Shown here piece after piece: positions 1 to 64,000 of a stretch of DNA of 64,000 bases; positions within the stretch are counted from its first letter, which is position 1; each line of letters opens with the position of its first letter. The notes beneath the pieces are model-generated. The model did not search any database. It was not told the origin of the DNA and worked only from the letters and a program-made list of their open reading frames with translations. The DNA comes from Kiritimatiellota bacterium (GTDB lineage Bacteria; Verrucomicrobiota; Lentisphaeria; Oligosphaerales; JAADHN01). The stretch is from positions 1-64,000 of the forward strand of contig JAADHN010000167.1 in the NCBI GenBank assembly GCA_013151865.1, given 5' to 3'. Both the position numbers and the translations under genes were made by a program.

Positions 1-2
1 CG

Positions 3-1172
3 GGGACCGGTCCCTGGGGCGCCTGCGCGAGTTCGCCGACTTTCTTTCCCATCTTGGCGGCGGCCGGGGTCCGCTGGGTCCGGGTGGGTGGGTTCGGTTG
101 GGGGACGGTCGAACCCACGCCGGACAAGATCGATTATTCGACCGCCGAGAAACGGGTCGTGGCGGCCCGTCGGGAGGGCATGGCGTGCATCGGATTATTG
201 CAAGGGAACCCGGGCTGGGCCACAGTGGACGGCGACAGCCTGAGCCGACCCCGGGATTGGGAACAGTGGGAGGCGCACGTCGAGCGGTCCGTCCGCCGTT
301 TCCGGGATCGGGTGCAAATCTGGGAAATCTGGAACGAGCCGGACATCGGTTCGTTCTGGCACGGCACGGTCGAAGAATACGTGGCCGTGCTCCGGCACGC
401 ATACATCGCCGCCAAACGAGCGGACCCGAACTGCCGGGTGATGTCGGCGGGACTGGACGGCGGCGGCGAGAAATACCTCGTACAAATGCTCGAGCACGGA
501 GCGGCGGCCTGGTGCGACTTGGTCGGTGCGCACCCGTACGCAGGCACGGTGGCGCTGGCCGAATATCGAATGCGAGTGATGCAGAGGATTCTAAACTTCT
601 ATGAGGTCCGCAAGCCGCTGTGGGTCACGGAAGTCGGATGGCAATCGGGTGGTTGGATAGGCGGACCGGGCGTCGTGGCAACGGAACAAGTCAAGGCAGA
701 CCGGCTCTCGTCGGCCCTCCCTGTCTTGACCCGACAGGCGGAAGTGGTCTGCTGGTATCGCGGGGTCGAGCCGGGCCGGATGTACGGTCTGATCCGCCCG
801 GTGGACAGGGCCGGCGCCCAATTGCAACCCGCCTGGTTCGCCATGCGGAAGATCGCACTCGATGCCGGCGCGGACGTCACGGTCAATTCCCCGAAGAAGG
901 TGACCTTCGAAGTCGGCCGGACAGTGGAACTGACGTGCACGGTGGAAAACCGCCGAAAAGACGCCGTGACGGTGCGATGGCTGGGGCTCGACCCGGATTG
1001 GGGCGGCCCCTTTTCGACGGTCGTCCCGCCCGGAAACGGGACGCTGACGGCCCGGATAAAGGTCCCGGCCGGCCAGCCTCCCCATGAGCGAGATCTCGTG
1101 GCCGCCGTCCAGCGAAACGACCGGCGCCACATCGCCAATTCCATCGTCCATGCACTGATCATCTCGAAATAA
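3..1172 (+). CDS. Clan GH-A glycoside hydrolase (GH39/cellulase-like), 5' partial
   Basis: The reading frame is open to the left edge, so the gene starts before the window; a TTG at 54 is only an internal codon. The visible part reads as a (beta/alpha)8 glycosidase: an early strand with AAGVRWVR followed by TVEP, then EIWNEPDIGSFW, where the Glu of NEP is the expected acid/base, and later VTEVGW, the expected nucleophile strand. After about residue 280 a beta-rich domain follows that looks like a NEW3/Ig-type accessory domain. It would hydrolyse a plant or algal glycan, probably outside the cytoplasm, but substrate and exact family cannot be read from the sequence and the N-terminus is missing. 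Clan assignment is fairly secure; GH39 versus other GH-A families is not. Confidence 0.75.
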   Translation, partial: GTGPWGACASSPTFFPILAAAGVRWVRVGGFGWGTVEPTPDKIDYSTAEKRVVAARREGMACIGLLQGNPGWATVDGDSLSRPRDWEQWEAHVERSVRRFRDRVQIWEIWNEPDIGSFWHGTVEEYVAVLRHAYIAAKRADPNCRVMSAGLDGGGEKYLVQMLEHGAAAWCDLVGAHPYAGTVALAEYRMRVMQRILNFYEVRKPLWVTEVGWQSGGWIGGPGVVATEQVKADRLSSALPVLTRQAEVVCWYRGVEPGRMYGLIRPVDRAGAQLQPAWFAMRKIALDAGADVTVNSPKKVTFEVGRTVELTCTVENRRKDAVTVRWLGLDPDWGGPFSTVVPPGNGTLTARIKVPAGQPPHERDLVAAVQRNDRRHIANSIVHALIISK

Positions 1173-1236
1173 TCCGGAACACAGGCGAACTTACAGTCCC
1201 TGCAACATTTCCGGGACAATTCCAAGATGCGTTGCA
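1165..1236 (+). repeat. Short interspersed repeat, copy 1
   Basis: A stretch of about 70 bp that starts at the end of the glycosidase gene matches the stretch after the DUF6785-like gene at 59645-59722 at roughly three quarters of positions, same orientation. Shared core: CCGGAACACA, then ACATTTCC, then GGACNATTCCNAGANGC. Weaker copies lie at 4497-4546 and 7741-7797. Function unknown. Confidence 0.55.
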
Positions 1237-1297
1237 AGAGTGACGAACCCCGGTCCGTCCCAGGCAGTCAACTTGGCCGAGGGCTGGGGGCAGTGCC

Positions 1298-1666
1298 TTG
1301 ATGAAACGGAAAAGCCCGCGGACAAGTGGCGCCGATCAACGAGGTGGCCCTGCTCCGGGCGCTGCCTTCATCCAGCCCCGGCGACCCCGAAACAACGACA
1401 GCGACGCCGACACGTACACGATCATCCTGGACGGCACGACTGCAAACTGGATCGCACCGCCGCCGGAAGCGATTCGTGCGGCCCCCGGCAAGGTCGGTTG
1501 GATCGGCCTGCGCGTACGGCTTCCGCCTGTTGCCGCACCCGGCACATACACGCTCAAAGCCAAAGTCCGGGCCAGCACCAACCCCCAGGAGGAAAGCACG
1601 TTATCGACCTCGTTCTCAGTGCGCCGGCCGCCGGGCAAGACGAATCGCGGCGCCAATGTCCACTGA
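1298..1666 (+). pseudogene. Remnant with NEW3/Ig-like domain
   Basis: From about 1400 the frame reads as a typical beta-sandwich end domain of sugar-processing enzymes: a strand with DTYTIILDG, a Trp, then APGKVGWIGLRVRLP and APGTYTLKAKV. This PGTY-type pattern is characteristic of NEW3 (alpha-galactosidase-associated) and related bacterial Ig-like domains. The roughly 35 residues before it look like read-through of non-coding DNA and no catalytic module precedes it, so I read it as the broken 3' end of a lost gene. The upstream glycosidase ends in a domain of similar type, which would fit a duplicated or rearranged carbohydrate-enzyme tail. It could also be a short free-standing protein; there is no clear ribosome binding site. 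Confidence 0.35.
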
Positions 1667-1772
1667 GCGGGGGGTCCGCCTGCCTCCGTCCTGGGTTGCG
1701 GATGACGCTGCACGGGGTTACTGTTGGGGCGGACGGTTTGGTTGAGTTCGGGAATGCTCTTGAGGCGACTCC

Positions 1773-2093
1773 ATGGAACGACAACTGCGCGAACGACTGC
1801 CCGGCGGCAAATTCGGCTATGTTGCGCCACGGCATTCCCGATTGATGAAACAAGTTCGGGGAAAAGGGAATCGGACTACCGAGCGCCGTTTCCGGGCCGC
1901 CTTGGCCGCAGCCGGGATCTCGGGGTGGCATACCAATGTGCGGGAAATCAAGGGCTCGCCGGATTTCTACTTCCCCGAAGAGCGCTTGGCCGTTTTCATC
2001 GACGGTTGTTTCTGGCACGGTTGCAAACTATGCGGCCATATTCCCCAAAAAAACCGTCCGTTTTGGGAGGCAAAGATCAACCGAAACCGGGAA
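1773..2093 (+). pseudogene. vsr: Vsr-type mismatch endonuclease, truncated
   Basis: The frame starts at an ATG behind GAGGCGA and gives 107 residues that fit the N-terminal two thirds of a Vsr-family very-short-patch-repair nuclease. Family marks: the QVRGKGNRTTE start, a GSPDFYFP strand (catalytic Asp) and LAVFIDGCFWHGC, followed by the FWEAKINRNR segment. Vsr nicks T:G mismatches left by deamination of 5-methylcytosine and normally sits beside a C5 methyltransferase. Homology stops at NRNRE; the C-terminal 30 or so residues (usually ending in a VWEHE-type strand) are missing and the frame runs on as nonsense to a stop at 2234. The next recognisable coding sequence, in another frame, is the C-terminal half of a methyltransferase, so one deletion joined the two genes. 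Confidence 0.7.
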
Positions 2094-2100
2094 CCCAACC

Positions 2101-2811
2101 CATGGCAGACCCGCAGAAGACCTCCGACAACCAGACCTGTTGCCGGAGAGACAACCCCGGCTTCTGCCTTGGACGTCCCTCGGGGACGTTATCCGCGACC
2201 TCCGCGAAGAGACCCCGGTCATCATGGACTTTAGTCCCCGTAAAAAGAAGTACCTTTCTCTGGTCCCTCCCGGCGGAAACTGGCGGCACCTCCCTGAAGC
2301 TCTCCAACGCGAGTCTATGGGCAAAGCTTTTTTTGCCAAAGGTGGACGGTCGGGCTGGTGGCGCCGCCTGAGCTACGATTTGCCATGTCCGACCCTTGTC
2401 ACGATGCCTAACCACGCAAGCACTGCCCTGTGCCATCCGGAGGAAGTCAGAGCGCTTACTGTCCGCGAGTACTGCCGTATCCAGGAATTCCCCGATGAAT
2501 GGACCGTTTGCGGTACGCCCGCACAGCAATATGCGCAGATCGGCAATGCCGTCCCTGTTCGTTTGGGTGAAATAGCCGGGAAAGTGCTGGCAAATGCACT
2601 GGATAGATTGGCCGAACGCTGCTGGCGGCTTCGACCGGGACGACCCCGCCCGTACCGAAAGATCTACATCCAATCCCACATCAGGACCCGGCAATGGTAC
2701 AAGAACGGAGAGGCCCTCCAATGGCGCGACGGAAAAGACAACTCTGCTCTTGTGTACGCCTCACCCAAAACACGACGCGCATGGGCTGTGATGGAAAAAA
2801 AAGGACGGTAG
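2101..2811 (+). pseudogene. dcm: C5-cytosine DNA methyltransferase, C-terminal half only
   Basis: Only the second half of a Dcm-type methyltransferase is present, in frame +1 relative to the window. Visible: LPWTSLGDVIRDL, the FSPRKKKYLSLVPPGGNWR block, SYDLPCPTL (motif IX-like), EYCRIQEFPDEW, and motif X QIGNAVPVRLG. The catalytic PCQ loop and the S-adenosylmethionine-binding motifs, which lie in the first half, are absent, so it cannot methylate DNA. The end runs about 70 residues beyond motif X. Upstream it abuts the vsr remnant, and the restriction enzyme remnant starts 3 bases after its stop, the order of a type II R-M operon with its own Vsr. The exact deletion joint is somewhere in 2093-2140. 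Confidence 0.7.
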
Positions 2812-2814
2812 GCC

Positions 2815-3250
2815 ATGCCCAGAAACCCGGACTTGCCCAAGTCTGACCCGCAAGTGCTCTCGAAAAGAACATTGTTACTCGAATTGCAAGCCATCGATAA
2901 TTGCGACGAAGCGCGTGCGAGGGTGCTGAGGCTGGAAGTCGAATTCCGGCGGCGGATTACCGATCACGTGACTGCCCTGCCGGCGAAGTCCGCATGCCTT
3001 CGCAAATTCAATACCAGCCCGTTCGTGCTGATGTTCTATGCGAAACAGAAGGGCTATGCCCACGTCAGCGAAATTGAGAAGGACATCCTGCCCGCAAAAC
3101 TTTTTTCGTCCCTGGAAACATCCGCCGGCAGAATGATCCAGGATGTGGTTTTGCCTGTCTACGGATGGCAAAGCGTCGAAAGCACAATGCACTCTGCACG
3201 CTCGGCAATCGACGGCCGACGGTGCGAACCGGGTGTCGTGAAATTGGCTA
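2815..3250 (+). pseudogene. Type II restriction endonuclease, N-terminal part
   Basis: Starts at an ATG three bases after the methyltransferase stop. About 140 residues resemble the start of a type II restriction enzyme: a LLLELQAIDNCDEARARVL helix, KFNTSPFVLMFYAKQKGY, ASAGRM-like segment and a final YGWQSVESTMHSARSAIDGR strand-loop typical of the entry to a PD-(D/E)XK core. Sequence sense ends at VVKLAT near 3245; the nuclease core with its metal-binding residues is missing, and the frame continues as GC-rich nonsense to 3375. The break coincides with a short match to the repeat end block found elsewhere in the window. Assignment rests on position in the R-M set and on recall of the family; recognition site unknown. 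Confidence 0.5.
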
Positions 3251-3251
3251 C

Positions 3252-3274
3252 CCCCCTCCACAAAGGGTGCCCGA
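3252..3274 (-). repeat. Match to hairpin-element end block
   Basis: CACAAAGGGTGCCCGAGCCG on the plus strand matches at 16 of 20 places the complement of the terminal block of the large hairpin element (CGGCTCACGCACCCTTTGCG at 43 kb). It sits exactly where the restriction enzyme homology stops, so insertion or recombination at this element may have cut the gene. Short, so chance is possible. Confidence 0.3.
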
Positions 3275-3393
3275 GCCGTGTTGATGTCCGGGGGCCGGGC
3301 TTATGTTCTCCGGCGGACCGTGACCGGATCGCGGTCCCGGCGACCGGAGGCGTCCTGCCCATTCCGCGTCACTGATTCGAGAGGATCTTTCCC

Positions 3394-4050
3394 GTGGCCC
3401 CTGAGATCGTCGAAACCGAATTCCTGGTGCTGCGCAAGACGCCTTACTCGAACACGAGCCTGGTGATTGCCGGGCTTGCACCGGACCGGGGTCAGGTCCA
3501 TCTGCTGGTCCGAGGCGCGCGCCGCTTTGGAAAACGCCGATTCCCGGTTGTGGATCTGTTCCGGGTGCTCCGGATCCAGTACCGTCCATCACGAGCCGGA
3601 CTGGCCTCTTTGCGTTCCGCAGAGTTGAAGGAAGACTTCTCCGCGATTTCGCGGTCTCCCGAACGGTTCGCGACAGCCGGCAGTCTGGCCCGTTTTGCCC
3701 TTGACAACACGCACCAAGGGCTTGCATCCCCCCTGTTTTTTTCTGCATTCCGGAACGCCTTGCGGCGTCTTGCCGAGACGGGGCCGTCGGTGTCGACGGC
3801 AGCCGATCATGCCCTGATGGACGGAGTCGTCGTCTGCGTGTTGCTCGTCTTCCTGGCCGAGCACGGTCTCTTGCCGGACGGCGCCGATCCGGAGAAAGCC
3901 ACGCGGCAAAACCTCCTTCTCGACGCGGCACTCGGGAGCGGTTCGCTTCCGACCCTTCCGGCGGAACGCTGGCGGGCCCTGCGGGAATGGTGCGGGGCGC
4001 TGGCACGCTACGCCGGATGCTCGGGACTCGACTCCCGGGGATCCGATTGA
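3394..4050 (+). CDS. recO: DNA repair protein RecO
   Basis: A 218-residue protein starting at GTG with GAGAGGA eight bases upstream. The N-terminal 80 residues form the RecO OB-fold (TEFLVLRKTPYSNTSLVIAG, then GQVHLLVRGARRF), followed by the helical domain with ELKEDFSAI and a hydrophobic helix VVVCVLLVFLAEHGLL. RecO loads RecA on SSB-coated single-stranded DNA together with RecR in the RecFOR pathway. The length is normal to slightly short, and the C-terminal cysteine zinc site seen in some RecO proteins is not present. It lies just downstream of the decayed restriction-modification island, with no obvious co-transcribed partner; the next gene starts 540 bases away. Identification is by fold pattern rather than by many invariant residues. 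Confidence 0.8.
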   Translation: MAPEIVETEFLVLRKTPYSNTSLVIAGLAPDRGQVHLLVRGARRFGKRRFPVVDLFRVLRIQYRPSRAGLASLRSAELKEDFSAISRSPERFATAGSLARFALDNTHQGLASPLFFSAFRNALRRLAETGPSVSTAADHALMDGVVVCVLLVFLAEHGLLPDGADPEKATRQNLLLDAALGSGSLPTLPAERWRALREWCGALARYAGCSGLDSRGSD

Positions 4051-4114
4051 GTGCGCCGTGTTATTCTCCACGGTCCCAGCGAATGCGGAGACCTCCGAAT
4101 CCTTGCGCCGGCGG

Positions 4115-4143
4115 TTGAATTACCCCGCCCTTACGTCTAGAGT
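4115..4143 (+). promoter_or_regulatory. Possible sigma-70 promoter
   Basis: In the 539-base gap between recO and the histidine kinase, TTGAAT and TAGAGT are separated by 17 bases, with TAGTAT just beyond. It would give a long (over 400 base) leader to the kinase gene, or a small RNA. No protein-coding sequence was recognised in 4051-4589. Prediction by consensus only. Confidence 0.3.
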
Positions 4144-4496
4144 AGTATACCAGGAAGCCACCATTTCTTGCAGCTTCCAATTGACCGCCCGGACGTGTAC
4201 ATCCGCCGTGAAAGCCCACGGCAAATGCGGTCGCCGTTGTGTGCCTCGGACGCACATCCGACTCGGCGTCGGCCCGGGCGGATGTGCAGCCCGGAAACCG
4301 ACACGGGAAAAGACGGTTGGTGATCGTCTTGCAGCAAGTTTGACGCATGGGCTGGCCGGCCTGAGCGATCCACGACCCGCAGGTGATTTGGGAATCAATT
4401 GCCTGATGGGCTTTGATGCAAGGCCGTTTCGCCCGCGGGTCGGCGCGGCGCCCGAATCTGTCGAAGCGCCCGGTTCGAGCTGGTCGAAAGCCTGAC

Positions 4497-4546
4497 AGCC
4501 GGCAGTATCGTCCGGGCCATTCCGAGACGCATTGTATCAAGTTGCG
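4497..4546 (+). repeat. Short interspersed repeat, partial copy
   Basis: Core TCCGGGCCATTCCGAGACGC followed by ATTG matches the 59.7 kb copy (CGGACCATTCCGAGACGC then TTTG). Only the second half of the repeat is well conserved here. It lies shortly before the kinase start in otherwise featureless DNA. Confidence 0.45.
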
Positions 4547-4589
4547 GCCCTGGCGTTCAGCGTCGCGGGGCCGCTCAGGAGAAAATCCG

Positions 4590-5744
4590 GTGAACGACAA
4601 TATCCCGATCCCGTCCAGGACCGAAATCCGCCGGGCCAGCGCCCACATTTTCGAAATGCTCCTCGAGTGGTTCCCGGACATTATTCAGTCCGTGGACAGC
4701 GACGGTCAGATCATCTACGTGAACCGCAAGGCCACCGATCTGCTCGGCTATACCCGGGACGAACTCCTCGGCATGAACGTACGGGATCTCTACGCCCCGG
4801 AGATCATGGAAAAAGTTGAAAAGGGCTTTGCCAAGCTCAAAGACTCGGGGAACCTTGCGGGTATCGAGAGCGTAGTCTGCGACAAGGAGGGCACGCGGAT
4901 CCCGGTCGAGATTCGTTCGTTCGCGGTCTACGACAACAACGGCAAATTTGTACGAACCTTTTCCATTCTGCGAGACATCCGGGACATCAAGGAACTTCAG
5001 AACACCCTCATCCACACCAGCCGACTCGCAGCCATCGGCGAGTTGGCTTCCTGCATCGCGCACGACATCTCAAACCCGCTCGCCGTGGTGAAGCTTTACG
5101 GCGAGCTGCTGGCGGGCCAGATCAGTCAACTGCGAGCCGAAGGCGACGAAGAAAACGCCGGCCGCTTGGCGGACGCAGTCGAGGGCGTGCAGAAATCGGC
5201 GGAAAAGATCGAGAAACTGGTCAACCACTTGCGGGACTTTTCACGCAGTCAGGAAGCCGGAAACGAGTTGGTCGATCTGCGCCAGACCGTCGAGGACGCC
5301 CTGTTCATGATCACAAACAAGATCACGAAGGGCAACGTCGAAGTGGTCCGCAACTGGCCGGAAGGCGAGAGCTTCTATGTCCGCGGCTCCGCCAGTCAGC
5401 TCGAGCAGGTTTTCATGAACCTGTTCAGCAATGCGTGCGATGCCATGGCCGAGGTGCCGGAACCGACGATTTGGATTCAGATCGAACCGGCGCCGGCTTC
5501 GGAAGGCAGCCCGCCGATGTGGGTGTGCAACATCAGCGACTGCGGGTCCGGAATTGGGCCGGACCACATCGAAAACATCTTCAAGGCGTTCTACACGACC
5601 AAGGGCAAGGGCAAGGGCACGGGGCTCGGCCTTTCGATAACCCGGAACATCGTGCGGCGGCACGGGGGCGAGATCTCCGTGAATTCCGTGGTCGGGAAGG
5701 GGACCACATTCTCGATTCAGCTCCCCTGCTGGGTCGACGAGTGA
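4590..5744 (+). CDS. PAS-domain sensor histidine kinase (orphan)
   Basis: A 384-residue cytoplasmic kinase. GTG at 4590 is chosen because AGGAG lies eight bases before it and sequence sense begins there; upstream in-frame codons look non-coding. Domains: PAS about residues 20-130 (VDSDGQIIYVNRKATDLLGY and a C-terminal RDIRDIKELQ link), then HisKA with the H-box ELASCIAHDISNP (phospho-acceptor His158), then HATPase with NLFSNACDAM (N box), DCGSGIG, and GTGLGLSI (G box). No transmembrane segment is seen, so the ligand is probably internal, possibly a PAS-bound cofactor. No response regulator lies beside it, so the phosphotransfer partner is elsewhere. The FecR-like gene follows 71 bases downstream and may share its transcript. 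All residues needed for autophosphorylation appear to be present. Confidence 0.88.
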   Translation: MNDNIPIPSRTEIRRASAHIFEMLLEWFPDIIQSVDSDGQIIYVNRKATDLLGYTRDELLGMNVRDLYAPEIMEKVEKGFAKLKDSGNLAGIESVVCDKEGTRIPVEIRSFAVYDNNGKFVRTFSILRDIRDIKELQNTLIHTSRLAAIGELASCIAHDISNPLAVVKLYGELLAGQISQLRAEGDEENAGRLADAVEGVQKSAEKIEKLVNHLRDFSRSQEAGNELVDLRQTVEDALFMITNKITKGNVEVVRNWPEGESFYVRGSASQLEQVFMNLFSNACDAMAEVPEPTIWIQIEPAPASEGSPPMWVCNISDCGSGIGPDHIENIFKAFYTTKGKGKGTGLGLSITRNIVRRHGGEISVNSVVGKGTTFSIQLPCWVDE

Positions 5745-5815
5745 TCGGTGCGCCCGGGCGGCCTTGGCGGTCGCACGAACCGCCGAGGGCCGCCAGACAA
5801 TAGGAGGCAGGAAGA

Positions 5816-6898
5816 ATGGTCCGGCAACAAGACACGATTATCCGCCGTGTGCGACATGCACTGGCGATCACCGCTTTGTTCGCCCTGATCGGTCCCTCGT
5901 GGGGGCAGGACAGTTTTCACGCCATCTCGAAGAAAGGCCAATGCAAGGTTCGCCTTACTTCGGCAAAAAGCTATGTTCCCTTGGAACTGAACAAGGAATA
6001 CCCTTTCTCGACCGCCCTCAAGACAGGCCGAAACTCCTTCGCGGTCATCGAATTCTCGAACGGCAACCGCTTCCGAGTCCTGGCCCGAACCAAGGTTGTA
6101 GTGACCGCAGACGTTCGGAACCCGAAATTCAAGAAACTGCAGCTTGCCCGAGGCAAAGTGGAGGTGGAGCTGGACAACTTCCCGCCGGGCGCCCGTTTCT
6201 CGGTTGAGACGCCCACGGCTGTCTGCGGCGCCGTCGGAACGCATTTCGCCGTCGAATTCGCCGACGTTGAGGAACCCTCGGGTGGTTTTTTCGGCAGGCT
6301 CTTCGGACGCAAGTACCGGGAACACGAAAACCGGTTCGGATGCACCAAGGGGAAGATATTCGCCCGCAGCCCTACGTTCGCGGCCAGCAGTCTCGAGGCC
6401 GGCACCCGACTGCGCGCCGTCGTGCACGCCGGGCGGGAGAACAGTTACTCTGAAATCAGCGTTCCCGAGGGTCAGGCCGCCCTCGAACTGGCCGGCGGCA
6501 ACCGGCTGGACATCGAGCAGGGAGGACGCCTGAGGACTGCACAAGAGAAATCCGCCACGGCCGAATTTGTAGCGCTCACTATCGAGGCCGGCGCCGCCGC
6601 GGCCGGAGGCCGGCGCTTGGAAGGCAATGGGCGGGCCGTTGTCCTCAAGAAGAATGAATTCTACCAGGCGGACGGCGTCTCAAAATATGTGGCTGCGGCA
6701 CGCACCGAAGGGAGACTCCAAACCGACTTGGACGAAGAGAAGCAGAAACCCGCCCCGGACCCCGAGCGCATTCGAAAGCTCGAGGCCGAGGTCAAGAAAG
6801 CCGCCGAAAAAGCCACCCGTCTGCGCCGGCGCATCGCCGCACGCAACATGCGGCGCATCATCCAACGCGTCCGGCGTATTCGGCCGCGCGTCCGGTGA
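5816..6898 (+). CDS. Exported FecR-domain protein
   Basis: A 360-residue protein with a strong AGGAGG nine bases before ATG. Residues 13-30 form a signal peptide (ALAITALFALIGPSWGQ). A FecR domain follows at about 55-190, with SFAVIEFSNGNRFRVLARTKV and FSVETPTAVCGAVGTHFAVEF, the usual phrase of FecR beta-sandwiches. A 30-residue insertion (PSGGFFGRLFGRK...) interrupts the domain. The C-terminus, after about 290, is a charged helix rich in Lys, Glu and Arg ending in an Arg-rich tail. In iron uptake FecR signals to a sigma factor, but there is no TonB receptor or sigma factor here; in many Planctomycete-type genomes such proteins are stand-alone envelope proteins of unknown role. The upstream kinase and downstream FabG-like gene are on the same strand with short gaps. 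Confidence 0.75.
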   Translation: MVRQQDTIIRRVRHALAITALFALIGPSWGQDSFHAISKKGQCKVRLTSAKSYVPLELNKEYPFSTALKTGRNSFAVIEFSNGNRFRVLARTKVVVTADVRNPKFKKLQLARGKVEVELDNFPPGARFSVETPTAVCGAVGTHFAVEFADVEEPSGGFFGRLFGRKYREHENRFGCTKGKIFARSPTFAASSLEAGTRLRAVVHAGRENSYSEISVPEGQAALELAGGNRLDIEQGGRLRTAQEKSATAEFVALTIEAGAAAAGGRRLEGNGRAVVLKKNEFYQADGVSKYVAAARTEGRLQTDLDEEKQKPAPDPERIRKLEAEVKKAAEKATRLRRRIAARNMRRIIQRVRRIRPRVR

Positions 6899-6944
6899 CG
6901 CCGGGGCATCGGTCGAACCGCGGGAGGTTTGGTCAAGGGAACTT

Positions 6945-7697
6945 ATGCAGACCCTCATCTGGGACTTCTCCGGACAAACCGCTATCGTCACGGGGGGAAC
7001 GCGGGGCATCGGCCGGGCCATATCCGAAGCCCTCCTCGCCGCAGGCGCCCGCGTCTTCGCCACCTATGCCGGGAACGAACAGGCGGCTGCGGAATTCGCA
7101 AAGGCCAACGCGCCGGCGGCGACCCGCTTCGAACTCTTCCGGTTCGACGTCGCCGATTACGCTGCTGTCGAGACGTTTTATTGTGAGATCGATTCCCGGA
7201 CCGACTCAGTCGAAATCCTGGTCAACAACGCCGGCATTCGCCGGGACGCTGTGGTGGGGATGCTCCGGCCCGAAAACTGGCAGGCAGTGATCAGGACCAA
7301 CCTGGACGGGGTCTTTCACATGGCCAAATTCGCCGTGCATCGGATGATGCAGGCTCGGTACGGACGGATCGTCACCATCACCTCGCCCTCCGGGAAAATC
7401 GGGTTCGAAGGACAGGCCAACTATGCCGCCAGCAAGGCGGGGGAAGTGGCTTTCACCCGGTCCCTGGCCAGGGAAGTGGCGCGGCGCGGGATCACGGCGA
7501 ATTGCGTTTCGCCGGGGTTCATCGACACGGACTTCATCCGCGATCTCACGCCGGACCAAGCGAAGGGGTATCGGGGCATGGTGCCGATGCGCCGGTTCGG
7601 CCGTGCGGACGAGGTGGCGGCGTGCGTCCTGTTCCTGGCGTCCCGGGAAGCCGCTTATGTCAACGGGGCCACACTCGAGGTCACCGGCGGCCTGTGA
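6945..7697 (+). CDS. fabG: Short-chain dehydrogenase, 3-oxoacyl-ACP reductase (FabG) type
   Basis: A 250-residue classical SDR starting at ATG with AAGGGA five bases upstream. Seen: the Rossmann TGGTRGIGRA near residue 15, LVNNAGI, the catalytic Ser in ITSPSGKIG, the YAASKAG motif (YxxxK), NCVSPGFIDT and a C-terminal YVNGATLEVTGG. These fit NADPH-dependent beta-ketoacyl reductases; FabG and acetoacetyl-CoA reductase (PhaB) cannot be told apart on sequence alone, and no other fatty-acid gene is nearby. The gene follows the FecR gene by 46 bases and precedes a sugar isomerase-like gene, so it might instead reduce a sugar or acid in catabolism. Catalytic residues appear intact and length is normal. 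Confidence 0.85.
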   Translation: MQTLIWDFSGQTAIVTGGTRGIGRAISEALLAAGARVFATYAGNEQAAAEFAKANAPAATRFELFRFDVADYAAVETFYCEIDSRTDSVEILVNNAGIRRDAVVGMLRPENWQAVIRTNLDGVFHMAKFAVHRMMQARYGRIVTITSPSGKIGFEGQANYAASKAGEVAFTRSLAREVARRGITANCVSPGFIDTDFIRDLTPDQAKGYRGMVPMRRFGRADEVAACVLFLASREAAYVNGATLEVTGGL

Positions 7698-7740
7698 TTC
7701 CCGTCCGCCGCTTCCGATGCGATCATATCGAGACGATTTC

Positions 7741-7797
7741 GTACGCAAGCGGACTCGCCCGCTTCTACTGGAGCATGGGGACAATTTCAAGACGCCC
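7741..7797 (+). repeat. Short interspersed repeat, weak copy
   Basis: GGGGACAATTTCAAGACGC matches GGGACAATTCCAAGATGC of copy 1 at 1165-1236, with a partly alignable GCGGACT segment the right distance upstream. It fills most of the gap between the reductase and the TIM-barrel gene. Weak beyond the core. Confidence 0.35.
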
Positions 7798-7842
7798 GGG
7801 ATAGGCGGGGAGTTGGGGACACTCGATATTCGAGGGGGCCGT

Positions 7843-8676
7843 GTGAATCCTGTAGCTTTCATGGCATGGCGTATCGGCGCTGAAGCCGCTCTGCTCCCGC
7901 AGATTGCGTGGATTCACGCACACGGTTTCGATGCCGTCTCCTTTCACACGTCGCCTGGACCGCAGGCCGCACGGGCCGGTTTCGACGCGGCCGCCGCCCC
8001 TCCGGAAGCCACGGCGGCCCTCGAACGCGCGTTGCGTCCGTTCCGGCAGGTTGAATTGCACGCCCCTTTCGAGGCGTTTCCGCTTGCGGTCCCTCTTCCG
8101 CCGGCCTGGAGCCGGGAAGATCATCCCCTGGGGCCCACCCTGCGTTTGGCCGAACGAATCCGGGCCAACGTAATCACGGTGCATGTCACGGACCGCGACG
8201 TCGCCGGCGGACCCCATGCTTCCCGGTCCCTCCTCGCCGCCCGGCTTGCGGAGTTCGCGGCCTCCCGCCCTTCCGGCGCCCGTGTCGGCATCGAGACCAG
8301 CCGTCTCGATTATCTCGAGGTCGTGGCCCTGACCGGAGCGCCCGGGATTGGTCTCACCATGGACATCGGTCATTTTTTCCTGGGGGACCGTGCGGCCTTA
8401 AAGGCGTTCGATGGCGCCCTCGCCGCCTTGGTCCGGACTTTTCTCCCCGCGACAGTCCACTTTCACCTGCACGACGTGCGCAACGGCATCGACCACCTAC
8501 CCCCCACTGGAGAACCGGGCGAAGTCGATTTCAATGCCTTTTTCCAGGCCACATGTGCAGGGGAGTACGACGGGGCGTTCTGCTGGGAACTCAACCCGGA
8601 CCGTGCGACCCCGAAAGAAATCGCCGCAACCCCGCACTTCACCCGCAGCCATTTGCGAGACGCCGGGTGTGGATGA
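7843..8676 (+). CDS. Xylose isomerase-like TIM barrel (sugar epimerase/isomerase family)
   Basis: A 277-residue protein of the AP-endonuclease-2/xylose isomerase-like superfamily. GTG at 7843 is preferred because GAGGGGG lies just upstream; ATG at 7861 is the alternative. Barrel strands with metal-binding patterns are visible: GFDAVSFHTS, VELHAPFEAFPL, NVITVHVTDRD, VGIETSRLDYLE, GLTMDIGHFFL and TVHFHLHDVRNGIDHLPPTGEPGEVDF, ending in GAFCWELNP. His, Glu and Asp residues on strand ends would bind a divalent metal. Members epimerise keto-sugars or act on inositol derivatives; the substrate here is unknown. It sits between a FabG-like reductase and a LamG protein, a context of sugar catabolism. 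Confidence 0.75.
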   Translation: MNPVAFMAWRIGAEAALLPQIAWIHAHGFDAVSFHTSPGPQAARAGFDAAAAPPEATAALERALRPFRQVELHAPFEAFPLAVPLPPAWSREDHPLGPTLRLAERIRANVITVHVTDRDVAGGPHASRSLLAARLAEFAASRPSGARVGIETSRLDYLEVVALTGAPGIGLTMDIGHFFLGDRAALKAFDGALAALVRTFLPATVHFHLHDVRNGIDHLPPTGEPGEVDFNAFFQATCAGEYDGAFCWELNPDRATPKEIAATPHFTRSHLRDAGCG

Positions 8677-8737
8677 CGAATCCGCGCCGGTCCGAGGGGC
8701 TGTGAGCGGCCGGGGTGCGGCAAGGAGGCAACCCGCC

Positions 8738-11700
8738 ATGGCACGTCGTGACTGGCCTTTGGTGGTCGCAGTGTGGGCGGGGGTGTGCGCTCTGTCTTCA
8801 ATGCACGGAGCGCCGCCAAGGCCGCCCTTGACGCCGTTCGAGCCGGACAAAAACACGCTGCTGCTCTATCATTTCGACGAATCCGGCGGTGATCTCGCCC
8901 GGGACGCGAGCGGCCATGGATACCACGGCGCTATCCAAGACTGCCGGCGCGTCTCCGGTCGATTCGGCGGCGGTCTTGCGTTCAACGGCCGAACCGGGTG
9001 CGTATTCCGCAAATCCACCCCGGCGTTGCGCGACATCGCACGCCTCACGGTCGAATGCTGGTTCGCCCAAGACGATCCCACCGGCCGTCAGTTCCTGGTT
9101 GGGCTCGACGTCGGTTTTCATTTCGATCTCTCCAATGGCGAAGCGACCTCGCTGTCGATCTACAACCAAGGCGGACGCACGCCGAATGCGGCGGGATTGC
9201 GGCACCAGCAGGTCTCGACCCGCCTGGGGCGGGTACGCTCGAGACGCTGGCATCATCTGGCGGCCACATACGACGGCAGCGAAGTGAGTTTTTTCCTCGA
9301 CGGCGTCCTGGTCGACCGGTTGCCGGCGGCCCGAGATTTCCGGCTCGGGGCGGACTCGCGCGGTCTGTGGGTCGGTTGTTACATCGGACGCGAGTTCTGG
9401 TTCCGCGGGCGCATGGACGAAATCCGTGTGTCGGACTGCATCCGCTACGATCCCGAACGCCGTCTTGCGAAGGGGGGGAAGGTGTTCGACATGCCGGTCG
9501 CAAGGACGCAACTGACGCAGGAAGTGCGCCGGGCGAAAACGCACGGCAAAGCACGCCTCGGTCTGGAACTAATCAAACGCCACGGCGGCGCGGGCGCGGG
9601 TTGGGTGTGCCTGAAACCGCCGGGACGACCGGCGGCGATCATCGGCAAGTATGCACTCGACGAGAAAGGAAAAGGTCGAAAGTACCATCTTGAATTCGAT
9701 GTGTCGGACGAATACAGGGGCGACGGTCTCTACCTCGTCGGTCTCTACCCCACGACAGAGTCTGCGTATTTCACCCTGACCAGCGCGCTGTTGACGGCTG
9801 CCGGCAAGCCGGTGGCGGCATGGTCCGGCCGCGCGGAAAGCCGACGCACGTTTCGCCCGCCGGTGCTCGCCGCCCTGCGGGTGGGGCCGGTCCCGGGAAA
9901 GGCGATTACCGACAAGAAGGGGGGGGCCATCGTACGAACCCCGCGCGACGTGGATCGATTCCAGGGAAACATCGAAATCGATGACGAACTTCCCGACCAA
10001 CCGCCGGTACTGTGGGGGGACGGGTTCGCGGAATACTGGATCCATGTTCCCGTCAGGACCGTGTATCGCGTCTTCCTGCGGTACGCCGCGACGGCGCCGC
10101 ACCCTTGCGACTTGGTCGTGGACGGCGACGACCTGCATCCGTTCAACATGTGTGCCCGCAACGCCACCGGCGGTCCCGGCGCGGTCAACGCGTTCTGGGA
10201 ATACCAAGGGCCCCTCACACTCGAACGCGGCGTACACTGGATCCGCCTGCAGGACGTACTCCCGGACACGGTGGCCCTGCGCCTTGAACCGGCGGCGGCT
10301 CCACCGCCGCCGTACCGCACGCCTCGGGCTCGGTTCCCGGAGCCGGGGGAAGACGTGTTGGCGGGCGCCCGGAACTGGCGCGTCCAACCCACGTTGGGCC
10401 GGATCCGCGACGCAACAGCCGCGGCGAAAAGAACGCCGGACGGAACGATCCTGCGCTTTGCAGCCACGTTTGCCAACACGGACCGGAAAAACCTGTTCGC
10501 CGGGGACTGCGTCCGGTTCGTCCACGCTCTCAGAGCCGACTTCGAACCGTTCGGCCGACTGCGGTTTGCGACCGAAGACCGGGGCGCCGGGCATGTCGTC
10601 AGCCTATGGCTGCTGGACGCCAAGGGGGATGAAAAGCTGCTTTGGCGCGGGCGGGACGAGACCGTCGGACGGCGGGAAATCAGCGTACCGGTTTCGTTCG
10701 AAGGCAATGACGTGTTCGATCCCGGTCACGTGGTGGCCGTCGCCGTAGAACTGGACGAAGGCAATGTCCGGGCAGAAAACGTCAACCGCTTCGAAGTCAA
10801 GCTCATCTCACCGCGCTTCGAGCGGCGGGACGCGCTGCGTCTGCCGCCCGACCGGAGCGCGCAGGTCGCCCGCGCCCTGGCGATGGCTGCGACCGTCCAA
10901 CCTCGGAGCGGCGGCGCCGCCTTGCGCAGTCCCGGCTTTCGGCCCTGGGCCCGGCCGGTAGTTCCGGAAGAATACCCAACCTTTGCCGCGGCCGATCCCA
11001 AGCCGGTCACCCGCGCCGCCCTGGGGTACGGGCTGCACTTCACGGGGGCGCGAGGAATCAACCCCAACACTCTCGACGATTTCCACCGGCGGTATGATTT
11101 CGGCGACATCTGCTGGCCGCACATCGGAATGCTGCCCCAGCGCAACCGGTTCAAGAGCGAAACAGACTACACCACTGCCCTGACGCGCCTGCGGGACCGA
11201 CTCCGAGACGTCCGGGGGCGCAGTCTGTTCCTCTTCGATATCTGGGGATACGTGCCGCACAATCCCCGCTTCCCCTGGAAAGTGGCCGCAGACCATCATG
11301 CGATCCTGTTGCGCGTTTTGGGCGACCACTTCCTCGGGTACGACAACGGCGAGCAGGACGGACGATATATCGGTTCGTACGCGGACCGCGGCGCCTTCAC
11401 GACGCGCCGGGGCGGCTGGGAAGACTTTGTGCGTTGGGACAAGTCGATCTGCGCGGACAGCATGAACTACATGAATGCCACGGGATCGCTCAACTTTTCG
11501 CATTATTATGGAGAACGTGGTTGCCGCACTTTGGGATTGGAGACGGCCCAGGGCCTGCCCAGCGACACGCTCATGTTCGCCTTTCTGCGGGGCGCCGGCA
11601 AGCAATACGGACGCCTGATCACCCAAGCCACGTCCGTTTGGAACCGGTTCGGCTACAAGATCTATTCGGGCCGGAAAACCACCGGCGCTCGCGGATACGG

Positions 11701-12871
11701 ATACGGCCCGCACAAAGGATGTTCGTTGAGCCTGCATAAGCGACTCATGCTCTGCAGCTACCTCGGGGGCCACAGTATCGTCGGGACCGAAACGGCGCAG
11801 TTTACCGCGGACCGCCTCGAGAACGGTGCGCCCGAATTGAGTCCGCTGGGCCGTCAACACCTGCGCATCCGCCAGTGGGTGAAGCGCCATCCGGACCGCG
11901 GTGTAATGTTCACCCCCGTGGCGTTCATGCTCGACTTTTACAGCGGCTGGACCGTGCCTCGGCACCTCTACCGGAGGGACAAATACAAAGTGTGGGGCAA
12001 GCTGCCGTATGGACGGGGCGATTACATGGCGGACCAGGTGTTCCGCCTGGTGTGGCCGGGATACCAGGATTGCAGCTACCTCCGCAACGAACGCGGATTC
12101 ATCACTCCCACGCCGTTCGGCGACATCTTTGATGTGCTCACAAACCGCTGTCCGCCCCATGTACTGCGACAATACACCGCAATCATGCTTGTGGGCCGAA
12201 TCGAGATGACCGCCGGGATCGTGCGGGACTTGCTCGCATTCGTCCGCGCCGGCGGCGACGTGCTCCTCGATGTCCGCCTCGCCCGAGCCTTCCCCGGCGA
12301 CGCGATCCAAGTCCCGGCCGGACCGCGAACGCTGGGGCATCTGACCCGCGTGTGCGCCACGGGTAAGACGTTCGAGGAGCCCCCTTTCCACTTCGAGGAC
12401 ACGGTCCCGGTCGGGGCCGCCCCTCTGCTCACGGACGAACGGGGGCGGACCCTTGTCAGCGCCAGGACCGTCGGGCGCGGACGCATGATCGTCTCCGTCA
12501 TCGACGGTTGGATGACCGATCGGCTCGAGTATGAGCATCCGGACCTCGTGAACATGGAACCACCGTACCGCCTGTTGCACGGGGTCCGCGCACTGTTGGC
12601 CGGGTACTTCGATTCCTTCAGTCCGGTCGCAATCTCGCCTCCGGGTCTCACTTTCCGCACTTGCCTTTATGCCGATGATCCGCGGCGAATGTTGGTCGGC
12701 TTGCTGAACGACGACCTGTTCGCCACATGGGAGGGCGCCGTGCGCGTGCGGGTCGGCCATGTCGTTCGGGTACGGGACATCTGGCGCGACCGTCCCCTCC
12801 CGTCCGGTCGCAATATTCCGGTCGCCATCGAACCGGGCGGGGTCGCCCTGCTCGACGTGCGGCTGGAATGA
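8738..12871 (+). CDS. Very large secreted LamG-domain protein, putative glycan-active
   Basis: A 1377-residue protein from an ATG preceded by AAGGAGG. Residues 7-25 are a signal peptide ending near MHGA. A LamG/concanavalin A-like domain spans about 37-240, with LLLYHFDESGG, ASGHGYHGAI, LTVECWF, WHHLAATYDGSEVSFFLDG and GRMDEIRVSD. Further beta-rich modules follow to about 750. From about 760 there is a region that looks like a glycoside hydrolase barrel (GYGLHFTGARGINPNTL, LFLFDIWGY, DNGEQDGRYIGSY, GGHSIVGTETAQF) followed by a GATase-like beta-galactosidase-type domain (IVRDLLAFVRAGGDVLLDVR) and a final beta domain. I could not assign the barrel to a GH family. It probably binds and cuts a polysaccharide outside the cell. 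Confidence 0.6.
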   Translation: MARRDWPLVVAVWAGVCALSSMHGAPPRPPLTPFEPDKNTLLLYHFDESGGDLARDASGHGYHGAIQDCRRVSGRFGGGLAFNGRTGCVFRKSTPALRDIARLTVECWFAQDDPTGRQFLVGLDVGFHFDLSNGEATSLSIYNQGGRTPNAAGLRHQQVSTRLGRVRSRRWHHLAATYDGSEVSFFLDGVLVDRLPAARDFRLGADSRGLWVGCYIGREFWFRGRMDEIRVSDCIRYDPERRLAKGGKVFDMPVARTQLTQEVRRAKTHGKARLGLELIKRHGGAGAGWVCLKPPGRPAAIIGKYALDEKGKGRKYHLEFDVSDEYRGDGLYLVGLYPTTESAYFTLTSALLTAAGKPVAAWSGRAESRRTFRPPVLAALRVGPVPGKAITDKKGGAIVRTPRDVDRFQGNIEIDDELPDQPPVLWGDGFAEYWIHVPVRTVYRVFLRYAATAPHPCDLVVDGDDLHPFNMCARNATGGPGAVNAFWEYQGPLTLERGVHWIRLQDVLPDTVALRLEPAAAPPPPYRTPRARFPEPGEDVLAGARNWRVQPTLGRIRDATAAAKRTPDGTILRFAATFANTDRKNLFAGDCVRFVHALRADFEPFGRLRFATEDRGAGHVVSLWLLDAKGDEKLLWRGRDETVGRREISVPVSFEGNDVFDPGHVVAVAVELDEGNVRAENVNRFEVKLISPRFERRDALRLPPDRSAQVARALAMAATVQPRSGGAALRSPGFRPWARPVVPEEYPTFAAADPKPVTRAALGYGLHFTGARGINPNTLDDFHRRYDFGDICWPHIGMLPQRNRFKSETDYTTALTRLRDRLRDVRGRSLFLFDIWGYVPHNPRFPWKVAADHHAILLRVLGDHFLGYDNGEQDGRYIGSYADRGAFTTRRGGWEDFVRWDKSICADSMNYMNATGSLNFSHYYGERGCRTLGLETAQGLPSDTLMFAFLRGAGKQYGRLITQATSVWNRFGYKIYSGRKTTGARGYGYGPHKGCSLSLHKRLMLCSYLGGHSIVGTETAQFTADRLENGAPELSPLGRQHLRIRQWVKRHPDRGVMFTPVAFMLDFYSGWTVPRHLYRRDKYKVWGKLPYGRGDYMADQVFRLVWPGYQDCSYLRNERGFITPTPFGDIFDVLTNRCPPHVLRQYTAIMLVGRIEMTAGIVRDLLAFVRAGGDVLLDVRLARAFPGDAIQVPAGPRTLGHLTRVCATGKTFEEPPFHFEDTVPVGAAPLLTDERGRTLVSARTVGRGRMIVSVIDGWMTDRLEYEHPDLVNMEPPYRLLHGVRALLAGYFDSFSPVAISPPGLTFRTCLYADDPRRMLVGLLNDDLFATWEGAVRVRVGHVVRVRDIWRDRPLPSGRNIPVAIEPGGVALLDVRLE

Positions 12872-13043
12872 TGCCCACGCCCCGTCCGGCCTTCTTGGAA
12901 TCGCGCTCTGCGGTTCTCGGTCTGTCTGTTCTCGCACTGCGGAAAGACGACGACAGAGACGCAAGGCAGGAAAGCACGAACGAACTGAAGCCGTGCGACA
13001 TCGCCGCGGTCACGGCTGTCGATCCGGGCCCCGCGGTGAGGGT

Positions 13044-14219
13044 TCAGCCTGTTGAGTCGGACGGCGACGCGACAATCTCGCCACCGGCCACGACTTCCCC
13101 ATTCTCGTCGTAGAGCACCAGGTGCTGGCCGGGAGTCGGGGCAAACTGCGGCGCGGAAAAGCTCACGACGATGCGGTCGGGTTCCGCAGCCGTCACACGA
13201 CATGGTTGGGGCCGCATCACGGATCGAAGTTTGGCTCGGAACTCTCCGCCACGGAGGGAGTCGGGGGTACGCAGATAGTTTGGCGCCACGGCCGAGACCG
13301 TGCTTTTCATCAACGCCTCGCGCCCCGCCACGATCACGGCATTCCGAGTAGGATCCAAATGCACTGCATAGAGCGGGCGCTCGGATGCGACCCTCAGACC
13401 GCGGCGCTGCCCGACCGTGAAGTTGCCGATCCCCGTGTGGCGCCCGAGTTCGTTGCCCTCGAGATCGAGAATGGGACCCGCCCCCCCCATCGCCGCTCCC
13501 AAGGCCTGTCGGTAGTCTCCGCCACCGGTGAAACACAGCTCCATGCTGTCCGGCTTTTCAGCCACCGGCAAACCGATCTCGCGGGCAATCTCGCGGACCC
13601 GGGGCTTGGTCAACGAACCGAGCGGCAGTTGAAGTTGCGGCAGTCTCTTTCGGGGAACACCGTAAATGAAATAGCTCTGATCGCGGTCGACGTCCCGGGC
13701 GATTCGAAGAGACGCGCCCCGATCTGTCCGAGCAACGACGGCGTAGTGCCCCGTGGCCAGGCGGGCGGTCCCGAGTTCCTGCTCCAAAAGGTCCCAAACC
13801 AGTCGGAACTTGAGAATCGTGTTGCAGGCAATACAGGGGTTCGGGGTCCGACCGTTTCGGTATGCCGCGCGAAACGGGGACAACACGAAACGCCGAAAAG
13901 CCGCCGTCGATTCGACAAAGTAATGCGGTACCCCCAGTTCTCTGCACACCTTGGCCGCATCGAACCCGCAGCAGGACGACGCGCCGGAGACGCAGTCGGC
14001 GACAGGGATGCGCATGGTGATTCCCACAATCCTGTACCCGGCACGCTGGAGCAACACGGCCGCCACACTGCTGTCCACGCCGCCGCTCATCAACACGGCC
14101 ACTGCCTGGTCGGCCGGACCGGCGTCACGTTCCCAGAGCGGAGCCTCAAACGTCGGCGGCAGAAGCCGGACGCCGTCCGCTTCGGAGGTCTTCGTCTGTG
14201 CCCCGCGCTTTGGATTCAT
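13044..14219 (-). CDS. mnmA: tRNA-specific 2-thiouridylase MnmA
   Basis: A 391-residue enzyme. ATG at 14219 gives the normal length with a slightly long N-terminus before the PP-loop. Motifs: the PP-loop LMSGGVDSSVAAVLL, a nearby Cys-rich insertion (ADCVSGASSCCG), NPCIACN with the first catalytic Cys, the LATGHYAVV strand, DQSYFIYGV, and SMELCFTGGG with the second catalytic Cys. The C-terminal half holds the two beta-barrel domains with NFTVGQRRGL. It adds sulfur to U34 of Lys, Glu and Gln tRNAs, taking persulfide sulfur relayed from a cysteine desulfurase through Tus-type carriers. It is the last gene of the sulfur operon (337 bases after sir-tusA), which makes the neighbouring TusA domain notable, since TusA is an upstream donor for MnmA in gamma-proteobacteria. 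Confidence 0.93.
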   Translation of the reverse strand: MNPKRGAQTKTSEADGVRLLPPTFEAPLWERDAGPADQAVAVLMSGGVDSSVAAVLLQRAGYRIVGITMRIPVADCVSGASSCCGFDAAKVCRELGVPHYFVESTAAFRRFVLSPFRAAYRNGRTPNPCIACNTILKFRLVWDLLEQELGTARLATGHYAVVARTDRGASLRIARDVDRDQSYFIYGVPRKRLPQLQLPLGSLTKPRVREIAREIGLPVAEKPDSMELCFTGGGDYRQALGAAMGGAGPILDLEGNELGRHTGIGNFTVGQRRGLRVASERPLYAVHLDPTRNAVIVAGREALMKSTVSAVAPNYLRTPDSLRGGEFRAKLRSVMRPQPCRVTAAEPDRIVVSFSAPQFAPTPGQHLVLYDENGEVVAGGEIVASPSDSTG

Positions 14220-14556
14220 TGGTCGCTTCTGAATTGCCGAAAAGGGGGTAAAAAGCCGAGAGTGCGTCTCTGCGCTGCGCCAAATGACTTCAATACAGCC
14301 TGAGCATCTGCCCAAGCCCACTCGCAAGCGTCAAGGCCAGGGGCCTCGCACAAGTCCAGGTTGCCGCCTCGACCAACGGAAAAGGCAGGGTCGACCCACC
14401 GCACCGGCGGCGAGCGGCGGCAAGGCGCCGCAGATGTGCCGGTCCCCCTCCTCCCCGCAGGTGGCTGATGAATCATTCAGGCTGGATTCGCGCTGCGTTT
14501 ACGGCCGTTCATCGTTCCCGCGCCGCGCACATCGCGGCGTTGTCGGGACAGCCCGC
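14220..14556. other. Gap between sir-tusA and mnmA, no gene seen
   Basis: This 337-base stretch has no convincing coding frame on either strand. It holds a GC-rich inverted stretch near 14390-14430 (GGCGGCGAGCGGCGGCAAGGC area). I looked for SRP RNA, tmRNA and tRNA signatures and did not find them. It could carry an internal promoter for mnmA. Confidence 0.4.
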
Positions 14557-16971
14557 TTATGAGGGACGATTGCGCACCTTGACTTCCCAGTGCCCGTCGC
14601 CCAAGTCATTCATCTCCAACACCTGGTATCCCTCGGAGCGGAAACTGACCGGGACATTCCGAATCGGTTCACCCTCGTCGAGAATGATGGCCAGGATTGC
14701 AGACGGAGGGAGTTCTTCCATCTGAAGCTTGGCCCGCACAAAGTTGAGCGGACAGGGGACGCCTTTCAGGTCGAGCACTGTTTCTCCCTCTTCTCCGCCC
14801 GTGCCTGCACTCTCGCGCTCCTGTGTGGAGGCTTCCGCCGACTCGGACGTTTCGGTTGCCGGTCCGGCCCCGGACTTGGGCGGGTGGAAATTCAGGTCCG
14901 AATCCATCGTGCCGAAGAGCACTTCGAGTTCCTCGAGCAGGCGCGCAATCTCGGTCTCGGCGTTCGCCAGGGCCGCAGTCCACCCGTGTACCTGGCCGCG
15001 CGCCCGGGCAAACAAGTCTCGGAAACTCGAGTCCACCAGCCCGGGGTCCAAAAAATGGACTTCGAAACCATGGAGGATGGCATCGGGGTCCGCGCTGTCC
15101 ATTCCCCGGGTAATGAGCAGGGCCCCGCAGGCTGCCAGGAGCGCCTGAAGGGGCGCACCGCCCTCCTCCGCCCCCGACGGATTCTCCAGGAGACGCACCG
15201 CCTCTCGAAGTCCTTCCTGGATGACTTCCACGACCCCCGCCCCACACTCGCCCGGCCCGCGCCCGGCCAGCGAAAACTCGGCTTCGTCGCCCCAGTCCCG
15301 GTAAAAGTCCGGGGCCGCGTCGTACTCGGGCGTTCGGTCGTGACGCAGAACCAATTTCCGCAGGGACTCCACCCCCAAACGCTCGACGTATTCGGCATAA
15401 GTCTCCCCGGGACGCCGGTCGCGGGCAAACTGTCGCACCATTTCCACCAGCAGATCGGGGACGACTCGCGCCGGCACACCTCCCAACAGCGTCCCGAACC
15501 GTGTGCGGCCTGCCCCACGTCGGGCCCCGGCCAGAACGTTGTATCGCGGAACCAGGCGTCCGGCTACGCGGCGGGCCGAACCGAAAAGGCCGATGTCGCC
15601 GACCGGGTGCTGACCGCAACTGTTCGGACAACCACTGACGCGAATATCTACGGCATCCAGAACATCTTCATGCAAACCGGCCTGTCCCATTGCGGTCGCA
15701 CATGCCCGGCAAAGCGGCCGGGACAGGCACAGCCCCAACTTGCACGTATCCGCCCCCGCGCAAGCCGTGAACGCCTCGAGCGGCGCCGGCCCGTCGTCGC
15801 CTCCGCCCAGCCCGATCTCCCGCAGCGCCCGGACCACCGCGGACTTCCGGGCGGTCGGAACAAAACGGATGAGCAGGTCCTGATTGCGCGTCGTCCGCAG
15901 TTCCGTTTCGTCCGACATGCTTTCCGCCACATCTCCAACGGCTTCGAGCGTATCGGCATGGAGTTCTCCAAGCGGCAACGACACCACGAGCGCCACATAC
16001 CCGGGCTGCCGTTGTTCCAGCCATCCGAATCCCGACGCGTCCCGGCAGAGGCCGGGCCCGCTCTCTGCGCAAACGCCACCAGCGTCCGGATCCGCACCGT
16101 CGAAGATCTCCACGCCGCCGAGGTCGGGCAGCCCGTCGTATGCGGGACCGGTCGAGGCCAACGCCCGGTCCACGGCTTGCCGGAACGAGGACATGCCGAT
16201 CCGCTCGACAGCGAATCTGAGCCTGGCGCGGGAGCGGTCCTTTCGGTCGCCGATCCTGTCGAAAACGCGCCGCACCGCTTCCGCAATGGGTACGCTTTGT
16301 GGCGCCGGAACAAAATCGTACAACAGTTCGCCGACCCGAGGCGCCGCACCCATTCCCCCTCCTGCATAGACGGCAAACCCGGGGACTCCATCCCGAACCA
16401 CGGCCACGAACCCGAGATCCTGGACCCCGGTAAGTGCGCAGTCCGCATCGCAACCGCTGAAGGATATTTTGTACTTGCGCGGCAAATGAAAGCTGCCGGG
16501 CAGTCGAAGCAGGAACGTTGTCACTGCGTGAGCCCAAGGGGTCACATCGAACCGCTCCTCAGGGCAAATCCCGGCATACGGACAGGCCGCGACATTGCGC
16601 ACCGTATTTCCGCCGCCGCCACGGGGACTGAGGTTCGCTTTACGAAGCCGCGAAAGGACTTCCGGGGTATCGCCAATTCGAACGTCATGGATCTGGATGT
16701 CCTGCCGAGTCGTCAAATGCAGCCGTCCGCTGCCCAGTTCCCGGCTGACAGTCGCCAGACAACGGGCTTGCCTCGGCGCCAGAACGCCGCCCGCAATCCG
16801 AACTCTGACCATGTACGTTCCCTCACGACGCTGTTCGTAGATGCCGCGGGGGACACGTTTGGCCTTGAAAAACCCGGGCGCCAAGTCCCCGTCCAAGAAA
16901 CGTTGGACGTCCCGCCGATGCTCGGCAATATCCTGGTCGGTGTCCGGTGGTAGGTCGCTCCAAATGCTCAT
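14557..16971 (-). CDS. sir: Siroheme sulfite/nitrite reductase fused to a C-terminal TusA domain
   Basis: An 804-residue protein from ATG at 16971, with AGGAG 11 bases before it. The first 560 residues are a ferredoxin-type siroheme reductase: two half-domains and 4Fe-4S/siroheme regions, RNVAACPYAGICP, KISFSGCDADCALTG, then the cluster cysteines CAGADTC (C-x5-C) and GCPNSCG (C-x3-C). A helical linker follows. Residues about 727-804 are a TusA-like fold (VLDLKGVPCPLNFVRAKLQ) with Cys740 in CPLN where CPxP is usual. The reductase would make sulfide by six-electron reduction of sulfite (nitrite is possible), and the fused sulfur carrier could take sulfur over for transfer. Its place in a homocysteine operon with HcyS argues for sulfite. 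There is no flavoprotein subunit, so ferredoxin is the likely donor. Confidence 0.85.
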   Translation of the reverse strand: MSIWSDLPPDTDQDIAEHRRDVQRFLDGDLAPGFFKAKRVPRGIYEQRREGTYMVRVRIAGGVLAPRQARCLATVSRELGSGRLHLTTRQDIQIHDVRIGDTPEVLSRLRKANLSPRGGGGNTVRNVAACPYAGICPEERFDVTPWAHAVTTFLLRLPGSFHLPRKYKISFSGCDADCALTGVQDLGFVAVVRDGVPGFAVYAGGGMGAAPRVGELLYDFVPAPQSVPIAEAVRRVFDRIGDRKDRSRARLRFAVERIGMSSFRQAVDRALASTGPAYDGLPDLGGVEIFDGADPDAGGVCAESGPGLCRDASGFGWLEQRQPGYVALVVSLPLGELHADTLEAVGDVAESMSDETELRTTRNQDLLIRFVPTARKSAVVRALREIGLGGGDDGPAPLEAFTACAGADTCKLGLCLSRPLCRACATAMGQAGLHEDVLDAVDIRVSGCPNSCGQHPVGDIGLFGSARRVAGRLVPRYNVLAGARRGAGRTRFGTLLGGVPARVVPDLLVEMVRQFARDRRPGETYAEYVERLGVESLRKLVLRHDRTPEYDAAPDFYRDWGDEAEFSLAGRGPGECGAGVVEVIQEGLREAVRLLENPSGAEEGGAPLQALLAACGALLITRGMDSADPDAILHGFEVHFLDPGLVDSSFRDLFARARGQVHGWTAALANAETEIARLLEELEVLFGTMDSDLNFHPPKSGAGPATETSESAEASTQERESAGTGGEEGETVLDLKGVPCPLNFVRAKLQMEELPPSAILAIILDEGEPIRNVPVSFRSEGYQVLEMNDLGDGHWEVKVRNRPS

Positions 16972-16999
16972 ATGGTTCTCAAGCTCCTGTGACTCCGAG

Positions 17000-17407
17000 T
17001 CAATCAAGCACCTCGACCGGTATAGCGGACGGCTTCCCGGCGTCCACACGGTACGCGCATAGGGCCGCCCTGTCCGGTCCGGGACGCAAGGATAGAATGA
17101 CGTACGCCACGCCGGGCGTATACGCCAAACGCAGATCCTCGTCCGACATTCGGGCCGGAGAGGCCGGGTGACTGTGCCAAATGCCGATTACTTGCAACCC
17201 GCACCGGCGGATTTCCTTGACCGCCCGAAACTGTTCCTCCGGTCGCATACTGTAGTGGTCTGGAGAGGCGTCCGCGTTGGTCATGGGATAGAACTTCTGC
17301 ACGATCCCGTCACGTCCGGCCAGCAAGCCGCACGCTTCGTTTGGGGCATGGGTCCGAGCTGCGTCCAAGAGTTGCTCGAACACCTTTCTCGGAATGGAAA
17401 CACGCAT
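17000..17407 (-). CDS. hcyD: JAMM metalloprotease for the sulfur carrier (HcyD-like)
   Basis: A 135-residue Mov34/MPN (JAB1) zinc protease. ATG at 17407 fits the usual start of the fold (MRVSIPRKVFEQLLDAA). The JAMM site is complete: Glu24 in NEACGLLAG, then HSHPASPARMSDED giving His78, His80, Ser88 and Asp91. Bacterial relatives (Mec+, QbsD, HcyD) cut sulfur-carrier or ubiquitin-like proteins just after the Gly-Gly. It ends 29 bases before sir-tusA and follows the E1-like gene after a 293-base gap in which I see no gene. The job inferred here is to remove the tail of the HcyS-like protein encoded two genes upstream, freeing its glycines for activation. The upstream Shine-Dalgarno is weak. 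Confidence 0.85.
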   Translation of the reverse strand: MRVSIPRKVFEQLLDAARTHAPNEACGLLAGRDGIVQKFYPMTNADASPDHYSMRPEEQFRAVKEIRRCGLQVIGIWHSHPASPARMSDEDLRLAYTPGVAYVILSLRPGPDRAALCAYRVDAGKPSAIPVEVLD

Positions 17408-17700
17408 CGATCCCGTCGTCAATGGTTCTTCTCCCGGTTTCAGGCCCAACGCCGTACCAACAGGGGCCATCCGTCCCAGCCCCGCATGCAACTTCCCAAG
17501 TAAGGTCCTGGTCCGGGGAGCTTCGGAATATACGGTACACGGCCGAGCGCGGCCACGGTCTCGGAGGAGATTCCGCGGTTTTCGGGGCAGGCGCCTTTTG
17601 CGGAGAGACCGCGGCGCCCGAGAGCGGCGTCAGTTTGTCGGCCTGCCCGGCGACAAACCGGGCCCGAAGCGTGCAGCGACCCCGGCCCCGAGCCGTTCCG

Positions 17701-18561
17701 TCAGGCAAGACCGTGCACGTCTCGCTTCGCGGCCCCCACCGCACAGGCCGCACCGTTCGGACGCCCCGCTTCGGCAGTGTCGAGGTGCGTGATGGTCGGC
17801 TCGGGACCGCACAGGGGGCACCGGGGGTTTCGCCGAACGCGCACGGTCCGGAACCCCATTCGCAACACATCACACACCAACAAGCGGTTCGTCAGCAGGT
17901 CGCCTGCCCCGATCAAGGCCTTCAACGCTTCCGCGGCCTGGATCACGCCCAGCAACCCAGCCACGGCCCCCAGGACACCCGCTTCGGAACAGGTCGGCAC
18001 CGCCCCGACCGGCGGGGGCTCGTGGAAAACACACCGGTAGCAGGCGGTCTCCCCGGGGAAGACCGTCAACGCTTGTCCCTCAAACCGCAGGATCCCGGCA
18101 TGGCAATACGGTTTTCCCCCGAAATGGCAGGCGTCCGCGATCAGAAACTTCGAGGCGAAGCTGTCCGTTCCGTCCAAAACGAAATCGTACCCCTCCAGTA
18201 TGCCCGCCGCATTGTCGGGACGGAGCCGGTCGGGGTAGGTCACCACCTGCACATCCGGATTCAGTTCCCGGAGCTTCTCCGCAGCGGACTCCACCTTCGG
18301 ACGGCCCACGTCGGGCGTAAAATGCAGGACCTGCCGCTGCAGGTTGCTCAGGTCCACCTCGTCCGCATCCATCAGACCCAATGTTCCGACCCCGGCCGCC
18401 GCCAGATAGAGCGCCGCCGGCGCCCCCAAACCGCCCACCCCCACAACCAGGACCCGGGAACGCAACAGCTTCTTCTGTCCCGCCCCGCCGATGCCGGGCA
18501 GAAGGATCTGCCGCGAGTACCGCTCGATCATCTCATTGCTCAAAACCAATGGCGCAGTCAT
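17701..18561 (-). CDS. hcyF: E1-like (ThiF/MoeB) sulfur-carrier adenylyltransferase (HcyF-like)
   Basis: A 286-residue ThiF/MoeB-family enzyme. ATG at 18561 lies one base after the hcyS stop, and its ribosome site AGAGGAGG is inside the last codons of hcyS, so translation is probably coupled. Motifs: MIERYSRQILLPGIG at the start, nucleotide-binding GVGGLG (41-46), DADEVDLSNLQRQ with the adenylation residues, DGTDSFASKFL, GVLGAVAGLLG, the conserved Cys191 in VPTCSEAG, and two zinc pairs (Cys174/177 in CYRC, Cys248/251 in CPLC). It would adenylate the C-terminal Gly of HcyS with ATP, so that sulfide can form the thiocarboxylate. About 35 residues beyond the last zinc pair are of unclear value. 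No rhodanese domain is attached. Confidence 0.87.
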   Translation of the reverse strand: MTAPLVLSNEMIERYSRQILLPGIGGAGQKKLLRSRVLVVGVGGLGAPAALYLAAAGVGTLGLMDADEVDLSNLQRQVLHFTPDVGRPKVESAAEKLRELNPDVQVVTYPDRLRPDNAAGILEGYDFVLDGTDSFASKFLIADACHFGGKPYCHAGILRFEGQALTVFPGETACYRCVFHEPPPVGAVPTCSEAGVLGAVAGLLGVIQAAEALKALIGAGDLLTNRLLVCDVLRMGFRTVRVRRNPRCPLCGPEPTITHLDTAEAGRPNGAACAVGAAKRDVHGLA

Positions 18562-18562
18562 G

Positions 18563-18859
18563 TCAAAACGACGCCTCCTCTGCATCATGCCACTCTTTCG
18601 ACTCCGGACGCCGGCGGAGGGCGACGGCGCTCCCAAGATCGCCCGCCGTTCGATCCGCACCGCCGCCCATCAGGTAGATGAACTCGACCCGGTCCCCTTC
18701 CTGGAGTTTGCGCTCCCGAAATTCGATCCGAAAGAGGATGTGGTCGTTCAACTCGACCGAGACCATCTCGGGCCGTTCGACTTCTTCACTCTCCAGCAAG
18801 TCTTGGACGGTCAAACCGTCTGGCTTCTCTTTAACAATCCCGTTGATTTGGATTTGCAT
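18563..18859 (-). CDS. hcyS: Ubiquitin-fold sulfur carrier with C-terminal tail (HcyS-like)
   Basis: A 98-residue protein with a ThiS/MoaD beta-grasp fold in residues 1-67: MQIQINGIVKEKP, LTVQDLLE, VSVELNDHILFR, LQEGDRVEFIYLMGGG. The functional glycines of such carriers lie at the very C-terminus, but here GGG (65-67) is followed by 31 more residues (ADRTAGDLGSAVALRRRP...EEASF). Carriers with anything after Gly-Gly need a protease first, and a JAMM protease is in the operon. In the Wolinella homocysteine pathway the carrier is likewise made with an extension removed by HcyD, as I recall a single residue; this tail is far longer. The tail codons also contain the ribosome site of hcyF. Starts 73 bases after metY. 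Confidence 0.85.
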   Translation of the reverse strand: MQIQINGIVKEKPDGLTVQDLLESEEVERPEMVSVELNDHILFRIEFRERKLQEGDRVEFIYLMGGGADRTAGDLGSAVALRRRPESKEWHDAEEASF

Positions 18860-18932
18860 TTCTGTCTCTCTCCCGGATACCTGAAAGGTTGAGAACTGTC
18901 CCGGCGAAGCGGACGAAACCGCTGCCCGCCGC

Positions 18933-20186
18933 TCAGAGCACTTCGAGCGCCTGCTCGAAGTCGGACTTCAAATCTTCGAACGCCTCGATTCCGACGGACA
19001 CCCTCACCAAGTCTTCGGAAACCCCCATCGCTTCGGCTCGCTCGGGGGACGCCTCCCGACAAAAAGTGGACGCGGGATGAATCACCAACGTCCGGACGTC
19101 GCCCAGATTGGCCAAACGTTTGGCGAGTCGCAACCGATTCATGAAGCGAAAACAACGCTCCTGCGACCCCAGGCGCAACGTGAGCAATCCACCGTAACGG
19201 TCGCCAAATTGGCGTCGCGCGGTCTCATGGTCCGGATGCGTGCCCAGGCCGGGGTACCGCACTTCCGCAACCTTTGGGTGAGCCGACAGGGTCTGGGCCA
19301 GGGCAAGCGCGTTGCGACAGTGCTGGTCCATGCGGAGTGCAAGCGTTTCGAGACCCAACGTGAAAAGAAAAGCATGAAACGGCGCAAGACACCCTCCAAA
19401 ATGCTGCTGAATCCGCAGCCGCAGAAATGCCGCGAACGCCAGCCGACGATAGCGCTCCAGAAACTCGGGAGGGATTTCCACACGGCCGGCAGTCCAGTCG
19501 TACACTCCCGTGTCCACCACGATCCCCCCCAGCCCCGCGCCGTGCCCGCCCACGTACTTGGTTAAAGAATGAATCACCAGGCTCGCACCCAACTCGCCGG
19601 GACGTATCAAAGCGGGCGTCGCGGCCGTGGCATCCACCGCGAGCGGAACGCCGTGCACGGCCGCCAACTCGGCAAGCGCCCCAATGTCCGGCACATCCAG
19701 TTTAGGGTTCCCGATCGCTTCCACGAAAAGCAGACGCGTCCGGTCGGTGATGGCACGACGCCACCGATCCGGGTCCGTGGGCTCGACAAAACGGGTTCGA
19801 ACGCCATACCGGCCAAAGAGTTCCTCCAGAAGCACGAACGTCCCGCCGAAGAGGCTGGTGCCGGCAACAATCTCGTCGCCCGGGGCCGCCACGGCCAAAA
19901 CGATCGCCGCGATCGCCGCCATCCCCGAGGCGGTCGTCACGCTTGCCACAGAATGCTCGATTTCCGCAAAGTGGCGCTCGAACAGCTCGATCGTCGGGTT
20001 CTGAATTCGGGCGTACACGTAGCCGGGACGTTCCCCGGAAAACGCGGCAGCCAATTCTTCCGAAGAATCGTAACCGAACGAAACACTCAGGTTCACCGGA
20101 AGCGCCGTGCCGCCGGCGGCGGGGTCGTACGGCACGACCGGGTGAACCAATTCGGTGGCCAAAGACCATTTTCGGACCGCCTGCAT
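18933..20186 (-). CDS. metY: O-acetylhomoserine sulfhydrylase-type PLP enzyme (MetY)
   Basis: A 417-residue Cys/Met-metabolism PLP enzyme, first gene of the operon, with AAGGAG eight bases before ATG. Fold marks: YARIQNPTIELFER, TASGMAAIAA, the SHSLTK-type strand VIHSLTKYVGGHG with PLP Lys210, and the C-terminal HPASTFCREASPE and VRVSVGIE. The SLTK-GGHG phrase and the substrate loop fit O-acetyl/succinyl-homoserine sulfhydrylases better than cystathionine lyases, and the setting (HcyS, HcyF, HcyD, Sir) points to use of a protein thiocarboxylate rather than free sulfide to make homocysteine. No homoserine acyltransferase or methionine synthase is in the window. Transcribed from a good promoter about 155 bases upstream. 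Confidence 0.85.
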   Translation of the reverse strand: MQAVRKWSLATELVHPVVPYDPAAGGTALPVNLSVSFGYDSSEELAAAFSGERPGYVYARIQNPTIELFERHFAEIEHSVASVTTASGMAAIAAIVLAVAAPGDEIVAGTSLFGGTFVLLEELFGRYGVRTRFVEPTDPDRWRRAITDRTRLLFVEAIGNPKLDVPDIGALAELAAVHGVPLAVDATAATPALIRPGELGASLVIHSLTKYVGGHGAGLGGIVVDTGVYDWTAGRVEIPPEFLERYRRLAFAAFLRLRIQQHFGGCLAPFHAFLFTLGLETLALRMDQHCRNALALAQTLSAHPKVAEVRYPGLGTHPDHETARRQFGDRYGGLLTLRLGSQERCFRFMNRLRLAKRLANLGDVRTLVIHPASTFCREASPERAEAMGVSEDLVRVSVGIEAFEDLKSDFEQALEVL

Positions 20187-20343
20187 CGGAGGTCTCCTTT
20201 CTTGACGACAGGCCCTTCTGCATCCCGCCGATTCGCAGCGGCATCACTCGTTCCGCCCGACCGGCAGCAACAAGGACTTCACCGGAGTCCGGCGCGCGCC
20301 TTTATCGGCCGAGGCCGGATTATTCATAATACCAGATCATTTT

Positions 20344-20376
20344 TGTATAGTTTAGCAAGCCTCCGAGGTTTGTCAA
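20344..20376 (-). promoter_or_regulatory. Sigma-70 promoter of the metY sulfur operon
   Basis: On the minus strand TTGACA (20376-20371) is followed after 16 bases by TAAACT (20354-20349) and then TATACA. This is one of the few AT-rich islands in the window. A perfect small inverted repeat ATTAT-TC-ATAAT lies at 20319-20331, just after the expected start site, where an operator could be. The leader to metY is about 150 bases with GC-rich stems; no known riboswitch was recognised. The divergent plus-strand gene starts at 20608. Confidence 0.6.
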
Positions 20377-20607
20377 GCCAGCCGAATCAAAAAAAAGGAA
20401 ACGGATCTGCAATTGGAATCGGCTGGACTTTCTAATGTCCAGGCGGCAATTTACGGCGTACCGCGGCATTGTCCGCCGCCGAAAAGAGCGGGAACGCGCA
20501 CTGCATCAGGAGCAAACGTGGAACGAACCGACCAGCGACACTTCGTTTTCGGTTTGCGGTCCGGGAAGAAGTTTCCCGCCGGACTTCCGTCGGCAACTTC
20601 TCGAAAC

Positions 20608-23600
20608 ATGTTGCCCCGTCTACTCCTGTCGGCCTTGTGGACATTGGTTCCGGCGTTCGGGGGCGAGGGACGCGGGGGGCTTGTTCCAAACGGAGATTTC
20701 GAGCGCGGTCTCGACGGTTGGCGTCTCACCGGGCAGTCAGTATTTGCCGCCCTTGACCGTCCTCCCGGGGCGCATGGCGCCTGCCTCCGCTTGGCGCCTC
20801 GGAGCGGTTTGGTAGGCGTCGAACTCGAACACTTGCTGCGGGATGGCGTCGAGGTCGACTTGCTCGACACCTGGGAACTCAGCGTCCGGATTCGCACCGG
20901 CCGCATCACTGGCGGCGCGTTCAACGCTCTGCTTTACTGTTATGGGCCGGACGGACGGTACGTCGCGATGAAGTCGTTCTACACTGCGGGCGCGCCGCAC
21001 GCCGGCGCGGATTGGCAATCAGTACGTCTGGTCTTCGGGCCGGACGGTGACTGGTCCCCCCCGGCGGAGACCGCCCAAATCAAGATTCGTTTCTCCTTCT
21101 GGTCCGAAGACGGCCGATGCAACGGCGCCGCGTGGGTGGACGACGTCCGCCTGATCCGGCGGGCCGGGTCCGAACTCGACCGCCGTTCGACCGGTCCCCA
21201 CCATCAGCCCGACAGCGTGGCGGTCTGGGATGACCCCGCCGTATGTGGCGCGCCGGTCGCGGGACTCGAGTTTTTTGCGGAATTCGCACGAAAACAGGGC
21301 TTGGCCGCAATCAAGCTTTCGACCCGTGAACTGTGCGACCCGGAGATCCTCACCCCCGCCCGCTTCACCTTGCTGATTCTCCCGTATGGTCCCGCCTTCC
21401 CGGCCCGGGGCAAAACGGCCCTGCTCCGCTATCTCCGTCGCGGGGGCGACCTGATCGCCGTCGGCGGTGCGGCGTTCGAAACACCACTGATCGAGGTGGA
21501 CGGACGTTGGGGGACGCCGGCGGATTTTCTCGCCCCGGAAATCGCTGCAAAGATTGCGGACTTCGAGCGTGGGCTGCCGGCCGGACTTCTGCGCGACCAC
21601 CGGGTCGAAGGCGCATCGGGCAGCGCCCGGCACATCGAGCCGGGAGCAAATGGCAGCCGCGGCGCGCTCCAATACATGTCGCCCGACACGGCGACCTTCG
21701 AGTACGTGGGCCTGCCGGTGACCGCCCCGTCCCCTGTCGACACGGCGCTGGTATTCGATGCCGGCGGCATCGGGGAGCGCCCCTGGCTCTGCGTCGAAGC
21801 CCAGGAACGAAACGGCTCGCGATGGAAGGCTGTCGTTCGCCTTTCGACGACCTCGAAGTGGGAGCGTTTCGTTTTGCACGCGAGCGACTTCTTCGCGTAC
21901 GCCGCCTCCCCGAAAGACCGCGGGGCTCGATTCCGGCCGGAGCGTACCGCACGACTCTATTTCGGCTTGACGCGGAAGATGAACGGCCCGGGAAAGCACG
22001 GCTTCATTCTCGACAACGTGGGCTGGGTACGGTGCCGCTTGGCGGTCGACGACCGGGAACGCCGGAACGGGCTGGCGCCGGTGGGCTTTCTCGAAGCGCT
22101 GTATTTCGGTGGGAAACTGATTGAAGGGGCCAATCTCGGCGGGCCGTGGACCCTGTTCGATCCCAGCGGCTGGGCTCACGAAGCCGACGCGTTCGAGCTG
22201 GTCTATGGGAGGCCGACCGACGACGACCTCGGCCAATTCTTGAGGTTCGAAAGCCTGCAGCGGTTTCGCGCGCCGGGGGAACGTCCGCGGATCGACGGTC
22301 GGAAGCGAACCGGCCCCCACATTCTTCCGGCCGGTTTCAAACGCCAGCCGCTGCTGCGCGCGTCGGACGTCGAGGCCGGCGCCCTGTTCACGTGGACGCG
22401 ATGGCCTTTCCGGGGCGCCACGTGTGCATTCTTGGGGGGCGAGTCGCCGGAACTCACGCAGGGCGTCCTACGGCGTCTTGGTCCCGCCTTGTTCGACATC
22501 GTGACTCGCGGCCCCGCCATCGCCGGGGTCCGCCCTGTTTTTGGCGTCGAGGACGACCAGTGCACGATGGCCGGACGGATCACGGTGCTCAACAACGCAG
22601 GACGCTCGGCCTCGGTCCATGTGCGTTGCAGCCGGCGCGACGCAGACGGGAAGCGGACAGTGGGGACATCGCGGCTCACCGTGGCCCCCGAGGGGGTCGG
22701 CGCTGTGGATGTGTCCCTGGGCCTGTCCGGGCCGCCGGGCAGCCCGTATCGCTTCGATGCTGCCGTGGAAGGCGAGAACGCCCGGAAAGGTTCGGTGCAG
22801 AGTTCCGTCGACCCCGGCCGGACATTCCGAGATCTGGCCGACTGGTTCGTCGGCCGCCAGCGCGACGACGGCAAGTTTTCCGGCATCTCCTTCATCGACA
22901 GTCGTGCCGCGCGAGGCCTTTTCGCCGCTTTCGAGCTGTTCCACCGCGAAACGTACCGCCGCGCCGCGCTGCGCTGGGTGGACGCCATGGTTGAAGCACA
23001 GCGCGGAGACGGCGGATACCGCATGGGATATGCCGATGCTCAGGGGGTCTGCTACGTGGCGGACGGCGGAGAAATCGCCCTGGGAGTAGTTCGCGCCCTG
23101 CGCTATGCGGACACGGCTCGGCGCAAACGCTATCGGCTGTCGCTCGAGGCCTATATGCGCTTTCGGGAAAGCTTTCGCAACGACACGGGCGATATCGGGG
23201 TGGGATGGTGCCTTCGTGATTACATCGCAAACAAACCATTCGACCGACTCACCCGTGAAATGAGGGGCCGCCCGTTCACCCTCGGCTGCACGCTGGGCGC
23301 CGCCGCGGCGGTGTCCGCGTTGGACGAAAAGTATGCACGGCAGACCGTCAGAGACGCCCGGCGATTCATGGCCGGCCAACGACTCACGCCGGGCGTCTTC
23401 GCCGAAGCCCTGATGTGGACGCGCCATTTCACGGACAATCCTGCTTTACGCCGCGAAATCGAGGCTCGTCTTCGCCAATCCCTGCTCGAGTTCACCAAAG
23501 ACGACGCGCGCCCCTGGTGGACCGGCAGCGGCGGGCGGCACGTCGTGACTTTGGCGGTACTCGCATACGTCCGGAAAATCGCGGGACGGGATCCGCACCT

Positions 23601-23811
23601 GCTCGCCGCACTGAAACGCGTGGAGTGGGCGTTGTGCGCCGCAGCGTCGCCTTACGCCCTGATGCGCGTGGCCCGACGCAACACGCTCGAGCACGACGAT
23701 TGGATCTACCTCTGCTACAGCCTCGTCAGCCTGCCCGAGTTGCTTGAGGCGGGGATCACGCTCCGTCCGCTCGGCACGGCCACGGGCAACCGCGGGGCCG
23801 TCCCCCCCTGA
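20608..23811 (+). CDS. Large secreted protein: CBM-like N-terminus, GATase-like middle, alpha/alpha toroid end
   Basis: A 1067-residue protein. ATG at 20608 is chosen because a signal peptide follows (LPRLLLSALWTLVPAFGGEG); there is no clear ribosome site. Residues about 25-190 look like a CBM4/9-type jelly roll (LVPNGDFERGLDGWRLTG and AAWVDDVRLIRR). A GATase-like domain follows (FTLLILPYGPAFP, LRYLRRGGDLIAVGG) as in some beta-galactosidase families, then a second jelly roll. From about 800 a helical toroid is suggested by FRDLADWFVGRQRDDGKF, YRRAALRWVDAMVEAQRGDGGYRMGY and repeats of Gly/Asp turns, as in terpene-cyclase-like or lyase folds. I cannot name a catalytic family. Likely acts on, or binds, an extracellular glycan. 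Confidence 0.55.
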   Translation: MLPRLLLSALWTLVPAFGGEGRGGLVPNGDFERGLDGWRLTGQSVFAALDRPPGAHGACLRLAPRSGLVGVELEHLLRDGVEVDLLDTWELSVRIRTGRITGGAFNALLYCYGPDGRYVAMKSFYTAGAPHAGADWQSVRLVFGPDGDWSPPAETAQIKIRFSFWSEDGRCNGAAWVDDVRLIRRAGSELDRRSTGPHHQPDSVAVWDDPAVCGAPVAGLEFFAEFARKQGLAAIKLSTRELCDPEILTPARFTLLILPYGPAFPARGKTALLRYLRRGGDLIAVGGAAFETPLIEVDGRWGTPADFLAPEIAAKIADFERGLPAGLLRDHRVEGASGSARHIEPGANGSRGALQYMSPDTATFEYVGLPVTAPSPVDTALVFDAGGIGERPWLCVEAQERNGSRWKAVVRLSTTSKWERFVLHASDFFAYAASPKDRGARFRPERTARLYFGLTRKMNGPGKHGFILDNVGWVRCRLAVDDRERRNGLAPVGFLEALYFGGKLIEGANLGGPWTLFDPSGWAHEADAFELVYGRPTDDDLGQFLRFESLQRFRAPGERPRIDGRKRTGPHILPAGFKRQPLLRASDVEAGALFTWTRWPFRGATCAFLGGESPELTQGVLRRLGPALFDIVTRGPAIAGVRPVFGVEDDQCTMAGRITVLNNAGRSASVHVRCSRRDADGKRTVGTSRLTVAPEGVGAVDVSLGLSGPPGSPYRFDAAVEGENARKGSVQSSVDPGRTFRDLADWFVGRQRDDGKFSGISFIDSRAARGLFAAFELFHRETYRRAALRWVDAMVEAQRGDGGYRMGYADAQGVCYVADGGEIALGVVRALRYADTARRKRYRLSLEAYMRFRESFRNDTGDIGVGWCLRDYIANKPFDRLTREMRGRPFTLGCTLGAAAAVSALDEKYARQTVRDARRFMAGQRLTPGVFAEALMWTRHFTDNPALRREIEARLRQSLLEFTKDDARPWWTGSGGRHVVTLAVLAYVRKIAGRDPHLLAALKRVEWALCAAASPYALMRVARRNTLEHDDWIYLCYSLVSLPELLEAGITLRPLGTATGNRGAVPP

Positions 23812-24236
23812 CTCGCGCCGAACAAGGGCGTTACCCGGGTGGCCGTTGTGCACGACGCCGACCCCAGACGGTCTCCAGGGCTGTTTTTCTCCTGATGCCA
23901 GCGCTTCCAGGGCGGCGGCGTGGAGCAATTCGGGCCGCATTGCCGCTCGGCCGGGGATCGCCCGAACCGGAGCGCGGCCACGCACCATTTGTGGACGGGC
24001 TCAATTCATTTCCCGCGTCCTCGCAGACGAGTATGAAGCAATCCCGGCGCGGTCTCCGGACAGTATGGCGGAATGGCCCCTGGCGGGGTATGGTGATTTC
24101 AGATTCTGGCCCGCATGTCGTGCTTGTTCTTTGGCGGTTTCACGAACGCGTGACCCGCAGGCGGACCCCAGGTTCGGCAACATCGTCGTTTGGACATTCG
24201 CCGGCGAATTGTGTGTAAGACCGGGAGGACCGTACC
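23812..24236. other. Gap with a hairpin-element end block
   Basis: No gene recognised in 425 bases. At 23980-24006 the plus strand reads CACGCACCATTTGTGGACGG then GCTCAA, a close match to the end block of the large hairpin element (copies at 37, 43 and 57 kb), in the same orientation as the next gene. The rest of the element is not evident here. Confidence 0.4.
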
Positions 24237-24854
24237 ATGAGGCCCAGAATCAAGTGGTTTGGCCATGCAAGTTTTCTCATCGACACCGGGACCGTCGCCG
24301 TGGCTGTCGACCCATGGAAGGTGCCGGCCGACGCGGGACCTGTTTCGCTCATCCTTGTTTCGCATTCGCATTTCGACCACTACTCGGCGGAAGATGTGCG
24401 AGCGTTGAGCAATCCCGAAACCGTGGTGTGCGGCCCCCCGGACGTCCCCGGCGCGGTCTGCCTTCCCCCGGGGGCAACCCGCCTCTTCGACACTATAACC
24501 ATTACGGGTGTGGCGGCCTACAATATCGGCAAAAACTTTCACCCCAGAGCCAACCACTGGCTTGGTTTTGTGCTTGAACTTGGCGGGAAACGCGTGTACT
24601 ATGCGGGCGACACCGACCGTGTCCCCGAGATGCGGCAGCTTGAGGCGATCGATGTTGCGCTCCTCCCGGTCGGTGGAACATATACCATGGATGCGGGCGA
24701 AGCAGCCTGCGCCGCCGGAGAGATCGGCTGCCGTCTGTCAGTGCCGTGCCACTGGGGCGATATTGTGGGAGCCAGGGGCGACGCCGAGCGTTTCAGGGAA
24801 CTCTGCCGTACCGAGGTGCGCGTCCTCGAACCGGGGGAAGCCCTCGATATCTAA
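24237..24854 (+). CDS. Metallo-beta-lactamase-fold hydrolase (UPF0173/RomA-like)
   Basis: A 205-residue single-domain MBL protein, ATG preceded by GGGAGGA. It opens with IKWFGHASFLIDTG, typical of the UPF0173/UlaG-like branch, and has the metal site SHSHFDHYS (HxHxDH), a later YYAGDTDRVPEM with the bridging Asp, and a terminal His in SVPCHWGDIVG. Members bind two divalent metals and hydrolyse phosphate esters or lactones; some act in sugar or cofactor turnover. The substrate here is unknown. The gene stands alone, with gaps of over 400 bases on both sides. Confidence 0.85.
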   Translation: MRPRIKWFGHASFLIDTGTVAVAVDPWKVPADAGPVSLILVSHSHFDHYSAEDVRALSNPETVVCGPPDVPGAVCLPPGATRLFDTITITGVAAYNIGKNFHPRANHWLGFVLELGGKRVYYAGDTDRVPEMRQLEAIDVALLPVGGTYTMDAGEAACAAGEIGCRLSVPCHWGDIVGARGDAERFRELCRTEVRVLEPGEALDI

Positions 24855-25512
24855 GACCGAGGGGAGCAAAGTTCCCGTTCGCCGGTGGATCGAGCGCCGG
24901 CCGCAAAAGGGAACACCGCCGCACCATGTTCTCTGCCCGAAAGTCACACCAGCTCAGTCAGAGAGCGTTCCGTCGCCGGACCGCACTCCGGGGCGGCGCG
25001 CTTCTTGTCTTTCCGCTCTTGGCCGACGAAGGGGCCGCTGATCGCACTCGCCCGGCGGCGCCGGGTTGGCTGAAGCGACCCGAGGGCGCTTCGAATGCTT
25101 CCTCGGAATCGACCATATCGAAGCCGCGGCGCCCTGCGACCTTCGTCGGCCGTTTGTCGAATTCGCGACCCAGGTTGCCGACATTCCGGCGCCTCCCGCG
25201 ACGTGGGCACGTCGGAAACTGCTGCCTTGCACTCCTGGACGTTCGCACCCCATTGGCCCACGCCGAGGCCGCCGCAACCGCCGCGCAGGATCCGCCGGCG
25301 CGTCATCCCCTTGATTCGGACGATGGGCGGAGACTGGCGAGCCGTTCACTTCGCAAACTCCATCTCCCTGATCACCCCCGGAGCAGTCTCATGGTCCGGA
25401 TCGTGCAAGACTGATATTCGTAATTAGTTGATGGACAAACGAAAACGTCCAATCAACGACAAGATTGTATGCAGCACCCCGAGAACCGGAGCAAAGAGAA
25501 GGAGACAGAACC
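24855..25512. other. Long gap, possible broken minus-strand gene start
   Basis: No intact gene in 658 bases. On the minus strand from 25306 the frame begins MTRRRILRGGCGGLGVGQWG, which resembles a Tat-type (RR) leader of Gfo/Idh/MocA proteins, but the sense is lost within about 30 codons. Pieces in the other two minus frames between 25250 and 24960 look vaguely protein-like (REFDKRPTKVAGRRGFDMVD). It may be a decayed dehydrogenase start, or GC-rich chance. A run of AT-rich bases near 25410-25470 could hold the promoter of the next gene. Confidence 0.25.
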
Positions 25513-26319
25513 ATGCCCGAGAACGAAGTCCCCGAGCCCCGGGAAGAGCAAAGCGCCCCCGGCGTCCCCGACCCGGAAGCCAGTGCGCCAGCGGCGACGG
25601 AAGCCGAGGCCCAAAGCGAGGAGGCCGTTCCGCAACCGGAGGCACCCCCCTCGACACCCCAACCCCCTGCACGGCGGGCGTACGGCCCGAAGGAGAAGGC
25701 CCTGATAGCCGTCCTGATGCTGGCGATCGTCGCCGGCGTCTACATCACGGTCCGCAACCTGCGGCGGCAGTACCTGGAAGCCAAAGCCCAGACCGAGGCC
25801 GCCAACGACATGACCACACCACTGGCCTACGACATTGCGCCCGCTCCCGAACCGGTTGGGTCTCCGGACGCCAAGGTCAAGATCGTCGCGAGCATGGGCC
25901 ACTGCATCGCCCCGGCGATGAAAGAAATCGCCAAAATGGTTTCGGCGTGGCCGGACAAAGTCCGCGCTGAATTCTACACGCTCGAGTCCCCGGAGGGCCA
26001 GCAGGTGGTGCAGACTCACAACGCCTCCCGCGCCTGTGTCATTATCAACGATAAACTCGAGTTCACCATCCGGAAAGACGGCAAGGAACAGAGGGTTCGC
26101 CTTGAGGGCCCCCCCGGCGTCGAGTACCAACTCGCCGACATGGTGGAAGCTCTGCGTGCGACTCTCCAGCAAGTCTATGGCGAAGTTCCCAACGACTTCG
26201 ACGAGAGAGCGGCCCCGTTGCTTTCGCTCAAGCTCAAGATCGAACCGACGGGGAAGGACGGCTGCGGCAAGCAGGCCGGATGTGAGGCCCCGCAAAAAGG
26301 CGGCAGCGGCGCCAAATAG
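25513..26319 (+). CDS. Membrane-anchored thioredoxin-fold protein, unknown role
   Basis: A 268-residue protein from ATG at 25513 with AAGGAGA eight bases before it. The first 60 residues are acidic, rich in Pro, Glu and Ala and probably disordered in the cytoplasm. One transmembrane helix follows (ALIAVLMLAIVAGVYITV, about 70-88), then an external domain. Its stretch VKIVASMGHCIAPAMKEIAK...VRAEFYTL...ACVIINDK has the strand-helix-strand order of a thioredoxin fold, but CxxC is replaced by HCIAPA with one Cys, so a classical disulfide exchange is unlikely. The end is rich in Gly, Lys and Cys (DGCGKQAGCE). Similar TlpA-less thioredoxin-like envelope proteins are found in PVC-type bacteria; no function can be named. 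Confidence 0.65.
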   Translation: MPENEVPEPREEQSAPGVPDPEASAPAATEAEAQSEEAVPQPEAPPSTPQPPARRAYGPKEKALIAVLMLAIVAGVYITVRNLRRQYLEAKAQTEAANDMTTPLAYDIAPAPEPVGSPDAKVKIVASMGHCIAPAMKEIAKMVSAWPDKVRAEFYTLESPEGQQVVQTHNASRACVIINDKLEFTIRKDGKEQRVRLEGPPGVEYQLADMVEALRATLQQVYGEVPNDFDERAAPLLSLKLKIEPTGKDGCGKQAGCEAPQKGGSGAK

Positions 26320-26694
26320 CGGGTGTCCGAAGAATTCGTACGTAAAAAAAGCGCACGCCGGCACGCCGAGAGTCATGGTTGGCTGTTCTGCCGCAACCGA
26401 CGCACTGTCCGTATCGATTCGAGGTCGACGTTCGCGCCTGACGTGCCGCCGTGCCACACCGACCGATCAAGTGGATCGCACTATGTGCAAGAAGGGACGA
26501 CGGCGGCAGGGCGCGCGCGCAACAGAAAACAGATAATGATGCGCCGGATGCGAGAGACGTCTCGCTGGACCTGCCCGTTCCCGCGCTGTACGTTAAGGTT
26601 CTTCGTAAAACACATCGCTCCAGCCTTGCCCGCCTGCCCGGACGCCGTACCGGAAACCGAGCCCCGCTCCCGACTCCGCCGAAAGGACCGCCCA
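26320..26694. other. Gap before the sulfatase, no gene seen
   Basis: The sulfatase frame is open through this stretch but the codon pattern and amino acids look non-coding, and a good ribosome site lies just before 26695. No RNA gene or repeat was recognised. Confidence 0.4.
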
Positions 26695-28311
26695 ATGCCG
26701 CAGCGAAGCCCGCGCGCCCAGCGCCCCAATATCGTCCTGATCCTCAACGATGACATGGGGTTCTCCGATCTCGATTGTTACGGCGGGGAAATCCACACCC
26801 CGAATCTAAACCGACTTGCTGCCGGCGGGCTGCGATACACGCAATTCTACAATACGGCCCGTTGCTGTCCGTCGCGGGCCAGCCTGCTGACCGGGCTGCA
26901 CCCGCACCAGGCCGATGTGGGCCACATGATGGGCGACGACGGTGCGGACGGCTACCGGGGGGACCTCAGCCTCGACGCCGTCACCATGGCCGAACTGCTC
27001 CGGACCGCCGGGTACCGAACGTACATGAGCGGCAAATGGCATGTCACGCGACACCTCGATCCTGCTCACGCCGGAAACTGGCCGTGTCAACGTGGATTCG
27101 ACCGCTTTTTCGGAATCATCACCGGTGCGGCGAACTACTGGAAACCCAACAGCCTTACCCGTGACAACACCCCGGTCTGCCACGAAGACCTACCACCCGG
27201 TTTCTTCCTGACCGACGCCATCAGTGACGAAGCTTCGGCTTTCCTGCGTGCCCACTCGGCGGACAGCCCGGACTCACCTTTCTTTTTGTATGCGGCGTAT
27301 ACCGCTCCTCACTGGCCGCTGCACGCCCATGAAGACGACATTGCCCGGTATCGCGGCCGGTTCGCGGCCGGCTGGGATCAACTCCGACGGGAACGTCTCG
27401 AACGCATGCGGAAACTCGGTATCCTCGAGGAATGTTGGCGCCTGTCGGACCGTGACCCGTCGCAGCCCCCGTGGTCTGACGCCGACCACCGGGAATGGCA
27501 GCAGAGACGCATGGAGGTGTACGCCGCCCAGATCGACCGGATGGACCGCGGCATCGGGCGAATCCTGGACACGCTTGCAGAAATCGGACAGACCGAAAAC
27601 ACCTTGATCGTCTTTCTGGCGGACAACGGCGGCTGCGCCGAGGAACTATGGCCGGGCAAAGCGCATCCCATGCACGCCTGGCCCGCGGCCACGCAAACCA
27701 CATCGGACGGACGCATCGTCATGGCCGGAAACGATCCGAGCCTCATGCCGGGACCCGAATCCACTTATCAGAGTTATGGCGTACCCTGGGCAAACCTTTC
27801 CAACACCCCTTTCCGCTTGTACAAGCATTGGGTGCACGAGGGAGGAATTGCCACGCCGTTCATCGTACACTGGCCCGCCGGCATCTCCTCGCGCGGCGAA
27901 TTGCGCCGCCAACCGGCCCAGCTCCCCGACGTCCTTGCCACCTTTGCCGAGGTCGCCGGGGCCGAGTACCCCAGCGTTTTCAACGGACGCCCGGTCCCGC
28001 CCTGCGAGGGGTTCAGCATGACACCGACGTTTTCGGGAGGCGCCCCCGCCCGGGACGTCCTCTATTGGGAACACGAAGGCAACAAAGCAGTGCGGAAAGG
28101 ACGGTGGAAACTGGTCTGCCGCTTCCCCGGGAAATGGGAACTGTACGACTTGGTTGCCGATCGCAGCGAACTCGACGACCTGGCCGGACGGCACCCGGAT
28201 ATCGTTCGGGAACTGACAGCGCTCTACGACCGGTGGGCAACCCGCTGCAAAGTCATGCCTTGGGAACAACTCCTGGAAATGCGCCGGGCTCGCCAGGCCG
28301 CGAGGGGATGA
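26695..28311 (+). CDS. Type I sulfatase (arylsulfatase family)
   Basis: A 538-residue sulfatase with AAGGA nine bases before ATG. N-terminal PNIVLILNDDMGFSDLDCYG carries the metal aspartates. The formylglycine signature CCPSRASLLTG (C-x-P-S-R) places the modified residue at Cys57. Further marks: MSGKWHV, AYTAPHWPLH, DNGGCAEELW, and the C-terminal RKGRWKLVCRFPGKWELYDL. The cysteine form needs an anaerobic or FGE-type maturase, none of which is in the window. No signal peptide is visible at the chosen start, unusual for a glycan sulfatase; a start farther upstream gives no convincing leader. It would remove sulfate from algal or host polysaccharide. Its stop overlaps the next transporter start (ATGA), so the two are co-translated. 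Confidence 0.92.
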   Translation: MPQRSPRAQRPNIVLILNDDMGFSDLDCYGGEIHTPNLNRLAAGGLRYTQFYNTARCCPSRASLLTGLHPHQADVGHMMGDDGADGYRGDLSLDAVTMAELLRTAGYRTYMSGKWHVTRHLDPAHAGNWPCQRGFDRFFGIITGAANYWKPNSLTRDNTPVCHEDLPPGFFLTDAISDEASAFLRAHSADSPDSPFFLYAAYTAPHWPLHAHEDDIARYRGRFAAGWDQLRRERLERMRKLGILEECWRLSDRDPSQPPWSDADHREWQQRRMEVYAAQIDRMDRGIGRILDTLAEIGQTENTLIVFLADNGGCAEELWPGKAHPMHAWPAATQTTSDGRIVMAGNDPSLMPGPESTYQSYGVPWANLSNTPFRLYKHWVHEGGIATPFIVHWPAGISSRGELRRQPAQLPDVLATFAEVAGAEYPSVFNGRPVPPCEGFSMTPTFSGGAPARDVLYWEHEGNKAVRKGRWKLVCRFPGKWELYDLVADRSELDDLAGRHPDIVRELTALYDRWATRCKVMPWEQLLEMRRARQAARG

Positions 28312-29342
28312 CTCCACCGCCCATGTTTGCCGTTTTCACAACCAGCTTCTTGGCGGTTTTCAAAGTGTTCTCGATTTGCGCGGCCGGCGCGTGGCTGGCC
28401 CGCACGGGGACGTTGGACAACACCGGGCGTTCGAAACTCAGCCGAGTCATTCTCTGGACCCTGTTGCCGGCCCTGCTCTTTTCAAAGTTGAGTCGGAGCG
28501 CCAGTGCGGCCAATCTCCGGGCCTGGATCGCGCTGCCCCTAACCGCATACGCCTACATTGCGACGGGGTTCTTGCTCGGCTGGATTCTCGCCAAACTCCT
28601 GCGTCCGCCCGCAGGCACGGAACGAGTCCTGTCCGCGGCCACGGCCTTCGGGAACTCCGGTTACGTCCCGATCCCGCTGGTCGCCGCGATTGCGGGCACC
28701 GCAGCCCTGTTCAAGGACGACCCGGGCGCCGCGGACCGCGGAATCGCCTACATCTCAGTGTATCTCGTCGGCATGTCGCCGTGTCTTTGGGGGATTGCCT
28801 ACCCCTACCTTTCGGGGCGGACGTTCCGCGCAATCCGCTGGCGCCAGGTCCTGTCGCCGCCGGTTTGCGGCGCCTTGGGCGGGGCCGTCGTCGGGGCCTT
28901 CCCGCCGCTTCGCAATCTCCTGATCGAACCCGGCGCCCCCCTCCGTGTACTGCTGGACGTAACCGAACTGGCGGGGGCCGGGGCGATCCCCTGTTCGCTG
29001 CTGGTTCTCGGAGCGAACGTCATGTCCGGGGCGGCCGCCGACGATGAGTTGTCGCTGCGGCCCATCATCGGGGTGACCGTGGGCCGATTGTTGCTTTTTC
29101 CGTTCGTCGGCATCGGAACCGTGTTGCTGCTCAAACGTTGGGGCTGGATTCCGGACGATCCCATGTTCGCCTTGGTTTTGATGCTCGAGGCCGCCGTGCC
29201 CCCGGCAACCAACCTGATCGTCATGTGTCAACTCCACGGTCGCGGCGAAGGGGCCATGGCCCGCATCCTGTTTTGGACATATCTGGCGGCCGTGCCCGCC
29301 CTGACCGTATTCGTAAGCCTCTTCCTCTGGCTCCTGCGATAG
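28308..29342 (+). CDS. AEC-family (auxin efflux carrier-like) transporter
   Basis: A 344-residue polytopic membrane protein with about ten helices in two inverted halves, typical of the AEC/bile-acid-type fold. The first half has KLSRVILWTLLPALLFSKL and AATAFGNSGYVPIPLVAA, the Asn-containing broken-helix region; the second has AIPCSLLVLGANV and EAAVPPATNLIVMCQLHG. Such carriers export or import small organic anions. The start overlaps the sulfatase stop by four bases; ATG at 28323 is an alternative. The pairing suggests a role in moving a product of sulfated-sugar breakdown, but this is inference. Length and fold are normal. Confidence 0.82.
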   Translation: MTPPPMFAVFTTSFLAVFKVFSICAAGAWLARTGTLDNTGRSKLSRVILWTLLPALLFSKLSRSASAANLRAWIALPLTAYAYIATGFLLGWILAKLLRPPAGTERVLSAATAFGNSGYVPIPLVAAIAGTAALFKDDPGAADRGIAYISVYLVGMSPCLWGIAYPYLSGRTFRAIRWRQVLSPPVCGALGGAVVGAFPPLRNLLIEPGAPLRVLLDVTELAGAGAIPCSLLVLGANVMSGAAADDELSLRPIIGVTVGRLLLFPFVGIGTVLLLKRWGWIPDDPMFALVLMLEAAVPPATNLIVMCQLHGRGEGAMARILFWTYLAAVPALTVFVSLFLWLLR

Positions 29343-29418
29343 ACGAACCGGAGCATTCCGCGGCCGGCATGTGCGAACTCCGGCCCCGGGGGGACAAACC
29401 GGCGGAAAGGAATCGCTC

Positions 29419-31563
29419 TTGCCTCCCTCCAACGACCTCAAACAAGACATACTCGACCTGTTGCGGGAGAATGCGGCCGACGGCCTGCGCAAATCCGATA
29501 TCCGTCGACGTCTGAAGCTGCTGACTCGAGCGGAACAGGCGGCTTTCCGGGCGGTCTTCTCCGAACTGACGCGAGACGGCGCCGTCACCCGACAGCATCG
29601 CGGGCGGTATCGACTTCGGTCGGACGCACGCCACGTGTCGGGACGACTGTCGTTGCACCGCCGCGGGTATGGCTTCGTCCGACCGGACGATCAGGAGATG
29701 CAGGACGTTTTCATCCCGCCCCATGCAACCGGAGAAGGTCTGCCCGGCGACCGAGTCTTGGTGAGCCTCACCGACCCGCATGCCTCTCGCGGCCCGGTGG
29801 GACGGGTCGAGCGGGTCCTGGCCCGAGTGCGGGAGGAGATTACCGGACAGCTCGTGGCGACCCGGATGGGACTGTTCTTGCACCCGTTGCGCAACGGATA
29901 CCCCGACTTGATCGAGATCGAAAACGCCCGCGAACTGGAGCGAACGGGCAGCCTGGGGCCCGGCGCCTGGGTCGTGGCTGCGCTGCGCCGCCGTCCAAAC
30001 CCGAAACACCCCATTCTTGCCAAGGTGCTTCGACGTGCCACGGAAGCGACCGGGATCGACGGCACGCTCGACGCCGTGGCAACCGAGTTTGAGCTGCCCG
30101 CCCCGTACTCGGCCGAGGTCTGCCGGTTTGCCGCCCAAAGTTCACTCCGGGATCTGCCCCGACAATTCGTCGCCCACCCGGCCGCGATCACCATCGATCC
30201 GGCCGATGCCAAGGACTTCGACGATGCGCTTTCCGCCGCCCCGGGGCCGAATCCGGGGACTGTGGAGGTGGGCGTACACATCGCGGACGTCGCCGCTTAC
30301 GTACCCGCCGGCGGAGAACTGGACACGGGGGCACGGCAGCGCGGGTTCACGGCCTACCTGCCCGGCCGTACGTTGCCCATGCTGCCCGAGCCGCTGGCCG
30401 CGGACCTGTGTAGCCTCGTCGAGGGGGTCGCCCGCCCGGCCCATTCCGTATTTCTCCTGCTCGATGCGGACAGCGGCGAAGTCCTTCAGGCCCGGCGCTG
30501 TCGGACGTGGGTTCGGGTCTGTCGACGCCTGAGCTTCCGCGAAACTCAGGATTATCTCGCGGGACGCGCGGGCGCCGCCCAGGAACCGCCCGAAGTCCGC
30601 CGCACCCTCAAGCTGCTTGCCGCGACTTTCAACGCCATGCGCGTCCGTCGTGCGGCGACCGAACAGTTCCTGACCCTCGCCCGTTCCGAAGTCCGTGTAC
30701 TCTGTTCCGAGAAACCGGCACGGATCCTGGGATTGCTCCACACCGCCCCCTCGGAAGCACACGCTTTGGTCGAAGAATTCATGCTGGCGGCCAACACCGC
30801 CGTGGCCCGGGAACTGGCTGCCCGGAGAATCCCCGGGCTGTACCGGTGTCACTCCAACCCGAAACCCCGAGACCTGACGGCGCTCCGCGCCTGGATCCGA
30901 GACACCCTGCATATACGTACCGGACATTTGGGGGACAGGGCCGCTCTGAACCGACTCATTGCCGACCTGGACGGGGTGCGAGGCGGAGAGCTGGGGCTGC
31001 AGGCCCTGCTCCGCGCTCTCCCCCGCGCCGTGTATTCGGCGGAGAGTCGCCCCCATTTCGGACTCGGCAAGAGCCAGTACTGCCATTTCACCAGCCCGAT
31101 CCGGCGCTATCCAGACTTGGTCGTGCATCAGCAATTGCTGGCCGCGGACTTGGGCGAACCCGTGCCGAGGTCTCTGGCCGAGTGCGGCGAAATCGCCGCC
31201 GAATGTACAGAAAAGGAGCGACAGATCGACGAAGCTTTCTTTGCCGCCCAGGACCGACTCAAGCTCCATTATCTGTACACGTTGCTCGAGAACAACGAAC
31301 ACCCCGTCTTCGAGGCCGTCGCCATGCGGGTCGAGCGAGGCGAAGTCACTGTGTATGTCCCGGAATTGGGCATGTACGGGAGTGTCGGGGGGCGCTCGTA
31401 CGTCGCCTCGCGAGGCGCGGCCGGGTTGCACGGACGGCGCACCGAGCTCCGGTTCCGGCCTGGCGACGTGCTGTTCGTGGAACCCCGGGCGGTCGACATT
31501 GGTCGAGGCATTTTCGAATTGCAGCCTGTGCAGCCGCGCCTTCCCGGGGCGATGAACGGATGA
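29419..31563 (+). CDS. rnr: Ribonuclease R
   Basis: A 714-residue exoribonuclease. TTG at 29419 is chosen for the strong GGAAAGGAA seven bases before; the GTG at 29371 has no such site. Domains: winged helix (1-75, SNDLKQDILDLLRE), cold-shock domains (VSGRLSLHRRGYGFVRPD), the RNB catalytic domain with the four-Asp site ITIDPADAKDFDDALS near 260, VGVHIADVAAYV, SPIRRYPDLVVHQQLL, and a C-terminal S1 domain from about 620. It degrades structured RNA 3' to 5' in turnover and quality control. The S1 domain lacks the long basic tail of enterobacterial RNase R. Transcribed after the transporter with a 76-base gap; convergent with the sigma-factor set downstream. Confidence 0.92.
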   Translation: MPPSNDLKQDILDLLRENAADGLRKSDIRRRLKLLTRAEQAAFRAVFSELTRDGAVTRQHRGRYRLRSDARHVSGRLSLHRRGYGFVRPDDQEMQDVFIPPHATGEGLPGDRVLVSLTDPHASRGPVGRVERVLARVREEITGQLVATRMGLFLHPLRNGYPDLIEIENARELERTGSLGPGAWVVAALRRRPNPKHPILAKVLRRATEATGIDGTLDAVATEFELPAPYSAEVCRFAAQSSLRDLPRQFVAHPAAITIDPADAKDFDDALSAAPGPNPGTVEVGVHIADVAAYVPAGGELDTGARQRGFTAYLPGRTLPMLPEPLAADLCSLVEGVARPAHSVFLLLDADSGEVLQARRCRTWVRVCRRLSFRETQDYLAGRAGAAQEPPEVRRTLKLLAATFNAMRVRRAATEQFLTLARSEVRVLCSEKPARILGLLHTAPSEAHALVEEFMLAANTAVARELAARRIPGLYRCHSNPKPRDLTALRAWIRDTLHIRTGHLGDRAALNRLIADLDGVRGGELGLQALLRALPRAVYSAESRPHFGLGKSQYCHFTSPIRRYPDLVVHQQLLAADLGEPVPRSLAECGEIAAECTEKERQIDEAFFAAQDRLKLHYLYTLLENNEHPVFEAVAMRVERGEVTVYVPELGMYGSVGGRSYVASRGAAGLHGRRTELRFRPGDVLFVEPRAVDIGRGIFELQPVQPRLPGAMNG

Positions 31564-31729
31564 TCTTGCGCCAGGTGGCCGAAAGAGGTGCGGACCGGCG
31601 GCACGTGTAAGTATCCGTTCTCGTTCCCCGGCAGGAGAAGCCGTGTGTCATGCCCGACCGCGACATGGCCGCGGCCGACAAGTGCGCGCACGCGGTCTGC
31701 GCGCACGGAGGCCCGTTGGGGTGCACTGG

Positions 31730-32194
31730 TCAAGGGGGGACCGGAGGCAGCAGGAGGACCAGGAGGAGTGTGCCGGGCCCATCCGCCGGCAACCCGCCCA
31801 GAATGACCGGCTTACCGCGACGCAGGCGCATCCGGGCCTCGATCAAGCGATCCCGGTCTCTGCCGACCCGGACACGAAACTCGGTGCCCCGGACTTCGTA
31901 CAGGACCATACGCAGTCCCCCGGGCAACTCGGCAACGGCGCCCTCGCGCAAGGTGAGCTTGCGACTGAAGATGAGGCGGTAATTGCGAAAACGGAGGTTG
32001 TCCCGCAGCAGCGGGAGGATGTCTGCCAGCTTCTCGGACGCCCCCGCACGGACGGCGTCGCCCCCATCATTCTCGACGGCAACGAGGCGGACGAGCAACT
32101 TGGGCGCCGGAGTCTGGTTGCGCCATTCCTGCGCTCGTGCGGTCAGGACCGCGGCCGCAGCCGCCAAACAGAAGAAGTGCCGAACCCGCCTCAT
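31730..32194 (-). CDS. Small exported protein of the ECF sigma set, unknown
   Basis: A 154-residue protein with GAAGGAAGG before ATG. Residues 5-21 are a signal peptide (HFFCLAAAAAVLTARA). The mature part alternates strands: APKLLVRLVAVEND, FRNYRLIFSRKLTLREGAVAELPGGLRMVLYEV, FRVRVGRDRDRLIEARMRLRRGKPVILGGLP, ending in a hydrophobic stretch (GTLLLVLLLPPVPP) that could lie in a membrane. I do not recognise the family. It starts 12 bases after the anti-sigma-like gene, so the three genes form one operon, and it may be a periplasmic part of the same signal path. The beta-strand pattern and the basic GKPVILGG segment resemble small pilus-assembly or secretin-associated proteins, but only loosely. 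Confidence 0.65.
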   Translation of the reverse strand: MRRVRHFFCLAAAAAVLTARAQEWRNQTPAPKLLVRLVAVENDGGDAVRAGASEKLADILPLLRDNLRFRNYRLIFSRKLTLREGAVAELPGGLRMVLYEVRGTEFRVRVGRDRDRLIEARMRLRRGKPVILGGLPADGPGTLLLVLLLPPVPP

Positions 32195-32206
32195 GAGCGC
32201 CTTCCT

Positions 32207-32641
32207 TCATCCTCCGGGTGTTGCGGAGTTCGCACCCAGGATCCAGACCAGGGTCCCGCGCGATTTCGGGTCCTCGACGATGAACACACTATCATAATCC
32301 ATAAGAACGTCAATGTCTTCGACGGTCGAAAGGGTGGCCGTTTTTCCGGCTCGGGCGGAGAATTGACGGCGGTCCGTTTCAGGCGCGGGGGCCTGATGGA
32401 CACGCAGCAGCAGTGCGATCGCCACAGCGGCCAAGGCCGGCGCGAGCACTCGACCGACCCGCAGCCAGACCGGACGCGCGCGACGGGGCCCATTCGAACT
32501 CGCCCCATCCTCCCGAACCGGGGTGATCCGAGGGATGGCCCGAACGCGTTCTCGAAACCGCCCCCAAAACCGGTCTTCCGGGGGCGGCTCCGGCGCGGAA
32601 AAGTCATGCCGGATCTGTTCGAGCAGAGTGGACCATTTCAT
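32207..32641 (-). CDS. Putative anti-sigma factor, single-span membrane protein
   Basis: A 144-residue protein downstream of an ECF sigma factor. The N-terminal 45 residues are a cytoplasmic helix pair with DRFWGRFRERV, as in short anti-sigma factors; there is no His/Cys zinc-binding site. One transmembrane helix (VLAPALAAVAIALLLRV) is followed by a 55-residue periplasmic tail with TVEDIDVLMDYDSVFIVEDPKSRGTLVWILG, a two-strand motif. Position between sigma factor and exported protein is the main reason for the call. It starts 70 bases after the sigma gene. If this is right, the tail would sense an envelope cue and the N-terminus would hold the sigma factor. Confidence 0.6.
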   Translation of the reverse strand: MKWSTLLEQIRHDFSAPEPPPEDRFWGRFRERVRAIPRITPVREDGASSNGPRRARPVWLRVGRVLAPALAAVAIALLLRVHQAPAPETDRRQFSARAGKTATLSTVEDIDVLMDYDSVFIVEDPKSRGTLVWILGANSATPGG

Positions 32642-32710
32642 GGCAATCGCTTTCCGTAGAGTGAGAGCGCCCCGCTTTCACCGATTACGACCGGGCTGAC
32701 AGGTCACGCT

Positions 32711-33301
32711 TCATCGAACCGCTCCGATCTGTTCGAGCAGGCGCCGCAACCGGCGGCGTGCATAGAACAGACGCGACATGACCGTGCCGATGCGGACGCC
32801 CGTGGCCGCAGCGATCTCTCTGTAACTAAGTCCGTCGACCTCCCGGAGCAGGAATGTGGTGCGATGGACTTCATGGAGCCGGTCCAACGCCGCTTGAATT
32901 GCGCCGCGGAGGTCGTCGGCCGCCGCGGCTTCCGCGGGTGTGCGCGCCCGTGGATCGGGCACTTCTTCGCTTCGGTCCCGTCCCTCCTCGAGAGGCTCGT
33001 CCAGCGACTGCTCTCGAACCTCGCGACGGCCCCGGCGGCGCAAGAGGTCGTAGGCGCAATTCCGAGCGATACGACAAGTCCAAGTGGCCAGCGTGGAACG
33101 CCCGCCGAATTCCGACAACGCCCGCCAGGCCTTGATGTATGTTTCCATGACCACATCGTCGCAGTCGTTCGGCCCGACCAAGCGGTATGCCACCCGATGC
33201 ATCAACGGACGCATGGCCTCGAAGAGGACAGCAAAAGCGTCCACATCACCCTGTCGGGCCCGGGCCAGGAGTTCCTGTTGTTCGCGCGTCGAGAATTTCA
33301 T
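32711..33301 (-). CDS. ECF RNA polymerase sigma factor
   Basis: A 196-residue sigma-70-family factor. ATG at 33301 is used; an upstream ATG at 33346 adds 15 residues with no known motif. Region 2 (about 10-85) has DAFAVLFEAMRPLMHRVAYRLVG, DCDDVVMETYIKAWRAL and STLATWTCRIARNCAYDLLRR. A Pro/Asp/Glu linker precedes region 4 (about 135-190) with RLHEVHRTTFLLREVDGLSYREIA and GVRIGTVMSRLFYARRRLRRLL. It would direct polymerase to a small regulon under control of the membrane anti-sigma factor encoded next. No promoter matching an autoregulated ECF motif was identified in the 387 bases upstream. Confidence 0.9.
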   Translation of the reverse strand: MKFSTREQQELLARARQGDVDAFAVLFEAMRPLMHRVAYRLVGPNDCDDVVMETYIKAWRALSEFGGRSTLATWTCRIARNCAYDLLRRRGRREVREQSLDEPLEEGRDRSEEVPDPRARTPAEAAAADDLRGAIQAALDRLHEVHRTTFLLREVDGLSYREIAAATGVRIGTVMSRLFYARRRLRRLLEQIGAVR

Positions 33302-33688
33302 GCCGGGTCTGCTTCGCCGGTGAACGGCGCCGATGCAAGCTCGCATCGTTGCCGAGGAGCGACCTCCCGGACCGGCGCGCCCGGCCGCGACCCAGGCGGT
33401 CGCGGGCTGCGTCCGCGGCGGGAGACGTTTAAGGCCCCGACTTTATTCACGCACCGGCAGCCGCTCGGGTCTCACTCGAAAACCCGTGAGCGATGTCCTC
33501 CCGGAGCGACTCGAAAGGTACGGCACGCCGTCGGGTCGCGACAGAGGTGCGAGTCGGGGCGGTGGGAGACGCGGACCGGTCGAGGTCGCTACAAAGAGGA
33601 GAGACAAGCCGTCTCGCCCCAGCGGGCGCTTCCTATCCCAGACCGGCGGGGACACCGAGCAGGGCCCCGAAGAAGGCCGACCGAACGA
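33302..33688. other. Gap between two minus-strand sets, no gene seen
   Basis: 387 bases without a convincing frame. A GAGGAGAG run near 33595 is not followed by a coding start. No tRNA or repeat was recognised. Confidence 0.35.
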
Positions 33689-34687
33689 TCAAACCAACCC
33701 GCCGCCGCTCAGCGCCAACTCCGCCACCCGGGTGGCGCGCAGGCCGGCATCGCCTCCGACGAGGGGATCTCCGCCGTTCTCCACCCAGTCGGCAAAGTGG
33801 CGCATTTCCTCACGAAACATATTCTGCCTCTTGAACTTGACAACTTCCTCTCGGCCATCTTTGAGGACCAGCAGATAGGCACCCTCGGCGGCGGAGTCGA
33901 ACTTGCCTTTTGCCTTGGCCGGATCGTAGCTGCCGGGGAAGAAGAGGACGCCGTTGGGCCCCAATACTTCGGTACTGGCATTTGTCCGTACGCCCTCGGG
34001 CAATCCCCAGGACCAAGAGCACATGATTGTGTTCCCGGTCTCGAATCGAACCAGGACCGTCCCTGTATCCAGTGCGGTCGTCGCATGATGAATGCGAATG
34101 GGCATGGACTTCACCTCCACCGGTTCGCCGAAACAGTACGCGCCGAAGTCGTAGTTGTGCACCATTCCATCGATCATGGGGCCGCCCCCCTCGAACCGAT
34201 CCATAAAAAAAGGACGAGCCGGACCGGGGCCGCCCGCAATTTGGCGCCAGAGCACGGGCGTTCCCAGGACGCCCGAGTCGACGACGTCTTTGACGACGCC
34301 CCAGTCCGTGTCGAACCGACGCACAAACCCGACCTGCAGTTTTACGCCGTTTTCCTGACAGACCTTGATCTCTTTGTAGCAGTCGTACGAATTCATGGCC
34401 ATGGGCTTCTGGCTGAAAACCTGTTTGCCGGCTTCCGCCGCGGCAATTACGTGTTCGGCGTGCAGCCAAGTCGGTGTGCAGATCATCACCGCCTCGACAT
34501 CGGCCTTTCGCAAAAGCTCGCGAAAATCTGTGTACCCTTCTTTCATGCCGAAAGTGTCGCGAAAGAGGTCCAATCGTTCGGGCCGGATGTCCGCCCCTGC
34601 CACCAATTCGAAGAGTCCGTCTTCCCACACCGACTTGAGCTGATGCGTGGCAATGCCGCCGCAACCGATGACACCGAGCTTAACCAT
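33689..34687 (-). CDS. Gfo/Idh/MocA-family oxidoreductase
   Basis: A 332-residue dehydrogenase with AAGGAG seven bases before ATG. N-terminal Rossmann fold: VKLGVIGCGGIATHQ, ELVAGADIRPERLD, VMICTPTWLHAEHVIAA, and QVFSQKPMAMN, where the EKP/QKP lysine helps catalysis. The C-terminal domain has GGGPMIDGMVHNYDFGAYCFGEP, the conserved HxxD-like site with Asp and His facing the sugar. These NAD(P)-dependent enzymes oxidise or reduce hydroxyls of sugars or cyclitols. Last of a three-gene set after a URO-D-like protein and a zinc dehydrogenase. Ala-rich C-terminus (LRATRVAELALSG) is usual for the family. Substrate unknown. Confidence 0.88.
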   Translation of the reverse strand: MVKLGVIGCGGIATHQLKSVWEDGLFELVAGADIRPERLDLFRDTFGMKEGYTDFRELLRKADVEAVMICTPTWLHAEHVIAAAEAGKQVFSQKPMAMNSYDCYKEIKVCQENGVKLQVGFVRRFDTDWGVVKDVVDSGVLGTPVLWRQIAGGPGPARPFFMDRFEGGGPMIDGMVHNYDFGAYCFGEPVEVKSMPIRIHHATTALDTGTVLVRFETGNTIMCSWSWGLPEGVRTNASTEVLGPNGVLFFPGSYDPAKAKGKFDSAAEGAYLLVLKDGREEVVKFKRQNMFREEMRHFADWVENGGDPLVGGDAGLRATRVAELALSGGGLV

Positions 34688-34895
34688 GATGGATCTCCTT
34701 GTGCGCGATTCTCTGGTTGCATACCTCGCCGAAGCCCCTCGCCATCGCAGGTTGCCCGCCGACCAACCGCGTTGAGTTCGGCGGGAAGGCGTTGCTCCAA
34801 GTCCTATCTTGATCCGGCACTTCAAGACAGCGTTACCGGACGGCAACGTACGTTGGAAGGCGATTCGCCTTCGGTCACAAGCTGTTCGGCTGACC

Positions 34896-35945
34896 TCAAT
34901 CCTCGTCTTGCGGGTGCACGACGATCTTCATCCCGCGACGACTTTCCATGACCTGAAAAGCCTCCAAGATTCCACTGATCGGGAACTTGTGCGTGATTAA
35001 CGGCGCCACGCGCACGATGCCGGCCCGCAGCAGGTCGACCGCCAGTTCGTGCTGCCGTGGCGTGCTGCCGTGCGACCCGGTGACGAAGCATTCTTTGTAA
35101 TGGATCGTATTGGACTGCACGCTGAGGTCCCGCGTGCCCTTGGCCAAGCCGCCAAAAAGATTGACGCACCCCCGGTGAGCCACCATTTCGATGGCTTGCT
35201 CATGGACCTCAACGGAACCGCAGGCCGTAATGACCACGTCCGGCCCCTCACCCCCGGTTTCCTCCCGAGTGCGCTGGACAACGTCTTCTTTGGACGTGTC
35301 GATATAGACATCCGCGCCGTAAGCCCTGGCAATCTCAAGGCGTTTTGCACTTCGCTGGGCCGCAATGATTCGGATCGCTCCCATGGATCGCGCCAAATCG
35401 ATCATCATACAACCGATCGGTCCCAGGCCGATGATGCACACCGTCTTGCCCAGGGAAACTCCGGCCAGTTCGAGACCGTTTATCGCACAGGCCAACGGCT
35501 CTGCCAGGGCGCCCGTATCGAAATCGAGTCCGGCGGGGAGCGGGGTCACCGGACCCTCGTCCAGCAGCAGTCGCGTCAGTTTCATGTATTGGGTGAAAGC
35601 GCCGGAAATCTGGTAGCCCACCGCATAATTGATGGCGCAATTGTTGCCGAGGCCGTTACGGCACCAGCGGCAGCGGCCGCAGGGCACATCCGCTCCGACG
35701 GCAATCCGCTGTCCCTCATGTACGCGGGTGACTCTCGATCCGGCTTTTACTACCAGCCCGGCGGCTTCGTGGCCGATTATCGCCGGTGGTCTGACCCTGG
35801 GGTTCCCGTGCTTCAGAATACGCAAGTCGGAACCGCAAATCGCCGTGGCTTCCACTTGGAGCAATGCCTCGTCATCGGCAATCTCCGGCACGGGCAGGTC
35901 CCGAACGGTCAGTCGGCCCAGGTCTTCGAGAACAGCGGCTTTCAT
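34896..35945 (-). CDS. Zinc-dependent medium-chain alcohol/polyol dehydrogenase
   Basis: A 349-residue MDR-family enzyme with GAGGAAA before ATG. Catalytic zinc ligands are visible in ICGSDLRILKHG (Cys) and IIGHEAAG (His-Glu), structural zinc cysteines in CGRCRWCRNGLGNNC, and the NAD site in VCIIGLGPIGCMMIDLAR. Later NLFGGLAKGTRDL and GSHGSTPRQHELA belong to the substrate half. It resembles sorbitol, threonine and other polyol dehydrogenases and would oxidise a secondary alcohol to a ketone. Between a Gfo/Idh gene (208 bases away) and the URO-D-like gene (118 bases), it fits a small sugar or polyol breakdown set. The precise substrate is unknown. Confidence 0.88.
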   Translation of the reverse strand: MKAAVLEDLGRLTVRDLPVPEIADDEALLQVEATAICGSDLRILKHGNPRVRPPAIIGHEAAGLVVKAGSRVTRVHEGQRIAVGADVPCGRCRWCRNGLGNNCAINYAVGYQISGAFTQYMKLTRLLLDEGPVTPLPAGLDFDTGALAEPLACAINGLELAGVSLGKTVCIIGLGPIGCMMIDLARSMGAIRIIAAQRSAKRLEIARAYGADVYIDTSKEDVVQRTREETGGEGPDVVITACGSVEVHEQAIEMVAHRGCVNLFGGLAKGTRDLSVQSNTIHYKECFVTGSHGSTPRQHELAVDLLRAGIVRVAPLITHKFPISGILEAFQVMESRRGMKIVVHPQDED

Positions 35946-36063
35946 GCAAATTTCCTCATCTGGGTTCACTTGACGGCAAGCGACCCTGTGTGTCGGAACC
36001 CGGTCCCCACCCGACCGGTCGACCCCGCCGGTGCGACGCCCGTCCCCGACGGCGGTGCACCGG

Positions 36064-37208
36064 CTACCGGAGCCGTTCCACGGTTTCGACCATGGCCATC
36101 ACATTTTCGGGTGGCGTGCCCGGCACGACATAGTTCGACACCCCCACCACGACGCCGCCGACCCGGTGGGCCTGGGCCATCACGGACTCGACTTCGGCGA
36201 CCACTTGATCGCGTGTGCCCAAATGCACCGTGTGGGAACTAATATTGCCGATCAGCGTGAGTTTGGGAAAACATACGCGCAAACGTTCCAGATCCATTCC
36301 CGCCCGACGGTCGATCTCGTAATGCCGTCGATGCCCGACGCCCCGAACAAGTCGTCCGCCACGGGCCAAAGGTTTCCATCACTGGCAAAGAGATGGCAGA
36401 CGCCATGATCGCGGCAGGCCTGCGAGACTTGCTGCAATCTGGGGAGGACGATCTCGCGAAAAGCGCCCGGAGAATACATGGGGCCGTCCTGGGCGGCAAA
36501 GTCGCCGCCCCCGAACAGGTACCGGAACCCGTTCCGGGCGAGAAAAGCGATGTTCCGCCGGGCACGCTCGACCTGGATATCGAGGTAACGGCCCACCAAG
36601 TCCGGACGAAGGGCCATCGCCTCCATCCAGACCGTGACATCCCGCGTGGGCAACCCGACGCCGACGCCCGGGGCGCGAACGGCGTAGTCGTCGCCGAGCA
36701 GACGCTTGGCACGAAACTCGAACGCGAAGCTGTCCTCGCTCGGTACGTAATCCGCAACGCTTTTCACGGCGAGCCGCGCTTCGATTGCCTCGAAGGTAAG
36801 TTCCCGGGGCGGCTCCACGGGCTCGATCGAGGCTTGCTCGCTGCTGGGATCGTACTTGAGGATCCGCCAGTTCTCCCGCGGTCCGCACTCGTACAAGTAG
36901 GTCCATTCATCGATCCGGGCAGTGGGTTTGAGACTGTAACGCCAGTAGCCGGGCCGTACCAGATCGTTCCCGCAGGCTTTGGCCACAGCCACCGCGTCAT
37001 GAAAAGAGCGCTCGACAAACTCGGCGTGCGCCTCCGGTCCCTCCCAAAGCGCACCCGCTTCGCGCCACTGTTGAATTCCACCTCCCACATAGGCCTCGCG
37101 TCCAAGCAACACGCCGGCAGCCTCCGCGGAGAACCCGATGTGGTGCACCGGAATCCGGTCCGGGACACGATGCGCAAAGGCGGCGGCAACGCGTTCTTTC
37201 GGTTTCAT
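36064..37208 (-). pseudogene. URO-D-like protein (MtaA/CmuA family), interrupted by a frameshift
   Basis: Read from ATG at 37208 (GGAGGG before it), the protein runs KPKERVAAAFAHRVPDRIPV, a typical start of the uroporphyrinogen decarboxylase-like methyltransferase family, through FGGGDFAAQDGPMYSP and ACRDHGVCHLFASDGNLWP to GASGIDG near 36325. There the sense jumps frame: HYEIDRRAGMDLERLRV, FPKLTLIGNIS and a final VPPENVMAMVETV-like segment continue in the next frame to a stop at 36064. Joined, the product is about 380 residues, normal length. In many Planctomycete-type genomes such URO-D relatives are linked to sugar dehydrogenases; a role in one-carbon transfer is suspected but not shown. 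The break is a 1-base deletion or 2-base insertion around 36321-36330, real or an assembly error. Confidence 0.75.
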
Positions 37209-37237
37209 GGCGCCCTCCAAGAATAGTGCTTCACACC

Positions 37238-37716
37238 GACCTCGAGCCCGGCCACAAAGAGGGCGCGAGCCGCGGGAGTTGTCGCTCTTCGCCAAAGGCG
37301 AATCGTTACCGCGCCTTCGGGCGCCCCGTCTCTCCCGTCAAGCGGGATCGGCTGGGAACGCACGGCGGCGGAGCGAGTCCCCAAGCGACCCTGAACAGCA
37401 GGGACTGCGGAGTCCGCCAGAGGCGGAGGCGGTCGTGCCTGTCCCGCTCAGCGGGCCCCGGTGGCGTGACGTGGCTGCCCGGGAGGCTCCCACAACCGCC
37501 GCGGGGATGGAGGAAGGCTGCCCTCCGTCCCGACCCGACCTGTCCGCCGTAGCCCCCCGCAGCCGCGGGACGAAGGCGGGAAGGTGCGGACGCTTTCGGA
37601 CAATCTTTCGCCGTTTCCGACTCTCGCCGAGCGGGACCAATGCTGAGGGTTGGTAACGCCTGCCTGTGCGGGGCACGCCGTCCGTTCGGCGGGGAGGAAA
37701 TCTCACCCAAAAAAAA
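37238..37716 (-). repeat. Hairpin-rich repeat element, long copy A
   Basis: About 480 bp matching the reverse complement of 56697-57121 in most blocks, and in its first 95 bp the reverse complement of 43168-43300. It contains many short stems, e.g. TTCGCCAAAGGCGAA, GCGCCTTCGGGCGC and TCCCGTCAAGCGGGA. Both loop and stem bases differ between copies while pairing is kept (TTCGCCAGGGGCGAA and TCCCGCCAAGCGGGA at 43 kb). It ends, towards the URO-D-like gene, in a block whose complement reads GGCTCGCGCCCTCTTTG then TGGCCGGGCTC. Frames through it are GC-driven and not conserved as protein, so I take it as non-coding. Confidence 0.7.
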
Positions 37717-37758
37717 CCGTGCGCGCGCGCCCACGACCTCTTTTCGGACAGGCTCGGT

Positions 37759-38325
37759 TTACCGCCTTCTCGGGGCCCGACCCAACTGCCAACCGGAGGG
37801 CGCGTACGGCTTTCGGTACCGGGATTGGCGTCCCGGTCGGCGAGCGTTCCGCGGCTGCGTCCCGCCCCCGGAATCGGAGGATCGGGTGTTGCCGTACAGC
37901 GCCCGCTGGATGTCCACTTTCACTTTTGCGGGGATCTCGACCTTGGTCAGAGATTCGGCGCACTGTAAATCGTCCGCCGTCCGCCAGATTTTGTCCGGCC
38001 CGGCGCTCATCACTACGATGTCCATTCCCCGGATTCCGAGGGCATAAGGCGTGCCCCACATATCGCTCGCGTTATTCCGCAAGTCCTTGCCGCCGTACTC
38101 CGTGGTGTTCTCGGCCAAGAACGCACTGAAATTCCGCAACGGGATCTCCCCGGTATTCACATAGTGCATGAGCACGGCGCGACAGATGTTGCGCATTTCG
38201 ATTCCGCCGCTCACGCCGACCTGCACTTTTCGGATAACGTTTATGCTGCTGTCGAGCATGTCCAGGTTCGAGTACCCCAGAAAAGCCAGGGCCCCGAGCA
38301 TTGACAGCTTTGTAAAGAATTTCAT
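37759..38325 (-). CDS. Pseudopilin-like secreted protein with basic tail
   Basis: A 188-residue protein with GGAGGG ten bases before ATG. The N-terminus MKFFTKLSMLGALAFLGYSN is a short hydrophobic leader rather than a classical GFTLIE prepilin site. The middle has DMWGTPYALGIRGMDIVVMSAGPDKIWRTADDL, very like the C-terminal domain of type II secretion pseudopilin GspG (DxWGxPY and SxGPDxxxxTxDD, the calcium-binding loop). The last 40 residues are rich in Arg and Gly (GGGTQPRNARRPGRQSRYRK) and look appended; the sense may end near 140. It follows the cNMP membrane protein by 93 bases. It could be a minor pseudopilin-related envelope protein; no other secretion gene is near. Confidence 0.6.
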   Translation of the reverse strand: MKFFTKLSMLGALAFLGYSNLDMLDSSINVIRKVQVGVSGGIEMRNICRAVLMHYVNTGEIPLRNFSAFLAENTTEYGGKDLRNNASDMWGTPYALGIRGMDIVVMSAGPDKIWRTADDLQCAESLTKVEIPAKVKVDIQRALYGNTRSSDSGGGTQPRNARRPGRQSRYRKPYAPSGWQLGRAPRRR

Positions 38326-38418
38326 GGATCACACAACCCTCCGAGGCTATTGCAGAACCCCAGGCGAATCGTTCTGTACGGGGCCGTTCGAGACGTTTCC
38401 GGAACGCAACCGTGTGCC

Positions 38419-40359
38419 CTATCGCCCCTCACGCATTTCCGCGGCACTCGCCACCACGTACCCGGCAAAGGCGTCGCCGGTGATCAGTTCAAAAAACCGC
38501 TTCCGGCCGATGCACAGGCAGCGGGAAGACTGGGCGGCGACCACGTCGGCCGTTGCGGGGCGATGTTCGAGCAAGCTGATCTCACCGAAGAATTCGCCGG
38601 GACCGAGCTGAGCCACGACCTCGGAATCCTTCCGTACCTCGAACCGACCTTCATAAACGAGGTAAAAATTCTTGTTGGGCCGCCCCTGCCGCACAACACA
38701 TTCCCCGGCAGCGACGTCGACCAGGGAGACTTCGCGGGCCAATTCCAGCAGTGTTTGGTCCGGCCAGTCGGCAAACAGCGGGCAACGGCGGAGGGCTCCG
38801 CTGATTTGGACCGTCCGGCGGACCGCCTGTACCCCGAGGTGTTCGAGCACCAGTTCCTCGAAGACTTCCTGATTGAGCATCAGCAGCGCCGCGGCGCCCC
38901 GGGCCCGCACCGTGGCGGTCCGAGGGACTTTCTCGAGCAGGGCCACCTCACCGAACACGTCCCCGGCCTGCAATTCGGCCACCAATCGCGAATGACCGAT
39001 TTCGTCTTCTTTGTGAACAGTGGCGCGCCCCTCGAGTAGGACGAAGAGGCAGTCTCCCCGGTCGCCCTGGCGCACCAACACTTCCCCGTCCCGGGCTCGC
39101 ACGAAACGTGCTCGCTCGGCAATTGCGGCGAGATCCTTGTCCGAGAGTTGGGAGAAAAGAAGGGTTCGAGCCAGGAACTGCCTGACGTCTTCCGTCGCCG
39201 GCGCAGCACTGCTGCGCTTCGTCCAGAGCCGGCGTTCCGCCCGGAACCAACGCGGCGCCACCCAGGCAAAAACGTTGTGAACCACGATCCACAACTGGAC
39301 GATGACGGGGACAAAGACGAACAGGAGAAGCACCAGAAGGATTGCCCCCGCGCCAACGCGCTCGGCCCATGTGCCGCCGACGGCTATGCGCTCGGCCAGG
39401 CCGCCGCCTTGGCGTCGCAGGAGCCCGGCGCCGAAACGCAGGAGCAATCCCAGCCAGAAAACCGCGTACGCCCCGAATAGTGTGATGTACGTGTCTTCGG
39501 CAACTTCCGTTTTCCAACGCAGCAGTTGCCGGAACAGCCGGTGCTTGAGGAAACGCGTCGTGCAGCGAGGGATGTCATGCGCCTTGCGGAAGAGCGCGTG
39601 CAAGAGGCGCGCTCCGGGGGCGCCGCCGAACGGCGCAGCCAGAGCCAGTACCCCCACATAGGCCGCCAACATACCTTCCGGGTTTCGGGCGAACCGGGCG
39701 GCCAGAGCCAGAGCATACGGAGCGGCCAAGGCCTGAAGCGCAACCGCCACCTCGCACTTCCTGCCTCCCATGAACGCGTCCCGGGCGTCGATGCCCACGT
39801 AGGGAATAATCCGGTCCCAACGCCAACCGAAATCGTAGACTGTACGCCCGCAACCGGCCAGCACACACCCCTCGAGCAAGCTCGCCACAGACAATTCGAG
39901 GCCAATGAAGACCAGCGCGAAGAACCAGCCCGCCAGAGACACCGGCACCTGGATGGGCGCGCTCCCCAGGGCGATGGCCCCGAAAACGATGACCACCAGG
40001 CTGACACAGAGCGCCACCGTGTCGGACCACCCGGCAGGCCACGGTGTCGGTTCCGGGACCGACGGCAACTCCGTCCGTTCAACCGGATCATCGAGGATCC
40101 CCTTGGTCAGCGCCGAGACGATCAGATCGTAAAACTCACGGACGTTGCACCCCTCGGTTTCGGACAGCAGTGTCTCCAGAACGTCCCGGACGCTTTTCTC
40201 GCCGTCGAATTGCTGGAAGATCTCCCAATCGCGTGGCGAGACGGCCAGATATGTGGCGCGCGCCACGCGTTTCAGCAACCGCGTCCCGTCCGGGAGAAGG
40301 CCTACTTCGAGATCGTCGCTCAGGCGCGCCTTGCGCAAAGCCAGTTGGCGTCCATCCAT
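38419..40359 (-). CDS. Membrane protein: PqqD-like domain, M50-like (inactive) core, two cNMP-binding domains
   Basis: A 646-residue protein. Residues 25-95 resemble a PqqD-type peptide-binding winged fold (FQQFDGEKSVRDVLETLL and EFYDLIVSALTKGIL). About 110-380 are transmembrane helices with GRTVYDFGW, FMGGRKCEVAVALQALAAP, the order of site-2 protease-like (M50) proteins with PqqD domains. The HExxH zinc site that should lie before GRTVYDFGW reads ASLLEGCVLAGCGR instead, so it appears catalytically dead. Residues 400-510 and 520-635 are tandem cyclic nucleotide-binding domains (GDRGDCLFVLLEGRATV, GDVFGEVALLEKVPRTATV; FFGEISLLEHRPATADV), each with the FGE-x-ALL phosphate-binding cassette pattern. 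A nucleotide-gated membrane scaffold or regulator is inferred. Confidence 0.75.
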   Translation of the reverse strand: MDGRQLALRKARLSDDLEVGLLPDGTRLLKRVARATYLAVSPRDWEIFQQFDGEKSVRDVLETLLSETEGCNVREFYDLIVSALTKGILDDPVERTELPSVPEPTPWPAGWSDTVALCVSLVVIVFGAIALGSAPIQVPVSLAGWFFALVFIGLELSVASLLEGCVLAGCGRTVYDFGWRWDRIIPYVGIDARDAFMGGRKCEVAVALQALAAPYALALAARFARNPEGMLAAYVGVLALAAPFGGAPGARLLHALFRKAHDIPRCTTRFLKHRLFRQLLRWKTEVAEDTYITLFGAYAVFWLGLLLRFGAGLLRRQGGGLAERIAVGGTWAERVGAGAILLVLLLFVFVPVIVQLWIVVHNVFAWVAPRWFRAERRLWTKRSSAAPATEDVRQFLARTLLFSQLSDKDLAAIAERARFVRARDGEVLVRQGDRGDCLFVLLEGRATVHKEDEIGHSRLVAELQAGDVFGEVALLEKVPRTATVRARGAAALLMLNQEVFEELVLEHLGVQAVRRTVQISGALRRCPLFADWPDQTLLELAREVSLVDVAAGECVVRQGRPNKNFYLVYEGRFEVRKDSEVVAQLGPGEFFGEISLLEHRPATADVVAAQSSRCLCIGRKRFFELITGDAFAGYVVASAAEMREGR

Positions 40360-40752
40360 GATGCTTCACCTGCTCCTGGGGACCGCGGCGCCGGCCGGGA
40401 CTGATCCCGTGCGCCCTTTGCCCCGATTACGGACCGTCCCGGAATACTCTGGCCAGTTCAACAAAGGCAGCGAGTTCACCTGCGCTCCCGATTGTTTCGA
40501 GACGACGAACAGTTCCTGAACTTCGTCGCGAGACGGCACAGTTCACGCCGATTCGGGTCATTGCATCGAACGCCGGACGCGGCCGCATGGAACCACCGTC
40601 CGGGGCGGCGGGTTGCAGCAATGCTCCGAAGGCGGCTGAAGTGCGTTGTCGAGACAGACGGCTCATGCGCTGTTGACGTTACGTCAGCGAATTGCCCCCA
40701 GCGCCCAAACAGATTCTGCGTCGATTCGGCGCGCCCTCGGTTGGTCGGCGGG

Positions 40753-40780
40753 TTGTACCGTGCCCTTTGCCCGTTATAAT
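40753..40780 (+). promoter_or_regulatory. Sigma-70 promoter of the nfeD-flotillin pair
   Basis: TTGTAC and a perfect TATAAT are separated by 16 bases, in the 583-base gap (40360-40942) before nfeD. The expected start would leave a leader of about 155 bases. The rest of the gap shows no coding sequence. Best -10 match seen in the window. Confidence 0.6.
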
Positions 40781-40942
40781 AACACCGGAACCCGGTTTCT
40801 TGTACCTTGTTTGCGGTGCTATTTCAAGCCGGATGTCGGGGGGCGGCGGAACGACGGTGGCGCCCTGCAAGGACCGCTTCCGCCGACGCCGCGAGAGATA
40901 TGCTGATTCTCTGCGGGGAAGGTCTGCAGGAAGGGGAGACGC

Positions 40943-41548
40943 ATGGGTCCGATCCTTGCCACAGCGAGCCCCGAACGCTTTTATTTGGCGTGCGGCATCT
41001 TCGGGGCCGCCATCTTCGTCGTACGCATGATTCTGATGTTGGTGGGGGCCGACGGCGATCACGGGGACTTTGGACATCTTCCGAACGATGTCTCTGGGGA
41101 GGCGGGCGGCGATGTGCACGGCGACGTCGACCCGGGCCTGCGACTGCTCACCGTGCAGGGGATCGTCGCCTTTGTCATGATGTTTGGACTCACCGGGTAC
41201 GCACTCAGCCACAATGCCAGGGCCGGGGCCCTTGCCACACTTCTGGGCAGCGTCGCCATGGGCGGGGCCACCATGTGGCTACTGGCCAAGACATTCAGGC
41301 TCATGGCGTTGTTGCAGAGCAGCGGCACGGTGTCGTTGGACACCGCCATTGGCGAACGGGGAACGGTTTATCTCACCATCGCCCCGGGCGGTGTGGGGAA
41401 AGTGCAGGTTAAAGTCGGCGCCCACCTGCGGGTGGTGGATGCGGTCTCAACCGGGAAAGAAGAACTGAAGACCGGTGATCGCATCAGGGTCGAGTCCGCG
41501 CTGGACGGACATACGCTGGTCGTCACGAAGTGCGAGCCGACGGAATGA
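40943..41548 (+). CDS. NfeD-like membrane protein
   Basis: A 201-residue protein with AGGAAGGGGAGAC before ATG. Three or so helices (FYLACGIFGAAIFVVRMILMLVG, VQGIVAFVMMFGLTGYAL, LLGSVAMGGATMWLLA) are followed by a C-terminal OB-fold (IGERGTVYLTIAPGGVGKVQV, AVSTGKEELKTGDRIRVES and HTLVVTK), the NfeD soluble domain. A His/Asp-rich loop (GDHGDFGHLPND) lies between helices one and two. No serine-protease domain is present, so it is the short NfeD1b type. Such proteins partner flotillin-like SPFH proteins, and the next gene, 132 bases away, is one. The pair organises membrane microdomains; detailed function is unsettled in the family. Confidence 0.85.
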   Translation: MGPILATASPERFYLACGIFGAAIFVVRMILMLVGADGDHGDFGHLPNDVSGEAGGDVHGDVDPGLRLLTVQGIVAFVMMFGLTGYALSHNARAGALATLLGSVAMGGATMWLLAKTFRLMALLQSSGTVSLDTAIGERGTVYLTIAPGGVGKVQVKVGAHLRVVDAVSTGKEELKTGDRIRVESALDGHTLVVTKCEPTE

Positions 41549-41680
41549 GTTGTTTTTCGTGTCCGGTCTCGAAACCCGAAACAGGGGGTGTCCTGAAGTT
41601 CCTGCGGCCGCACTCGTTGCGGTGAATTGCCACGACGCAAGTGTCTTTCGGGCGTTCTCGAATCACAGGAGAGTGGAACC

Positions 41681-43105
41681 ATGCTTCCCGTACTTGGTGG
41701 GTTGATCCTGATTTTTCTGTTTTGTGTTGTGTTCCTGGCTTCGAGGTACAAGCGCTGTCCATCCGACCGGATCCTGGTGGTGTACGGCAAAGTCGAGCAG
41801 GGCAAATCGGCCAATTGCATCCATGGAGGCGGCGCGTTCGTCTGGCCCGTGATTCAGAGCTACGCCTACCTGAGTCTGACGCCGATGACCATCAACATCC
41901 CGCTGCAGAAAGCCCTTTCGCTCCAGAACATCCGGATCAACGTACCGAGCACTTTTACAGTGGGTATCAGCACCGAGCCGGAAATCATGAGCAACGCTGC
42001 CGAGCGTTTGCTCAATCTCGGGTCGCGGCAAATAGAAGATATGGCCGGTGAAATCATTTTCGGACAACTGCGTCTGACGGTGGCCTCTCTGACCATCGAG
42101 CAGATCAACCAGGATCGGGAGAGTTTCCTCGAGTCCATCCGCAAGAACGTCGAGCCTGAACTGAATAAGATCGGACTTTACCTGATCAATGTCAACATCA
42201 CGGACATCACGGACGAATCCGACTACATCGGGAGCATCGGGAAAAAAGCCGCCTCGGAAGCCATCAACAAGGCCAAAGTCGACGTTGCGGAGCAGGAGAA
42301 ATCCGGGGCTATCGGCCAATCCGAGGCGTACCGTGAAAAAGATATTCGTGTGGCCGAGAACACCGCCCAGGCCGAAAAGGGCAAGAAACGCGCCGAGGCC
42401 GATCGGCGCGTCTACGTCCAGCAACAGGAGGCGGACGCGGTCACCGGGGAAAACACGGCCAAGGCGCGGATCGCGGAAGTCGAAGCCGACTTGGCCATCA
42501 AACAGGCCGAGGCCCTGCAGCGCGGAGAGGTGGCCAAGCGTCAGGCCGCGGTCGAAATCCAAAAAGCCCAGTACAAGGCCGAGATGGAACGATTGAACGC
42601 CGAAGAAGTGGTGAAGCAAGAGATCGAACGCCGCAAAATCGAGATCGCCGCCGATGCCGAGGCCGAACGGAACCGCCGCGAAGCCCGGGGTCAGGCGGAT
42701 GCGATCCTCGCAAGGTACGAGGCCGAAGCCGCCGGGGTGCGCAAACTCCTGAGCAGCAAGGCCGCCGGTTACAGCGCCCTGGTGGAAAGCTGCGCGGGTG
42801 ATGCCCGGGCCGCCGCCTCTCTGCTGGTCATCGAGAAGATCGAGGAAATCGTGGCTCGGCAGGTTGAGGCCATAAAGAACCTGAAAATCGACAAAATCAC
42901 CGTTTGGGATTCGGGCGGCGCCGACGGCAAAGGGTCGTCCACTGCGGGCTTCCTGTCCAGCCTGATCAAGAGTCTGCCTCCCCTCCAGGACGTGGCGGCC
43001 ATGGCCGGCGTGGAGCTGCCCGAATACCTGGGCAAGTTGGTCGAGGAACAAGGCGTAGATACCGCACCGGAGTCCGAGGCGGCCCCTGCTCCGGACGCGA
43101 CCTGA
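41681..43105 (+). CDS. floA: Flotillin-like SPFH protein
   Basis: A 474-residue protein; ATG at 41681 with AGGAGAG nine bases before. N-terminal anchor VLGGLILIFLFCVVFLASRY, then the SPFH/PHB domain (RILVVYGKV, FVWPVIQSYAYLSLTPMTI, STFTVGISTEPEIMSNAAER, LGSRQIEDMAGEIIFGQLR), then a long coiled-coil of Ala-Glu repeats (about 205-370: AEKGKKRAEADRRVYVQQQE, EVEADLAIKQAEALQRGE), and a C-terminal oligomerisation part. It forms large ring or cage assemblies at the membrane. Closer in design to eukaryotic-type flotillin/YuaG than to short FloA, so the symbol is tentative. Paired with NfeD under one promoter. Confidence 0.87.
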   Translation: MLPVLGGLILIFLFCVVFLASRYKRCPSDRILVVYGKVEQGKSANCIHGGGAFVWPVIQSYAYLSLTPMTINIPLQKALSLQNIRINVPSTFTVGISTEPEIMSNAAERLLNLGSRQIEDMAGEIIFGQLRLTVASLTIEQINQDRESFLESIRKNVEPELNKIGLYLINVNITDITDESDYIGSIGKKAASEAINKAKVDVAEQEKSGAIGQSEAYREKDIRVAENTAQAEKGKKRAEADRRVYVQQQEADAVTGENTAKARIAEVEADLAIKQAEALQRGEVAKRQAAVEIQKAQYKAEMERLNAEEVVKQEIERRKIEIAADAEAERNRREARGQADAILARYEAEAAGVRKLLSSKAAGYSALVESCAGDARAAASLLVIEKIEEIVARQVEAIKNLKIDKITVWDSGGADGKGSSTAGFLSSLIKSLPPLQDVAAMAGVELPEYLGKLVEEQGVDTAPESEAAPAPDAT

Positions 43106-43167
43106 ATCGCGGCCCATGCCCCATGAACGGTGCAGCTCCGCGCTCCACGAATGTGCCGCAGGCCGCC

Positions 43168-43300
43168 CTCTGCACTTCCAGCCGATCCCGCTTGGCGGGA
43201 GAGACGGCCCCCGCCGGAGGCGCGGCAGCGATTCGCCCCTGGCGAAGAGCGACAACTCCCCCGGCTCACGCACCCTTTGCGGACGGGCTCGACGAGCACG
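43168..43300 (+). repeat. Hairpin-rich repeat element, short copy B
   Basis: Begins CTGCACTTCCAGCCGATCCC and ends in CACGCACCCTTTGCGGACGG then GCTC. It corresponds to the last 130 bp of copy C (57 kb) and the reverse complement of the start of copy A, and includes the TTCGCC/GGCGAA and GCGGGA stems. It lies 60 bases after the flotillin gene. Confidence 0.65.
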
Positions 43301-44180
43301 GATCGAAATGGGCCTGCACAGGTGAGAACGACCGGCGGCCCCCGGCCGGGCGGCGGCAATCTCGACCGCCTCCGTACGCTCGTATCTGCCCCGCCCACAC
43401 GTCACGTCACTCACGACGCATACGGTCTCGATACTGCGTTGTCGGGGCGCACTCCGGCCAAATCATGCTGCGCACTCCGCAGAAGGCAATCGGTCTCGAC
43501 CGGGGCGGAAAGGGGCCGAGGAAGCTTTTTGTCGAGACCCCGGACCGGCGAAAGGCGGGTGGACGCATGTCAGCTCCGTAGGTGGTGGCTGTGTTGTGGA
43601 AATCGGGACCGCGCATTTGCCCGGTCGGAACACGGATCAATGCGACAATCGGATTTGTCCGTTACGGGCGCCCAATCCAGCCCCGGGTTTCGACCCTGAG
43701 GCCGACCCCGATTTGTGGGATTGCGGCATGGCCGGCCCATAGTGCCGGCGCTCTCAAGGACCAACGATTCTTGTTATGGTGCGATTATCCCAGGGCTGGA
43801 ACCCTGGGTTGGACTCGGCGTCCCCGTCGGGGACCACGAACCAACGCGGTATCCGGGTTTGTCCTGTAGAGAGGGACAATGAAAAACGTTCGACGGCGAG
43901 GGCCGCCACCGGAACCACCGACGGAACCGACATGCGCGCAAGGCGGATCGGGCCGGTCTGCACGGGCGGATTCGGAGCGCTATATTGCCGGCCTGTTTTT
44001 CGCGTGTCAAGGGGCTCGACACCTATCGAGACTGCAGGCGAACACGCCGTCATAAGAGCGTTCTGACACGGCCCGTACGTCCCGCAACATTCGACCGTCG
44101 TCGGGGAACGACGCCACCACTGGCCTCCGGCCGTATGCACCGCACCGGGCTGCGGTCGGACCACCAGGAGTTCGCAAACG
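43301..44180. other. Long intergenic region with hairpins
   Basis: 880 bases with no convincing gene on either strand. It holds a pair of perfect hairpins at 43789-43834 (next entry) and GC-rich stretches. Frames on both strands across it look non-coding by amino acid content. Confidence 0.45.
43789..43834. repeat. Two perfect hairpins in tandem
   Basis: CCCAGGGCTGGAACCCTGGG (7-bp stem, 6-base loop, 43789-43808) is followed 11 bases later by GTCCCCGTCGGGGAC (6-bp stem, 43820-43834). No T-run follows, so they are not a classical terminator. Such GGGTTGGAACCCTGGG-type stems are common in small mobile or REP-like repeats of Planctomycete-type genomes. Confidence 0.5.
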
Positions 44181-46203
44181 GTGAAGGAACCGGCCGCCGA
44201 CAGATCTACAGGCGGGACCCACAGCAGGGGCGGCCACCGGTTACGGCTGCTCACGGCGGTTGCGATCGGCCTGGTGGGGTCGATCCTGATCTGGGTCGCC
44301 GCGCCATACAACAATTTCGTGATCGGCAGTTCGTACATCACGGACAGCTACCTGCCGATCGCCTCTCTTTTTCTCGGCCTGTTCCTGGTTCTGCTAATCA
44401 ATCCTCTGCTGCGCCGCTTCGCCCCGCGCTTTTCGCTACGGTCTCCGCAACTGGCCGTTGCCTTCGGTATGTTGCTCATGGCCAGTGTATTGCCGGGCCA
44501 GGGCCTGTTGCGGATGCTGCCCTATACCCTGGCACGCATCCCCGCCGACGTCCGGGACAACCGCCGCCTGGCTGAGATGTACGAGAAGATGGATCTCCCT
44601 CCGAGTCTGTTTCCGGACAAGATCGGTTTCGCCCAGGAGACGCCGGTTTCGACGTCGTTCTTGACGGAGCTGCCGCCAGGGCAGTCGATCCCTTGGTCGG
44701 CCTGGCTGCCGCCGCTGGTCAGTTGGGGGACGTTCTTGCTGTTTTATTGGTTGATGCTGATCGGCCTGGCCATGATCGTCCTTCCCCAATGGCGGCACAA
44801 CGAACGGCTGCCGTTCCCATTGCTGGGGCTTGAACAGTCCATGATCGAAACTCCGGAGGCGGGACACTGGTTCAGCCGCATGTTCAGATACAAATCGTTC
44901 TGGATTGCCGCGGGTGCGGTCCTGCTGCTGCATGTATTGGCGGGCTGGAAGCAGTACAACCCGGACGGCGTGCCGGCCATTCCGCTGAACTGGGACCTGA
45001 GCCGCCTGTTCACCGAGGAACCGCTGGTCTATCTCCCAGGCTACATCAAACGGAACCGCATCTATTTCATCTTTGTGGGGATGGCGTTTTTCATGCCCAG
45101 TCGGATCGGCTTTTCCATCTGGTTTTTCGTGGTGGCGTATGCGGCGTACATCGTTATCGGCCGAGCGTACTTCCCGCCTTTTTATTACGACACCATCGGC
45201 GACCATCGGATGGGCGGAATGCTGGCGTTGACCGTGGCCGTGGTGTGGCTGGGGCGAAGCCAGTGGGCGCGCGTGTTGCGCCTGCTGGTGCGTCGTGCTC
45301 ACGGCCCGGAGGACGAGCGGGACCAGCGGGCCGGGTGGATGTTTTTTGCGGGGTGCGCCGGCATGTTTTTCTGGATGGTCTGGATCGGCGTTCAGCCGGG
45401 CTGGGCGCTTTTTTTCGTGGCGTTCGGTTTTATGGTGTCGTTGCTGATCACCCGGATCGTGGCGGAAACCGGCATGCCGTTCATCCGGATCGACTGCGGC
45501 TATCGGATCAGTCTTGTCAAGTTGGTTCCCATGTCCTGGCTCAATCCGGTGTCGCTTTATTTTTCCACGGCGATCGCCATGTTTTTTCCGACGGCGTCGC
45601 GGGTGAGCGCCTGCACCATGGCGGCGCACGCCGTCGGCCTGGACCGGGACGCCTCCCCGAAGCGGCAAGTCCGGTTCGCTTTGGGCTTGGTGGCTCTATT
45701 GCTGGCGGGGTTGGTCATCTGCGGCGCAGTCAACCTTGCCGCCAGTTACCACCACAGCATGACTCTGGACGGCCGAGAACAACCCATCAGCTCGTGGGGA
45801 ACGAATCGGATGGCCAACGCCCACCGGGACTTGATCCAGTGGCAATCCGGACGCTTGAGCCGGCCGGTGTACAACCAAAAAGGGCATATCCTGTTCGGAA
45901 TCGGTCTGGCGAGCGCTCTCGAGTGGGCGTGCCTGGCCATGCCACGCTGGCCGCTGCACCCCATCGGCTTGATCATGGTGAACACGTTCTATGCCAATGA
46001 AGCCTGGGTGAGTGTGTTTTTCGGGTGGCTGGTCAAAGTCCTGCTCCTGCGGTACGGCGGGGCGCCTGTACCGACAAGCTCGCCCCGCCATCATGGGGTT
46101 GATCATGGGCGAGGTCTTTGCGGCGGTCTTCTGGGGGCTGGTTCCGGTGATCCTCGTGCTGATGGGACGTCCGTACGAAGCCGTTCAAATTCAACCGTTT
46201 TGA
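44181..46203 (+). CDS. DUF6785/DUF6784-type polytopic membrane protein, frameshifted near the end
   Basis: From GTG at 44181 (AGGAG ten bases before) a protein of about 670 residues with some 14 helices: LTAVAIGLVGSILIWVAAPY, SLFLGLFLVLLINPLLRR, SPQLAVAFGMLLMASVLPG, WGTFLLFYWLMLIGLAMIV, YFIFVGMAFFMPSRIGFSIW and more. It is related to the proteins at 51787 and 57616 (R-hydrophobic-P-E/Q-L/I-hydrophobic segment, NERLPFP/KERLSFP loop). The C-terminal LLRYGGA is followed in frame by unrelated residues, while the +1 frame continues RLYRQARPAIMGLIMGEVFA and ends at 46203, matching RYGGATAYRKALP in the third paralogue. The break is around 46058-46066 beside a G run. Function unknown; OPT-like transport is a guess. 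Followed 266 bases later by an FtsX giant. Confidence 0.75.
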
Positions 46204-46468
46204 AGCGGAATCCGCGCCGTCGCCCCCGAACGGAGGCGCGCCGGTCATGCCGTGACCGAGGGGAGGCAAGTCTCCCCGAACCGACAAAGCGAGACGACGC
46301 TCTTGCGTTATCGGACAGTTGAAGCAAAGCAGGTATCGGGAACGGAATCGGTCGCGGGCGCCGTCCCGTCGACGAGTTCGAGCCCGAGGGCGAGGTTGGA
46401 AGCGGCCGTTCGATCTTGTTGCCGCCGGACCTGAAGCAACGGAGCTCAGGAGGAGAAGATATCCGATT

Positions 46469-49400
46469 ATGAACAGACGCTGCAAGCCGCCGTCGGGGAA
46501 TAGCCGAGCCGGCACGCCGCTCCGGCGCCCGGTCTGGACCGGGTTCGCGGCTGTTTTCCTCGGGGTTTTCTGTGCTTTGCCGACAGTCATCGGGGCGGGT
46601 GCCGACGCGACCGAGACGGCCGCATTTGCCGCTGCCGTGCGCCGGGACACGGCGTGGTTCGGGGCCCCGGCCACACGCTTGGTCGGGACCAAATTCCACG
46701 ACGCAGTCATGTCCGAGTTATTGGATCGGGTGCGATCCATACCGGGAATCAAGGTATGGTCTCAGGAGTTCTCGTTGGTCGCACCGCAGATCGATGAGGC
46801 CTTTCTCGAGGTACCAGCCGGCAAATTTGCCGGCAAACACCGCGTGTTCCCGGTGTGGCCGGCCTCTGTTCGTTTGCCGTCCACGCCGACCGGCGGAATC
46901 GACGGCAAGCTGGTGTATGTAACGGAAGGTGACTGGAAGGACATCCGGCCACGCAGTCTGCGCGGGCAGATTGCCGTCATGGAGATGACCGGCGACTGGC
47001 GCTGGACAGCGGTTGCCAATGCCGGGGCTCGCGCCATTCTCTTGCTGGGCAGTCCGGGGATCGACTACCGGGACGCCCAGTCACAATTGATCCCCTTGCC
47101 GGTGAATGTCCCGCGCTTCTACCTGCCGGACGGTGCGTTGGCCGCGGCGTTGCGTGCCGACGGAGTTGTTCGGGCCCGGGTTTTCTGCCGGGCCCACTGG
47201 GCCCGAGTCCGGGCACGGAACATCCTTGCGCTGGTTCTCCCCGCCGCGGCGCCGGTCCCCCCACGCCAGGCCTTGGCCGTGGCGGTCCAGTGCGATTCCG
47301 CAGGGGCGATTGTCGAAAAGTCGCCTTCGGCGGACGGGGCCGTCGACGTCGCCTTTCTTCTGAACTTGCTTCGACAGTTTGCCGCGGAGCGCCCGGCGCG
47401 GCCTGTTCTCTTCGCCTTTCTCGACGGCCAGGGCATCAACCAGCTCGGGGCACGGCAGATGCTGGCCGCCCTGGCGATCACGAAAAAGGAAAAGAAGGCA
47501 AATGTCAAAGCGGATGTCGAACTCCTGGCCGACTACCGCCACGACCTGCAATTGGCGGCCGAACTCGGTCGAGAACGCGACCCGCTGGCCGCCCTGTATC
47601 GAGAGAAGTTCCGGGATCTGCACCAGTACGTGAAGGACGAGGTGGCCCGGGAGGTCGTTCAAATCGAAACCGTCATGCACCCCAAGCGATTGAAGCTTTA
47701 CCGTGCCGCCGGGGAGGAGAAAGAACGCCTGCGCCGCGAGGTCGCCGCCCTATCGGACCGTCGTTCCCGATATTTCGGGGCGCAACTGCGTCTATTGACC
47801 AAGGAATCGCTGACGCCCGCCCTGCGCGGACTGGCCCAAAAACTTTGGGATCGAGTGCAGCGGCGGCTTGACCGGCAGGCGAACGAAACCCGGGAGCTTG
47901 TGGCGCGCGAAAAGGAACGCGACACATTGCGGCAAGCCGTCCTTGCCGCACTCGGCCTGCCCCCGGCGCAAGAGCGCCCGATAGAGTTTCTGCTGGGAAT
48001 CGACCTGTCGGATGCCGGAGTGGCCGCCGGCCCGGCTTTGTATTGTCGCTTCTTGTTTACGAACGAATCGCGCAACGCCGCAAGTTTCACCCGCTGGCTG
48101 AACGATGTGACCCGAGACAAAGATGCCCGTCCGATCTTTCCCGAAACACTCCGACGGGCCGTTGATTTGGGACCGCTGGCCGGTCTGGACTCACCCGACT
48201 CGTTCATCTGCGGAGATCCCGCCACGCTGACCGGCAACGCCGAGAGTTTCGGCACGGCGGGCGTGACGTGGGCCACGCTCAACGCGATTCGCACCAAAGC
48301 CGACACTCCGCTGGACACGGTGGAACGTCTCGATTGGTCGCGCCTGGCCCCCCAAATCGAGGCAACGTTTCTGCTGGCACGGCGTTTGGCCGACAGCCCC
48401 GGCTTCAAAGTTACGTCCAAAGTGGTCCCGAAATGGGTCCGGGCCTGGGGCACGATCGTGGACCAGGCCAGCGGCGAACCGATCCCGCGCCTGCCGATGC
48501 CGGACTACTTGGCGGTATTGGTGAACGGGTCGAGCACGGCGGGACGGGGTGGCGTGTACTTCCTGCCTGCCGTGCCGGGCGTACGGCGCCAGGAGTTCCA
48601 TTTCACCCGAGCGGACGGCCGGTTCTACGTGGATGCGATGCCCGGACTGGTGGGAGGCGCTGCCCGCCGGTATTTCGTCCAAGCGTATCTTCTGGCCGAG
48701 GACGGTCGCATCGTGCGGGCTGTGGACATGAAAAAAGCCGGCAAAGGTGTGAGCCTGAACATCGATACCAGGACCCATGACCCCACGCCGTTGCGCGCCG
48801 TAATGTTCACATGCCAGTCCCTGCAGGGCTTCGATTTCTTCGATCCGCGCTTCCTGCTGCCCCTGCCCATGGCGTCACTCTTGGACGCGCGACGGGGCGG
48901 AGAGCCGCGGCGGGTGAACTTTTCGCTGTCCAACGGTATGCTGTCCGCCATGCTCGAGCCCGAAACGCGCTGGGAACTGATCCTGCGGGCCGGAGTGACC
49001 CGGAATCGACTCGCCCTGGTCAACATGGCGCCGCCGTCCGAATGGAAAGGGCTGAGCACTCGGCAGGCCATGCGCGGTTTTGAAGTGGGGAAACCGTTGC
49101 CGGCCCACCCGCTGTATCTGGCGGCCCGGGATTTCTACCGATTGGACACGCGACGAATCGAAGACTATCGACGGGCCGGGATATCGAGTCGGGCCATCGG
49201 CAAAATCCGCGAGCGGACGAAACGCCTGTTGACCGAAGCCGAGGCGGCCGTCGAGGCCGATGACGGTTCGGGCCTGTACCGAGCCGCCGGCGGGGCCGTC
49301 GCCAACGAGATTCGTGCCTACCAGGCAGTGCGGGACATGGCCAACGACGTAATCCGTGGGGCCATTTTTCTCCTTCTCGCTCTGGCCCCGTTCGCTTTTG

Positions 49401-51436
49401 CCATGGAACGCTTGATTTTTGCGTCGCCCCACGTCTATCGGCAAATCGCCGGCACGGTCGGCATTTTCAGCGTGATGACGCTTATCCTGTGGAGCTTTCA
49501 TCCCGCGTTCCGAATCACCAACCAGCCACTGATGATCATCATGGCATTCGGCATCATCCTGATGAGCCTGCTGGTGATCTCGGTTGTCTTCAGCCGGTTC
49601 GAAGCCGGGCTTGACGAGTTGCGCAGCGGGCGAGCCGAGGCCAGCGGGGCGCGAACCTCGCGGTTCGGCGTGGTCAGTACGGCCATTCGCCTCGGGATCG
49701 CCAATATGCGGAAGCGCAAGTTGCGCACGGCCCTGACCGGTATCACCATCATGTTGATCACGTTCGCCCTGCTCTGCTTCACCTCGACCAGTCGGTACGT
49801 GGGAACCAGAGAATACCGGATCGATGCCAACGCGCCGTATGCCGGGGTCTTGGTCCGACAACCGTCGAGCCGCGCCATGCCGGGCCTCGCCGCCACATAC
49901 CTGAAAGAAGTGGCCGGTCGCGAGCGTGTTGTGCGGCGTTACTGGTGGTGCAACCCGTGGAACCCCCAGTGGCGTCTGCACCTGGCCAACCCGAAAACGG
50001 GTAAACAGGTCTCGCTGCACGCTGCATTGGGCTTGGACGGCGCCGAGGGCGACCTCACGAATGTGCGCCGCTTCTGCCCCAAATGGGACGAATTCTCCAC
50101 GCGCTCGGACGGCTGTTACCTCTCGAAGGAAACCGCGCGGGAATTGGGTGTCGAACCGGGCGAAACGGTTGTGATCGCCGGTCGGGCCATGCGCTTGATC
50201 GGGACGTACGACGCCGCAGCCATGGACCGCGGCCTCAGAGGACTCGACGGCCAATCGCTGCTGCCCATGGATTACTCCGCAGTCGGCGACGAACAACGGC
50301 GCCTGCTGGCCCGCGGCGACCTCGAACTGATGGCGATCGAAATGGAGTCCGGGGCCGGCCTCGAACCGGACCAGGAAGTCCCGCGCCTCTCGGGCGCCTC
50401 TGTCGTAATCGTCCCGGCCGACATGCTCGAGGGGTTGAACGGCAGTTCGTTGCGCAGCCTGGCGGTCAAGACCAAGTCAGGAGAAGCGGCACGTGTTTTG
50501 GTCGAAGAATTGACCCGTCGTTTGGCCTTCCCGATCTACTACGGATCGCCGGAGTCCGGAGTGCGCGTGGTGGCCACGACACCCCTGTTGCCCAAAGCTC
50601 CGAAGAGTCTTCTGATCCCCTTGGTCATCGCCGGATTCATCATCTTCAACACTATGCTCAGCTCGATCGCCGAACGCCGCCGCGAGATCTATATCTACAC
50701 AAGCATCGGTTTGGCGCCTCTGCACGTCGGCTTCCTGTTTCTTGCGGAGGCCGTGACGTACGGCCTCATGGGCTCGATCTTCGGGTATATCATCGGCCAG
50801 GCCCTGGCCACGGTCTTCAGCAAGCTGGGATGGATGGGGGGCATCACCCTCAACTATTCCGGGACCCAGACCATTGCGGTCATGGTCATGGTACTGGCGG
50901 TCGTGGTTCTGTCTTCGCTGGTTCCGGCGTACTTGGCCGGCAAGCTCGCAGCCCCCAGTAACGAAATGAACTGGCGTGTTCCGGAAGCAGTGGACGATGT
51001 CATCCGCGACAACCTCCCCTTCACCGCCAACCGGCGGGTGGCCAACGGCGTAATGACCTTCATCCTCGACTATCTCGATGCTCACCGAGAGGGCAGTATC
51101 GGCAACTTCAGTACGGACGACTTGCGTGCCTTCCGGACCCGGATCGACGGCCGAGAATTCATGGGGATCGAAGGGACGGTATGGCTCGCACCCTATGATT
51201 TAGGCGTGCGCCAGCGTGTGCGGATCACTTTTGCACCCGCGGATATTGAGGACATCCTCTGTATCGGGATCGAGCTGAAACGCGAATCCGGCCAGCCCGG
51301 GAGTTGGCACAAGTTGAACCGGGTATTCCTGGGGGACTTGCGACGACAGCTTCTGGGATGGCGCAAGCTCAAACCGGAGCGCATCCTGGCCTACATCGCC
51401 GAGTCCCGCGGACGGCTTGCCGAAGTCCCGGCCTGA
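46469..51436 (+). CDS. Giant FtsX-type permease with degenerate M28 peptidase ectodomain (1)
   Basis: A 1655-residue protein; ATG at 46469 with AGGAGGAGAAG upstream. N-terminal signal or anchor (23-45), PA-like insert, then about 270-335 an M28-type alpha/beta pattern whose metal site is lost: AVQCDS for AHxDS, PSADGAVDV for GADDN, FLDGQG for FxxxEE. A long coiled-coil (about 335-480) and beta modules follow. Three helices at about 960-1060 (AIFLLLALAPFAFAMERLI, TLILWSFHPAF, IIMAFGIILMSLLVISVVF) precede a classical FtsX unit: GIANMRKRKLRTALTGITIM, a periplasmic loop, and LLIPLVIAGFIIFNTMLSS with AERRREIYIYTSIGLAP. No ATPase gene is adjacent. Paralogue of the gene at 59908; both follow a DUF6785-like gene. 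Confidence 0.8.
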   Translation: MNRRCKPPSGNSRAGTPLRRPVWTGFAAVFLGVFCALPTVIGAGADATETAAFAAAVRRDTAWFGAPATRLVGTKFHDAVMSELLDRVRSIPGIKVWSQEFSLVAPQIDEAFLEVPAGKFAGKHRVFPVWPASVRLPSTPTGGIDGKLVYVTEGDWKDIRPRSLRGQIAVMEMTGDWRWTAVANAGARAILLLGSPGIDYRDAQSQLIPLPVNVPRFYLPDGALAAALRADGVVRARVFCRAHWARVRARNILALVLPAAAPVPPRQALAVAVQCDSAGAIVEKSPSADGAVDVAFLLNLLRQFAAERPARPVLFAFLDGQGINQLGARQMLAALAITKKEKKANVKADVELLADYRHDLQLAAELGRERDPLAALYREKFRDLHQYVKDEVAREVVQIETVMHPKRLKLYRAAGEEKERLRREVAALSDRRSRYFGAQLRLLTKESLTPALRGLAQKLWDRVQRRLDRQANETRELVAREKERDTLRQAVLAALGLPPAQERPIEFLLGIDLSDAGVAAGPALYCRFLFTNESRNAASFTRWLNDVTRDKDARPIFPETLRRAVDLGPLAGLDSPDSFICGDPATLTGNAESFGTAGVTWATLNAIRTKADTPLDTVERLDWSRLAPQIEATFLLARRLADSPGFKVTSKVVPKWVRAWGTIVDQASGEPIPRLPMPDYLAVLVNGSSTAGRGGVYFLPAVPGVRRQEFHFTRADGRFYVDAMPGLVGGAARRYFVQAYLLAEDGRIVRAVDMKKAGKGVSLNIDTRTHDPTPLRAVMFTCQSLQGFDFFDPRFLLPLPMASLLDARRGGEPRRVNFSLSNGMLSAMLEPETRWELILRAGVTRNRLALVNMAPPSEWKGLSTRQAMRGFEVGKPLPAHPLYLAARDFYRLDTRRIEDYRRAGISSRAIGKIRERTKRLLTEAEAAVEADDGSGLYRAAGGAVANEIRAYQAVRDMANDVIRGAIFLLLALAPFAFAMERLIFASPHVYRQIAGTVGIFSVMTLILWSFHPAFRITNQPLMIIMAFGIILMSLLVISVVFSRFEAGLDELRSGRAEASGARTSRFGVVSTAIRLGIANMRKRKLRTALTGITIMLITFALLCFTSTSRYVGTREYRIDANAPYAGVLVRQPSSRAMPGLAATYLKEVAGRERVVRRYWWCNPWNPQWRLHLANPKTGKQVSLHAALGLDGAEGDLTNVRRFCPKWDEFSTRSDGCYLSKETARELGVEPGETVVIAGRAMRLIGTYDAAAMDRGLRGLDGQSLLPMDYSAVGDEQRRLLARGDLELMAIEMESGAGLEPDQEVPRLSGASVVIVPADMLEGLNGSSLRSLAVKTKSGEAARVLVEELTRRLAFPIYYGSPESGVRVVATTPLLPKAPKSLLIPLVIAGFIIFNTMLSSIAERRREIYIYTSIGLAPLHVGFLFLAEAVTYGLMGSIFGYIIGQALATVFSKLGWMGGITLNYSGTQTIAVMVMVLAVVVLSSLVPAYLAGKLAAPSNEMNWRVPEAVDDVIRDNLPFTANRRVANGVMTFILDYLDAHREGSIGNFSTDDLRAFRTRIDGREFMGIEGTVWLAPYDLGVRQRVRITFAPADIEDILCIGIELKRESGQPGSWHKLNRVFLGDLRRQLLGWRKLKPERILAYIAESRGRLAEVPA

Positions 51437-51786
51437 GTGCGGCACCTCCCGGAGAAAGGATGCAGCGAGATTGCCGCCGCCGCGCAACCGGCGGGAACGC
51501 GACGTGAGTACCCGCCGGTGCGCTGCACACAGACTGGTTCCGCACCCGTTGCAGGCCGGGACGATTCGTCCGCTTCGGTACGGCAGAATGCCCGACCGAT
51601 GAATGCCGAGAAGGGAATCGAACAGCCCCCGGGGTGAGACGGACGGCTGAGAAACGGTTGCCTGCGTCACCTCGTTAATGACGCCAAGAAACGCACGGGA
51701 GCGTTGCCCTCTCCGGCGGGCCTCCGAACCGGAGCGTTGCCGCACAGGCAGCGCGACATCGTCTCGTAACAAGGTCGAACACCGCC
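51437..51786. other. Gap after the FtsX giant, no gene seen
   Basis: 350 bases with no coding frame of value. Near 51690-51755 the direct repeat GGAGCGTTGCC occurs twice around CTCCGGCGGGCCTCCGAACC, a small stem. No promoter stands out; the next start has only a weak AAGG. Confidence 0.35.
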
Positions 51787-53781
51787 ATGCGAGAAGACCA
51801 AGAATTCAAAGAATTCCGGAACCTGATGACGCGGCCGTCCGAGTTCGAGGACGGTTTCGGCTGGCGAACCGTGCTGATGGCACTGTTCGTCGGTTTTCTC
51901 ATGACCCCGGCCCAGCTTTACATGCAGCTCGTGGCAGGGATCGAGATCGGGGGCGCGGCGCAATGGGTGACGGTGATCTTGTACGTCGAGGTGGCCCGCC
52001 GGGCCTTCACGCGCCTGAAGCGACCGGAGATTTTCGTCCTTTTTTACATGTGCGGCGCGGTGATCCATTCGGGCGGCCAAGGCCTGCTGTGGCGGCAGTT
52101 CCTGGTCCAGAGCGAAGAGATCCGCAAAATGGGCATTACCGAATTCATCCCGAGTTGGTACGCCCCGAGTGACCCGGCGGTACTTGCCCAGCGCAATTTC
52201 TTCATGAAGGCTTGGCTCGTGCCGATCCTGCTGGTCATCGCCATGCGCTTCATTTCGCGTTTGGACAGTTTCGGTTTGGGTTACATCCTGTTCCGCATCA
52301 CCGCCGACGTCGAGGAACTGCCTTTCCCCATGGCGCCGGTCGGGGCCATGGGAATGACGGCCCTGGCCGACGCTTCGAACCAGCGGGACACTTGGCGCTG
52401 GCGTACGTTCAGCATGGGGGCCGTGGCCGGAATCGCTTTCGGTTTCATTTACCTGGCGATCCCCAGCATCACCAGCGCAATATTCTCGGAGGGATTACGC
52501 ATCTTACCCCTGCCGTTTGTGGACCTCACCTCCTACACGGAGAAGTTCCTGCCGGCCATGCCCATGATGATCAGCTTCGACCTGACATTCGTGGTCACCG
52601 GCATGGTCCTACCGTACTGGGCCATGGTGGGCGGGGTCATCGGCCTGGTTTTCACCATGGTGGTCAATCCGGTACTGTACCAGACCGGGGTCTTGAACGG
52701 CTGGGAAAGGGGCATCGGCGCAATTCAAACGATTCAGTCCAACACCATGGATTTTTATTTCAGTTTCAGCCTCGGCCTCAGTTTGGCTGTGGCGGCCATC
52801 GGTTTCGTCCATGTCTCCGGCAGCTTTCGCAAGAAGAATCGCGAAATGGACGAAGCCGGACGGCCGGCCATCGAGTGGCGCAAGTTGTTCACTCCGCCGG
52901 CCAACCGCGGCGACATCCCGCTCTGGTTGGCCTTCGGCATCTACCTGTTCTCCACATGCAGCTACATCGCCCTCGGCTACTGGCTGGTGAACTTTGCCTC
53001 CGGGCCGCTGCACGGGTCGAAGTTCCCGCTGTGGCTGTTGGTATTCTACGGCTTCGTTTACACGCCGATCCTGAGCTACGTGTCCGCCCGAATGGAAGGG
53101 ATCGTGGGACAACAGGTGCGCATCCCCTTTGTCCGAGAAGCCAGCTTCATCCTGTCCGGCTACAAAGGCGCCGCCATCTGGTTTGCCCCCATTCCCCTCC
53201 ACGACTACGCCAGGCAGACCCGGTTCTTTCGGACCACGGAACTGACCGGGACCCGATTCACGTCCCTGATCAAGACCGAGATCCTGATCTTCCCCATCAT
53301 GCTCGTCGGAGCACTCCTTTTCAGTCAATTCATCTGGAGTATCGACAATGTGCCCAGCGAGATGTTTCCGTATGCAAACCAGTTTTGGGAACTGAACGCT
53401 TATCGACAGGGACTGATCTTTTCCGCCACCCTGCCCGGCGAGGCCATGAGCCCGTTCCGGGAAGCGTTCAAGCCGGAATACCTGGGAATCGGTTTCGGCT
53501 TGGCGTTGGCGGTCTACGCGGCACTCAGTCATTTCGGGCTGCCCATTTTCCTGGTTTACGGGGTGGTGCGCGGCCTGGATCAGTCGGTGCCGCATGGGAT
53601 CGTGCCCATGTTTCTCGGGGCCCTGCTCGGGCGGTACGGCTGTCGGAAATGGTTCGGAAAAAACTGGCCGCAATACCGCATTGTTTTCGCCGCGGGTTTT
53701 TCCGCCGGGGTCGGCCTGATAACCATGCTCAGTCTCGGGTTCGTGTTCATGAGCAAGAGCGTGATCAAGCTCGCGCTGTAA
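51787..53781 (+). CDS. DUF6785/OPT-like polytopic membrane protein
   Basis: A 664-residue membrane protein with about 15 helices. Start at ATG 51787 has only AAGG as ribosome site. Segments: GWRTVLMALFVGFLMTPAQL, RLKRPEIFVLFYMCGAVIHSG, PILLVIAMRFISRLDSFGLG, VEELPFPMAPVGAMG (the loop corresponding to ERLPFP in its paralogues), FDLTFVVTGMVLPYWAMVGG, LWLLVFYGFVYTPILSYVSARMEGIVGQ, and a C-terminal VYGVVRGLDQSVPHGIVPMF. The VEELPFPMAP and YISARMEGIVG-type phrases also occur in proteins annotated as oligopeptide (OPT) transporters, so peptide or siderophore transport is possible. Next on the strand are a Gfo/Idh dehydrogenase and a fucosidase, which would instead suit a sugar-related role. Confidence 0.75.
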   Translation: MREDQEFKEFRNLMTRPSEFEDGFGWRTVLMALFVGFLMTPAQLYMQLVAGIEIGGAAQWVTVILYVEVARRAFTRLKRPEIFVLFYMCGAVIHSGGQGLLWRQFLVQSEEIRKMGITEFIPSWYAPSDPAVLAQRNFFMKAWLVPILLVIAMRFISRLDSFGLGYILFRITADVEELPFPMAPVGAMGMTALADASNQRDTWRWRTFSMGAVAGIAFGFIYLAIPSITSAIFSEGLRILPLPFVDLTSYTEKFLPAMPMMISFDLTFVVTGMVLPYWAMVGGVIGLVFTMVVNPVLYQTGVLNGWERGIGAIQTIQSNTMDFYFSFSLGLSLAVAAIGFVHVSGSFRKKNREMDEAGRPAIEWRKLFTPPANRGDIPLWLAFGIYLFSTCSYIALGYWLVNFASGPLHGSKFPLWLLVFYGFVYTPILSYVSARMEGIVGQQVRIPFVREASFILSGYKGAAIWFAPIPLHDYARQTRFFRTTELTGTRFTSLIKTEILIFPIMLVGALLFSQFIWSIDNVPSEMFPYANQFWELNAYRQGLIFSATLPGEAMSPFREAFKPEYLGIGFGLALAVYAALSHFGLPIFLVYGVVRGLDQSVPHGIVPMFLGALLGRYGCRKWFGKNWPQYRIVFAAGFSAGVGLITMLSLGFVFMSKSVIKLAL

Positions 53782-53960
53782 TTCGAGTCCGGCCATTTCG
53801 AGACGCGGGCCGGCCTGAAGCGGCGTGCGGCCGGCAGGTGCTTTGCGGGACCGGCCCCGGCTTTCCCGAAAAGAGTTCGCCGAGAAGAACGTTCTCTCTC
53901 CAGGCAGGTTTGCATTCTGGCCACAACGAGTCACCCCGAAGACCTCAGGAGGTTTCTTTC

Positions 53961-55232
53961 ATGGCATCCCGCCCGGTAACCGCAGTCATCGTCGGCGCAG
54001 GGCATCGCTCCCTCGGCTATGGCCGGTACGCGCTCGAGCACCCGGACGAGTTCCGGATCGTCGGCCTGGCCGAGCCCAACCCCGTACGGCGGCGCCAGGC
54101 GATGGCACGATTCGATCTGCCCCCAAGGCAGTGTTTCGAGACTGCCGCTGAATTGGCCTCGCGACCGGCCTTTGCGGATGCGGTCATCAACGGCACCATG
54201 GACCGGGATCACGTCCCGACGACCCTGCCTCTCCTCGATGCGGGATATCATGTCCTGCTCGAAAAGCCGATGGCGCCCAGCCGGGAAGACCTTCTGCAAT
54301 TGGTCGCGGCGGTCGAGCGCACCGGCCGACGGCTCATGGTCTGCCACGTGCTGCGCTACGCCCCGTTCTATGCGGAAGTCCGCCGACGCATCGCGGCGGG
54401 CGAAGTGGGTGCGGTACTCCACATCCATACGGGGGAGCACGTGAGCTATCACCACATGGCGGCGGCGTTCATTCGAGGCAAATGGGGCCGTCGAGAAGAC
54501 TCGAATCCCATGCTGCTGGCCAAGTGCTGCCACGACCTGGATCTGCTCTGCTGGATGAAAAGCGGCGTACCGCCCCGGCAAGTGGCCAGTTTCGGCGGGT
54601 TGAGCTATTTTCGGGCGGAAAACGCGCCGGCAGGCGCCGGGACGCGCTGCCTGACGGACTGTTCGATCGAAGCCGACTGCCCGTTTTCCGCCCGAAAAAA
54701 CTACATCGAGCAGGGGCGCTGGGGGGCGTATGCGTGGGAGCCCATCGAGCACCTCGACGCACCGACCGTCGAGGACAAAATCGAGTCCCTCCGGACCGAC
54801 AATCCCTGGGGCCGTTGTGTCTGGCACTGCGACAACACCGTGGTCGATCATCAAAGTGTTCTCTTGGCATTCGCCGACGGCTCCACCGCCAGCCATGATA
54901 TGGTCGGGGGCACATCCCGCCCCTGCCGGAAACTCCACGTCCTGGGCACCCGAGGCGAAATCGAGGGCGTGATGGAGGAAGGACGGTTCGTCGTGCGGCG
55001 CCCGGACGCCCGGAAAGGCCGCGAGTACAGCGAAGAACACGTGGATGTGAATGTCCGTGCCGGAATGCACGGCGGCGGGGACCTTCGCCTGGTGGCGGAC
55101 TTTGTGCGGGTCGTACGCGGGGAAAAGCCGTCCCTCTCCACCACCGACATCCGCGATTCCGTCAACGGACACTTGATCGCCTATGCGGCGGACGAGGCCA
55201 TGCGAACCGGAACCGCAGTGCCTGTTGGGTGA
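53961..55232 (+). CDS. Gfo/Idh/MocA-family oxidoreductase
   Basis: A 423-residue dehydrogenase with CAGGAGG nine bases before ATG. Rossmann part: AVIVGAGHRSLGYGRYALEHP, FRIVGLAEPNPVRRR, ADAVINGTMDRDHV, and VLLEKPMAPS with the EKP lysine. The second domain has EHVSYHHMAAAFIRGKWGR, CHDLDLLCWMKSG (the conserved HDLD catalytic site) and a Cys-rich loop (CLTDCSIEADCPFSARK) typical of one branch. A long insertion at about 205-290 explains the size. The enzyme would act on a sugar or cyclitol. Sits 179 bases after the OPT-like gene and 218 before an alpha-L-fucosidase, so a fucose-containing glycan may be the shared target. Confidence 0.9.
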   Translation: MASRPVTAVIVGAGHRSLGYGRYALEHPDEFRIVGLAEPNPVRRRQAMARFDLPPRQCFETAAELASRPAFADAVINGTMDRDHVPTTLPLLDAGYHVLLEKPMAPSREDLLQLVAAVERTGRRLMVCHVLRYAPFYAEVRRRIAAGEVGAVLHIHTGEHVSYHHMAAAFIRGKWGRREDSNPMLLAKCCHDLDLLCWMKSGVPPRQVASFGGLSYFRAENAPAGAGTRCLTDCSIEADCPFSARKNYIEQGRWGAYAWEPIEHLDAPTVEDKIESLRTDNPWGRCVWHCDNTVVDHQSVLLAFADGSTASHDMVGGTSRPCRKLHVLGTRGEIEGVMEEGRFVVRRPDARKGREYSEEHVDVNVRAGMHGGGDLRLVADFVRVVRGEKPSLSTTDIRDSVNGHLIAYAADEAMRTGTAVPVG

Positions 55233-55450
55233 CCAATTCGACCCGACTCCTTCACGAGTCGCCTGCTGTGACAATGCGTCTCCCGCGTTTTCAGAACGTT
55301 GCCGGCAACTGCCGACCGGAGCGACGGTTCAACACAGACTCGTCCATCGGTCGCCGCAACAATTTGAATCAGTACAACCCGTATCGTCTCGCTTCGAGGT
55401 TGGTACACAATCCAGACAAACGAGTTTTCACAAAAAAAAGGGGTCCAAGA

Positions 55451-56581
55451 ATGGAAGAAATGAAATCGGCTGTGAGCCGGGAGACACCGGCGTATCTCCG
55501 TGAGCACGAGGCGTTGTATCGATCGGATCCCCACGGGGCAGCGCTCGAGTGGTTCCGTAACGCGCGGTTCGGATTGTTCATGCACTACGGCGTGTACAGC
55601 CTGTTGGGACGCGGCGAGTGGGTGATGTTCCACGAACGAATTCCGGTCTCCGAGTACGAAGAACTCAAGGCCCGGTTCACGGCGGAGCAATTCGATGCGG
55701 ACTTCATTGCGGACCTCGCACTTTCGGCGGGCGCGCGCTATGTCAACATCACCACACGACACCACGACAGCTTCTGTCTCTTTCGCACGGCGGCCACAGG
55801 CTTCAACAGCCTGAACTCACCGGCCGGGCGCGACCTGATCGCCGAGCTGGCCGTCGCCTGTCGGCAGCGCGGTCTCGGACTGTTCCTATATTACAGCTAC
55901 GCCGCAGACTGGCGCCACCCGTATTTCTATTCTCGGGAAGCAGGCTGGCACGCCGCGCGCCCCGCCTACGACACTCCGGATCCGTCCTATAAGTTTTGCT
56001 GCGACAAAGATTTTCGATACTATATCGACTTTGTGCACACCCAGCTTCGGGAGTTATTGACTCAATACGGGCCGGTGGCGGGCATCTGGTTCGATCCGAT
56101 CATGGGCTACTACCACCGGCCGGACCTGTTTCCCGTAGAAGAGACTTATGCCTTAATCCGCTCACTTCAACCGCAGTGCCTGATCGCTTTCAAAACCGGC
56201 GCGACCGGCACGGAAGATTTTGCCTCTCCGGAACACACGGCCGAAGGCTTGGCCGAACGCATGCGCCGGTCGAAGGCCCCGGAGCACGCCATTCAGGCGG
56301 CGGAGCGGGCGTGGACCGGAAACCGCGACAATCCGCGCAACGAGATTTGCACGACCCTCACCAATCGGCATTGGGGATACTCGAACCAGCCGGACATCGA
56401 GCACCGAAGCGCCGACGACGTACTGCGAATGCTCAACGAGGCGGACGCCCACAACTGCAATCTGCTTCTCAATACGGGCCCGCTGCCGGACGGCTCGATC
56501 AACCCGACCGACGAGGCAACCCTGCGTGAGGTGGGACGCCGACTGTGCGACAGGCAGGGTTCCAGAGAGAAACGTGCCTGA
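55451..56581 (+). CDS. Alpha-L-fucosidase (GH29)
   Basis: A 376-residue GH29 enzyme. ATG at 55451 is used, with GGGG nine bases upstream and no signal peptide visible. Motifs: ALEWFRNARFGLFMHYGVYS, ARYVNITTRHHDSFCLF (the His-His motif of the barrel), GLFLYYSYAADWRHP, and VAGIWFDPIMGYY with the nucleophile Asp, then WGYSNQ and LLLNTGPLPDGSI. It would remove alpha-L-fucose, with retention, from oligosaccharides. It lacks the C-terminal beta-sandwich often seen in longer GH29 enzymes. Cytoplasmic location would suit imported oligosaccharides. It is followed by the large hairpin element. Confidence 0.9.
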   Translation: MEEMKSAVSRETPAYLREHEALYRSDPHGAALEWFRNARFGLFMHYGVYSLLGRGEWVMFHERIPVSEYEELKARFTAEQFDADFIADLALSAGARYVNITTRHHDSFCLFRTAATGFNSLNSPAGRDLIAELAVACRQRGLGLFLYYSYAADWRHPYFYSREAGWHAARPAYDTPDPSYKFCCDKDFRYYIDFVHTQLRELLTQYGPVAGIWFDPIMGYYHRPDLFPVEETYALIRSLQPQCLIAFKTGATGTEDFASPEHTAEGLAERMRRSKAPEHAIQAAERAWTGNRDNPRNEICTTLTNRHWGYSNQPDIEHRSADDVLRMLNEADAHNCNLLLNTGPLPDGSINPTDEATLREVGRRLCDRQGSREKRA

Positions 56582-56696
56582 ACGGCAGACGGATCGTGAA
56601 GCCCCCGGGTCGGAAGGCACGGCACGGGGCACGGCCCGCCAGACAATCCAGGGGCCGTCCAAAAAGGGTGCATGGCCGCGCGCGAGCACGATTTTA

Positions 56697-57121
56697 GGTG
56701 AGACTTCGTTCCCGCCGAGCGGGGCCCGGCCTGCCTGCGTGCCCCGCACAGGCAGGCGATGCCATCCTCGGCGATAATCCCGCTCGACGGGAGGCGGAAA
56801 CGGCGAAAGATTGTCCGAAAGCGTCCGCGCCCTTCCACCATGGCCCCGCGCCCGCGGGACCATGGTGGACAGGTCGGGTTGGGGCGGAGGGCGGCCCTCC
56901 TCCGTCCCGGCGGCGGTTGTGGGACCCTCCCAGGTAGCCACAGCCACGCCACCGGGTCCCACCGCGCGGGACAAGCACGTCCGCCCCCGGGTGGACTCCG
57001 CAGTCCCTGCTGCGCAGGGTCGCTCAGGGACTCGCTCTGCCGCCCTGCGCTCCCAGCCGATCCCGCCAAAGCGGGAGAGGGACAACTCCCGCGGCTCACG
57101 CACCCTTTTCGGACGGGCTCA
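56697..57121 (+). repeat. Hairpin-rich repeat element, long copy C
   Basis: About 425 bp; reverse-complement relation to copy A (37238-37716). It contains CCTGCCTGCGTGCCCCGCACAGGCAGG-type and GATCCCGCCAAAGCGGGA stems, and ends in GCGGCTCACGCACCC then TTTTCGGACGGGCTC. Stems of copies A and B differ in sequence but can pair. It follows the fucosidase and precedes a related GC-rich segment and the third DUF6785-like gene. Protein-like frames across it are not conserved between copies. Confidence 0.7.
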
Positions 57122-57600
57122 ATCCAGCAACCATCGCAACAGGCCCGTCAAGGCAGCCCGAGTTGGGGTTCGTTGTTCCAGAAAATCTTTCGACCGGAAC
57201 CCGAGCTTGGTCTTGCTGCCTGTTGCATTTTGCGGAATTCGCTCCATATTCCCGGCCGCCGTCCGTGGTCGGAATGCCAGCGGATCCTCCCAAGCTCGGC
57301 GCCCCCCTTCGGGGAGGTGGCGCCGTGTCGTCCACGGGAATCCGGCAAGCCCGCGGGGCCTGGGAACGCAAGGCCTCCGCCGTCGGTTTCGCCATGGGGC
57401 GACGGCCTGCCGCCCGGATGCCGGCCTGTGTTGCAGGTCGGGGGAAGAAAAACAGCGCTTCGCGCTTCGCGCGTCGCGCCGGCGCCTTGCGGGACGAAGG
57501 CGGAGGGACGCGGACGCTTCCCGGCAGTCATCCGTCGCACGCCAGGTTTGAGTTCTATCGCAGTTACGCACCCTTTTTCGGACGCCCGGCAGGATAGCGC
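57122..57600. other. GC-rich hairpin segment between element C and the next gene
   Basis: No gene recognised in 479 bases. Several stems (CCCCTTCGGGG, CGCTTCGCGCTTCGCGCG region) and, near the end at 57564-57592, a variant of the same end block (TACGCACCCTTTTTCGGACG). It may be a diverged, adjacent copy of the element or a compound of two. Confidence 0.5.
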
Positions 57601-57615
57601 GGAAAGGAAAGACCG

Positions 57616-59619
57616 TTGCCGCAGCAACCCACTCAGAATGGTTCCGGAGCCCCTCTCGACCGAGTCCGATCGGAAACGGTCCCCCGAGACGCGGGTGCGG
57701 GCCCCGATGCGCCTCCCATGCGGTTTGTCACGTTTCGCTCCGTCGCCATCGCCTGCGCCCTGATGCCGATCCTTGCTCTGTGGGTGGTCCAAGCGGAATT
57801 GATCTGGTATACCGGCCATTCCACCACGATTTCGTTGTATTATCATGTGACCTTTGTCATTCTGCTGCTGGCGCTGGCAAATCTGGGGGTGCGCCGGCTT
57901 TGGCCCGGGGCGGAACTCAGCCCCCCGGAAATACTGACCATTTACATGATGTTGTGCATCGCGGGCACGCTGTGCAGTCACGATCTGCTGCAAATCATGA
58001 TCCCGATGTTGACGTTCCCCGAGTACAACGCCAACCCTCAGAACCGCTGGCAGCAATTGATACTGGCCAATCTGCCCAATTGGGCGATCGTAACAGACCC
58101 GGAAGCGTGCCGGCAACTCGCCGTGGGCAACGCGTCGCTCTACAGTTGGAGAATGATCAAGGCATGGGCTCGGCCGCTGGCGTTCTGGAGCATCTTCCTT
58201 GTGACCCTCATGATGGCCCTGCTTTTCCTGAACATCATTTTCCGACAGCCCTGGACGGAGAAGGAACGACTCAGTTTCCCCGTAATCCAGATCCCGCTGC
58301 TCATTGCCTCCAGTCTGCCCCGGCTGTTGAAGAGTCGGCTGTTTTGGATCGGTTTCGGGGTGGCGGCCCTGATCGACATCAACAACGGTTTCAGTTTTCT
58401 TTTCCCGAGCATTCCCGAGATCCCCATCATCCGGGCTTTCGAGTTTCGGGACTACTTTGTCGAGCGGCCTTGGAACTCGATTGCCTGGACCACTGTCAAC
58501 CTCTACCCGTTCGTCATCGGACTCACGTACTTCCTCCCCACGGACTTGGCCTTCAGTTGTTGGTTTTTCTTCATTTTCTTCAAGCTGGAGATTGTCCTGA
58601 CCTCGGCCCTGGGCATCCGCGATCTGCCGGGGGCGCCGTTTCCGGTCGAGCAGTCGGCAGGCGGGTATCTGGCTTTGGCGGTCTTCGCCATCTGGCTCGG
58701 ACGCCGTCACCTGGCCGGCGTCTGGCGCTCGGTCCTGGGCAAGCCCGGGGGGGCGGACGAGTCGCGAGAGCCGGTCCGCTACCGTACGGCCGTGCTGGGG
58801 TTCATCATGTGCACGCTGGTTCTGATCGCACTGGGCGTGCAGCTCGGGGCCACGCCCGGCATTCTGGTGGTGTTTTTCATCATTTTCTTCCTGTACTCCC
58901 TGGCAATTGCACGAATGCGCGCCGAACTGGGACCGCCCGCGCACGACCTGCATTTCATGGGGCCGGACATTCTGCTGCATAATGCGTTGGGTACGACAGA
59001 ACTGGGCACGGGCAACGTCTCGACTTTCGCGCTTTTTTTCTGGTTCAACCGCGCCTACCGCTCGCACTTCTCGGCGCACAGCATGGAAGGCTTCAAGCTG
59101 GCGCAGACCGCCCGGATTCGGTCGCGGTCCATGATGATCGCCATGATCATCGCGCTGCTGGTGGGACTGCTGGCGGCCTACTGGGCGTTGCTGCACGCTC
59201 TTTACGTCCACGGTTACAGCGGCAAGACGGCCGGAGACGCGTTCGCGCGCGAAGCCTGGAATACCATGGCGGGGCGCTTGTCGTTCCCCCAGAAGCCACG
59301 CATCGCGGCCACGGTCGCCACGATCATTGGATTCCTGTTCGCACTGCTGCTGGGGTTCATGCGAACCAGTTTCACCTGGTGGGTATGGCATCCGGTCGGG
59401 TTTGCGACGGCGACCTGCTGGTCCATGGGAAAAATCTGGGCGTGCCTGTTCCTGGGCTGGCTCGCCAAAGCACTGATCACCCGATACGGCGGTGCTACGG
59501 CGTATCGCAAGGCCCTGCCGCTTTTCGTCGGTCTGGTGCTCGGCGAATTCGTGGTCGGCAGCCTTTGGACCATCTACGGAGCAGTTTTCCACACCCCGGT
59601 CTACCATTTCTGGGGGTGA
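57616..59619 (+). CDS. DUF6785/DUF6784-type polytopic membrane protein
   Basis: A 667-residue membrane protein with about 14 helices, TTG start at 57616 supported by GGAAAGGAAA seven bases upstream (the same arrangement as rnr). Segments: RSVAIACALMPILALWVVQAEL, LSPPEILTIYMMLCIAG, LAFWSIFLVTLMMALLFLNI, KERLSFPVIQIPLLI, FVIGLTYFLPTDLAFSCWFF and the C-terminal ACLFLGWLAKALITRYGGATAYRK, then LPLFVGLVLGEFVVG. The intact end lets the frame break in the 44-kb paralogue be placed. Function unknown; the ERLSFP loop and fold order suggest a transporter-like protein. It precedes a second FtsX giant by 288 bases, repeating the arrangement at 44-51 kb. Confidence 0.8.
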   Translation: MPQQPTQNGSGAPLDRVRSETVPRDAGAGPDAPPMRFVTFRSVAIACALMPILALWVVQAELIWYTGHSTTISLYYHVTFVILLLALANLGVRRLWPGAELSPPEILTIYMMLCIAGTLCSHDLLQIMIPMLTFPEYNANPQNRWQQLILANLPNWAIVTDPEACRQLAVGNASLYSWRMIKAWARPLAFWSIFLVTLMMALLFLNIIFRQPWTEKERLSFPVIQIPLLIASSLPRLLKSRLFWIGFGVAALIDINNGFSFLFPSIPEIPIIRAFEFRDYFVERPWNSIAWTTVNLYPFVIGLTYFLPTDLAFSCWFFFIFFKLEIVLTSALGIRDLPGAPFPVEQSAGGYLALAVFAIWLGRRHLAGVWRSVLGKPGGADESREPVRYRTAVLGFIMCTLVLIALGVQLGATPGILVVFFIIFFLYSLAIARMRAELGPPAHDLHFMGPDILLHNALGTTELGTGNVSTFALFFWFNRAYRSHFSAHSMEGFKLAQTARIRSRSMMIAMIIALLVGLLAAYWALLHALYVHGYSGKTAGDAFAREAWNTMAGRLSFPQKPRIAATVATIIGFLFALLLGFMRTSFTWWVWHPVGFATATCWSMGKIWACLFLGWLAKALITRYGGATAYRKALPLFVGLVLGEFVVGSLWTIYGAVFHTPVYHFWG

Positions 59620-59644
59620 CGGGACAGGGAGGTACTGATCGGCT

Positions 59645-59722
59645 CGAAATAGTCCGGAACACACGCCAACCCGCAGGCTCCGCCACATTTCCCGGACCAT
59701 TCCGAGACGCTTTGCAGATGAA
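59645..59722 (+). repeat. Short interspersed repeat, copy 2
   Basis: Match to the 1165-1236 copy, same orientation and also directly after a gene end: CGAAATAGTCCGGAACACAC, then CACATTTCCCGGACCATTCC, then GAGACGC. About three quarters of aligned bases agree. It may act at transcript ends or be a selfish repeat. Confidence 0.55.
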
Positions 59723-59907
59723 ACCCGCGCTGGAGCGCAGAGGTCTCGAGGAAAACGCGCCGCGCAAGAATCCACGAGTGCGCGGAGGACAGGGCGAACA
59801 AGATATGCAACATGCGGCAAGACACCTTGATCATTGCTGGCTAAGGCGCCCCGCAGATCTGGCTTGCCGACGTCGAGCGCATCACTGAAAACGAACCATT
59901 TGTCCAA

Positions 59908-62900
59908 ATGAAATCATCTGCCGACAAAAAACCCGCCGAGCCGGACGGCGCGTCTGTTGCGGACGGTCTCCGTCCCGACGGCGAGAGCGGCGTGGCGCGT
60001 TTTCTCTGGGGGCTCACCGCCCTCGCCTTCATCGCGGCCACCATTGCACTGGCCTACTGGACCGGCCGTCCCAAGCCGTTGAAACTGGACGTGAGCGGCG
60101 TCGGCGGCGCCGGACAGAACGAAGATCTCAACATCGACCGGATCCGCGCCTCCGTGCGTGCCTTGGCCGCTCCTGTATCGAGAGTAACGGGCTATCCCGG
60201 CAACGAGACGGCCTTCAGGTACGTGCTTGACAGCCTCACGGCCGCCGGTATCACCGACACTTACACGCAGGAATTCCAGGTCGCCGTCCCCTATGTCGAG
60301 TCGGCCACACTGACAGCTCGCACGGCTTCGGGGCCGGTCGTGATCCGATTGCACCCGCTTTGGCCCAACTTGGCTCGGACTTCCCAGACGCCGGAAAACG
60401 GCATCACCGGTCCGCTGGTCGATCTGGGCAAAGGTTCGGACGCGGACCTGGCGGGAAAGGAACTGCGCGGCGCCGTGGCGGTCATGGACTGGGACTCCCG
60501 CAATGAGTGGCTCGCGGTCCCCGAATTCGGGGGAAAGGCTGTGCTCTTCCGAGCCGACCCGGCCGCGGACGGCAGCAGCGCCCGGAGCAAGTTCCTGACC
60601 GTGCCCGCCAACGTCCCCCGGTTCTATGTGGCCGCCCCCGACCTCCCGACATTCGACCGACTGCTCTCGATCCCGGGCCTGCCGGTTACCATCCGGTGCA
60701 AGATGTTTTGGAAACGCGCCACGGCAAAGAACCTTTTGGCCCGTGTTCCCGGCGACGACTCGAAAGGCGGCGGCGGGGAGCCGATCATTTTCCATGCGTA
60801 TTACGACAGCATCAGCGTCACGCCCGATTTGGCGCCCGGGGCGGAGCAGGCCTGCGGGGCGGCGACACTCCTTGAGCTGGCCCGATATTTCCGCGGCAAG
60901 GGCACCGACCACCCCGTATATGTTCTGTTCACCGGCGCCCACGGACAGGCATTCGAGGGCATGATCCACTTCGTGCGCCTCTTGCGGGACGGCCTCGACC
61001 ATGGCTGGCCCAAGGCACTTCGCTCGAGTCTGCCGGCCCGAATGGGGCGTCCCGCCTTGTTCGTGGGGTTGGACTTGTCCAGTCACTCCGACCGGTTCGG
61101 GGTGTTCTGCTGCGGTCGTTTCCGCGGCCAATACGAGGGTCGACTCCGACCGCAATTCAGCACACTCGGTCTGAAATTGGACCAGTTCGCCAAGGCCAAC
61201 GCCCCGAATCGCAATGACGCCGTTGAAACTTCCCAGTTCGTGGACTGCATCAACCTGACCCTTGGGCGAGGCTGGTGGACGTATTTCCCCTACCAAGCGC
61301 CGTTCGAAAGCGAGATCCCCACTACCGCCGTTCTGCCCGGGATCACACTTTCGACGATCAACGACGCCCGTCGGGCCGTGGACACGCCGAACGACACCAT
61401 CGACCGGGTGGACTTCGAGACGCTCGGGCGACAATTGCGGCATGTCCCCGGCAAACGTATCGGTCTGGCCAATATCGCCCTGGCCCTTGCCATGTGGCAG
61501 GGGCCGTACGTCAGCAACATTTCGCAGATGACGGACCGACTGGCACGCCTCGACGGACGAGTCGTCTGGCTGGATCAGGAGCGAGACTACACGGCGAACC
61601 AGCCGCTCAGCCGTGCCGTGGTATTCCTGAAAACACAACGCGGGGACAAGTACCTGTGCGGGACTCGAGGCGCGCCCGTGGTTCTGACCGACGAGAAAGG
61701 CCATTTCCAGTTCGACGGACTCATCCAGTCGCTTGCCAACGGCCAATTCGACAACTGCCTGATCGAGGCCTACGGGTTGGCCACGGGACCATTCATCGCG
61801 GCCAATCCCCGCGCCGTGAGCCAGTATTACAAAGTCCTTAAAGCCCGGGGCGCCCACCCCGATCTGAAAGAGGACGGCGCAGTCTTCTATGCCGTGGACA
61901 TGGCCCGGGCCAAAGAGTACCCGTGGCAGATCAAGCTCCGCAAACTCGAACAAAGTCTCAACCTCGTATGCTTCCCTTGCAAGTCGGTGACGCTGTATGG
62001 GCTGACTGATCCGCGCGAGTATATGGACCTCAAAGACGTGCAGATCCTGGACGCCGCCACGGAAAGTCCGCCGTTTGAGTTCGGGCATAGCGCCACCGAC
62101 CAGTTTTGGGGCAACCCGGAGGAGAACTGCACCACCGTTTGGGGTGACCCCACCCTGAACGTGCGGATAACTCTCGGGTTCGGATTCCAAAAGAAACGAC
62201 TCATCCTGATCAACAACAGTCCGGAAAACCCCATCGGTGTCGGATTCAAGCTGGACGAACTCGATGGCATTCCGTCGATGGTCCTTCAGGGCGGAAACGA
62301 CATGTGGACTCTGGACGACTCCCGGCTCCGCAAGCTCCGCGAGCAGGGCATCGGCAACCCTCGAATCGAGAAGCTCCATGCCGAAGCACGTGAGAAACTC
62401 GATGCCGCTCAGCAGGCCCTGGCCGCACGCGATTACCGGACCTATCGCAGCATGGCCGAGAACGGTTGGGCCCTCGAGGGCAAGGCCTACGGCGAGTTGC
62501 TCTCCACCACCAACAACATGATTCGCGGCGTGCTTTTTTACTTGCTGCTGTTGCTTCCCTTTTCGTACTGTCTCGAGCGTCTGCTGTTCGCATCCGGGAC
62601 CATTCGTCGACGCCTGATCGGCATGATTTCGATCTTTGCCGCAAGCTTCGCGGTACTCGCGGCGGTCCACCCCGCCTTTCGTTTCACACTCACGCCGCTC
62701 ATTGTGCTGCTCGCCTTTGTCATCCTCGCCCTGGCAGGCACCGTGACGGCTCTGATCCTCGGCAAGTTCGACGCAGCTCTGCGGGAACGCAAGCAACAAC
62801 TTACCGGGTTCCACGAAGAATCGTCGCGCGTGGGGAACATCGCCGTGCGTGCCGTGGATCTCGGCATTGCCAATATCCGACGGCGCAAGCAACGTGGGAT

Positions 62901-64000
62901 CCTTACCGGCATGACGATCGTGGCCGTGACATTCACGCTGCTCTCCTTCGTATCCATTGTGCCCGAACTCAACATCTCACGTCTGAAGCACCCCGACGGA
63001 GTACCCGACGCAGGACGGCTGTTGGCCCGGGATCGCCGATGGGCCCCCATGCGATTCCCGGCGTTCGAATCGCTCCGCCGCACTTTCGCGGCGGGGGAAG
63101 GAGCCGGCTCGGGGAACAACGGCGGCCCGGGCCTGGTTCTTTTCGGATTACTCGGGCAGTCTTTCCCAAATCGACTTGAGCGTGGCCGGAAAGAGGCCGG
63201 GAGGCGGCCAAGCCCCTTCGTCGGGCTCGACCGAAAAAGCATCCGGGGCCTTCACCGCCGTCGCCCTGCTCTGCATGGAGGCGTCGGAACCGGCAGTCAG
63301 CCATGTGGAGCGTACTCTGATCGCCGGCCACTGGTTCCGCGACAACGACGAACGCGGCATCATACTCCCCCGCCACATTGCCGCCTGCCTGGGCCTCGGT
63401 CCCGGCGACATCGGCGCCCCGATATTGGTCTTCGGGGAGAAACTCCCCTTGATCGGCATTTTCGACGCGAAGGCATTCGACCGAATCCGCGACATCGACG
63501 GCGAGCCGTTGACCCCGGTCAATTTCGTTCTCCAACAGCAGATGATGGCCGAACGGGCCTCGACTGAAGAGAAGGCCGACACGCTCGAGAATTACGTTCA
63601 CTATCCTAGCGACCAGATCGCCATCGTACCGTTCAAATTCGGCCGAGAGCTGGGGGCCACCTTGCGCGGCGTCGCCGTTCGCACCCGGCAAGGAGTGGAT
63701 GCCGTGTCCGAGGCTGAGCGCTTCGCACGGCGCTCGAATCAGACGATCCTGGGCAGCAACCGGGAACAGGTGACCCTGTTCGCCTCGGTTTCGGGCAGCA
63801 AACTCAGCGCGGCCGGCCAGATCGGCGTGCCGATCCTTCTGGGGTTCATCATGGTCTTGGGCACCATGCTGGGGTCGGTCTACGAACGACGCCGCGAGAT
63901 CTTCGTCTATAACTCCGTCGGGCTGTCCCCCACGCACGTCGCCTCGCTCTTCCTGGCCGAGTCGGCAGTCTACGCGACGGTCGGCGCCTGTTTCGGCTAC
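59908..64000 (+). CDS. Giant FtsX-type permease with degenerate M28 peptidase ectodomain (2), frameshifted, 3' partial
   Basis: Starts at ATG 59908 without a clear ribosome site. One anchor helix (FLWGLTALAFIAATIALAYW, about 33-52), PA-like part, then an M28-type core at about 290-350 with its metal residues changed: FHAYYDS, LAPGAEQACGAATLLELARYF and FTGAHGQAFEG. Three helices (VLFYLLLLLPFSYCLERLLF and two more) and GIANIRRRKQRGILTGMTIV of FtsX match the paralogue at 46469. Near 63092-63097, a GGGGG run, sense moves to the next frame: RRTFAAG continues as KEPARGTTAARAWFFSDYSG and on to VYERRREIFVYNSVGLSP at the window end, open throughout. A one-base insertion explains it. The gene goes on beyond the window. 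Confidence 0.8.

Follow-up and report, generated by a model that had tools for sequence, protein, structure and literature searches.

A sulfite reductase with HEPN-like and TusA domains encoded in an HcyS-type gene cluster

A thiocarboxylate pathway of the HcyS type, leading to homocysteine, was reportedly described in Wolinella by Krishnamoorthy and Begley in 2011. The gene cluster of this organism is said to comprise MetY, a ubiquitin-like carrier with residues after its GG, an E1, a JAMM protease and a sulfite reductase (SIR); the carrier tail after GG is reportedly one Ala, and free bisulfide from Sir is said to suffice. The window, i.e. the whole stretch of 64,000 nucleotides from a Kiritimatiellota bacterium analysed here, holds an operon in the order MetY, ThiS-like carrier, ThiF/MoeB E1, JAMM and a SIR-HEPN-TusA fusion. 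With MetY, carrier, E1 and JAMM together this cluster is of the HcyS type. As in Wolinella, MetY, a tailed carrier, E1, JAMM and SIR are clustered, but the SIR of the window bears HEPN and TusA domains, the carrier tail counts 31 residues instead of the one Ala reported for Wolinella, and sulfur may arrive as persulfide. The pathway type is already known, and SIR-HEPN-TusA represents a variant of it.

The CysO-CysM-Mec+ system likewise consists of a ubiquitin-like carrier, a PLP enzyme and a JAMM protease. It is mentioned as a cysteine pathway of Mycobacterium tuberculosis in an excerpt of PMC6225789. Carrier, PLP enzyme and JAMM are in common with our cluster, and two related loci even carry in-frame fusions of ThiS to the cysteine synthase CysK adjoining SIR-TusA (L032, 1162-2340; L033, 8330-9508), whereas MetY and an own SIR-TusA mark out the cluster of the window.

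The canonical motif of TusA proteins is CPxP. The domain described here shares the fold and the Cys-Pro that opens the first helix with the TusA/YeeD/YedF family (PF01206), but shows CPxN(F/Y)VK instead of CPxP and is fused to SIR or encoded within SIR/JAMM operons. In the window it reads CPLN, so that the second proline of CPxP is absent. In DsrAB-DsrC, too, the cysteine of a small protein accepts sulfur from a siroheme reductase (excerpt of PMC13188885), while here the carrier protein is a different one, covalently tethered and in an assimilatory setting. A fusion of CoA-disulfide reductase, rhodanese, TusA and DsrE likewise joins TusA to a redox enzyme, but the siroheme enzyme is absent there (excerpt of PMC6158253); large non-SIR TusA ORFs, perhaps of this kind, carry CPGP. 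Among the matches listed in the open-access literature, no description of a SIR-TusA or SIR-HEPN-TusA protein was noticed.

Domain layout and operon of the fused gene

In a single ORF, the SIR is continued by a HEPN-like domain and, across a disordered linker, by TusA at the C-terminus:

14557..16971, minus strand: the fused SIR-HEPN-TusA gene, 804 codons and a stop, read from its ATG at 16971 down to 14557
15616..15762, minus strand: siroheme/4Fe-4S cysteines C404, C410, C448 and C452, invariant in 32 aligned SIRs
15244..15246, minus strand: codon of C576 in a GECGAG motif, which is found in 36/39 fused ORFs
14902..15243, minus strand: HEPN-like helical domain, residues about 577-690, from fold matches to 2hsb and 3o10
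14782..14904, minus strand: linker, residues about 690-730, mostly disordered (pLDDT < 50 at 701-727)
14572..14781, minus strand: TusA domain with CPLN motif, residues about 731-800, from Pfam PF01206 and the predicted fold
14752..14754, minus strand: codon of the TusA cysteine C740 (Cys of CPLN), kept in 38/39 fused ORFs

Two NIR_SIR_ferr/NIR_SIR repeats were found by Pfam in the 804-aa protein, and these two ferredoxin-like plus NIR_SIR units together with the four cluster cysteines characterize it as a siroheme sulfite reductase. Matches to the NCBIfam equivalogs for CysI, NirA and similar enzymes all stay below their cut-offs. The two siroheme/4Fe-4S cysteine pairs named by the first-pass annotation are confirmed by the alignment. 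The same holds for its assignment of the last 78 residues (78 codons plus stop, 14557-14795) to a TusA-like domain with Cys in CPLN: residues 733-801 match PF01206 with an E value of 2e-15 and 56.8 bits against a curated cut-off of 28.6, and a PF01206 profile search places the match at 14572-14778. The region in between had been called a helical linker. Most of it is a folded HEPN-like domain, and only the last 40 or so residues before TusA form a disordered linker.

An AlphaFold2 model was calculated from an alignment of 32 homologs (mean pLDDT 88.1, pTM 0.83). Its SIR part (model residues 10-519) matches the plant nitrite reductase 3b0h with Z 40.2. The predicted C-terminus has the strand and helix order of TusA, with the conserved C740 located where the first helix of the domain begins, and the TusA fold expected there was recovered: superposed on E. 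coli TusA 3lvj, model residues 727-802 gave Z 11.8 (75 residues at 2.2 A), residues 728-803 gave Z 12.9 with YeeD 8k1r (76 residues at 1.7 A), and TusA/YeeD/SirA-like chains in general gave Z 11.1-13.4. For residues 578-690 the best helical matches are of the HEPN type (2hsb, Z 10.2; 3o10, Z 9.2), although Z values below 13 are common for helical bundles. A separate model of the C-terminal third gave the same domain matches as the full-length model. Since residues 701-727 have a pLDDT below 50, the TusA domain looks in the model as if it hangs on a flexible tether.

The following features lie around the fused gene:

20349..20376, minus strand: promoter-like site upstream of the operon (2 sites in the region against a shuffle mean of 0.8)
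18933..20186, minus strand: MetY-like O-acetylhomoserine sulfhydrylase (TIGR01326 match under its cut-off)
18563..18859, minus strand: ThiS-like sulfur carrier, HcyS-like, with 31 residues beyond GGG
17701..18561, minus strand: E1-like adenylyltransferase of the ThiF/MoeB family, HcyF-like, from Pfam and NCBIfam profiles
17000..17407, minus strand: JAMM metalloprotease, HcyD-like, from Prok-JAB
13044..14219, minus strand: MnmA tRNA 2-thiouridylase (from profiles), the next gene, probably outside the operon; this adjacency is rare in relatives

Fusion and mnmA are separated by a gap of 337 bp. A search for terminators in this interval was uninformative: the scanned region holds 7 sites, and shuffled sequence 7.1. 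Large ORFs are present at both sides of the operon region (8411-12871, 1486 aa; 20413-23811, 1132 aa).

Distribution of the fusion and its operon among relatives

A first sample of 59 related genomes and 22 loci of named records yielded 26 ORFs of at least 737 aa with the same tail. With a further search of 387 genomes and neighbourhood DNA the total came to 42 fused ORFs, of which 39 are distinct after removal of the duplicates L089-L091; L036 and L042, truncated before the C-terminus, were left out of this count. The domain order thus recurs in 39 distinct genes from several phyla, the named hosts including Lentisphaerae, Planctomycetota, Hydrogenedentota, Omnitrophota and a deltaproteobacterium placed in Myxococcota by the tree tool. 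CPxN with its cysteine, and not the usual CPxP, is found in 38/39 fused ORFs, which answers positively whether the cysteine is conserved in homologs. L049 is the sole fused homolog that lacks it. This locus belongs to family f11 (L048-L051, L103), a divergent SIR-HEPN-TusA group with carrier, E1 and JAMM all absent nearby. A quick-method SIR tree with 55 rows requires at least 6 changes in the presence of TusA, suggesting that the domain was gained or lost several times.

Many SIR-HEPN proteins lack TusA. We also considered C576 (GEC) as a TusA-specific relay. This role is weakened, since C576-type motifs also occur in TusA-less SIR-HEPN proteins and GECGAG is missing in 3/39 fused ORFs. The TusA-less proteins of L203-L210, for instance, retain a GECAG cysteine motif in their HEPN region.

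After exclusion of five fused ORFs at the upstream end of their contigs (L021, L023, L026, L046, L104), 34 fused loci could be assessed, and all or part of the operon was present in 24 of them. A carrier is encoded in the same orientation no more than 8 kb away in 21/34, only ThiF and/or JAMM are present in 3/34, and none of these in 10/34. Dropping the duplicates L055-L057 leaves 13 short SIRs that have neither HEPN nor TusA. Carrier, E1 or JAMM was found in the DNA covered for 0/13 of them, with at least 4 kb of upstream DNA in only 6/13 (two via duplicate longer loci). The E1 cysteine is kept in 26/26 ORFs (22 by pattern, 4 by reading), and the JAMM motif HSHx7SxxD in 26/26 JAMM ORFs of the compared loci. 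All 30 distinct carriers (31 less one duplicate) have a tail of at least two residues beyond GG, which in some is long; trimming should therefore be needed, as is said of the Wolinella scheme. The tail of 31 residues of the window carrier (18563-18859) compares with one to six residues in many relatives, and the tail in L043 is also long.

Several operon members are joined in frame elsewhere: JAMM to SIR in L022 (7485-10349) and L042 (6027-7007), ThiF to JAMM in L095 and ThiS to ThiF in L099. In L022 a 955-residue open frame reads JAMM-SIR-HEPN-TusA. In several loci the fusion is succeeded by CysK; in L035 and L040 the fusion lies beside CysK and a strong carrier match is absent from both genomes. 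PAPS_reduct-family genes adjoin the fusion in L030 and L040. In L142 and L143 (genomes G112 and G368) HcyS cluster and fusion are on different contigs, and the neighbours of the cluster are of the CysD, CysN and MetX/MetW type by reading of the sequences; for L142, Pfam finds PAPS_reduct, GTP_EFTU with APS_kinase, and abhydrolase with MetW. TusA also occurs as a separate protein. L087 encodes MetY-ThiS-ThiF-JAMM, followed by a SIR of a different type, 297 aa long and with a single ferr/NIR_SIR unit plus ferredoxin clusters, and by a separate TusA (CPVTFVK). In L088 a TusA (CPMTFVK) stands immediately ahead of ThiS-ThiF-JAMM-MetY, and no SIR was found within the 14 kb read.

Carrier and TusA also co-occur at the genome level. 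The carrier profile gave 18 matches at E <= 1e-24 in the 387 genomes, the next match being 4.5e-17; weaker matches mostly stop at the match end, like ordinary ThiS. Carrier and HEPN-TusA (profile A2) were found together in 17 genomes, the carrier only in 1, A2 only in 8 and neither in 361 (Fisher p 1e-22, not a clean probability, as the genomes are related and not independent). Of the 17, 15 have TusA fused to SIR and 2 (G247, G121) a separate TusA. The genome with carrier and without TusA match is G200, where the contig ends beside the carrier. The 8 with A2 and without strong carrier are five of family f11, G306, G148 (no TusA) and G165 (HEPN and frame broken).

A second set comprised 246 genomes of one phylum, centred on a Planctomycetota genome. 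The full fusion is present in 7 (one cut by a contig end), 4 of which have a strong carrier, and all 4 strong carriers of this set occur with the fusion; weaker carrier matches of about 1e-19 without fusion were seen in G481 and G641. Eleven further genomes match the helical part only, and all 8 that were read end without TusA. Taking both sets together, a strong carrier is present in 19/28 genomes with fused TusA vs 0/14 with SIR-HEPN and no intact TusA, the latter being G148, G165, G417 and the 11 helical-part-only genomes (Fisher p 3e-5, for genomes that are related and not independent). SIR-TusA without HcyS carrier was seen in 6/21 genomes of the first set (G047, G051, G054, G056, G306, G343) and 3/7 of the second. 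These 9/28 genomes point to a broader role of the TusA domain.

A proposed sulfur route and its alternatives

We consider it probable that the fusion is the sulfite reductase of an HcyS-type homocysteine pathway, with the TusA cysteine relaying sulfur to E1 and carrier. Sulfite would be reduced at the siroheme of SIR, and the tethered TusA cysteine would receive the reduced sulfur as persulfide and offer it to E1 (ThiF/HcyF), which would by then have activated the HcyS carrier as its C-terminal adenylate. The resulting HcyS thiocarboxylate would donate its sulfur to MetY-bound O-acetylhomoserine. The JAMM protease would have two tasks, exposing the carrier C-terminus and freeing homocysteine. 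A persulfide on C740, this direction of flow and a contact between TusA and E1 are what we infer from the arrangement, while the steps after TusA would proceed by analogy to the reported Wolinella chemistry. The first-pass annotation had proposed that reduced sulfur is kept protein-bound and channelled either to HcyS or to the tRNA thiolase encoded next. Protein-bound retention is chemically plausible, and the cell may never release this sulfur as free sulfide. As for the target, the genomic link between fusion and HcyS pathway is well supported by the MetY-HcyS-E1-JAMM operon in the window and many relatives and by the co-occurrence of carrier and TusA, whereas such support is missing for the tRNA branch. 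The 9/28 fused genomes without strong carrier, the lost cysteine of L049 and the pairing with CysK in L035 and L040 argue against a strict coupling.

E. coli TusA serves MnmA. Supply of the adjoining MnmA for tRNA 2-thiouridine would fit the neighbourhood in the window and in L029, where mnmA is 1.6 kb from the fusion, but it lies within 2 kb in only 2/39 fused loci and within 8 kb in 4/39. Moreover, the genome encodes a second, canonical TusA (CPRP), the CPxN motif is unlike the CPxP of other TusA proteins seen, and the gap in the window measures 337 bp. Since the adjacency is not conserved, MnmA was rejected as main acceptor and is a most improbable target. Equally improbable is that the enzyme is a nitrite reductase with an incidental TusA fusion. 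Plant nitrite reductases are its best PDB matches by sequence and by fold. A Lys at the position of the nitrite reductase Asn is typical of sulfite reductases. In a 140-residue stretch aligned with PDB sequences, the window protein and Mycobacterium NirA 1zj8 read LPRKYK, the plant nitrite reductases 3b0g and 3b0h LPRKWN, and the 3vlx group, titled as an N226K mutant, LPRKWK. The distinguishing residue is hence Lys and not Asn, K166 and K168 being invariant in the 32 aligned SIRs, and the neighbours are MetY, CysK, CysD/CysN-type and PAPS_reduct genes. Both observations make a nitrite reductase unlikely.

The remaining readings accept a sulfite reductase in a sulfur operon. SIR could give ordinary sulfide, and diffusion or proximity would bring this to the E1-HcyS adenylate, TusA being only a docking or assembly domain that brings SIR to the E1/HcyS complex. 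This predicts an identical operon linkage; the Wolinella scheme is said to run on bisulfide from Sir, and TusA is absent from many SIR-HEPN proteins. Pure docking would not require the cysteine, which is kept in 38/39 fused TusA domains and in the separate TusA proteins of L087, L088 and L194-L199, so we regard this reading as rather unlikely. Sulfur might also flow the other way, with a TusA-bound S-sulfonate, thiosulfate or persulfide as substrate for the siroheme. TusA and YeeD relatives handle thiosulfonate or thiosulfate (excerpts of PMC4175335 and PMC11073785), and the PAPS_reduct-family neighbours in L030 and L040 would agree with it. The TusA of L088, however, directly precedes HcyS with no SIR found nearby, and loss of TusA tracks the absence of HcyS, not of SIR. 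A reversed flow thus appears improbable.

Returning to the relay from SIR to E1 and carrier, the sulfur released by four assimilatory SIRs is mostly zero-valent according to PMC13188885, and this is the form that the TusA cysteine would hold as persulfide. A closed, sulfide-free line from sulfite via zero-valent sulfur, tethered TusA, E1 and ubiquitin-like carrier to homocysteine or cysteine is conceivable, and we put it forward tentatively. The fusion offers a single polypeptide for testing whether assimilatory SIRs pass on zero-valent sulfur and not sulfide, as claimed in 2026 (PMC13188885), and allows a test of whether the ubiquitin-like thiocarboxylate carriers of amino-acid synthesis can be charged from a persulfide carrier. 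It further hints at how methionine may be made in these bacteria, many of which are known only from metagenomes.

The CPxN TusA can serve as a marker for the sulfur step. That it is exclusive to HcyS operons was considered and dismissed, since it also occurs, as a free-standing protein, in operons with small SIR, CysK and JAMM in which ThiS was not found. No ThiS-like carrier was found near L194-L199. In L195-L199 (Planctomycetota) a small SIR, a DsrE-like protein, CysK, JAMM and TusA (CPINFVK) form a row, and L194 is similar except that the DsrE-like ORF was not seen. A looser sulfide-free line with separate TusA, DsrE-like protein, small SIR, CysK and JAMM may operate in L195-L199. The DsrE-like protein was called by Pfam in L195, and its counterparts in L196-L199 share a similar start.

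Follow-up and report, generated by a model that had tools for sequence, protein, structure and literature searches.

HcyS with 31 residues past its terminal glycines: probably a long variant in a family of sulfur carriers with blocked C-termini

We have analysed a gene for a HcyS-type sulfur carrier in a 64,000-nucleotide stretch of bacterial DNA (the window), and observed that its reading frame continues for 31 codons beyond the Gly-Gly-Gly at which the carrier fold ends. A blocked C-terminus proved to be the rule in the HcyS family, and the length and sequence of the blocking segment vary freely; we therefore regard the tail as tolerated read-through to the next gene and not as a conserved part of the protein. 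The HcyS of the window is probably a long variant of a known pro-carrier, with a disposable tail. Our preferred reading, to which we give a probability of roughly 0.68, is that the peptidase HcyD removes anything that follows Gly-Gly, and that the tail persists as disposable read-through which preserves translational coupling between hcyS and hcyF.

The hcyS gene (18563-18859; 98 amino acids, ATG start) lies on the minus strand, as do the neighbours described here. Upstream of it is metY (18933-20186), which encodes an O-acetylhomoserine sulfhydrylase-type PLP enzyme (PF01053, 3e-109; TIGR01326, 2e-122, a score below the curated cut-off of the latter profile). Downstream are hcyF (17701-18561), for an E1-like adenylating enzyme of the ThiF/MoeB kind (ThiF PF00899, 5e-82), then hcyD (17000-17407), for a JAMM/JAB metallopeptidase that retains its E, HSH, S and D residues (motif columns EHHSD; Prok-JAB PF14464, 7e-24), and then a gene for a sulfite/nitrite-reductase-type protein (14557-16974; NIR_SIR, 7e-53). 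The last of these proteins also carries a C-terminal TusA domain (residues 733-801, 2e-15). The carrier is thus a ThiS-like beta-grasp protein with a terminal Gly-Gly and at least one residue beyond it, 31 in this case, and the HcyF, HcyD, MetY-type and sulfite reductase genes are all nearby on the same strand. These features support the assignment of the gene to HcyS in a HcyS/HcyF/HcyD/MetY/Sir operon, which we take to be the methionine system of the Wolinella type. The names HcyS, HcyF and HcyD, first given in a sequence-only reading of this DNA, are borne out by the gene content and by the catalytic residues of HcyD. A role for the carrier as the ThiS of thiamine synthesis was considered and rejected, its neighbours being methionine-type genes; the same genome has a separate ThiS gene (G000:C91:61308-61511), which is followed by a ThiG-like start.

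The match of the ThiS/beta-grasp profiles (PF02597, 5e-12; TIGR01683, 8e-16) covers exactly residues 3-67 of HcyS. The core (residues 1-67; 18659-18859) ends in FIYLMGGG, in which the three glycines are residues 65-67 (nt 18667-18659). AlphaFold gave a confident beta-grasp for residues 1-60 (pLDDT 93-97), with PDB 3cwi as the top fold match of the core and 3cwi/2k5p as the nearest solved structures, and residues 71-98 were predicted to be disordered (pLDDT ~48-58). The tail itself, ADRTAGDLGSAVALRRRPESKEWHDAEEASF (18658-18566), is charged and rich in Arg, Glu and Ala, and its frame is closed by a TGA (18563-18565) located 1 base upstream of the hcyF ATG (18561-18559). The open reading frame and the profile matches agree with the earlier statement that the fold ends at residues 65-67 and that 31 codons follow without a stop; the interval then given for the tail, 18563-18655, does contain a tail, less its first codon, Ala68.

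By itself, an open frame of 31 codons is unremarkable, since 43% of composition shuffles are likewise open, and the hcyF frame is also open across this stretch. Codon usage of the tail in the HcyS frame, scored with five genes of the window as the reference, resembled that of genes weakly (LLR +2.6, at the 31st percentile among windows from real genes); the value exceeds those of all same-strand off-frame windows, and the antisense value was +5.4. A search of the genome for a second copy of the tail DNA returned only the stretch itself, which is therefore not a dispersed repeat, and no unusual RNA or DNA fold was detected in it (z 0.46). We rejected the idea that the tail arose from the core of hcyS by partial duplication, the resemblance being no better than that of shuffles (P 0.37).

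To place the tail in the context of the family, we compared 94 different HcyS genes, all complete and drawn from many phyla, to which six more were later added (100 in total). Not one of the 94, and none of the further six, ends at Gly-Gly-Gly without an extension. Among the 94, the number of residues past Gly-Gly-Gly is one in 29 proteins, two in 23, three to six in 28 and at least eight in 14, and tails of ten or more residues make up 14%; the median over the 100 homologues is 2 residues. Lengths range from 1 to 104 residues, with 31 (the window), 51 and 104 among the long ones, and there is in addition one in-frame HcyS-HcyF fusion. In contrast, 39 of 48 ThiS-like proteins stop exactly at Gly-Gly, and the other 9 carry one or two residues (Fisher 1e-26 for 94 against 48 proteins). 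A HcyD match is present in the same locus for 68 of the 94 HcyS genes and in most of the loci added later, and the catalytic columns EHHSD are complete in 73 of 79 HcyD matches. The extension is not forced by gene overlap, because even those ThiS genes that run into or directly adjoin the gene that follows (L006, L014, L016) stop at Gly; HcyS thus seems to need some residue as a block, but not a particular one. One HcyS homologue, with the tail NACIF, was found on a 548-kb viral contig (L106:5001-5219; IMGVR_UViG_3300033145_003233), where there is no HcyF or HcyD nearby and the gene sits in an array of short paralogues ending in NRxEILDL.

The family rule of a blocked C-terminus supports the proposal, made in the sequence-only reading, that the carrier is a pro-protein comparable to ubiquitin; none of the 100 homologues ends at Gly-Gly. 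What stands of that proposal is the universal extension, together with intact catalytic residues in HcyD that would permit cleavage. The further idea that this long tail is kept as a conserved element was not sustained, as relatives have tails of 1 to 104 residues that are unrelated in sequence: when homologues are compared for tail length and conservation, the presence of an extension is universal, but its length and its sequence vary.

We looked among the HcyS relatives for a sequence similar to this tail and found none; the tails share no sequence with each other. Relatives from the same order have HcyS proteins that end in GGGSR or GGGA, and a third has 104 residues; the tails of other relatives, of 14, 21 and 25 residues, are all mutually unrelated. 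For these reasons the long tail as a conserved element was dropped as a candidate. The 104-residue tail (L004:1190-1506; G004:C142:48611-48927) is an inserted, mobile-element-like dispersed repeat: a palindromic sequence with arms of 37 nt, present in dozens of full or partial copies in that genome, lies between the hcyS Gly-Gly-Gly and hcyF and is open throughout. In the HcyS-HcyF fusion, which rests on a single genome (L058:7001-8026, equal to G180/G429:C105), the carrier is joined to a full HcyF through GGG-Ser-Met in a protein of 342 amino acids, with HcyD downstream; since the fusion keeps the MGGG frame, a homopolymer slip would have to destroy the MGGG motif. Between the homologues L142 and L141, a TAA/TAC difference lengthens the tail after MGGG from 18 to 51 residues. 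The DNA past GGG in this pair is ~92% alike, whereas the third positions of the core codons are 62% alike, so that at least once this stretch seems to be constrained for another reason. The post-Gly DNA of L199 (3201-3330) and L200 (from G334 and G206), which represent two genera, is ~92% alike over 60 nt, although the third positions of codons in the hcyS core agree at 62%; the stretch is not a dispersed repeat, and L199 has no following hcyF.

These comparisons bear on the possibility, which we consider unlikely although it is the best of the alternatives, that the tail does some work itself in this organism, be it as a degron, as a segment on which HcyD or HcyF docks, or as a tether by which HcyS stays inactive or localised until it is processed. 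The gene-like codon usage and the charged, Arg/Glu/Ala-rich composition would suit such a job, and the presence of at least one blocking residue in every HcyS implies that some extension is selected. Yet, no relative has a similar tail, this one is predicted to be disordered, one or two residues suffice in relatives of the same order, and the 104-residue case is a mobile-element-like repeat.

At their junction, hcyS and hcyF usually share a few bases, and in about 60 loci the hcyF start lies 1-9 nt past the Gly codons. Of 62 such near-hcyF loci, 49 have GGAG or GAGG inside the Gly codons, as opposed to 12 of 24 loci in which hcyF is far (p 0.016), and GGA is in excess in the Gly codons of the near set relative to the far set (p 5e-4). 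In most relatives, hcyF thus has its ribosome site in the Gly-Gly-Gly codons themselves, and it follows that such sharing is usual and that the window has a displaced version of it. Here, the Gly codons are GGC GGC GGT and hold no ribosome site, hcyF starts only after a further 97 bases, and the likely ribosome-binding site is the AGGAGG at 18574-18579, within the last tail codons (GAG GAG GCG) and 12 nt before the ATG, a spacing longer than usual. It is the only perfect AGGAGG near hcyF, in keeping with the suggestion, made from the sequence alone, that the last tail codons serve both genes; the sharing is, however, not special to the tail. Among far-hcyF loci, the HcyS stop falls beside the hcyF start in 9 of 23, compared with 3 of 46 control frames (p 0.0015, in a post hoc comparison of 23 loci with start codons picked by rule and that of the window set by hand), and of the 9 tails with at least ten residues, 7 end beside the hcyF start. 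We infer from these positions that selection may keep translation of hcyS and hcyF coupled.

A sequence error or a very recent loss of a stop, the tail having been an ordinary two-residue GGG-AD, is improbable, somewhat more so than a job for the tail. A single indel that hides a short tail is ruled out, because neither of the other frames has a stop soon after GGG. A single substitution could hide one, as the CGA of tail codon 3 (18652-18650) differs from TGA by one base; a substitution at 18652 would produce an ordinary HcyS, the assembly is in draft form with 176 contigs, and a change of stop (TAA/TAC) separates the L142 and L141 tails. However, a stop at codon 3 would still leave ~90 bases before hcyF, long tails arise independently in other genomes, and the present stop adjoins the start of hcyF, which is also true of most other long tails. 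Still less probable is that the stretch encodes an N-terminal extension of HcyF from a GTG at 18660, with the HcyS tail as a mere overlapping frame: the hcyF frame is open from 18660 across the whole stretch and hcyS/hcyF overlap is the rule in relatives, but the codon score of that frame is about 0, below the HcyS frame, the predicted peptide is rich in Arg, relatives usually start HcyF some seven codons ahead of the ERYSR motif, the GTG has a poor ribosome site while AGGAGG precedes the ATG, and HcyS would carry the tail in any event, its frame having no earlier stop.

We return to the reading in which the tail is disposable read-through. HcyS would be made as a blocked precursor; HcyD would, as its intact catalytic residues and the universal block suggest, cut past Gly-Gly(-Gly) and discard the remainder. 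HcyF would then adenylate the glycine so exposed, sulfide from the sulfite reductase would convert HcyS to the thiocarboxylate, MetY would join this to activated homoserine, and HcyD would free homocysteine; this order of steps is likewise the one we infer. Because HcyD would remove any tail, the length and sequence of the tail would be free to drift; and since the frame is open to the hcyF start, ribosomes that complete HcyS would still terminate next to it. The 31 residues would then be a disposable bridge across the 97-base gap to hcyF.

In the Wolinella pathway, the carrier is made with an Ala after Gly-Gly, which is taken off by HcyD. That system has the same operon content as the window, which differs from it in having 31 residues instead of one and a displaced hcyF with its ribosome site within the tail. 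In thioquinolobactin biosynthesis, a JAMM peptidase, QbsD, removes a C-terminal Cys-Phe from the carrier QbsE; this case differs in its siderophore pathway, its two residues and its operon. Ubiquitin is also made as a precursor or fusion that requires trimming by a peptidase, and the window has the corresponding C-terminal extension past Gly-Gly and a peptidase gene, which may work alike. The best sequence and fold match to the window's HcyS, the 'ThiS' of Geobacter metallireducens (PDB 3cwi/2k5p), has a one-residue extension and is annotated as a thiamine biosynthesis protein; its sequence ends in MGGGK, which indicates a HcyS-type carrier. The operon matches the gene content of neighbourhood type 4e of Iyer et al. 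2006 (PMC1779556), namely ThiS/MoaD-like, JAB, E1-like, SirA/TusA, sulfite reductase and O-acetylhomoserine sulfhydrylase; the portions of that paper available to us propose that the JAB protein could free fused ThiS/MoaD, and make no mention of a universal extension, its lengths or the sharing of codons. Elsewhere, Rpn11, a JAMM protein, cuts a nine-residue extension from the Caldiarchaeum archaeal ubiquitin precursor exactly after Gly-Gly (PMC6043591), although that protein is a modifier and not a sulfur carrier, and its extension is short and fixed. The Deinococcus JAMM peptidase DRJAMM frees the sulfur carrier from a C-terminal MoaD-MoaE fusion (PMC8832034), which is comparable to the HcyS-HcyF fusion of L058 but belongs to molybdopterin synthase.

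The ThiS proteins showed a pattern of their own. Extra residues were found on ThiS in about 12 of 47 HcyS-positive genomes, one of them a ThiS-ThiG fusion, and in 1 of 57 HcyS-negative genomes; an earlier count gave 11 of 44 and 1 of 47 (Fisher p 0.0014, with one ThiS taken per genome and lineages unevenly sampled). For one order, found by way of a Eubacterium genome, the figures were 2 of 5 and 0 of 10. The proteins listed (G000:C91:61308-61511, L127, L020, L188, L158, L184, L255, L197, L223, L262, L320, L283) have 1-2 residues past Gly-Gly(-Gly) or are fused to ThiG, and the ThiS of the window's own genome ends in GGGRA. In the exceptional genome, G002, with a tailed ThiS, HcyS and HcyD were not found in an assembly that is 86% complete. 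Since tailed ThiS is met almost exclusively in HcyS-positive genomes, HcyD may also mature ThiS; we offer this as a lead only.

Taken jointly, that HcyS is always blocked until HcyD is present, that the zone past Gly-Gly tolerates junction changes, mobile repeats and, in L058, even fusion of HcyS to its own E1, and that HcyD also matures ThiS is a tentative picture, to which we give somewhat less than even odds. If it is true, no E1-like enzyme would charge HcyS until HcyD, which is also needed for the release of homocysteine, is present, and maturation of ThiS by HcyD would explain why tailed ThiS proteins are nearly confined to HcyS-positive genomes. In this family, the codons for a protein's functional Gly-Gly-Gly also provide the following gene with its ribosome site, and tails of 1 to 104 residues and the carrier-E1 fusion provide natural test substrates. 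A bacterial metabolic sulfur carrier would thus follow the precursor logic of ubiquitin, with an extension that is universal and a content that is free.
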